This document shows positions 1 to 33,133 of a stretch of DNA of 33,133 nucleotides, piece after piece. The position numbers were made by a program, and so were the translations under genes. The stretch comes from Deltaproteobacteria bacterium (GTDB lineage Bacteria > Desulfobacterota > QYQD01). Below the pieces are notes generated by a model. That model searched no databases, had not been told where the DNA came from, and saw nothing but the letters and a program-made list of their open reading frames with translations. The stretch spans positions 1 to 33,133 of the forward strand of contig QYQD01000164.1 of the NCBI GenBank assembly GCA_007280345.1, given 5' to 3'. Every line of letters begins with the position of its first letter. Within the stretch, counting starts at the first letter, position 1.

Positions 1-99
1 AACCCTATTGGCAATCCCTATGAAAGTCGTGAGCACGGCGTCAAGGAGCATCGTATCGAAAATCTCTCTGAGTTCGGCAATCGTAACTCGGTTTGCCAT
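1..99 (-). CDS. Partial CDS at window edge, MANRVTIAELREIFDTMLLDAVLTTFIGIANRV..., possibly phage head-tail connector
   Basis: ATG at 99 immediately follows the TAA of the upstream gene (TAAATG); N-terminus style resembles phage gp6-like connector proteins; truncated by window. Confidence 0.45.
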   Translation of the reverse strand, partial: MANRVTIAELREIFDTMLLDAVLTTFIGIANRV

Positions 100-813
100 T
101 TATTTTCTCCGCGCCCGCCATAATTTAGGGTCTACAAAATTAAGAATTTCTGGGTTCCATGATAATCCGAGCCAGGAAATCGCGTCCATAAGTTCCGAGT
201 AATCACCCGCCACCATTTTTTCGGGCCATATCACTTTTACCTGGAGGCCCGTCGTGATCATTTCCACGAATCGTTTTTCATGTTGCCGTACCCACCAAAG
301 CCATCCATCCCGCTCATTATTGACGCCGACCGCTTTCTGAATTTCCTTCCTGGCAAAAGCGCTCATGAACCCGGTTTTTTCGCAACTCGTGGCAATGTCA
401 CCGCTCCGCCGCCTGACTATAACCCACTTTGCCCGGGGGAACGCGTAAGACCACACGGGATGAAAGAGGCACATCTTGGCCCCTTTATAATACCAGGGAC
501 CGCTAATGTATCCTTCTTCCAGCATCACCTGCTCGACCCGGCGCCGCCAGTCCGTAGGGATTGGCAAATTCTCAACGTCTGGAAGCGGGTATTGACCCAG
601 GGGGTCCAGGCCCAGGCTCCGGAGGTAGGGTTTCGTGATCGTGTTGACGATTCGGGCGTTCTCCCACATCCCCTTTGGATTCGCCGAGTTTGGTCCCCGG
701 GTGATGCCACCAAAGGCGCCACAGAGCGATATGCTTCCGGCTATGAGCGAAGTGCCAGACCGTGCACATCCGGTGATAAGGATTGGATCATGTAGCCGCT
801 CAGAATTCATCAT
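100..813 (-). CDS. Sulfotransferase-like P-loop protein
   Basis: N-terminal PILITGCARSGTSLIAGSI (5'-PSB loop-like motif) and a later FPRAKWVIVRRRSGDIATS segment (3'-PB-like). Confidence 0.65.
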   Translation of the reverse strand: MMNSERLHDPILITGCARSGTSLIAGSISLCGAFGGITRGPNSANPKGMWENARIVNTITKPYLRSLGLDPLGQYPLPDVENLPIPTDWRRRVEQVMLEEGYISGPWYYKGAKMCLFHPVWSYAFPRAKWVIVRRRSGDIATSCEKTGFMSAFARKEIQKAVGVNNERDGWLWWVRQHEKRFVEMITTGLQVKVIWPEKMVAGDYSELMDAISWLGLSWNPEILNFVDPKLWRARRK

Positions 814-1168
814 CACCAGGCCTCTCGTAAGTGGTCCCGGGCCACAGGCATCCTCCGGGGAGATAAACCAGCCGACTACCCTCTTGCCATTGCGCCCGCA
901 TCATATTCCGCCATTCGCGCCGGGGTGCCACCGCGGCCACGATAACCACATGCCCCGGCCACTCACCCTCAGCCGCAGCTTCCGCCAGGCCCTGCAAATT
1001 TCTGATCCGGCCGGCGTCGGTAAAGTCCTGGTTGCCGGTCTGGTGCCGGAACATGTCGCCGTCGAGAATCCGCACTATCTTGCCCTCGGACCGGAGTTCC
1101 TGGGCCAGGTGGAAGGCGTGGTGGCTCTTGCCTGATCCGGGACGACCGGTAATGAGCACCACAGACAT
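800..1168 (-). CDS. Adenylylsulfate (APS) kinase-like P-loop kinase, small
   Basis: MSVVLITGRPGSGKSHHAFHLAQEL...VRILDGDMFRHQTGNQDFTDAGRIRNL: Walker A plus LDGDxxR and FxDAxRxxN as in APS kinase (CysC) family; TAATG overlap with upstream gene. Confidence 0.6.
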   Translation of the reverse strand: MSVVLITGRPGSGKSHHAFHLAQELRSEGKIVRILDGDMFRHQTGNQDFTDAGRIRNLQGLAEAAAEGEWPGHVVIVAAVAPRREWRNMMRAQWQEGSRLVYLPGGCLWPGTTYERPGDDEF

Positions 1169-3519
1169 TACCTCCAGGCCTCCTTCACCCACCGATCCCC
1201 CACCTCATGCACCCGGGGACGGCCATGAAAACAGACGATCCGGGCGTCCCGTGGGGGCACACCCTGGCGACATTCCCGCTTATATGAGTAGATGCCGGGG
1301 GCTGCGTCCTGGAGGGCCATGAACGTGCCCCCGTGCGCCTTAAGAGCCGCAGAAATATAAACCTGATCGCCCAGATGGTTGATCTCGGTGGCATTGAATT
1401 TTTCGTAAAGGAAATCATGGGAGCCGTTCTTCCAGGCCATAATCCCGGAGGCGCAGTTGCCCGCCAGCCGGTTTGCTCGATTCCAGGGGCGCAACCCGTA
1501 GAAGTCGCCCCCCAGGGTCAGCAGGTCGTCGATGTTTTTCAGGATGAGGGTGTCCAGGTCAAAATAAAGGACCCGCTCGGTAGACATGGCCCCCGGGCGG
1601 AACAGTTCAATCTTTGACCACCAGCCGGGGTGCCCGTTTGTGAGTCGAATGATTTCCACCCCTTTGATCTTGGGATCATCCGTCAAGCAGACGAACTTGA
1701 ACGGGTGGGTAAGATTCCGGTCCAGTGCCCGCTTCAAGTTCGCGACATACCGCTCATCGAAGTCGCCCCCAGTTTTCAGGACGCAGGCGATGGTGGTGGC
1801 CCGGGCGGGGGCCGGGCGGGTGTCCATCTGGATCTCCGGCGGCGGCAGAAGAGGAGTTTTTCTGACCAACCTTACCTCCGGAGCCGGAATGAACTTGTAA
1901 GGACCGTGCTTGGCCTCATAGAGTGCCTTGTTGCGTTTCCATCGGACCTTCTCGTTAGGTACGATGCAGTGGTCATGCCACTGGTGAGAGACAAGAAGGG
2001 CATCCCTCTGGCTTATGACAACCCCGGCCTTGAGCAAAGATTCCCGGAAATCGTCATCATCGAAGCAAAAGCCCTCGGAAAAGGATTCATCGAAGCCGCC
2101 GGACTGCAAGTATATCTGTTTGTTGAGAGCCGAACAGAAATGATAACGGGCCGGACGAAGTTTGCTGTGCTGAAACCACTGCTCCGGGACCCCCGACAAT
2201 TCTCCATGCTGGCCGATCTTTATTGCATTTCCCGCCGGGGCTTTCCGGCTTTGACATGCACAAACCAGATATTGCTCTGGATCTCCGTCAAAAGCCTTGT
2301 CCAAAGCCGCCAGGATATTTGATTCATGGTAAATTTCCGGGCTCGTCAGGACCACATAGACACCCTTGGCCTCGATCACACCCCGATTAAACAGTTTGGA
2401 GGGACCGTAGCAGTCGTCGGCCTCTTGTACTATCACCCGGATAGGCAAGCCTTGGGTCTGCCATTCGGCCACGACCTGGTGGAGTTCTTCGGGCCGGGCG
2501 CACTTGGAATCCTGGATGATGAGCAACTCCCAATCCTGGCGCCCTTTGTACCAGTATTGATAGCTTAATAGGGTATTATGGAGCAGGATCGGCCGGTCTA
2601 TGTAGGGCATAATAATGGAATATTCCACACCCTTGCCCTCTTTATAGGGACCGATGAATCCAGCTTCTGCCATGGCCCATTTGAGGCCGCTGCTCCGGGA
2701 ATCTTTTTGCACATCAGCGAAGCTTTGCCAGGAAGCTTCCGGCAGGGAAGATAGGCGATTACCTGCAAACCAGTGGATGCCAATGGTATGGGCTCGTACA
2801 TCCAAACGTTGCCGGTCAAGCCAAATGGCCAGCATCTGGTGGCGCACCGACCGGAAGGGGTAGACGGCATGTTGCGGAATCTGCCCGACTATGCTATTTC
2901 CCGCTTCTTTGACCCCGGGGGGGGCGAATTTGACAAGGAGATGTGTTCCTAAGCCCTGATAATCGGTCATGGGTTTGTTGACCATCTCCAGGCCCACCCG
3001 CTCCATTTCCCGGTAGAGATTACACCCCGGCGTACCCCCAAGAAAACCGATAGCCTGCCAGTGCTTAAGTTCTTGTGTCTCTCCCCAGCAAAGGAGGGCA
3101 TCGGCAGTCAAATTTACCGTAAGAGCCGACATGGGCCGAAAATAAAGGATATCAAAATCAGACCAGAAGCCTCCCATGGTATGCAACAGTCGCCAGCGCA
3201 AGAGATCGGAGCGGTGTACCTCCGTCATGCCTGCTGGAAAATCGTCTATGGGAGCCTCCCGAACCTCCACATTGGGGCCGGCTTCAGACAACCGCTTGAA
3301 CCAATCCTCGCCTTGCCAGGCGTAGTGGGCATGTTCCCCGGTGCGCCAGGTGGCCTGGGCACCAGAGTTCTTGGGATACCAGACGATCACCCGCCAGTCT
3401 GGATTGAGCCGGGCGAAGGTATATGCCGTCAACCAACGCAGCCAGGAGAGGGGTTTGTCTTTGCCCCAATACAAATGGAGTACGCGGGGTATGGTCGCCG
3501 GTGATATCAATTTATCCAT
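1168..3519 (-). CDS. Multidomain glycosyltransferase (783 aa; three GT-A-like segments)
   Basis: N-term GGFWSDFDILYFRPM (DXD sugar-binding region), middle GT2-like YSIIMPYIDRPILLHNTLLSYQYW, C-term VLYFDLDTLILKNIDDLL (DXD). Confidence 0.75.
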   Translation of the reverse strand: MDKLISPATIPRVLHLYWGKDKPLSWLRWLTAYTFARLNPDWRVIVWYPKNSGAQATWRTGEHAHYAWQGEDWFKRLSEAGPNVEVREAPIDDFPAGMTEVHRSDLLRWRLLHTMGGFWSDFDILYFRPMSALTVNLTADALLCWGETQELKHWQAIGFLGGTPGCNLYREMERVGLEMVNKPMTDYQGLGTHLLVKFAPPGVKEAGNSIVGQIPQHAVYPFRSVRHQMLAIWLDRQRLDVRAHTIGIHWFAGNRLSSLPEASWQSFADVQKDSRSSGLKWAMAEAGFIGPYKEGKGVEYSIIMPYIDRPILLHNTLLSYQYWYKGRQDWELLIIQDSKCARPEELHQVVAEWQTQGLPIRVIVQEADDCYGPSKLFNRGVIEAKGVYVVLTSPEIYHESNILAALDKAFDGDPEQYLVCACQSRKAPAGNAIKIGQHGELSGVPEQWFQHSKLRPARYHFCSALNKQIYLQSGGFDESFSEGFCFDDDDFRESLLKAGVVISQRDALLVSHQWHDHCIVPNEKVRWKRNKALYEAKHGPYKFIPAPEVRLVRKTPLLPPPEIQMDTRPAPARATTIACVLKTGGDFDERYVANLKRALDRNLTHPFKFVCLTDDPKIKGVEIIRLTNGHPGWWSKIELFRPGAMSTERVLYFDLDTLILKNIDDLLTLGGDFYGLRPWNRANRLAGNCASGIMAWKNGSHDFLYEKFNATEINHLGDQVYISAALKAHGGTFMALQDAAPGIYSYKRECRQGVPPRDARIVCFHGRPRVHEVGDRWVKEAWR

Positions 3520-4205
3520 CCTCCGAAACCGCTAGTGCATGGTTCCCGTTCCAGGGCTGGGGTCCAGTTTTCGATTATCTGGGAAACTGGCCGATCCTCC
3601 TGTCGGTAGGTAGTGGGCTTGAAATAAATCACTTTGGCACCAATATAATCCTCAATCCGAATAAGCGTTTCATCCCATCTGTTACACAAATCTTCATAGG
3701 TGACGGTTAGGGCTTCCGGAAAGACCTTCTGTAAAACCGCTTGGGTGTCGCGATGCTCCTCCAAGGCCACATGAAAGTCGTCGATATCAAATTTAACCGG
3801 GGGGTTGCTAATCTGATGGGGTTTGGAGACGTCGAAATCAAGCCGGGAGAAGGCCACACAGCTTGACAGATAGCGGTGTAACTGGTTTTCCCGGTTCAAG
3901 ATCACCGTCCGGGGCGGGAAAAAGGCGGCTATGGCCTGCCAGAAGCCTTCCGGCTCCAAATCAAAATTTTCCCGGATATGGGGCGCGCACCATTGATGGG
4001 TACAAGTCCCCCGGATTCGCTTATCCTGTTCTTTCGGAGTCATTTCCCTAAAATTGGCAAGTTGGCTGATTCCCTCACCCTTAAGGCCGTCCCACTGTTC
4101 CATGACCACTTCCGGGTGGGCTTGCAGGGCCGCCAATAGCATCTGCGTCCCGGAGCGCATTTGGGTGATCATCAAAAACCGGCTACGTTGTTTGGCATTA
4201 TTCAT
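3507..4205 (-). CDS. Sulfotransferase-like protein
   Basis: SRFLMITQMRSGTQMLLAALQAHPEVVMEQWDG: sulfotransferase-type P-loop; LTVTYEDLCNRWDETLIRIEDYIG near C-terminus. Confidence 0.7.
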   Translation of the reverse strand: MNNAKQRSRFLMITQMRSGTQMLLAALQAHPEVVMEQWDGLKGEGISQLANFREMTPKEQDKRIRGTCTHQWCAPHIRENFDLEPEGFWQAIAAFFPPRTVILNRENQLHRYLSSCVAFSRLDFDVSKPHQISNPPVKFDIDDFHVALEEHRDTQAVLQKVFPEALTVTYEDLCNRWDETLIRIEDYIGAKVIYFKPTTYRQEDRPVSQIIENWTPALEREPCTSGFGGWIN

Positions 4206-4702
4206 TATCTCAACCGATAGCCGAAGAAGCATTCCCGGGTAGAGGGTAGGATAACCCGGGCCCAGGATTCGTCAAATTCATCATAGGTCCACAAGCTGCG
4301 GTGCAAGATATTCTCATTTTGATAATAAAAACCCTGTGTATCCTCAAAACAGGTACGGTTGTCATCCCATTTCATGGGCGTCAAGGACACCACAGCCCTC
4401 TGAGCAAGCCTGACTGCTTGGCCTAAGATTTCTAAACTCCGGTGCTTATCAAGATGCTCCAAGACATCTAGGAGCAGAATAATGTCAAATTCCCGGTCTA
4501 GTGGTAAGTCGCTATCGTTTAGGTCTAATAGGTAGTCGGGTTTCGCCTTGGCCCAAGAGTCCAGGGAAAACACCTGTGCCGCGCCGATATTCTGATAGCG
4601 TCGGTCGCCGCTGCCCACATCCAACACCACGTCTGTCGGCAAGGCAAAATTCTGGAGCCATTTCAGTATATGCGGTTCGGGTGGATATTGGGTTTTGACC
4701 AT
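4205..4702 (-). CDS. Class I SAM-dependent methyltransferase
   Basis: DVVLDVGSGDRRYQNIGA (motif I) and FDIILLLDVLEHLDKHRSLEIL; TGATG overlap with upstream gene. Confidence 0.75.
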   Translation of the reverse strand: MVKTQYPPEPHILKWLQNFALPTDVVLDVGSGDRRYQNIGAAQVFSLDSWAKAKPDYLLDLNDSDLPLDREFDIILLLDVLEHLDKHRSLEILGQAVRLAQRAVVSLTPMKWDDNRTCFEDTQGFYYQNENILHRSLWTYDEFDESWARVILPSTRECFFGYRLR

Positions 4703-5664
4703 CAAACAAACTCCGCGTGGCTCAGGGGCATCGTGAGCAGATCCAGGGCCGAGTTGTAGTCATCGTAATAACACCGGACGCACCGGGAGCCATCGAAGGG
4801 GGTCTGCTCTCCCCATATTCGGTCAATGTCTTCCAGGGAACCCATGCGCATGCTCTCGACGTAATCGAGCCCCGGGGGGTCCTGGGCATATTGAACGCCG
4901 CAACATGGGTAAATACCGCCGCCTGCCGATACAACCGGCTTGATGAGGCTGATCAGGCACCGCTCGGCCCCCATGACAAAGGTGGCCCGGTCCTGATAGA
5001 TGACTTTGCTGTCGTCGATGCCTGCCCCCAGGAGATGCGCCCGTGCGACATTCATTCTGAGGGCTGACTTTTCGATATCCAGAAGGTCGCCAACGATCCG
5101 CACATGGGTAAAATTATGCTCATTGGCGAAGATAACCAGCCGCCCAAGCACGTCCCAATCAGGTTTCCTGGTCAGCACGTGGGAAAAGGCCCAATCTATT
5201 CCAGGCCCCGATTGCACGGCGTTCATTATCCCGGCCCATTCCGGCTCCCGATCATCGCTTGAGGAAATCCGGCACCAGGTGACATTTTTGTAACTGGAAA
5301 ACTTGCTGAATTGCGTCCCGTTGGTCACAAGGCCCACCTGGATTTGCAGGCCGTGAAGGATTTTAATGAGAGCGTTGATGTCGGGGTGCAGTAGGGGTTC
5401 CCCGCCGCCGGTGATCGTGACAGACTGGCAACCGAGCTTCTGAAAATTGGCCATGACCCGGAGTAATTTCTCTAAATCGAGTTCGGCCTTGCGGTCCCTT
5501 TCAGAGCAAGAGCAAAACCCGCACTTGAGGTTGCACCGATTTGTGGGATTCAACTGGACGTGCTGGGGGGGAATATAGCCAGCCCGGATGCGATTTATCA
5601 CAAAGGCGTTCTGCAATAATTTGACCGGCAGGGTGCTGGCCGCGGTGTAGCTTCTTAGAGTCAT
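4702..5664 (-). CDS. Radical SAM protein with C-terminal Cys-rich (SPASM-like) region
   Basis: CNLKCGFC (CxxxCxxC) and TITGGGEPLLHPD; C-terminal CLI...YPCCG...CVRCYYDDY. Start reassigned from ORF start 5823 to ATG 5664 (TTATGACTC overlap). Confidence 0.8.
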   Translation of the reverse strand: MTLRSYTAASTLPVKLLQNAFVINRIRAGYIPPQHVQLNPTNRCNLKCGFCSCSERDRKAELDLEKLLRVMANFQKLGCQSVTITGGGEPLLHPDINALIKILHGLQIQVGLVTNGTQFSKFSSYKNVTWCRISSSDDREPEWAGIMNAVQSGPGIDWAFSHVLTRKPDWDVLGRLVIFANEHNFTHVRIVGDLLDIEKSALRMNVARAHLLGAGIDDSKVIYQDRATFVMGAERCLISLIKPVVSAGGGIYPCCGVQYAQDPPGLDYVESMRMGSLEDIDRIWGEQTPFDGSRCVRCYYDDYNSALDLLTMPLSHAEFV

Positions 5665-5789
5665 AACTGAGCCCCATAAATCCCGCTGGCGAGGACTTTT
5701 ACCAGAACTTGACCTACCCCAAGGGATGGGGTTTCGAGTTCGGCTACCGTGAGCGGGGCACCTAATTCTGTTAGGATGGCGGCTTTCAT
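5661..5789 (-). CDS. 42 aa micro-ORF resembling the N-terminus of zinc-type medium-chain alcohol dehydrogenases (MKAAILTELGAPLTVAELETPSLGVGQVLVKVLASGIYGAQL)
   Basis: ORF below the supplied 60 aa cut-off; ATGA overlap at both ends with neighbouring genes; clear GroES-like MKAA.L...PL.V.E.E.P.LG.GQVLVKV.ASGI.G pattern. Confidence 0.65.
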   Translation of the reverse strand: MKAAILTELGAPLTVAELETPSLGVGQVLVKVLASGIYGAQL

Positions 5790-6223
5790 TTCCCAAGCAC
5801 CTTATGGGCACCTTCTTCAACATCCACCTTGCTCACCGCCTCTACATCAGCAGCCGCCTTTATCTCTACCTTGGCTTCGGTCAGTTTGGTGAGCCACTTT
5901 AACAGAGGCAGGGCAGTGGCCTCTAGCTTATCCATGATCGTATTGGGGCCACCATAGAGAGCTACCTGGTTTAGTACATAAGCCTTGTAACGGGTAACCA
6001 CTTCTTTCTCGGTGATCGCCCCAGATAAGATGCCCATCCCCAGCAACATGGACTTATTGACATCCGCAGCGATATCATACAGATCCCCGACATTCTCCGA
6101 ATCCAGCAAGCGCCGCAACTTGATCTTCAGGTAATGGGTCCGGGCAAGGGCTTCCTTTTCGGTTTCGGTTTCCGATCCTGTCAGAGTTTTGCCGTAGATT
6201 GAGAGTTGGTCTTCAAAGGTCAT
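5786..6223 (-). CDS. Hypothetical protein immediately downstream of the DGR RT
   Basis: ATGA overlap with RT stop; 145 aa, no family recognised. Confidence 0.7.
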   Translation of the reverse strand: MTFEDQLSIYGKTLTGSETETEKEALARTHYLKIKLRRLLDSENVGDLYDIAADVNKSMLLGMGILSGAITEKEVVTRYKAYVLNQVALYGGPNTIMDKLEATALPLLKWLTKLTEAKVEIKAAADVEAVSKVDVEEGAHKVLGK

Positions 6224-7224
6224 GTCGTCGCCTCCTGCAATTTTTTGTAGGTCCTGGGAAGTTTTATGGACTGGGGAGCGGCCTTTATTAGGCGCAGAAG
6301 ATGGGGCAGCGAGTCGGTACCCTTGGCGTGCCCCAAAAGCGATACCACCGCTTGCTGGTCCCCGGACTTCAATCTCCGGCTAAATTTATAGAGACTGTAT
6401 TTGCGGATGATCCGCCTGGTTTTCCAGGTGTGGTAGCCGACAAAATTGACCCCCCGCTTGATCCTCTGGATGGTGGACTTGGATAATTCCAGGTGCAGCT
6501 TGGTTTTCAAATACTCCACGATCAAGCCCCGATAGGCCAGTGCCTGTTCCCGGCTGAGACCGATGAGCACCATATCGTCCACGTAGCGCACATAGTGCCG
6601 CACCTTCAAAACCCGCTTAATGAAATGGTCCACCGGGTTGAGATAGATCAAAGCGTAAAGCTGGCTCAAAAGGTTGCCGATGGGGATGCCCAGGGGATCG
6701 CCGGTGTCGGCAAAAAGCATCATCGCGTCCACCAGGCGCCGATCCTTAATCTTGCCCTCGATCAACCCCCGGAGGATTTGCCGGTCTATGGAATAAAAGA
6801 ACTTCCGCACGTCGAGCTTCAAGATGTAAGCATCGTTACCATAATGCCTGAGGGCTTTTTGGGTGTAATCGCTGGCCTTGTGCGTCCCATACCCATTCCG
6901 GCAGGCAAAGGAGGTGGAAATAAAGGTCCGGTCGAAAATCGGATAGATCACCCGGTAAATTGCGTGCTGCAGCACGATATCCCGGAAGGCCGGTGCATAG
7001 ATTACTCGAGGCTTGGGCTCGTAAACCATGAACTTGAAATAAGGCTGCGGCTGGTAACTGCCGGCGTGGACTTCTTCGTAGAGGGCCGCCAGGTTGCTTC
7101 CCAGGTTGATCTCGAACTCAAAGCAGGCCCGCTTGCCCCGTTTACCTCGCCGGGCGTCGAGATAAGCATGGTACAGGTTGCTCTTGCTGAAAGCCCGTTC
7201 GAACAAATTGCCGAATCGTTTCAT
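6220..7224 (-). CDS. DGR reverse transcriptase
   Basis: MKRFGNLFERAFSKSNLYHAYLDARRGKR start typical of DGR RTs, GIPIGNLLSQLYA, RYVDDMVLIG (YxDD). Start reassigned to ATG 7224 because the ORF upstream of it is the TR. Confidence 0.95.
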   Translation of the reverse strand: MKRFGNLFERAFSKSNLYHAYLDARRGKRGKRACFEFEINLGSNLAALYEEVHAGSYQPQPYFKFMVYEPKPRVIYAPAFRDIVLQHAIYRVIYPIFDRTFISTSFACRNGYGTHKASDYTQKALRHYGNDAYILKLDVRKFFYSIDRQILRGLIEGKIKDRRLVDAMMLFADTGDPLGIPIGNLLSQLYALIYLNPVDHFIKRVLKVRHYVRYVDDMVLIGLSREQALAYRGLIVEYLKTKLHLELSKSTIQRIKRGVNFVGYHTWKTRRIIRKYSLYKFSRRLKSGDQQAVVSLLGHAKGTDSLPHLLRLIKAAPQSIKLPRTYKKLQEATT

Positions 7225-7345
7225 AAAGTCCTTCTGATTTTCGGATTGAATCCTACCAAAAAGAAGGTTTCTCCTGATTTCGCCTAAGGCTGGATAACCT
7301 ATCCCTGTTCTTCCACTATCCGCAAGAGCACGGTTCGAGGAAATG

Positions 7346-7459
7346 CAGTCCGCCTGCCACCCCACATTGTTGTTCGAGTTCGTCCGATTGTTGTTCCAAT
7401 TCAGATACCAGACTCCCGCATTGGACGTGTTGTTCCAATACGCACAGGAGAGGGGACAT
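7346..7459 (-). repeat. DGR template repeat (TR)
   Basis: Gapless alignment to 7920-8033 (offset 574); 17 of 19 mismatches at TR adenines (coding strand); AAC/AAT-rich. Confidence 0.95.
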
Positions 7460-7480
7460 GTTAATAGGTTACCCATAAGC

Positions 7481-7885
7481 TCAGTTCCAGCGGTTATCGT
7501 CTTTGATCTTTTTGATCCAGCCGCCGATCATCTTGCCGATCTCATCAACCAGGACGGTGATGGCCTGGTAGCGATTAGCCTCCCGCTCCAGAAAGTGCTC
7601 GTCTTCCTGTTTTCCGTCCTTGAACCGGAAATACCCCAATTCATAAGCCAGATAGAGCTGCATCCGCAACTTCTCGTGGGTTATGTCCAGGTTGGTTAAG
7701 GTGGTTTTCTTGAGATAGCGCTTCTCCCCTTCGGTGATGAGGTCAAAGATTCCATAGGCTGTGTTTCTGATTATGTTGGCTAAAGCGTATTTCTCATGTT
7801 TCGGAAAATGGTTAAGGTAAATATTCAATAACTTCAAAAACTCCGCCAATTTGCGATAAAGCCGTGGCTCGCTGTGTATCCCCAT
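7481..7885 (-). CDS. avd: DGR accessory variability determinant (Avd), four-helix-bundle protein
   Basis: RLYRKLAEFLKLLNIYLNHFPKHEKYALANIIRNTAYGIFDLITEGEK...; located between target gene and TR/RT as in classical DGRs. Confidence 0.85.
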   Translation of the reverse strand: MGIHSEPRLYRKLAEFLKLLNIYLNHFPKHEKYALANIIRNTAYGIFDLITEGEKRYLKKTTLTNLDITHEKLRMQLYLAYELGYFRFKDGKQEDEHFLEREANRYQAITVLVDEIGKMIGGWIKKIKDDNRWN

Positions 7886-7906
7886 CACCGCCTCGTTATC
7901 ACTCGG

Positions 7907-9580
7907 CTACACAGGGTAACAGGCCGCCCGCCACCCCCCATTGGAGTACGAGTTCGTCCGATCGCAGTACCAATGCAGAGACCAGACCCCCGCAAGGGAC
8001 GCGTCGTACCAATACGCACCGGAGAGGGGACAAAGTTCGTTCCGAATATATTGATAAAAAGAATCTTTGCCGAACAGGTTATCGCCACCGGTGCTTAAAC
8101 CAGTGACGGCAAAGGGCAGGCCCAGGCCGGCCAGGAGGTACTCAGCGCCGCTGACGTCCTCGGCTAACACCTGGTTAAAGGCGTTGCCATACCGTTGGGC
8201 GAAAGCCCCACCAGCGGATGTGACGAATACCGGAACGAAAGCGTCCATCATGGCCGCCACCCCTTCAGCCCCCCAATGGTCGGTAGTAATGCCCCCTGGT
8301 CCAGCATTGTTTCCAGAGGTAAAGTCCTTCATGGCCGTGGCTTCTTTGGCGGCGTAGAAGGTGCCCTTAGTGGCAGTGCCCCCACTAACCCATGCCCCCG
8401 TCGCTGTGGTATTTGCCCCGGTTAGAGAGAAAGTGTCGTCGTTAATCTTAAGAATCGTGTAGATTTTGTCGTTCAGCACCGTCATAGGGGCCGCAACTGA
8501 GACGATTTGTATGAGGTTACCATTAACATAGCCATGCCCTGCAATAGTTACTACCGCAGGATTGGCTTCGGAGATTCCGGTAATATTTTTGGTTGCGGCG
8601 ACGCACGTCATTCCCAAGGATATCTCATACATCAGACCGTTGAGGTCGGAGATGCCGCACTCCTGGCCGTTGTGGGTGGTTTTAGCAAACGGAAATCCGC
8701 TCCCGGCCTTGCCGCAGTTACTATAACCGTCAGTCAGGTAGACCACCGTGGTGTCGTCAGTGTCCCGAAGGGCATTGTTGTTGCAGCCCTTGGGGTAATT
8801 CTTGGCCCCGGTCCAGTCGTACCAGGCACACCACGCCTCACATTTGGCAGCCTGCCCGTGGGCCAATTGTAGTAACCCCAGTGCCGCCCGCTGGAACTGA
8901 CTGGTGGCGAAAAAGATGCTGTTGGCGTTCCCTGCTCCATCCACCCCGTCCCGAGCATGGGCAGCCTTAATGCACTCGGAGTAATTATTTGCGATGCAGG
9001 CTGTTAAACCAACTCCGGGGGTGGCAGAGTACATGGGGTTGTGGGCAGAATGGGTGCTGAGGGGCAGGCCATTCTTGACGCTGGCCCCAACATAACCGGA
9101 CCCCTTGGCGACCTTGGAAACCTGGTACTTGTCGAAGAAAAACCCAGACTTCTCCGCTCCGCCGTCAATGAAAGCCCGGTGCAGGGCGTAACCCGCAGCA
9201 TTGGCTGCCGCAGTGTTAGCATAGGCACTGGCGGGTTTGACGTCCACCCAGTTCACCGGAAACCCATTGGCCCCGGTGCCGATTTTGTAAAAAAACTTGG
9301 GTATCCAGCACATCACCGATCCTTCGGAGTACTGGTAATTGCCATAGTTGGGTGCCGTTGAATCGGTATAGCCGGTCAGGAGCGTCATGCCGGAGGGCAA
9401 ATCGGCCGCCGGACAAATCCCGACTGCGAACCCCGGACCCCCGGCGATGCCAATATCGTTCACCGGGGCCGGAAAGGTTTGGAGATAGCGCCTGCTTCCG
9501 TCTGACCCCAGAACATAGTAGCCTTGGCCGTCAAAATTAACTCCCCCATTCCCTCGGCTATTAACAGTTGATGGTCTCAT
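7907..9580 (-). CDS. DGR target (variable) protein, C-type-lectin/FGE-like fold, probable receptor-binding protein
   Basis: C-terminus CPLSGAYWYDASLAGVWSLHWYCDRTNSYSNGGWRAACYPV carries the VR; upstream domain GSVMCWIPKFFYKI...GFFFDKYQVSK... Confidence 0.9.
   Translation of the reverse strand: MRPSTVNSRGNGGVNFDGQGYYVLGSDGSRRYLQTFPAPVNDIGIAGGPGFAVGICPAADLPSGMTLLTGYTDSTAPNYGNYQYSEGSVMCWIPKFFYKIGTGANGFPVNWVDVKPASAYANTAAANAAGYALHRAFIDGGAEKSGFFFDKYQVSKVAKGSGYVGASVKNGLPLSTHSAHNPMYSATPGVGLTACIANNYSECIKAAHARDGVDGAGNANSIFFATSQFQRAALGLLQLAHGQAAKCEAWCAWYDWTGAKNYPKGCNNNALRDTDDTTVVYLTDGYSNCGKAGSGFPFAKTTHNGQECGISDLNGLMYEISLGMTCVAATKNITGISEANPAVVTIAGHGYVNGNLIQIVSVAAPMTVLNDKIYTILKINDDTFSLTGANTTATGAWVSGGTATKGTFYAAKEATAMKDFTSGNNAGPGGITTDHWGAEGVAAMMDAFVPVFVTSAGGAFAQRYGNAFNQVLAEDVSGAEYLLAGLGLPFAVTGLSTGGDNLFGKDSFYQYIRNELCPLSGAYWYDASLAGVWSLHWYCDRTNSYSNGGWRAACYPV
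7920..8033 (-). repeat. DGR variable repeat (VR)
   Basis: See TR; G/C-rich 3' end of VR (GGGGGGTGGCGGGCGGCCTG on minus strand) is IMH-like. Confidence 0.93.
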
Positions 9581-9584
9581 AGCT

Positions 9585-10247
9585 CTACTCCCCCACCCCG
9601 AAGATTAGTTGCAGACAGTCGGCTGTAAAGGTCGCCCCGCTGGGGGTTACAATCAAGGCGTATAGGTTCCGCCCTGCTGCCGCTTCAACCGGCATGTCAA
9701 ATGCCAAGTCAACCAGCGATGCGTGAGTCATCTCCTTCCAATCGCTGCTTTGGATTTCAATAGTCCCGATCCACTTCAACCAATCGATGGCACTCACGGC
9801 CTCGGCGGCGTCATCAGCATAGGTCCCAGCGAGGTCAGTCCCGAAGATAAAAACCAGCAGATCGGCATTTTGCTTGGCAGCGTCCACCACCTTGAGGCTG
9901 GTGATTTTGCCCTTGCCGGTAGCAACCCTGACCGCATTGGTGATGGTCAACTTACCACCCACCACATCATCAACTGCATGGGCTGTGGCGGCAACAGTGG
10001 GGGTGATGGTGATGAGGTCTGACCATTTACTGGTTTCACCGATGTGGGCTTCGCCGGCGGCGATAGTCGCTATTACCGAACTACCATCCACTACCCACCC
10101 GGAGGCCCCATAAATATAAGGTATCCCGCTGGCCTCATCAAAATATTTGGACCCGTATTCCGCCGTAGATGGACGATCCGCCAAAGCACCACTCCAATGA
10201 CTGATGTGGGCTCCGACGGTGTTTAACAATACTTTAGCCATGGTCAT
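9585..10247 (-). CDS. Phage structural/hypothetical protein
   Basis: ORF with ATGA overlap to upstream gene; position after head genes, just upstream of DGR target. Confidence 0.6.
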   Translation of the reverse strand: MTMAKVLLNTVGAHISHWSGALADRPSTAEYGSKYFDEASGIPYIYGASGWVVDGSSVIATIAAGEAHIGETSKWSDLITITPTVAATAHAVDDVVGGKLTITNAVRVATGKGKITSLKVVDAAKQNADLLVFIFGTDLAGTYADDAAEAVSAIDWLKWIGTIEIQSSDWKEMTHASLVDLAFDMPVEAAAGRNLYALIVTPSGATFTADCLQLIFGVGE

Positions 10248-10966
10248 ATTCTCCCTTCAAGGACTTCGGATAATTGCACTTTAGGAAATGAGGTAATGGC
10301 GCTTTCAGGGTTTGCGTTCAAGAATTCCACCCCGAGTCTTGCCGCATCCTCTGCGATTGCCGGGAAGCCCTTCAAATGCCGCGCAAAGGGAGGTGGCTTC
10401 TTATTACCATGGGACCCGTGCCAGTGACTCACTTTGCCATCGTCCAGGCACATGTCGAAACCGAGTAAGATGATCTTCTTGACGCCGAAATGCACCGCTA
10501 GGCTGATCGCCGCGGCACCGGAGTTATGATTCCAGGCTACCTTGGAGGGATTTGTACTGAGGCCGTACTGTTTTGAGTCGTTGCCGACAATGCCCCTGCC
10601 GCCGCCCTTGGCCAGATACTTGATCCCCTCGCAATCCCTCTCCGGCTTATTGGCAAAACGTGGGCAGCAGGTTATTTTGAGGTTGCGGAACTTGGCCAGG
10701 GCCATCCGGTGCACTAGATACCAGCCGCAGTCGCCAAAAAAGACACAATCCAGCCATGAACCGATCTGGTAGGCGTTGTTGACGCCGATGATATGGGCGC
10801 CATGGATAGGGGCCAGGTAGGGCGAGTAGGTGGAGGGGGGAAGTGCGCCGGTCATCACCTTGCTCACCACGTCCTCCGGAACCCCGAATTGCCGGGGCAT
10901 TGATGGACCACCACCAATTATGAAGCAACTCCCACCGCTCCACATGGGAGGGGCGGTCCAGATCAC
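10244..10966 (-). CDS. DUF115/MptE-like Rossmann-fold phage protein
   Basis: GGSCFIIGGGPSM...GAHIIGVNNAYQIGSWLDCVFFGDCGWY...KKIILLGFDMC. Confidence 0.55.
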   Translation of the reverse strand: MIWTAPPMWSGGSCFIIGGGPSMPRQFGVPEDVVSKVMTGALPPSTYSPYLAPIHGAHIIGVNNAYQIGSWLDCVFFGDCGWYLVHRMALAKFRNLKITCCPRFANKPERDCEGIKYLAKGGGRGIVGNDSKQYGLSTNPSKVAWNHNSGAAAISLAVHFGVKKIILLGFDMCLDDGKVSHWHGSHGNKKPPPFARHLKGFPAIAEDAARLGVEFLNANPESAITSFPKVQLSEVLEGRI

Positions 10967-11271
10967 TTGCCCAGGTCCCCAAGCAGCTTCTGAGCGTCCG
11001 CCTGCCGCAAGGCACCCTCATTCACCACCTTGCCGTGAGCATCCACCACGTCGTACCAGCCGGGGCCCCGGGACATGATGCTGTAGCCCCCAGGGGCAAC
11101 TTCAAGCGCCGGTTCCTCGGGGACAGGAGTCATCGGGACAATTAAATCCCGGAAGGCCTTGGGGATTTCTTCCTCGGTGGCTTCAAAAACCTGGTTCGGC
11201 TTGATTATCCGACCACTGACCATCCGGAAAGATTTGTTACTGAGTAACTTCCATTGGCGTTTTTCGCTCAT
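10963..11271 (-). CDS. Hypothetical phage protein
   Basis: MSEKRQWKLLSNKSFRMVSGRIIKPNQ...; start reassigned from 11430 to 11271 (11280 possible) because upstream part overlaps the capsid gene. Confidence 0.55.
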   Translation of the reverse strand: MSEKRQWKLLSNKSFRMVSGRIIKPNQVFEATEEEIPKAFRDLIVPMTPVPEEPALEVAPGGYSIMSRGPGWYDVVDAHGKVVNEGALRQADAQKLLGDLGK

Positions 11272-11318
11272 GGTAGTCATCCTTTCAAAAGATGGGAGCC
11301 TGATTAGCTCCATCCGGT

Positions 11319-12431
11319 TTAGATGCTGTAGTGGACCAGTCCACAGCGACCGTTGTAATCGCTCCGGATCTGGGGCACGTCCAGGGTGATGACCTTGAAC
11401 TTGTTGATCAGGAAACCCTCTTCCTTCCACTGGATGGTCTGAAGGGGGAGGCCCCGCACCAGGCGCACCGTCTCCGGCCGCATTTCCACCAGGAGGACGT
11501 TATTGGTCGCCAGGGTGTCAGCTACCTTGACCGATGTGATCCCTTCGATTGCCAGGATGCGCTGACGAACCGTGCGAGCCGAGGTGCCGGCGTCGTCATC
11601 GTAGTCCTGGTCCATCACGGTCTCATAGGTGGCCGGAATGTAGAGAACCCATGGCCCGAAATGCAGGTCATCGAGGCTCTTTTGCTTCATGGCGATGACA
11701 TCGGCGATGATCTGAGCCGCGGTCGCAGAGGTCCAGGCCGCAGTTAGGGAGTCGATGTTCCGGTCCGGGAAGTTGACGTAGGAGTAAATGGAGTTGCGGA
11801 GGTTGGTGTCCTTTTCCCCGTAGGCGTAGGTGATGTCGGTGAACAACATCTGCTCCCGGAGCAGGGTTACGGCCCGGGCCGCCTCTTCGGCTTCGGAAAC
11901 ATCCGCGCCTCGGTTGTTCAGGCGCGAGGTCTGGAGGAACCGCTCGTTGATTTCGAAATCCACATGCAGGAGCGGCAGGGGCATATAATGGTGTTTGTAG
12001 TCCACCCGGTCGCCCTGGCTGCGGTTGACGCCGTCCATGCTGATGGTGGCCTGATGAGCCTGGCTGCGGGTGTGCCATTCCAGGACGGTCGAGGCCATGC
12101 CGTTGCCGATGTTCATCACGCAGTTGTTGTCGATCAAGTCCTGCACGCCGGTGAGCCGGATGGTGGCCGCGGTTTGGACGGCCTGCTCCAACTGTTTCCA
12201 TTCATCCCGACGCAAGGTAGCGTTGGCCTGAATGGGGACGGTATTCCGTTTATAGGATTCTTTCTTTTTGGGGTCACCGCCCACATAGGTAGCGATGGTC
12301 ACATAGGACCGGCCATCACTACCAACAAAGGGGCGCATGAGGCCGGGAGTGAGTCGACCTTCCTTGGCAATCATGCTGGCCAGGGCGCCTTGAGGACCAT
12401 TCGGCCCGAGGAAATCAACATTGACGTTCAT
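11319..12431 (-). CDS. Major capsid protein
   Basis: 370 aa, position after protease/scaffold and decoration genes; C-term FKVITLDVPQIRSDYNGRCGLVHYSI; AGGAGAG ribosome-binding site. Confidence 0.75.
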   Translation of the reverse strand: MNVNVDFLGPNGPQGALASMIAKEGRLTPGLMRPFVGSDGRSYVTIATYVGGDPKKKESYKRNTVPIQANATLRRDEWKQLEQAVQTAATIRLTGVQDLIDNNCVMNIGNGMASTVLEWHTRSQAHQATISMDGVNRSQGDRVDYKHHYMPLPLLHVDFEINERFLQTSRLNNRGADVSEAEEAARAVTLLREQMLFTDITYAYGEKDTNLRNSIYSYVNFPDRNIDSLTAAWTSATAAQIIADVIAMKQKSLDDLHFGPWVLYIPATYETVMDQDYDDDAGTSARTVRQRILAIEGITSVKVADTLATNNVLLVEMRPETVRLVRGLPLQTIQWKEEGFLINKFKVITLDVPQIRSDYNGRCGLVHYSI

Positions 12432-12468
12432 AGATATCTCTCCTTTCTCGTCAGATTTGCGGTGTTGC

Positions 12469-12936
12469 TTAGACCACCATGACCGCGATGCGGCCGGTGG
12501 TGTTCGTGTCGCCGCCGGAACTGGTGCTCCGGTCCACGGCCTCTAAAGCCATGGCTACGATCTCCAGGGGGAGCTCTTCAGCCGTGCCGGAATCGCCGCC
12601 CACGAACTTTTGCAGGTAGCCGTCGCCATTGGAGGCCAGGAAGTCACCGATGACTACGTTTTCGCCATCAGATAGGAGGGCATAAACCTGGTCGCCACGG
12701 GTAGGAATCCAAACCTGGACCGGATCGGCGGCGGCATAGGCCTCGTCGATAGTCTTGCCCTGGAGTTCGTCTTCGAGCGCGAACATGGGAATGGCGTTAC
12801 CGTTCGCGGGGGTATGCGCACGAACCAGGCCAGTGCTCATCAACTGCACCAGCATCCCCGGAGTGATGGCCGCGTTGGCAATCCATTCCTCGATGACGTT
12901 TGAATACTTCTTTAGTTTGATCGTGTTCTTGGCCAT
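12469..12936 (-). CDS. Capsid decoration/head stabilisation-like protein
   Basis: 155 aa small protein between protease and MCP; AAKNTIKL... IAVMVV. Confidence 0.5.
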   Translation of the reverse strand: MAKNTIKLKKYSNVIEEWIANAAITPGMLVQLMSTGLVRAHTPANGNAIPMFALEDELQGKTIDEAYAAADPVQVWIPTRGDQVYALLSDGENVVIGDFLASNGDGYLQKFVGGDSGTAEELPLEIVAMALEAVDRSTSSGGDTNTTGRIAVMVV

Positions 12937-12973
12937 AATATTGCTCCTTTCTCAGTTTTCTTGGGTCCGCCCC

Positions 12974-14578
12974 TTACTCGACGCCCGGGGGCAGGAGTTC
13001 CTCACCTTCATAGGTCGCCGGGGTGCCACCGCCCAGGGGTGTGAAGTCGGTCGGCAGTTTGGCGATCCGCGCCACCTTATCCAGGGCTTCGATGCTCATG
13101 GCAGCAAGTTCTTCCGCAGTGTAAACATCGGGGCTGGCCGCGGTGATCTTGGCGATGATGCTGGCGCGGTGGGCCTTGTGGAGTTTGATACCGTGCTCCA
13201 CCGATGCCCGGGTTTCTGCCGGCAGGAGGGCCAGGAACTTTTCAGGGTCTCCGAGCTGCTCCTGGAGCACCTGGATGGCCTGCTCCTTGTTCATTACCGG
13301 GGGCGGGTCCGGAGCCTTGGCCGGAATTTCAACCGGCGCCAACTTTTCGAGTTGCTCCGCGGTCATGGTCAACAGAATTTCCCGGTCCTCTGCGACCCAC
13401 TTGGTCTCGGCGTTGGCAATCAGCGCATCGACCTTTTCAGGGCAGCAGGAACCCTTGCTCTTGTCTTTTTCCGACATGGTTTTCACCTCTTGATTTTGGT
13501 TTGTGTTAATATACTGAACTTCTCTCACGACGGGCTGGGCCTCGCCGGTAAAGTCGATAGAGCCATCACTGGCCTGGTTATAGTTCCGTTTAAACAGGGC
13601 CTCGCCGTCCGGGTTCATGGGCATATCGCCACCCCGGGGCCTGACCCGATAAATGAAAAAGCCGGGGTAGGTTTCTTCCAGGTAGTGAACCTTCGTGTCG
13701 TCATCCATGCGGTCCAGTTTGGCCTGTATCTTCTGGGAGACCTCGCCAAAGCTCAACTGATTGACGGAGAAGCCGGCCAGGGCCAGGCCCTTGAGTGTTG
13801 CTTCCAATTTCTCGTTATCTTTCACATGCTCACCTCCTTTTTCATGGGTTCGGACCCCGCAGCCGTCAGCCCAGGAACAGGCCCCGGTGCCCCCGGGAAG
13901 CAGGGCCAGGTGATCCGGTCGGTGACTCCTGGCGATTGCCTGGTAGGCCTCCCCGTTCCAATCCCCGGTGACCTGTTCATCATCGGTGAACACCCCGACG
14001 CTCACGTCGAGGGGGAGGCCCTGGCGGATGTAGGCCAGGGCTTCGGGGGATATCCGGCTGATAGCATCCAGGTCAATATATGCCTCGGCCCGGAGCCGCC
14101 CGCCGTCCATCTGGGTATGATAGACCCGCCCCACTGCCTGACTGTCGATGACCTCGGGGTCATTGCAGGAGATGTTCATCCCATCCTCTACCGGGTGCTG
14201 TACCGAAATCGGGATACCATCCCAAGCACCAGGGAACCGGCCCATTTCATCGGCCAGGTGGAGGAGGGGGCCGTGGCTGCCGGCGTGAACGCCCTCTGTG
14301 AGCATTATTACGGGGACCACCAGATGCTTGCGGCCCTGGTGCATCTCTTCTCGGATCGTGTAGCTTTGAGCCTTGAGGCCGTAGTGTCCCAGGTGGCCTG
14401 CCTCGTTTCCAGCAACCCCGTTGGCTTGGCGAATGGCAGCGGGGGCGCAAGTGGCATCGGTGCCGCCGTCAGCCAAACATTTCGCCAAAACAGAATTCGC
14501 GACGGCCACCCATTGCCTTTTTGCGCTGTCGCTCAGGCCTTGCTTGTGAGAATCCACATCCGCAATTGTCCAGGGCAT
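12974..14578 (-). CDS. Prohead protease-scaffold fusion
   Basis: N-term MPWTIADVDSHKQGLSDSAKRQWVAVANSVL; protease-like GIPISVQHPVEDGMN...RSHRPDHLALLPGGTGACSWADG; charged C-terminal scaffold-like region; start reassigned to ATG 14578. Confidence 0.65.
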   Translation of the reverse strand: MPWTIADVDSHKQGLSDSAKRQWVAVANSVLAKCLADGGTDATCAPAAIRQANGVAGNEAGHLGHYGLKAQSYTIREEMHQGRKHLVVPVIMLTEGVHAGSHGPLLHLADEMGRFPGAWDGIPISVQHPVEDGMNISCNDPEVIDSQAVGRVYHTQMDGGRLRAEAYIDLDAISRISPEALAYIRQGLPLDVSVGVFTDDEQVTGDWNGEAYQAIARSHRPDHLALLPGGTGACSWADGCGVRTHEKGGEHVKDNEKLEATLKGLALAGFSVNQLSFGEVSQKIQAKLDRMDDDTKVHYLEETYPGFFIYRVRPRGGDMPMNPDGEALFKRNYNQASDGSIDFTGEAQPVVREVQYINTNQNQEVKTMSEKDKSKGSCCPEKVDALIANAETKWVAEDREILLTMTAEQLEKLAPVEIPAKAPDPPPVMNKEQAIQVLQEQLGDPEKFLALLPAETRASVEHGIKLHKAHRASIIAKITAASPDVYTAEELAAMSIEALDKVARIAKLPTDFTPLGGGTPATYEGEELLPPGVE

Positions 14579-14588
14579 AATTTCCCTC

Positions 14589-14811
14589 TCAGAACCCGTA
14601 TGACCTTCGAACCGATGCCGAAGCATCGACAAGCCAAGCCGGAAGATGTTTCTTGGGCTGTATGCTGTTGAGCCTGCCCTTTTTTTCTAAACCTGCACTT
14701 TTGCGTTGCACCAGCCCCCCATCTTTCTGGGGGATGACCGGATGACACCTTTGGCCGGATGCGCACTCGCTGCACAATTCGTCTGGGTGCGGGCACGTTT
14801 CCGGAGTTACC
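14589..14811 (-). CDS. Small Cys-rich hypothetical protein (MVTPETCPHPDELCSECASGQRCHPV...)
   Basis: GGAGG 5 nt before ATG; CxxxxxxCxxC pattern. Confidence 0.45.
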
Positions 14812-14827
14812 ATCCCAGCCTCCAAAT

Positions 14828-14868
14828 AAAAAAAGGGGCCAGGCACCCGTGAAGGATGCGCTGGCCCC
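14828..14868 (-). terminator. Intrinsic-terminator-like hairpin
   Basis: Arms ggggccag (14835-14842)/ctggcccc (14861-14868), T7 tract on minus strand. Confidence 0.7.
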
Positions 14869-14894
14869 GATGGTTTCGACAGCCAATCAGATAA

Positions 14895-15065
14895 TTATTT
14901 CATGCGCTGCAGAGTCACAGGATCATCTTTTGATGGAACTATGACCCGTTCGTTTCTTACTGTGGTAATCTCTCCTGCTTCAAGTTGTAATGTTACCTTA
15001 CCATAAAATTTATCTTTTACCAATTTGTCAATATGCGCGGCGATCCATTCTTGGGTCGGGGTCAT
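14895..15065 (-). CDS. DUF2292-like small protein
   Basis: MTPTQEWIAAHIDKLVKDKFYGKVTLQLEAGEITTVRNERVI resembles DUF2292 pattern; ATG 15065 preferred over ORF start. Confidence 0.5.
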   Translation of the reverse strand: MTPTQEWIAAHIDKLVKDKFYGKVTLQLEAGEITTVRNERVIVPSKDDPVTLQRMK

Positions 15066-15100
15066 TTGGGCGCCGCCTCCCGAGGCAGCCAGCAGCATCT

Positions 15101-16051
15101 TCAGAATGTGTGAACAGGGATTATTCCGCTCGCCTCCTCCAAAGTATAAACTCGCCCTTCCAAAGAGGCACATTCTGGACAGACACGGGCGTCACCGGCA
15201 TTTTTAAATTCTACTTCCGCCGACACGCCTTCAACTCCCCAATTCTTGTATTCTTGCAAGGATGATTCTGCATAGGCCCGAATCACTTCCGTCCTGGCCA
15301 ACATCTCCGCCCGACGCTCCGCAGGGATAAATCGGCCCAGGGTGTCGGTGATCCCCAAAGTTCCCGCATTATTCCCGTCGATGGTAGCGACAAGTATCTT
15401 AGCAATGACACGGGCCCCGTCGCCGTCCGCCATGGCCTGGGCCAGGACCTGCGATATCTGGTGATCCATTGCGTCCGTGATGCCCTTCAAACCGGAAAAG
15501 GTCCGGGTGAAGAGCAGGCCTACCCGGTCCACATGGAAGGGAAGACTCATCGAAGCCAGGACGCCTCCGGTGGATTCGATTGAAGGAACGGAGTAACCAG
15601 TATGGGCGAGCTCGTACCTGGCCCGCTGGACACCCCTCTGGTAACTATCGCTGATGTACCGATCCGTCCATGCTGACTCGACCGCCTGACCCAATTGAGG
15701 GCGATGTGAGACTTCCAGAAGCCCGGCCTGTTCCTGTTCTTGTAGCCACTTCATAAATGCGGTTACTTTCTCCGCTGATCTTGGAAACGCAAAAGCCCCA
15801 TGCCCCGGAGTCGTCAAGGTTACTTCCTGAACCATGATTCGGCGGATACCGGCATCGGGGGGTGTCAGGCCGAAGCAATCCTCGACCACGACCGCCCGGA
15901 TGATCTCATTTTTGAGTGCCCGGAAGCGACGGGTGAAATCCCGGACAAAACTTTGGCGAAGAAAAATCGTTCGCGTCGGATCAAATCGAGTTGCCGCCCG
16001 GTGAACCGAGAGCAGGGGGCGGGTGCGTAGTTTTTCAGCCGGCAGGCCCAT
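15101..16051 (-). CDS. Mu gpF-like minor head (morphogenesis) protein; possibly continues through an in-frame TGA to 15062
   Basis: AEMLARTEVIRAYAESSLQEYKNWGVEGVSAEVEFKNAGDARVCPECASLEGRVYTLEEASGIIPVHTF*RCCWLPREAAPK*. Confidence 0.8.
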   Translation of the reverse strand: MGLPAEKLRTRPLLSVHRAATRFDPTRTIFLRQSFVRDFTRRFRALKNEIIRAVVVEDCFGLTPPDAGIRRIMVQEVTLTTPGHGAFAFPRSAEKVTAFMKWLQEQEQAGLLEVSHRPQLGQAVESAWTDRYISDSYQRGVQRARYELAHTGYSVPSIESTGGVLASMSLPFHVDRVGLLFTRTFSGLKGITDAMDHQISQVLAQAMADGDGARVIAKILVATIDGNNAGTLGITDTLGRFIPAERRAEMLARTEVIRAYAESSLQEYKNWGVEGVSAEVEFKNAGDARVCPECASLEGRVYTLEEASGIIPVHTF

Positions 16052-16205
16052 TTTGCGTTATCACCTCAATACAACCGTGACTTGAAAAAGGAGGCTGCGT
16101 TAAATCAACCCTGGGGAACTTGTCTTTCAAGGCCTCAAATCTCTCTGAAAAACCAGGGGGCGGCTCAGGACAACGGTCATCACGAATATAATTAGGGCCC
16201 GCCAT
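16035..16205 (-). CDS. 56 aa hypothetical protein (MAGPNYIRDDRCPEPPPGFSERFEALKDKFPRVDLTQPPFSSHGCIEVITQNGPAG)
   Basis: TAATG overlap with portal stop; overlaps start of minor head gene; below ORF-track cut-off. Confidence 0.55.
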   Translation of the reverse strand: MAGPNYIRDDRCPEPPPGFSERFEALKDKFPRVDLTQPPFSSHGCIEVITQNGPAG

Positions 16206-17704
16206 TATGCACCCCCTGGAGGATTCTGGTTCGGTGGAGGTTGGGGAGCATTGGGGTCCGAGGGAACGGGCAGCACAGGGGGCACAGGGGGCAAGAGAGC
16301 ATCGGCCGCGGCCTGCTCTTCTGCCATCGCCGCCTTCTTCTCTTCCTCAATCAAGGCGATCTGCTCATCATCGAATTTCATTATTTCCCGCAGAAATGAC
16401 GCAGGGGGAAGGACGCTCTCAACCGTGGGGCCAGCCGTGGCATAATTCTTGAGGGCCAGGGATAAGGTGTTGGCAATGTCCGCCTTGTCCTTGTCACTCT
16501 GCGACCATAGGTCTTGCCACTGAATCGAGTAATCTTTTGCTGGGGCCGGCAGCACCCCATATTCAATGCACCGGTCCACAAAAGGCCGGATGATAGTCGG
16601 TTCAGCAAATTCAGTACGTCGTCCTATTACCAGGGAAAGCCAGTTGTCCCGGTCCTGGGTGCTGGCCAGTTGCCCGATTTCAGAACCTAAGAGGATGCGC
16701 AGCGGGATTCCCGTCACGGCGCTGATCATTTGGAGCTGCACTAAGACGTGCTTCTCTGGGTCGGAAACTTGCGAGGCCAGGGTGTCCCAGGTGATCCCTT
16801 CATTCAGAATCATGCGCCGCAGATCGTGCTCATATTCGTCAATCTGGGCCTGCAACCCGAGTTTAGTTGCCTCTGACAGAAAGGTTTCCTTGTCCACCTT
16901 CCCCTGATACCCAGGCCGTGCCCCCCGCCAGAACATCTCAGCCGAGGCCCCCACGAGCTTTTCCAAATCCATGAGCCGGTTGAACACCACCTTTAGCCGG
17001 GGGGTCCCCTCAATCTCGGATTCAAGCAGTCCGTCCGCCACATGGATCACCCGGGAATGGTGGACTTTGATCTCTTGGCTTGTCCCGGTGCTAACATTGG
17101 AAACGGTGATCGTGTAAAAAAGAGGTTGGCCATAGCGTTCATCGCTGGAATCGGTCACGTATTCGATGACATTGGTAAGGGCACTTCCCTCTCCGAAAGG
17201 CTTGACCCAAAGCAACTTGAGGGCAGGGCCATTGACCGGCATGGCAAAGTCCTGGGAAGTCCTTACATCGCTCAGGCCAAGGAGCAATAGCCCATATTGA
17301 CCGATGCCCGTCAGTTTATCGAGCCGGGAGAACTTGGGATGCAGGGCCAACTTGTCATAAAGCTCATAAAAGGCCTTTTCAAGGTCCGTCTCGTTGTTAT
17401 CATCCGATTCCAGTAATTCAAAACCGCCGCGCCAGGTCGCGTCAACAGGCCGGTCGATTACGGCTGCGGCAATGTCCTGGCGCGAGTATTGATCGTAATA
17501 ATCTTGGTAGGTGAGTGTGAGCTTATACCCTAGGGCCTGGTAGAGGTCCCGATCCCCGCCATACTGGAGGCCCATCTGACCGGCGAGTTTAGCCCGGGCC
17601 ACGATAACCGATAGCGTCTGGAGTTCGCCGGGGTTAATGCGCCTATCAGGCAGGAGGCTTGCGGCGTATGATCCGAGGGTTTTGATGAGGCTTTTTTTGC
17701 TCAA
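16205..17704 (-). CDS. Portal protein (DUF1073-like)
   Basis: YSRQDIAAAVIDRPVDATWRGGFEL...HHSRVIHVADGLLESEIEGTPRLKVVFNRLMDLEKLVGASAEMFWRGARPG; TTG start with GGAG upstream. Confidence 0.8.
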   Translation of the reverse strand: MSKKSLIKTLGSYAASLLPDRRINPGELQTLSVIVARAKLAGQMGLQYGGDRDLYQALGYKLTLTYQDYYDQYSRQDIAAAVIDRPVDATWRGGFELLESDDNNETDLEKAFYELYDKLALHPKFSRLDKLTGIGQYGLLLLGLSDVRTSQDFAMPVNGPALKLLWVKPFGEGSALTNVIEYVTDSSDERYGQPLFYTITVSNVSTGTSQEIKVHHSRVIHVADGLLESEIEGTPRLKVVFNRLMDLEKLVGASAEMFWRGARPGYQGKVDKETFLSEATKLGLQAQIDEYEHDLRRMILNEGITWDTLASQVSDPEKHVLVQLQMISAVTGIPLRILLGSEIGQLASTQDRDNWLSLVIGRRTEFAEPTIIRPFVDRCIEYGVLPAPAKDYSIQWQDLWSQSDKDKADIANTLSLALKNYATAGPTVESVLPPASFLREIMKFDDEQIALIEEEKKAAMAEEQAAADALLPPVPPVLPVPSDPNAPQPPPNQNPPGGA

Positions 17705-17727
17705 TTCATGCTCCGATGGGGGCGCCC

Positions 17728-17769
17728 AAAAAAGAAAAAGGGGCAGAGGTCCCCATTAACCCCTGCCCC
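17728..17769 (-). terminator. Terminator/attenuator-like hairpin with TTTTTCTTTTTT
   Basis: Arms ggggcag (17740-17746)/ctgcccc (17763-17769), U-rich tract downstream on minus strand. Confidence 0.55.
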
Positions 17770-17939
17770 GGGCCACAATGGCTCCCCGTGGAACCGTTAC
17801 CAGAAGAAGGATAGTGCATATATGAACTATGGAAGCAATTATTTTGAAAGTCAAGACTTTTCGTCAATTATTTGACAGTCAGTGTCGATTTTTTGACTAT
17901 CCGGCTAAAAGTCGTGTCTTTGGGGTATGTCAAGTAGAT

Positions 17940-17964
17940 AAGGGGGCTATCTCCCCCTTTTTTT
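17940..17964 (+). terminator. Hairpin AAGGGGG/CCCCCTT with T7 on plus strand; weakly bidirectional
   Basis: Arms 17940-17946 and 17953-17959; abuts terL stop codon. Confidence 0.5.
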
Positions 17965-19489
17965 AACGGAGGAGAATCCTAACTTCTTTCTTGCCAGCCA
18001 ACTTCCCAAGAGCCCCGCTTCCGGCATCCACCTGGTCCTTAAATTTCGAGAATGGGAAGAACCGATGCTCTTCGATAAATTCACGATTCCAATCGCCCCT
18101 GAGCAATTGCACGTTTCCATTGTTTACCTGCACCGAGTAAGGGTCAGCCCGAAAAATCTTATCACCCGTGGGCCGGTCGGCGTATGAGGCGAACCCGGCC
18201 AGGTTGCGAATCGTGGCCTGGGCGCTATCCTTCCCACCGCTCCCCGGTTCTTGCTCATGATAAATCTGTACCCCTTGGCCGTCCGCCTCGGCAGTTTCCC
18301 GGATGATCCGCTCACGTTCCTCAGAGGCCCACCTGCCCCGCTTCACATCCGAGACAAAGAACTTGCCGGATACCAGCCTGTGCATCTTGACGCCGACCGT
18401 GAAAGCTCCTGTACCGTCTTTGGTGCCGGCCTTATCCCAATAACGAACGGTCGCGGCGATACTCACTTCAGAGGGCATGGTGTCCACCATGGCGAAATGC
18501 TCTACCTTAAACATGCCCCCACCCGGGGGCGTCGGGTTCTGGCCATATTGGGCGGCATATCCATATTGGCCTAACCGAACCTCTTCCTCTTCTAAAACGC
18601 TCCAGGGCATACGTACAGGATCAAGAAGTCCGTCAACGTATCGCTCTACCAACTCTGGGGGATATACCTGTTTGGCGTAGGTTCTAATTTCCCCTGGAAG
18701 GCTTATAAGTTTTAATCTGATCTTATCCTTTTTCTCCCAAAGATGGCCCGTAGGATCCCCCTGGTGGAGCCTTTGTTGAATCAAAACCATGGCGGCCACT
18801 TGTTTATCAATCCGCCGGGTAGATAAGGTTTGGTCAACCCAGGTGATGCAGGTTCTCAATTCCGTCTCGCTGGCGGCCTGTTTTGGGTTTAGCGGATCAT
18901 CCGGTAAGAGGAAATGGCCATGGAAGCCGGTCATGGTAGCGCCCACACTGGTGCTATATCGGCCGCCCCCCCGATAAACTTTGCCATTTTCATATTTGAG
19001 GATCTTGAAATTGCTCACGGTATTTTTGTCTGGATCAATTTTTATATATGGATAGATGTGTTGAAATCGTTCCGAGCTCACCATGTCGCGGCAATATTTC
19101 GCAGATTCAAGGGAAAGGTCGGCCGAATAACTAGCCGTGATAAACCTCATCCAGTACCATTTGGTCCAGCACCAGGCTGGAAACATGATACTGACCATGC
19201 CGGTTTTTGTCGTGCCGGGAGGGACATTGATAAGCAGGTCGTATTCCCTGGGGAGCCTCTGGCCCACCCGTTCAGCCATGGTCTGCAATTCAGCGCAGAG
19301 ATAGAGAATATGCCAGTTGGATTGAAATTCATCGTTTGATATCTCGGGCCAGAAATATTGTAGGAAAAAATAGAAGCTGCGATTGCAGCGTTCCCGGATT
19401 GCCAGGTTGGGGTTTTTTATGGCTTCCAGGATTTGGGCACTTTTTGTTAGGGGAGCGGCGCTGGTTTGACTTATAAACAAGGGAGTCAC
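17963..19489 (-). CDS. terL: Terminase large subunit
   Basis: YDLLINVPPGTTKTGMVSIMFPAWCW (Walker A-like), VRYWDKAGTKDGTGAFTVGV (nuclease motif-like), GTGA overlap with upstream gene supports GTG start 19489. Confidence 0.85.
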   Translation of the reverse strand: MTPLFISQTSAAPLTKSAQILEAIKNPNLAIRERCNRSFYFFLQYFWPEISNDEFQSNWHILYLCAELQTMAERVGQRLPREYDLLINVPPGTTKTGMVSIMFPAWCWTKWYWMRFITASYSADLSLESAKYCRDMVSSERFQHIYPYIKIDPDKNTVSNFKILKYENGKVYRGGGRYSTSVGATMTGFHGHFLLPDDPLNPKQAASETELRTCITWVDQTLSTRRIDKQVAAMVLIQQRLHQGDPTGHLWEKKDKIRLKLISLPGEIRTYAKQVYPPELVERYVDGLLDPVRMPWSVLEEEEVRLGQYGYAAQYGQNPTPPGGGMFKVEHFAMVDTMPSEVSIAATVRYWDKAGTKDGTGAFTVGVKMHRLVSGKFFVSDVKRGRWASEERERIIRETAEADGQGVQIYHEQEPGSGGKDSAQATIRNLAGFASYADRPTGDKIFRADPYSVQVNNGNVQLLRGDWNREFIEEHRFFPFSKFKDQVDAGSGALGKLAGKKEVRILLR

Positions 19490-19962
19490 CCTGTCTCGGG
19501 GGTGAGGTCGCCTTTCAACTTCATCCCTGCGCTGATACACAAATCAAGTTCTTCCGGGGTAAGGTCGGACAAATCCGGGGACTTTTTGACCTTGAGCGTC
19601 CCGAGTTCAAAAATGGTGAGCCCCGACTCCTGCTGGAGTTTCTTGATTTGCTCCCGGGCACCCCTGGCCACGTTCAGATAGCCGACAGCCACGTTGCCGT
19701 TGGGATCGACCTTGGCAAAATTCTCCAGAGCCACCCGCTCTATCTCCTCAAAGGCTGCCAGGCTTTCGCCGATCAGGGTCTTGGAATCGCTGGAATCGAC
19801 GATCAGTGCCCAGAGTTTGCGGGCGCGGGCGAGTAGGAGACGGACATTACGTTCCTTCACGCCAAGATACAACCCTATCTGGCTCGTGCTCATGTTTTGG
19901 CGATATAAAGACATGGCTTTCATCGCCTTCTCATTTGTTTCGTGGGTAGGCGTTTTAGACAT
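19486..19962 (-). CDS. Terminase small subunit-like protein
   Basis: HTH-like MSTSQIGLYLGVKERNVRLLLARARKLW; immediately upstream of terL. Confidence 0.65.
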   Translation of the reverse strand: MSKTPTHETNEKAMKAMSLYRQNMSTSQIGLYLGVKERNVRLLLARARKLWALIVDSSDSKTLIGESLAAFEEIERVALENFAKVDPNGNVAVGYLNVARGAREQIKKLQQESGLTIFELGTLKVKKSPDLSDLTPEELDLCISAGMKLKGDLTPETG

Positions 19963-20035
19963 CTATCTGATTTACCTCCCCTTTTCTCGGCATTGAATAA
20001 TGCCCCTGCTTGACCGCCTTTTCATAATTGTATTT

Positions 20036-20065
20036 ATTCTAAGGCCATATTTACGAAAATGTCAA
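20036..20065 (-). promoter_or_regulatory. Sigma70-type promoter upstream of terminase genes
   Basis: TTGACA (20065-20060) - 18 nt - TAGAAT (20041-20036). Confidence 0.6.
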
Positions 20066-20091
20066 GTGTTAAATGAAGTCTGCGAGTCGAC

Positions 20092-20122
20092 AAAAAAAAA
20101 CCGGGGCCCCCGAAGGAACCCC
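20092..20122 (-). terminator. Intrinsic terminator with cUUCGg tetraloop
   Basis: Minus strand GGGGTTCC-TTCG-GGGGCCCC followed by CGG and T9. Confidence 0.75.
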
Positions 20123-20128
20123 AGCCCC

Positions 20129-20815
20129 CTACCGATACCACTTAACCGTTGTCATGCTCCCCCCGCCTCCCGTGGGGATCGTGTTGGCGACTGCCCTGCC
20201 TGGGTAAAGGTGACCACCCGCATAATATGACGGGTATGGCGTCGCACCAGCAGCGCACACCGCACCGACCCCGGCGGTGATTAAAGCGACCGTCCCGACA
20301 GCGAACATCCTCTTTTCCTCACCGCTCTGAGTCTGAATATCCGACACGATCCCCCGGTCAAAATGAATTTCCACCACCCGGGATCGGATAGTTTGCCTGG
20401 CCGTCAAGTCCAGGAGGGGAACATAGCAGAGCGGGGAGATGGTCCTGTCCGACCCCTCATATCGCCAGACCGGATTAAACCAGCTTTCAGGAGGTCCCAG
20501 GAGCGCCAGGACTTCGGCTTTTGTAGTAACGCCGACCTGGATATTATCCCTGAAAGAGGCATCCATGATTTTATGGTTGCCGGCGCCGGTGGTGGAACAG
20601 CCGAAGCAGAGCAGGATTGTGATGAGCATGACCCCAAGTGCTTTAAATATTTGGTCAGCAATTCGTTTAGCTTTAGTGCAGAGGGCTTCCGTTTTACCAT
20701 AGCTTGCGTATCCCACCGCATCCCCAATAATCCCGATGATAATTACCTGATCATACTTGAACTTTTCCGCGTAGTCTCGGGCCGCTGCCACCTGTGGTGA
20801 CGGATTGAAGGCCAT
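20129..20815 (-). CDS. Phage-encoded lipoprotein with SmpA/BamE-like region, preceded in frame by a small phage domain
   Basis: MAFNPSPQVAAARDYAEKFKYDQVIIIGI...; internal VMLITILLCFGCSTTG lipobox; VGVTTKAEVLALLGPPES. Confidence 0.6.
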   Translation of the reverse strand: MAFNPSPQVAAARDYAEKFKYDQVIIIGIIGDAVGYASYGKTEALCTKAKRIADQIFKALGVMLITILLCFGCSTTGAGNHKIMDASFRDNIQVGVTTKAEVLALLGPPESWFNPVWRYEGSDRTISPLCYVPLLDLTARQTIRSRVVEIHFDRGIVSDIQTQSGEEKRMFAVGTVALITAGVGAVCAAGATPYPSYYAGGHLYPGRAVANTIPTGGGGSMTTVKWYR

Positions 20816-20889
20816 GGCTTTCTCCTTAGAAGATAGGGGACCAGCATACACCGACCCCCTGTTTTTGGAAGGTTTTGTTTTCCTGGGGG

Positions 20890-21138
20890 TTACCTTGCCT
20901 TCTCCGCAGCCGCCCGCTCCTCATCAGCCGCCAGCGCATCAGCCTTGTCACCGTAGATGTGAAAGTCGTGCTGTTCGCCGCAGGTACAGGCCCCCTTGTA
21001 ACCGGCCTCGCAGTAAATTCCTGGTTCGTCGCACGGCATCAGATTGTCTGTTGAACAGGCGCACTCGGAATCTGAGCACAAACCATCATATCCGTTCTTC
21101 TCCAGGTATTCCTTGATAATTTCTTTGATAGTGGACAT
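20890..21138 (-). CDS. Cys-rich hypothetical phage protein
   Basis: MSTIKEIIKEYLEKNGYDGLCSDSECACSTDNLMPCDEPGIYCEAGYKGAC; AAGGAGG RBS. Confidence 0.7.
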   Translation of the reverse strand: MSTIKEIIKEYLEKNGYDGLCSDSECACSTDNLMPCDEPGIYCEAGYKGACTCGEQHDFHIYGDKADALAADEERAAAEKAR

Positions 21139-21151
21139 CTAAGCCGCCTCC

Positions 21152-22957
21152 TTATGCGGCCTTCTTTTCGTTCACCTGTTCGATATGGCCATTCTCCAGC
21201 CACCAAACCCGAATCTCAGGCACCGGCGACGGGTCGGCATGGTCACTCGTAGCGAAAACCAAAACTGTGTCAAAATCCTGACGCACGGCCAGGAGGAAGT
21301 CAATCAGTTGGGCTCTGTTCACGGGGTCGAGTATGTCCGCCTCGTCGATCATCAGGAGGCGGGCACCGGCCAGGGTAGCCAACACATATTGGAAGCAAAT
21401 CCCGGCCCGGTATCTGGCGGACTTACTCAGGCAGGGGTAAAGAATGTCCCTCTGGACCTCCAAGTCTTTCGTGAGGGTCAGAGGGTAGCTCTCATGTTCC
21501 GGGAAGAGATAAGAAGAGGCGAAGTGAAGCCTCTCGTTAAACGGTCCCAGGGCCTCAGCAATGAGTTGGGAGGGGATGCCGTCCGGGGCTAGGGCTTTGG
21601 CAAGGGCGTCGTAAAGGGTGATCTCTTTTTCAGCTTCGGCGATCTTGGCTACGGCCGCTTCCGCCGCCTCTTTCTTTCGCCAAAAGTTCCGCACCGCGTC
21701 GAGCAGCTCGTAGCCGATGGCCATACGCACATCCATGGCGATGAGTTGGACGTCTATTACCGCCGTGTCCTGAATCTGCTCCTGCTGCTCCTTGAGCTTG
21801 GCGATCTTGTCAGCCAGGGCTTGGCCCTGCTTGTAGTAATTGTCGTAAGCCGCCTGTGCGTCCTGTGCCACCTTGAGGTCGGTTTCGATAAGCCCGACTT
21901 CCTTTTCCTGCTCCTGAAGGTCGGCCATAGTCTTTTTCAGAACCGCCGGGTCCACGTCCTGGGGTTTTGTGCCCTTGACTGCCACCTTCCGGGAGCTGGG
22001 GCACTCGACGCTGTAAACCGGGCAAATATCCGGGAATGCTTTCGGGTCCTGGCCCGCGGTCATGCCTGCGACTTTCTCTTGCAAACGCTCCAGGATGCCC
22101 CGGTTGATTTCCAGTGCCTTCCCGTACTTCTCCACTTCGCCGGGGTCCGGGGCCTCTGCTGGGTTGGCTTCCAGTGCCGCCAACTCCTTTTCAAGTTCTG
22201 GGAGCTTGTCGGCCTGGGCCTCCACCTTGCCCCGCTTCTGCTGGAGTTTATCCCGTTCAACCGTGAGTACTGACAGTCCAGCTTCCACGTCGGCCGTCTG
22301 GATATCGGGTAGGATACGGAGCACCCCGCCGATGGTGGCCTGAGTTTCGGGTTCCTCCATCTGGGCATCATCCCGGGTGCGCTTGGCGATGCGCCGGCGG
22401 GTGATGGCTTCGGTTTCGGCATCCTTAAAACCTTTCTGCTCGCCTATGTTCGCGAGGTTAAGAATATCGGAATCCATTTGCGGAGTTAGGGCGCCGGTGA
22501 AGCCCTTCAAGGAAACGATTAACCTTGCTCTGATTTCATCCCTCCGGGGCTGTAATCCCGGGATCACTCGGAAAAGGATTCGCCGCCGCTCGTCATCGGG
22601 CATGGAGAGAAAGGTCAAGGGGTCCGCAAGGATTGACATCATGACCTGATCATCCGGGACCGGCCCCGTAACACTGGCCGGGGTCTTAGGGGTCTTTTTC
22701 CTGGACGTAACCTCTTTATCGCCCCAGGTGATCGTGACCTCCGCGGCCTTGGCGCCGTCCTTAATGAAAGCGGCCTGGGCCTCGTGCGTCTTGAGGCCGC
22801 GGGCCTGGCCGGTGAGTGCCCATTGAACTGCATCCCTGACGCTGGACTTGCCGGATTCATTGATACCGGCGATGATGTGAATAGGTGCCCCGGAAAGGCC
22901 CATGTCCAGGGATTCGAGGGCCAGGAAGTTACGAATAGAAAGTGCTGAGATTTTCAC
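21152..22957 (-). CDS. SMC/Rad50-like AAA ATPase
   Basis: IRNFLALESLDMGL..HIIAGINESGKSSVRDAVQWAL (Walker A), coiled coil, ARLLMIDEADILD (Walker B). Confidence 0.85.
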   Translation of the reverse strand: MKISALSIRNFLALESLDMGLSGAPIHIIAGINESGKSSVRDAVQWALTGQARGLKTHEAQAAFIKDGAKAAEVTITWGDKEVTSRKKTPKTPASVTGPVPDDQVMMSILADPLTFLSMPDDERRRILFRVIPGLQPRRDEIRARLIVSLKGFTGALTPQMDSDILNLANIGEQKGFKDAETEAITRRRIAKRTRDDAQMEEPETQATIGGVLRILPDIQTADVEAGLSVLTVERDKLQQKRGKVEAQADKLPELEKELAALEANPAEAPDPGEVEKYGKALEINRGILERLQEKVAGMTAGQDPKAFPDICPVYSVECPSSRKVAVKGTKPQDVDPAVLKKTMADLQEQEKEVGLIETDLKVAQDAQAAYDNYYKQGQALADKIAKLKEQQEQIQDTAVIDVQLIAMDVRMAIGYELLDAVRNFWRKKEAAEAAVAKIAEAEKEITLYDALAKALAPDGIPSQLIAEALGPFNERLHFASSYLFPEHESYPLTLTKDLEVQRDILYPCLSKSARYRAGICFQYVLATLAGARLLMIDEADILDPVNRAQLIDFLLAVRQDFDTVLVFATSDHADPSPVPEIRVWWLENGHIEQVNEKKAA

Positions 22958-23262
22958 GATTCCTCCTTCGGTGCTGGGGCAGTAATGGCCTCCATAATGA
23001 GCTTTTCGACGGGGCCGATGAGGTCCGCAAAATACCTAAGCGAACTTGCCGCTTGGGTAAGGGTATCTTTATGCTGCCTCATATCGCGCAATCTCCGGTA
23101 AATAAGGGATACGTCGAATTTGTACCCGATGGAAAATGGGGATTCTCCGGCGCGCTGGGTCAGCAGTTGAGACTCATACTCGAGGCCCAACACACACAAC
23201 AATTCTCCTTTGGTAATTTCCACAATTAGGTTATTGTGATTACCTTTGCCGATGATTTTCAA
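22954..23262 (-). CDS. Hypothetical protein
   Basis: TTG start with GGAGG; overlaps start of ATPase gene. Confidence 0.5.
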   Translation of the reverse strand: MKIIGKGNHNNLIVEITKGELLCVLGLEYESQLLTQRAGESPFSIGYKFDVSLIYRRLRDMRQHKDTLTQAASSLRYFADLIGPVEKLIMEAITAPAPKEES

Positions 23263-23517
23263 AATATCCCTCCTTTTCTAGACAAATCCCGCCATTTCGC
23301 CTTTTTTCTGGACTTCGACGGCCTTGTCATAATTTTTGTCATAATTCTCCGTCTTTTCCGGTAACCCCTTTCGGGGGCCCCACTTTCGCAGGGGCCAGCG
23401 CCTGACGGCAAGATTCCCGATGTGCGATGGATGCGCCCCCTCGGATCTTCATCTCGCCTCTTGCCTTGCGTCGTCGGACTCAGGTGCACCCGGTGGAGGT
23501 GGGGGCTTGTGGGTAAA

Positions 23518-23718
23518 TCAAGTCATTTCTTTATCGTCGGCCAGCCATTCAGGGAGTTCGATCTGGACAGCGTCGCCCTCGCCGTGGATAATGGCTATCT
23601 GACTCTTGGGAAGCCAAGTATCATCGCTCCCGTCCGGCTGCCAGTCATCGGCCCGAAACAGGATGGCCATATCGGTTTCCCGGATGACGCGGCCAGTGAA
23701 TTGGATAGCTTCGCTCAT
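23518..23718 (-). CDS. Small phage protein, WLPKSQ...PEWLA family
   Basis: MSEAIQFTGRVIRETDMAILFRADD...DTWLPKSQIAIIHGEGDAVQIELPEWLADDKEMT; paralogue at 27877. Confidence 0.65.
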   Translation of the reverse strand: MSEAIQFTGRVIRETDMAILFRADDWQPDGSDDTWLPKSQIAIIHGEGDAVQIELPEWLADDKEMT

Positions 23719-23721
23719 GGA

Positions 23722-23910
23722 TCACGCCTCCTTGACCTTATTGTGGGGTTCATCGCCAGACGATTGAAACATCAAATCTCCAACGGCCTCAGCTACAGAA
23801 TTTCCAAAACCCGCCGGAGATTCCTGGAGGTTGATAAAATCTTCGTGGTAGACGGCGCACCACTTGTTGCCGTCCACAAAAACCCGGATAATCATTTCGG
23901 AATCCATCAC
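23722..23910 (-). CDS. Hypothetical protein
   Basis: 62 aa ORF in operon context, GTG or ATG start overlapping upstream stop. Confidence 0.55.
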   Translation of the reverse strand: MMDSEMIIRVFVDGNKWCAVYHEDFINLQESPAGFGNSVAEAVGDLMFQSSGDEPHNKVKEA

Positions 23911-24512
23911 CCCTCCTTAACTTTTGACCTTTCTCGGTACATGACTTTGTAGGCTTTCACTGCCTCCGGTTTATCCTGTCGTCGTTGCTTGCAGGCTTGG
24001 ATATTGCAATCCCGATGATAATTTTTCGCGGAACCCATCTTCAGGTTTTGAGGATCATCGTATTTCCCGCAAATATGGCATAAGCGCCAGGACGCCTGAC
24101 CGCAAGCCTTCAATGCCCGCATCCGCATGTGTATCAATTTGTGGTAGTTGCGATCTTGGCAAACCACCAAATTAGAGGGAAGGTTGTTGGCCCGGTTTTC
24201 ATCAACGTGATGAGGTATGGCCTCCGGAGGCAAGGGTTTTCCCAAAGCCTTTTCCGCCACAAGGATGTGCTCACGAACATAACCCTGAGAATCAGCCCTG
24301 GGATGGTCCGGCATTGAAATCAAAACGTAGCCGTCATTTTTGCGTTTTACCCCGCCATTCCACTTGGGATTATTGCTCCCTGTTGAGCTGTGTCCTTGAA
24401 TGAATCTGACCGGTTTGCCTTTGATTCGACCATATTTCTTATGGTTTTTCTTGGGGATAGTGGTTAGCCTACCGCATCCGCATTGACATAAACCCTCGGG
24501 TATTTTATCCAT
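23907..24512 (-). CDS. HNH endonuclease (copy 1)
   Basis: GLCQCGCGRLT..., HILVAEKALGKPLPPEAIPHHVDENRANNLPSNLVVCQDRNYHKLIH, C-terminal CHICGKYDDPQNL. Confidence 0.85.
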   Translation of the reverse strand: MDKIPEGLCQCGCGRLTTIPKKNHKKYGRIKGKPVRFIQGHSSTGSNNPKWNGGVKRKNDGYVLISMPDHPRADSQGYVREHILVAEKALGKPLPPEAIPHHVDENRANNLPSNLVVCQDRNYHKLIHMRMRALKACGQASWRLCHICGKYDDPQNLKMGSAKNYHRDCNIQACKQRRQDKPEAVKAYKVMYRERSKVKEG

Positions 24513-24522
24513 TGTCTTCCTC

Positions 24523-25650
24523 TTAGGTGGACTTATGGAATCCCACTTTTTCAACAGTTTTGGCTTGGTATTGACCCAAGATTCCATCCAGAAGTTCTTT
24601 CCTTTTGAGCTTTTTCAAGCCTCTGTCTAAAGAGGTTTTAGTTAAACTCAACATCGGCCATACTTGGGATGGTTCAACCCCCTGGGCCAGTAGATCGTTA
24701 ACAACCTGTTCGGGGTCAAGATCATAAGAGACGCTGGATGAGGGGCCATAAATTACGTTACCTACAGTGATTGATCCATACTCCGTAACCCATGCCTTGA
24801 GATGGTTTTTAATCGCCTTCCCCATTTCTTCAATCGCCAGGAGCAGGGTCGCCGCTTTCACTGCGTCCTCGTGATTTACCGGATAAAGGACGTTGGCCGG
24901 CACGAGCGCCTGGGCCATGACCGGGCAATGGGATGTGACCCCGCACCAGCCGCAGAACGATCCGGGAGTCGGGTCAAAATACTTCTCGGCTTCGATGATG
25001 GCGATTTTGGCTTCCAGTTCTGCCGGCACGGTGTCCAGGTCGCCGGGGGTCAAGAGGATTTCACGTTCCGCTCCATATCTCAGAAAATGGAGTTGCAGCA
25101 AGATTTCTTGAGCGTCCGGGTAACGAGTCCGCCTGGCACCCCAGCCGTAGATACGAAGTTGTAAGGGAATGTGCTCCGGGTCGATTTCGATGACCGCACG
25201 ATTAGATTTCCAATCTTTTATGACCGCCAGGCCACCTTGCAAGAAAGTGAAATCGAGCACCATCCGGAAAAAGACTTCGGGGGCATGATACTCGCAGGGC
25301 TCCCAGGCGCGGTTAAAAGCAAGCTGCAGTTCTACTCCGGGGTTCTCTACCGGCGGCAGGATGAAATTCTCGTAGGCCCGCGGCCAGACCTCCAGCACAT
25401 CCGCGGGGGCCTCCTTGGGGGTGATCTGCTGGGCCCAGGCCCAATCGGTTTGCAGGCCTTGAGAAATGAGCCGATTAAGATACTTGGCCGCCAACTCATG
25501 AAGCATCTGGCCGATGAGCAGGGGTTCCGCGGTGACCCGGGGGATTTTGTCGATGCGGATGAGTTTAAAGGCGAACGGGCAGCCGCCGTGAGCGTCGCCG
25601 CCATGGAACATCTCCAAAGCTGAGTGAGAATAACTCGCCTGTTTAGCCAT
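24523..25650 (-). CDS. Cas4/RecB-like PD-(D/E)XK nuclease with Fe-S-type cysteines
   Basis: SHSALEMFHGGDAHGGCPFAFKL, VLDFTFLQGGLAVIKDWKSNR, SFCGWCGVTSHCPV. Confidence 0.75.
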   Translation of the reverse strand: MAKQASYSHSALEMFHGGDAHGGCPFAFKLIRIDKIPRVTAEPLLIGQMLHELAAKYLNRLISQGLQTDWAWAQQITPKEAPADVLEVWPRAYENFILPPVENPGVELQLAFNRAWEPCEYHAPEVFFRMVLDFTFLQGGLAVIKDWKSNRAVIEIDPEHIPLQLRIYGWGARRTRYPDAQEILLQLHFLRYGAEREILLTPGDLDTVPAELEAKIAIIEAEKYFDPTPGSFCGWCGVTSHCPVMAQALVPANVLYPVNHEDAVKAATLLLAIEEMGKAIKNHLKAWVTEYGSITVGNVIYGPSSSVSYDLDPEQVVNDLLAQGVEPSQVWPMLSLTKTSLDRGLKKLKRKELLDGILGQYQAKTVEKVGFHKST

Positions 25651-26227
25651 GCCGAATGTCCTCCAAGTTCTTATTCTTTTTAAGTTGATATCTTTCTTTA
25701 TCGTATTGGGTTTTGCATGACTTATGGCACATATTCCTGTTTCCACCATTTACCAAATTCAGGGGGTCATCATATTGTTTACAGAAAGAACATTTTCTCC
25801 AATTAACATAACCGCACTCTTTAAGTGCCTTTTCCCTGGAATGCAGTAAATTGTGGTAGGTTTGATCTTGGCAAACTACGAAATTCTCAGGAGAATTGTC
25901 CGATTTATCATGATTAACATGGTGGATGACCGCAGATAAAGGTAACAACTTCCCAAGAATTTTTTCTACAATTAAATATGGTTCGCCGACATACCCAATT
26001 TTAGTGGCCCTGGGGTGATCAGGGGCAAATACCATAACGTAGCCATGGTTATCTGTTCTTCCGCCTTTCCAAAGTACACTTAATGGACCCTTGCCAAAGT
26101 GATAGTGGCCCGCGATAAATTTTAATGGCTGCCCCTTTATCCAGCCTTTATTCTTGTCGCTTTGGCGAGCCAACTTTGTCTCACCCCCGCACCCGCACTG
26201 GCAAAGTCCTTTAGGAATTTCTGACAT
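25643..26227 (-). CDS. HNH endonuclease (copy 2, paralogue of 23907..24512)
   Basis: GLCQCGCGGET..., YLIVEKILGKLLPLSAVIHHVNHDKSDNSPENFVVCQDQTYHNLLH, CSFCKQYDDPLNL; ATG 26227 with GGAGG. Confidence 0.85.
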   Translation of the reverse strand: MSEIPKGLCQCGCGGETKLARQSDKNKGWIKGQPLKFIAGHYHFGKGPLSVLWKGGRTDNHGYVMVFAPDHPRATKIGYVGEPYLIVEKILGKLLPLSAVIHHVNHDKSDNSPENFVVCQDQTYHNLLHSREKALKECGYVNWRKCSFCKQYDDPLNLVNGGNRNMCHKSCKTQYDKERYQLKKNKNLEDIRHG

Positions 26228-26238
26228 GGCAATCCTCC

Positions 26239-26311
26239 AAAAAGAAAAACCCGAGAGTTGTCTAGCCGCGCAACACGGCCCCAGGGCCTCGCGGACACCT
26301 GGACTCTCGGG
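26239..26311 (-). terminator. Large structured hairpin ending in TTTTTCTTTTT, directly upstream of HNH copy 2
   Basis: Perfect 9 bp arms cccgagagt (26250-26258)/actctcggg (26303-26311). Confidence 0.6.
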
Positions 26312-26384
26312 ATACTTATTGGTGGATAGATAAAACAAGCCCATTGACGGGGGGCCTCCCGGCTGCGCGAATTTAGACAAATTC

Positions 26385-26414
26385 ATAGTATTTCCTTCCT
26401 GGAGATATGTCAAG
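26385..26414 (-). promoter_or_regulatory. Candidate sigma70 promoter
   Basis: TTGACA (26414-26409) - 18 nt - TACTAT (26390-26385). Confidence 0.5.
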
Positions 26415-26429
26415 TAGTTTCGCATGATC

Positions 26430-27845
26430 TTAAAAGAGTGACTTCCTCGCCTGCCCCTCGTTGCCCTTGGGAGGCGGGGGAGGAGGCGGCGGATCAGCCA
26501 ACCGCTCCTTGCCCTCCTGGACCTCTGCCGCCGCGGTGACTTTGAGCACAATCCCGGCCTCATTGAAGGCTTTCTCAATTACCCCTACCGTGAGACCCTG
26601 GGCCACTTCCGCCAGGTTGTCCACCAGATCAAGGACCACCTGCATTTCACCCCCCAGGGTCGGCCCCCAATCCAGCCACCGGCCGATGGGCACGCCTTTG
26701 GTGGTCACCAGATCGATGGGCAGGTCAACCATGCCGTCCGGTTCCTTGGCCAACTCCATGAGGGCCGGAAGGGTGATCGCCATTGCCGGGGAACCGGCCC
26801 CCTGCTCCCCTCCGTTTCCGGGGCCCTGGCTTTGCGTCCCTGCCGCTGCTGTGGGTTCCGGGGCCGGGGCGGGGGATTGGGTAGCAGAAGCCTTTTTCTT
26901 GCCACCAGCGGCCTTAGGCGAAGCCGTTCCTTCGGCTTCGGGGTCCGGGTAGAACTCCGCCGCGGTTTCGGCTTGTTCCGGGGCCGGTTCCAGGTGCGGA
27001 AGCAATAGGAGCTTTCGAGCCTCTACCTCTACCGTGTCCATCTTCACCCGGCGCTCGATGCGCCTCAGGGCAATTTCGTAACCGATCTCGGCCAACTGCT
27101 GTTCCGGGCCGCGGAACTCGATGGAGACGATGAACGCCACCATGCTCTTGCCGTCCGGGGTCGTAACCGTCTTGGGCGAGAGCACCAGCGTCAAGGGGAT
27201 TCCGGCCAGGGGGCCACCCGTCAAGGTTTTGATGAGGGCCAAACTGGAAAGGATGGCATTGACGGTATTCCAGGAGGTCGTCCGGAACTTCCAGACGCCG
27301 CCCACCCGGTCAACCCCTTCGATGAGGGCCTGTAGGGTGCCTAAGGGTTTGCACCGCGGCTGCCCTTTGTAATCCGCCGCCAGGCGCTCACAGGGGCAAG
27401 TCACCATACCGTATTCATTGGGGCCAGGTTTGCGCTCCTGTAGTTTGTCAGAGTCAAAAGGTTCCCCTGTAGCCACTCCGGGGACAAAATAAATTACTCC
27501 TTCCCCGAATCTTTGCGCTTCCTCGCCGTCCCCGGAGCACCAGCACCGGGAGCCCTGATAAGCGGAGTAGCGGGTCATAAAGTTGAGGTCAATGTCATCG
27601 TAGAGCAGCCGCACAGGGAGTTCTACCAGCTTGGTACCGCCCGGGTTGACCATTTTCATCAGGGCGTCGTCCGCCATAAACCGGCCGGCCGCGTCCCGCT
27701 GCATGGTGGTAATGACAAAGTGGTCATACTTCACCGGGAGCCGGTAGGTTTCATTGCTCCCCTGTTTCTTCCGTTCATCCCCCAGGCCGCCGATCTTGAT
27801 CTTGCCGCGTTCGGCCAGTTGGGGGGTTAATCCTTTGATCGCCAT
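26430..27845 (-). CDS. Recombination directionality factor-like phage protein (phiC31 Gp3-like)
   Basis: IKIGGLGDERKKQGSNETYRLPVKYDHFVITTMQRDAAGRFMADDALM...LPVRLLYDDIDLNFMTRYSAYQGSRCWCSGDGEEAQRF. Confidence 0.7.
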   Translation of the reverse strand: MAIKGLTPQLAERGKIKIGGLGDERKKQGSNETYRLPVKYDHFVITTMQRDAAGRFMADDALMKMVNPGGTKLVELPVRLLYDDIDLNFMTRYSAYQGSRCWCSGDGEEAQRFGEGVIYFVPGVATGEPFDSDKLQERKPGPNEYGMVTCPCERLAADYKGQPRCKPLGTLQALIEGVDRVGGVWKFRTTSWNTVNAILSSLALIKTLTGGPLAGIPLTLVLSPKTVTTPDGKSMVAFIVSIEFRGPEQQLAEIGYEIALRRIERRVKMDTVEVEARKLLLLPHLEPAPEQAETAAEFYPDPEAEGTASPKAAGGKKKASATQSPAPAPEPTAAAGTQSQGPGNGGEQGAGSPAMAITLPALMELAKEPDGMVDLPIDLVTTKGVPIGRWLDWGPTLGGEMQVVLDLVDNLAEVAQGLTVGVIEKAFNEAGIVLKVTAAAEVQEGKERLADPPPPPPPPKGNEGQARKSLF

Positions 27846-27876
27846 AAAAAATCCTCCTTACCCTTGGTAAGAAAAG

Positions 27877-28077
27877 TTAAACCTCATAGCACTCAAGGCC
27901 CTTAGCCTCTGCAAGCCAATGAGGGATGTCAACCTCGTTGCAGGTTTCCCGGATGTCCTCCACCTGACTTTTGGGGAGATAAACCGTCTCATCCCCAAAG
28001 ACAAAGCACCAGGATAACCGGGTTTCCCGGGAATCAAGAATGCGGTCGAATTTCAGGGTTATGAGTTCGTTGCTCAC
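27877..28077 (-). CDS. Small phage protein, YLPKSQ...PHWLA family
   Basis: Paralogue of 23518..23718; GTG start after TAG of upstream micro-ORF. Confidence 0.65.
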   Translation of the reverse strand: MSNELITLKFDRILDSRETRLSWCFVFGDETVYLPKSQVEDIRETCNEVDIPHWLAEAKGLECYEV

Positions 28078-28200
28078 CTACCACCCCCATAAACAAACGG
28101 CCACGAACGCCGCGATGCAGATTCCCCAGGTGATAATGCTGGACCAGGGGCCGGGGTCGCCTTCAAGCCATTTCAGACAGTCTTTGCAGTTACAGTTCAT
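28078..28200 (-). CDS. 40 aa Cys-rich membrane micro-protein (MNCNCKDCLKWLEGDPGPWSSIITWGICIAAFVAVCLWGW)
   Basis: ATGA overlap with upstream gene; one predicted TM segment; below ORF-track cut-off. Confidence 0.6.
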   Translation of the reverse strand: MNCNCKDCLKWLEGDPGPWSSIITWGICIAAFVAVCLWGW

Positions 28201-28484
28201 GGCACTTCCTTGGCCTTGGCGATGGCGGCTCTTGCCTCATGGATTACACAGTGGCAGAGCGGATCATGCCAAACTTCATTTCCTTTTGAGACATTTCCCA
28301 GCAGTCTTTCCAAAGCCGCCAACAGGTCAGGAGCCGCCGCGATGAGGCGGGCGTTGATATGGGCTTGGCCAGAAGGCGGCACATTTGATGCACAGCCGAC
28401 TACTTGGCCATCAGCCGAGAATATTAGTTGCACCCCGAGATTTGCGGAACGGGCCTCCCACGGCCCAGCCGTATGCTTCCTCAT
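28197..28484 (-). CDS. Small conserved-type phage protein (HTAGPWEA...NARLIAAAPDLLAAL)
   Basis: Typical phage HTxGPW...ARLIAAAPDLL pattern; ATGA overlap supports start 28484. Confidence 0.75.
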   Translation of the reverse strand: MRKHTAGPWEARSANLGVQLIFSADGQVVGCASNVPPSGQAHINARLIAAAPDLLAALERLLGNVSKGNEVWHDPLCHCVIHEARAAIAKAKEVP

Positions 28485-28741
28485 GGCACTTCCTCCATAA
28501 ATTCCCTTGCGTGACGTTCGCACATCTTGTGCGATTTCACCGGAGGCCCCGGATCGGGTCCGGCGCACCAGGGGCAGGGGCAATCGGGGGCCAGGATAGG
28601 GGGACAAAAGGGGTTAAAGGGGTCATCTAACCGCACCATCAGGCCACCGCAGAGGTGGCAGGTGGCCACGTCCTCAAAGGTGGCCGCTACGAGAGTATCC
28701 GTTACCTCACATTCCGTACATTTGTATTCGTAAATTGGCAT
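28481..28741 (-). CDS. FmdB-like zinc-ribbon protein
   Basis: MPIYEYKCTECEVTDTL...CHLCGG. Confidence 0.75.
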   Translation of the reverse strand: MPIYEYKCTECEVTDTLVAATFEDVATCHLCGGLMVRLDDPFNPFCPPILAPDCPCPWCAGPDPGPPVKSHKMCERHAREFMEEVP

Positions 28742-28753
28742 AAGCCCTCCTTC

Positions 28754-28787
28754 CCGGGGACCCCGCCTCGTGCAACAGGGCCCCCGG
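28754..28787 (-). promoter_or_regulatory. Leader hairpin with loop motif TTGCACGAGG
   Basis: 10-position stem with one A/C mismatch upstream of AAGGAGG-ATG of 28741; same 10 nt loop as 31648-31675. Confidence 0.6.
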
Positions 28788-28819
28788 TCGCCATTGGATT
28801 AAAAAGGGAATTATATACT

Positions 28820-28939
28820 TTAGTCCCTATTAGGTTCTTCATCCTTGGAATCCTTAGCCTTTTTGGTTTTTGGTTTGGGCCGGTAGGATAAGACTTTATC
28901 GACAATCTTGTTTAGGATTTTGAGAGGTCTTTTGGCCAT
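28820..28939 (-). CDS. 39 aa basic protein (MAKRPLKILNKIVDKVLSYRPKPKTKKAKDSKDEEPNRD)
   Basis: Continuous ORF immediately downstream of the 49 aa ORF. Confidence 0.55.
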   Translation of the reverse strand: MAKRPLKILNKIVDKVLSYRPKPKTKKAKDSKDEEPNRD

Positions 28940-28941
28940 AA

Positions 28942-29091
28942 TTAATCTACGGTTCCATTGCAGGCATTATATCTGCAAGCCTCAGCCTTCTTTTCATACC
29001 ACTCGCCCGTTATCTCATCATCACTCTCGTATGCTTCTCGGGATTTTCCATCAAGGCGATCGGCTTCATCAATCCATTCTTGGCGGGTCAT
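28942..29091 (-). CDS. 49 aa hypothetical protein (MTRQEWIDEADRLDGKSREAYESDDEITGEWYEKKAEACRYNACNGTVD)
   Basis: ATGA overlap with methyltransferase stop. Confidence 0.55.
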   Translation of the reverse strand: MTRQEWIDEADRLDGKSREAYESDDEITGEWYEKKAEACRYNACNGTVD

Positions 29092-29642
29092 TGCTTTTGT
29101 TCTCCTTTAATGAAATTGAAGGCGCTCTCTATACTGATAGCCAAGGCCAGAGAGAGTTGATAGGGAATCATGGCTCGTTCCGCCGCTTTACTGGAAGACA
29201 TTCGTTCTTTCCCCATATTTAATCTGATTTTTGAGAGAGGCGGGATGATACCCCAAAGGTAAATTGGGTATCCAATCCACGCCGGTTTTCCCAGAAGTGA
29301 ATTAAACCATTTAACGGCTCCCCGAGTGTTTTCGATAACCCAAAAACGGGGGTTTGCTTCTTGGATGACCCGGTACGTTGCTTGCACCAGTATCATTGAT
29401 GGTTCCTGCCCAGTGCGACACCAAGGCATAGACTCTCTGGAAAATTCTTCACAAGGCGGCGAGGCCCAGATTAAATCCAGTGGATCACCATCCCATGTGA
29501 AGGTTCGGATATCCGCCACTAAATCTGGTTTGAACTGCGGGTTATTGTCCAAGGTAGTAACTTGCCAACCCCTATCTTTCATGGCAGAACTGGCACCCCC
29601 AAGACCTGAAAACAGATCAAGCATTTGCAATGAGTCTGCCAT
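29088..29642 (-). CDS. DNA (cytosine-5) methyltransferase-like, compact
   Basis: LDLFSGLGGASSAM (motif I), ASPPCEEFS (motif IV), FWVIENTRG (motif VI); start may be 29624. Confidence 0.75.
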   Translation of the reverse strand: MADSLQMLDLFSGLGGASSAMKDRGWQVTTLDNNPQFKPDLVADIRTFTWDGDPLDLIWASPPCEEFSRESMPWCRTGQEPSMILVQATYRVIQEANPRFWVIENTRGAVKWFNSLLGKPAWIGYPIYLWGIIPPLSKIRLNMGKERMSSSKAAERAMIPYQLSLALAISIESAFNFIKGEQKQ

Positions 29643-30543
29643 AGGTGAGCCGTTTATTTGCGGTTGCGGCTATGAAACTTTCAAGCCGCTCAAGAGTATG
29701 CCGTTTGCAGTTACCGGCGTTCAGCCGGAAGGTAAACTCATTGACATAACGCCCCAGGTGCTTAGGGCTGGCATGATGATAAACGCCGTAAAGACCCCGC
29801 TTCAATGTAGCCCACACGCTGTCGATGCTGTTTGTGGTCACGCCGTCTTTAACATAATCCCCGGCGCTGTGATTAACCGACTTGTGCCGGTAAAGCAGAC
29901 CGTCCAGGCCAGAGTAAACAGGGGCATCATCCGTATGGATCATGGAGCCGATAGCCACATGGTCAAGGATTGCGCCATGCAGAGTCGCCTTATCCGGGCT
30001 TTTGAACGGCTTGGCAATCGTGTTGCCGCCCCTCTCCCGAAGTCCGACAACCCCGACCTTGCCGACAGAACCACGGCCAGCAAGCAACTTCTTGTTTTGA
30101 TGCTTGGCGGTTTCCTTGCCCCCGATATAGGTTTCATCAACTTCGATAATTCCCCGGAGTTCTGCAAGGTCATCGCCACAGGCTTCCCGGAGCCGATGCA
30201 GCATGAACCAGGCCGACCTTTGGGTAATGCCTATCTCCTTGGAGAGTTGCAGGGAGGATATGCCCTTCCTGGCCGTCACAAGAAGGTACATGGCATAAAG
30301 CCACTTATGCAGGGGAATGTGGCTCCGCTCGAAGATCGTGCCGGTGCGCACCGTGAAATCCTTAATGCAGGCATTGCAGCGGTAAAAGCCACCTTTAAGG
30401 GCATGGATTCGCTTCATTTCCCCGCAATGAGGGCATTTCACGCCCTTGGGCCACAGCCTGGATTCGAGATATTCCCTGGCCGATTCCTGATCGGGGAATC
30501 TCTCGAAAAGCTGAAAAGTGGAAATGGTGATTTTGTCTTTCAT
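29617..30543 (-). CDS. IS1595-family (ISXO2-like) transposase
   Basis: Zn ribbon CPHC...CNAC, GIIEVDETYIGGKE, HTDDAPVYSGL, NSIDSVWATLKRGLYGVYHH. Confidence 0.85.
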   Translation of the reverse strand: MKDKITISTFQLFERFPDQESAREYLESRLWPKGVKCPHCGEMKRIHALKGGFYRCNACIKDFTVRTGTIFERSHIPLHKWLYAMYLLVTARKGISSLQLSKEIGITQRSAWFMLHRLREACGDDLAELRGIIEVDETYIGGKETAKHQNKKLLAGRGSVGKVGVVGLRERGGNTIAKPFKSPDKATLHGAILDHVAIGSMIHTDDAPVYSGLDGLLYRHKSVNHSAGDYVKDGVTTNSIDSVWATLKRGLYGVYHHASPKHLGRYVNEFTFRLNAGNCKRHTLERLESFIAATANKRLTYGRLIANA

Positions 30544-30549
30544 GTCTAT

Positions 30550-30577
30550 ATTATAACCATTTATTTTCGTGAGTCAA
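30550..30577 (-). promoter_or_regulatory. Strong sigma70-type promoter for transposase
   Basis: TTGACT (30577-30572) - 16 nt - TATAAT (30555-30550), 6 nt before ATG 30543. Confidence 0.65.
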
Positions 30578-30599
30578 GTATATAATCCCCATTAAAAAG

Positions 30600-30713
30600 C
30601 TACGTGTTCATGGGCATCACGATAGAGAAGTAATTCGGGTCATCGGCGCCCATGATCCGGGCCGGCTTATCGTGAGCCGTGGTCGAGAAGCAGGCCGAAA
30701 TATTTGGCCTCAT
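30600..30713 (-). pseudogene. 37 aa ORF MRPNISACFSTTAHDKPARIMGADDPNYFSIVMPMNT, possible C-terminal remnant of a sliding-clamp (DnaN)-like protein
   Basis: PARIMGADDPNYFSIVMPM resembles DnaN C-termini ending in VMPMR; no upstream body of the gene in frame. Confidence 0.3.
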
Positions 30714-30722
30714 ATTTTTCGA

Positions 30723-30953
30723 TCATATTCCAGCCTCCTCCTCCACCTCAGCGTCAAAGTGCATCTGCGCCATATGGATGATGTAATCCGGTTCGATGCC
30801 GTTCTCCCGGGCCAGGTGCAGCAGGTCCGCCACCAGATCGTAGATGGAGGTGCCTATCTCTTCCTTGTGGCAATGGTCAAAAACAGCGTCCAGAGCCTTT
30901 TCTCCGATTGCGGCCCGCTCGTTATTGGTCACGATATGGTTTGCCTCTACCAT
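30723..30953 (-). CDS. Hypothetical protein
   Basis: GGAGG RBS; leader shared with 32631 gene. Confidence 0.65.
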   Translation of the reverse strand: MVEANHIVTNNERAAIGEKALDAVFDHCHKEEIGTSIYDLVADLLHLARENGIEPDYIIHMAQMHFDAEVEEEAGI

Positions 30954-30978
30954 CGTCTTACCTCCAAAAAAGATGTTT

Positions 30979-31326
30979 TTATTTAAAGAGTCCCGGATGC
31001 TTCTCCGGTTCTACATACTCCGGAACCTCAACCCCCAACTCCCGCTCCAACCACTCCGCCACCAGGCGCCGGTGGCAGAACTCCCCCGGCTTCTCCCAGC
31101 AGAGCAGAATAGCGTCCTCCCCCAGCTCCTGATAAACCTTCCGGGGATCCAGGCGATCCAGGATTTCTTGATAGGCTGCCCGGTATTCTCCGTTTGTCAT
31201 TTTGAGCATTTGCCGGGTGGGGGCCAGGGCTTTATAGCGTCGGCCGGTCCAACCCCTGGGGGGATAAAGGGAAATTGATACCGCCTTCGGGTCCCGGCCA
31301 GCCCGGGCGAAATTGCTGGTTTGCAT
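30979..31326 (-). CDS. DUF488 family protein
   Basis: AYQEILDRLDPRKVYQELGEDAILLCWEKPGEFCHRRLVAEWLE. Confidence 0.8.
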   Translation of the reverse strand: MQTSNFARAGRDPKAVSISLYPPRGWTGRRYKALAPTRQMLKMTNGEYRAAYQEILDRLDPRKVYQELGEDAILLCWEKPGEFCHRRLVAEWLERELGVEVPEYVEPEKHPGLFK

Positions 31327-31631
31327 CAGTCCTCCCTTCTGATCTTAGTCAAGGCCAGTTTCGCAATTTCTTCCACGTCATAGTCCGTGGCTGACAACGG
31401 CCCGAAAGCCATTAAATCGGGGTCATCCCAAACCCCGCTGATCCTGGCCACGATAGCCCTGAGTGCCGAAACCAGGCCGGGAGCCGCTGAAAAAAGGATC
31501 GCGTAGCCCTCTTGATCCCCACCGATCATCTCGGCTATGCGGACCCGGGCCAGATTGTCCCCGACCCCCAAAATCTCAAAATTCTCATTCCCGTAAGAAT
31601 AAGGGGGCACTACCTCTAATTTTACAGGCAT
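31326..31631 (-). CDS. Hypothetical protein
   Basis: 101 aa ORF with AAAGGAGG RBS. Confidence 0.6.
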   Translation of the reverse strand: MPVKLEVVPPYSYGNENFEILGVGDNLARVRIAEMIGGDQEGYAILFSAAPGLVSALRAIVARISGVWDDPDLMAFGPLSATDYDVEEIAKLALTKIRRED

Positions 31632-31647
31632 ACTTCACGCCTCCTTT

Positions 31648-31675
31648 GGGGCCGCCCCTCGTGCAAGGCGGCCCC
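31648..31675 (-). promoter_or_regulatory. Leader hairpin GGGGCCGCC-TTGCACGAGG-GGCGGCCCC
   Basis: Perfect 9 bp stem directly upstream of AAAGGAGG and ATG 31631. Confidence 0.65.
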
Positions 31676-31696
31676 GGTTGTGATGTGGTTATACCC

Positions 31697-32631
31697 TCAG
31701 GACAAGTCGATCATCCGCTTGTAGCTCTTGGACACCATGGTCACGTCCTCCACCTTGGAGGCTACCGCTGCCACCTGGTCAGCCAGGCCGGCTAACTGAG
31801 CCTTGAGGCCGTCGTTGTCCTTGAGTGCCTGGATGTCAACCCCGTCCAGGCCGGCCTTCAACTTCGCCAGTTCTTCTTCCAGGGGCTTGTAACCGAAGAT
31901 GTTCATCTCCCGGGCCCAGGTATGGAGGTTGCGGACCTTCTCCAGCGATTCGTTGCGGATGACTTTCCCTTCCTTCAGGCTCACGGATAGGCTGGCCACC
32001 ACTTCCCGGATACGCTTCTGATAGTCCAGAAAAGCCGTCTCGACCGCCTCCTGACACTTGGCCTCCAGTTCGTCCTTAGCCCGTTCATAGGCCGCCAGGA
32101 CCTCAGGGGCCGTGCTCTTGCTGGGGGGTTCTGCCGCTTTGATCTCGGTGATGGTCCAGAACATATCGAATTTGCGCCGCAGGACCTGAGCGTTGGCCGG
32201 ATAGTGGGGAGCCATTTTCTCCCAGGAGCCGGGCCATTTCGCTTCACAGAAAGCCTTCCAATCTTCCCGGATGGAATCGTACTTCTCGCAGAACTCGTCG
32301 GCCAGGGCCAGGTATTCGCCCTTGAGCTGCTCCAATTTCTCCATCGTCTTGGCCAGCCGGTTTTTGGGGGAACAACGCACCCACTCCAGCACGAACTCAA
32401 AGGTGCTGTCGTTCAGGAACCGCCGGGCCTCACTGACCTTGCGGTTGAAAGCCTGGCGCCACTCGGCCGGATAGAGTTTTTTGTTGCCAGGTGATAAAAT
32501 TCCGGGACCTCTTTCTCTTCCAAGCCCAGGTCTTTAGCGGTGAGGTTCACAATACCGGGCCAGCTCCGGGTGCAGAGCTGGATCGCCACCAGGCCGTCAA
32601 AACCGTTGCTGTCTTTCGCTTTCGGGGTCAT
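31697..32631 (-). CDS. DUF3150-like protein, split into two frames by a -1 shift near 32476-32482
   Basis: 0 frame VAIQLCTRSWPGIVNLTAKDLGLEEKEVPEFYHLATKN, -1 frame LYPAEWRQAFNRKVSEARRFLNDSTFEFVLEWVRCSPKNRLAKTMEKLEQLKGEY...; A AAA AAC at the junction. Confidence 0.65.
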
Positions 32632-32750
32632 CGTCTTGCCTCCAAAAAAGATTAGGCCGGGCCAGGCCCAGCCTTGTTGCGGTCCATCTCGTTCCCATCC
32701 AAAACCAGGGCGCCGCCGTCCTGGGTTTGGGAGAAAAAAGAGGGTTTTAC

Positions 32751-32969
32751 TTATAGGGAATTGGAGAACTTGACCAACATCCTCCCCAGTAGATTAGCCT
32801 CGTCCTTGGAAAGCACCACCCGCGTAATTCCTATCTTCCCCGTTACAGGGTGCGTACCATGGATAATCTGTAAGCGTATCCAGCCCACCATCATCTGGAG
32901 CCTCAGAGGGCCAACTTTCTCTCGGGTTCCAGCGGTATCGGTTCGCTGAATCGTTATCTGCTTCTGCAT
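32751..32969 (-). CDS. Hypothetical protein
   Basis: 72 aa ORF in operon orientation. Confidence 0.5.
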   Translation of the reverse strand: MQKQITIQRTDTAGTREKVGPLRLQMMVGWIRLQIIHGTHPVTGKIGITRVVLSKDEANLLGRMLVKFSNSL

Positions 32970-32979
32970 GAGCCTCTCC

Positions 32980-33129
32980 TTATCCGCACCATGGATTTTG
33001 ATTCAGTTCCTCGAAGCCCGGGGCTGGGGGGCCCAGGGTCGAAAGGATTTCCGCCGTCTCTTCCGTCCACCAGAGCGTAGAGGCGCCGCCATCTTCCGAA
33101 AAGACGATTTCAAGCTCGCTGTCCGGCAT
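32980..33129 (-). CDS. 49 aa acidic hypothetical protein (MPDSELEIVFSEDGGASTLWWTEETAEILSTLGPPAPGFEELNQNPWCG)
   Basis: Complete small ORF in operon orientation, below ORF-track cut-off. Confidence 0.5.
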   Translation of the reverse strand: MPDSELEIVFSEDGGASTLWWTEETAEILSTLGPPAPGFEELNQNPWCG

Positions 33130-33133
33130 TGGT

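Follow-up and report, generated by a model that had tools for sequence, protein, structure and literature searches.

Does the run of genes in which a diversity-generating retroelement (DGR) is followed by radical SAM, methyltransferase, glycosyltransferase, kinase and sulfotransferase genes encode one phage system, or have separate modules come to lie side by side? The question is raised by a stretch of DNA of 33,133 nucleotides, hereafter the window, which is one contig (C20) of a genome bin of 2.43 Mb in 223 contigs. Taken as a whole, the locus is probably best explained as an ordinary phage DGR beside a hotspot of glycan and sulfation cargo genes in the head operon, the products of which would act on a virion acceptor.

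The retroelement in the late operon

On the minus strand, the late genes of the window run from terminase through portal, head morphogenesis, a phrog_760 protein, decoration protein and major capsid protein (MCP) into the DGR and sulfation region. A preceding reading made from the sequence alone had named the genes from the DGR target to the last sulfotransferase; all of them were found among the open reading frames (ORFs), on the minus strand and in the order proposed. The features from the capsid gene through the retroelement are as follows (L numbers denote related loci).

11319..12431, minus strand: MCP, the upstream landmark (phrog_771, E 3e-19)
10963..11430, minus strand: u155, a small conserved protein between MCP and cassette, in the equivalent position in about 26 relatives; its true start is probably inside this ORF
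9585..10247, minus strand: gp220, before the DGR target in the window and in L003 (62% over residues 67-220 to the DGR neighbour in L003)
7907..9580, minus strand: DGR target protein with the variable repeat at its C terminus (phrog_20912, phrog_2889, phrog_584 tail)
7920..8032, minus strand: variable repeat (VR)
7481..7888, minus strand: Avd (bAvd Pfam, E 1.8e-16; phrog_3206, E 1.9e-22)
7346..7458, minus strand: template repeat (TR), contained in the open RT frame
6220..7476, minus strand: DGR reverse transcriptase (RT) ORF (RVT_1, E 6e-15; phrog_1423, E 6e-111; IGNLLSQ and YVDD motifs)
5786..6223, minus strand: u145, accessory protein of this DGR group, found after the RT in L003-L007 and L013 (34-65% identity)

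The DGR in the window is genuine: a DGR-type RT and the accessory Avd accompany a VR/TR pair whose differences are concentrated at adenines. VR and TR are identical at 94 of 113 positions, and 17 of the 19 differences fall at TR adenines, the other two being T to G; adenines occupy 29 of the 113 TR positions (binomial P = 8.9e-9 for the adenine bias). The TR lies within the open RT frame in the window (7346-7476). Since it falls outside the RT frame in L013 and L014, translation of the RT probably starts at an ATG near 7227, as judged from this comparison. We propose that the unit gp220-target-Avd-TR-RT-u145 would use adenine-specific mutagenic retrohoming to diversify the C terminus of the target, which is probably a receptor-binding or tail protein. 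The order target-Avd-TR-RT and the adenine-specific VR/TR differences are those of BPP-1-type DGRs (mtd-avd-TR-brt), and the RT shares 35% identity with BPP-1 Brt over 82%; unlike those elements, the DGR of the window has the conserved extra u145 after the RT and is inserted in a glycan cargo hotspot of a head operon. As a side observation, the RT match in L011 and L012 (G029 and G030) contains five in-frame TAG codons and one TGA, so that these loci possibly belong to phages with reassigned stop codons or carry a decayed RT gene.

The cassette with and without the retroelement

The remaining features bracket the retroelement on both sides.

10244..10966, minus strand: sialT, CstII/Maf-like sugar transferase and upstream bracket of the cassette (phrog_4603, E 2.5e-33; AlphaFold2 pLDDT 92)
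5661..5789, minus strand: zinc alcohol/sugar dehydrogenase (ADH) remnant of 42 aa; L063, L065 and L066 have an ADH after sialT, whose first 43 residues it matches at 63%
4702..5664, minus strand: radical SAM protein (rSAM) with SPASM/twitch-like C-terminal cysteines (Radical_SAM, E 5e-16)
4205..4702, minus strand: SAM methyltransferase (weak Methyltransf_23, E 0.007; MftM, E 6e-6)
3507..4205, minus strand: ST2, a second sulfotransferase-like protein (Sulfotransfer_3, E 6e-5)
1168..3519, minus strand: multi-domain glycosyltransferase (Gly_transf_sug, E 1e-6; EpsD-like middle, E 1.4e-4; phrog_1962 at the C terminus, E 5e-31)
800..1168, minus strand: short APS-kinase-like protein (APS_kinase, E 1.4e-17, profile positions 3-102 of 152)
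100..813, minus strand: ST1, sulfotransferase and downstream bracket of the cassette
1..99, minus strand: beginning of the gene after ST1 (conn), truncated where the contig ends; 100% to L050

The overlapping junctions pointed out in the sequence-only reading are real. After an 18-nt gap between target and Avd and a 4-nt gap between Avd and the RT ORF, 4-nt ATGA overlaps join RT to u145, u145 to the ADH fragment and the fragment to rSAM. The junctions then read TGATG (rSAM to methyltransferase) and TAATG (methyltransferase to ST2, and glycosyltransferase to kinase); ST2 overlaps the glycosyltransferase gene by 13 nt, the kinase gene overlaps ST1, and the ATG of conn follows directly on the TAA of ST1. 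Such tight overlaps are often seen in the late operons of phages and, taken alone, do not establish a shared function. With conn the operon leaves the contig, so that the window ends within the first gene after ST1 and the connector and tail block is absent from the window itself. Full-length conn matches phrog_37884; in relatives, genes for neck/connector and major tail proteins come next. The window may contain a chimeric join; its end from the glycosyltransferase through kinase and ST1 to conn is matched independently, at 100%, by L050. Elsewhere in the window, two related HNH endonuclease genes (23907-24587 and 25643-26578) lie on either side of an exonuclease gene.

Scans of IMG/VR with RT, rSAM, ST1 and kinase as queries place the region in a wider pattern. 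Gene strings built from profiles follow the layout MCP-u155-sialT-[0 to 12 cargo genes]-ST1-connector region. After identical ST1 ends had been dropped, 30 distinct cassettes from sialT to ST1 remained, a few close relatives still among them; the MCP lies upstream in 23 of the 30, and a connector-region gene lies downstream in 22, followed by neck, connector and major tail genes. Among the cargo are rSAM, additional sulfotransferases, glycosyltransferases and methyltransferases, as well as zinc ADH, SDR, GT11, NDP-sugar epimerase and half of a transketolase. Minimal forms consist of sialT and ST1 alone (L058 and L093) or of ST1 without sialT (L088). Our best reading is that the region is a widespread glycan cargo hotspot with the major capsid gene on one side and the head-tail connector genes on the other, bracketed by sialT and ST1 and filled with exchangeable enzymes; it looks undescribed. 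The genes that the earlier reading assigned to the cassette stand, and the extent of the cassette needs correction: its first gene is sialT, missed in that reading and located upstream of the DGR, and it runs on into the connector genes at the contig end. GIY-YIG homing-endonuclease-like ORFs in or beside cassettes (L078 5464-6099, L079 10746-11381, L080-L082 and L017 7701-8537) are a possible route for cargo exchange. In L035 (15169-16942) and L051, a sialT-ST1 pair follows the connector-region gene, and L035 also has a first sialT upstream.

Beyond the viral contigs, the ST1 profile found three loci in GTDB genomes. One of them is a prophage-like head gene block of Euryhalocaulis caribicus, a named isolate, in which the sialT-ST1 pair (L093, 9402-10618) lies between head morphogenesis and protease-like genes. 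Among 50,697 records of cultured phages, tblastn with ST1 and kinase gave no match, and rSAM gave weak matches only, in five records.

Against this background, the proposal of the sequence-only reading that DGR and sulfation genes form one coupled system can be judged. Such a system, in which the cassette would sulfate or glycosylate the DGR target or its receptor and both would be selected together, accords with the shared strand, the tight overlaps and a presumably single transcript. Close relatives in which the cassette is unlinked to any DGR, which that reading had itself named as grounds for giving the idea up, do exist: only the cassette of the window contains a DGR, and the other 29 of the 30 distinct cassettes have none. 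No RT was found in 24 cassette contigs of 12-137 kb searched with the RT protein and PF00078, searches in which DGR contigs were positive; as many viral contigs are fragmentary, this is no proof of RT absence elsewhere in those genomes, and RT absence inside complete cassettes is direct. Conversely, none of the nine DGR contigs searched contained an ST1 match, in a search run without a positive control, though the same ST1 protein recovers 43 loci in the IMG/VR scan. As a general rule, then, the coupled system is already refuted, and we consider it very improbable for this locus as well. The scan for DGR loci covered close DGR relatives, and a rare second pairing may occur among other DGR loci.

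That the DGR and the cassette are two independent modules side by side is a history we regard as well supported and hold with high confidence; their pairing is probably a one-off and does not make one machine. In the closest cassette relative, L017 (rSAM 77%, ST1 71% and MCP 54% identity), rSAM overlaps sialT directly through an ATGA and there is no DGR. In L063, L065 and L066, a full-length zinc ADH follows sialT, at the place where the window has the DGR and the remnant; the ADH-like fragment of the sequence-only reading is thus present, but as the 42-aa remnant of a gene that these relatives keep whole. The DGR module for its part occurs in unrelated phages at other sites: L003 has gp220-like, target, Avd, RT and u145 genes after a terminase-like gene, and L005 has the module in another context. 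The simplest history is apparently that a DGR module was inserted into the hotspot, at the ATGA gene junction between sialT and the dehydrogenase gene, and that most of the ADH was lost at this insertion, with 42 codons left. We found no paper on a DGR together with a sulfotransferase in the openly licensed literature.

The putative sulfation enzymes

ST1 has a confident sulfotransferase fold and is predicted to transfer sulfate from PAPS. The AlphaFold2 model, built from 29 relatives, has a pLDDT of 92.8, and its 36 best Foldseek matches in the PDB, of which protein-tyrosine sulfotransferase 2 is the first, are sulfotransferases without exception (best E 9e-6). R17-S18 (ARSGTS) and R134...S142, which we take to be the 5' and 3' phosphate-binding motifs, are invariant in 29 sequences. 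ST1 shares its fold and these motif residues with TPST and bacterial STF enzymes but is less than 20% identical to them. The enzyme identities proposed earlier mostly hold: the ST1 fold is borne out by structure prediction, ST2 scores 23.8 bits against Sulfotransfer_3, below the gathering cut-off of 27, and the kinase is APS-kinase-like without the canonical lid. As for the other enzymes, sialT has a GT42/Maf transferase fold (Foldseek best CstII 1ro8, E 2e-5; Maf glycosyltransferase 5mu5, E 1.5e-4), and rSAM is a radical SAM/SPASM protein in which CxxxCxxC and the C-terminal cysteines of CCGVQY...CxxCYY type are invariant in 21 sequences.

The best PDB relatives of the kinase are APS kinases, with which its first two thirds align (E 2e-19). 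In comparison with E. coli CysC, it retains the P-loop, DGDxxR, DR, P and ER positions. Unlike CysC, the phage kinase is only about 125 aa long, and the region of the CysC lid (about residues 131-163, DPKGLYKKAR...FTGI) is missing from every one of the 38 distinct phage sequences in the alignment with the E. coli enzyme; the positions of CysC Y166, E167 and P169 are kept, and a conserved PGG-LW-G motif replaces the lid. Because the canonical lid is missing, we class the protein as APS-kinase-like and not as an APS kinase.

APS kinase makes PAPS, the donor for sulfotransferases. In the scan with the kinase as query, the kinase adjoins ST1, in either order, in 28 of 38 distinct loci, two others being at contig ends and eight elsewhere. 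This adjacency supports a putative PAPS-sulfotransferase pair and, with it, the link between kinase and sulfotransferase drawn in the earlier reading. In L121, one of the eight, the kinase is followed by another sulfotransferase-like ORF, as judged by motifs. Alternatively, the protein could be another kinase of the superfamily, acting on a sugar or other small molecule, which would leave the cassette without PAPS synthesis of its own. The missing lid with its conserved replacement, the members that sit apart from sulfotransferases and the two full-length APS kinases encoded in the genome bin itself all fit this alternative; the closest solved structures, the retained positions and the adjacency to ST1 argue against it, and on balance we find it rather unlikely. 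The substrate of the family may vary and not be APS alone. Short APS-kinase-like genes were also seen beside deaminase-like genes in L122, L125 and L129, where no sulfotransferase was detected.

The acceptor and known counterparts

We suggest a plausible working of the hotspot. The kinase would convert APS to PAPS, and ST1 and ST2 would use it to sulfate a glycan placed on a virion component that is made simultaneously from the same operon, while the methyltransferase, the radical SAM enzyme and the glycosyltransferase would build or modify the same glycan. Gene content, folds, conservation, placement and adjacency are what we observed, and from them we infer PAPS synthesis and the sulfation of a glycan or protein. 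Our best guess for the acceptor, tentative as it is, is a glycan or protein of the virion. In a simple hydropathy scan, no multi-pass membrane protein or glycan-export protein was found among 217 cassette ORFs, and only five had even one strongly hydrophobic segment; we therefore lean to a cytoplasmic or virion acceptor, and to the virion also because of the position in the late operon and because ST1 and sialT have fold neighbours that act on proteins, Maf enzymes being known to act on flagellin. These fold relationships are remote (TM about 0.5), and the acceptor cannot be read from them.

Two other acceptors have to be weighed. Were the cassette to remodel the LPS or capsule of the host surface, as a means of blocking superinfection for instance, its cargo would make sense, since GT11, NDP-sugar epimerase, ADH, the transketolase half, SDR and the EpsD-like glycosyltransferase resemble bacterial surface-glycan genes. 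The position among late head genes and the lack of a flippase or membrane glucosyltransferase, in keeping with the scarcity of hydrophobic segments, make this unlikely. Hypermodification of phage DNA bases with sugar and sulfate, shielding the genome from restriction, is more improbable still: passages in PMC10829341 (for Iyer 2013) and PMC12619734 (for Pyle 2024) connect glycosyl- and sulfotransferases of phages with the modification of nucleotides and DNA, but a thymidylate synthase/hydroxymethylase family member was present in just one of 11 cassette contigs tested, and the position in the head operon also speaks against it.

For the virion acceptor that we prefer, the nearest experimental precedent is the glycosylation of mycobacteriophage virions, in which capsid and tail-tube proteins carry glycans (Freeman et al. 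2023, as described in passages of PMC12691614 and PMC12619734). Those are different phages, the passages concerned mention no sulfation, and for the hotspot a virion acceptor is presumed.

Should the hotspot work in this way, phages would supply PAPS themselves and use a sulfotransferase of their own to put sulfated glycans on virions. Sulfotransferase and APS-kinase genes that are otherwise listed as auxiliary metabolism would then have a concrete role. We know of no report of phages that sulfate virion glycans in this way, and found none in the openly licensed literature for virions decorated by means of such a pair. The DGR insertion would further mean that a single genomic slot takes two kinds of surface-variation cargo. 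In its broadest form, the idea is that a widespread lineage of uncultured phages makes virions with phage-specific sulfated glycans by means of its own sulfotransferase and lid-less APS kinase, both encoded in the head operon, the intervening genes being swapped like a serotype cassette and DGRs entering the slot too; this is conceivable, and we regard it as somewhat doubtful.

A partial counterpart is found in the Caulobacter phage CcrColossus: there, a sialT homologue (30%) overlaps the gene of a tail protein, and behind it lie sugar-transferase, methyltransferase and GT9 genes. It differs in having no annotated sulfotransferase or APS kinase and in lying on the tail side, not the head side. 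CcrColossus, with its sialT homologue and sugar genes near tail genes, is culturable.
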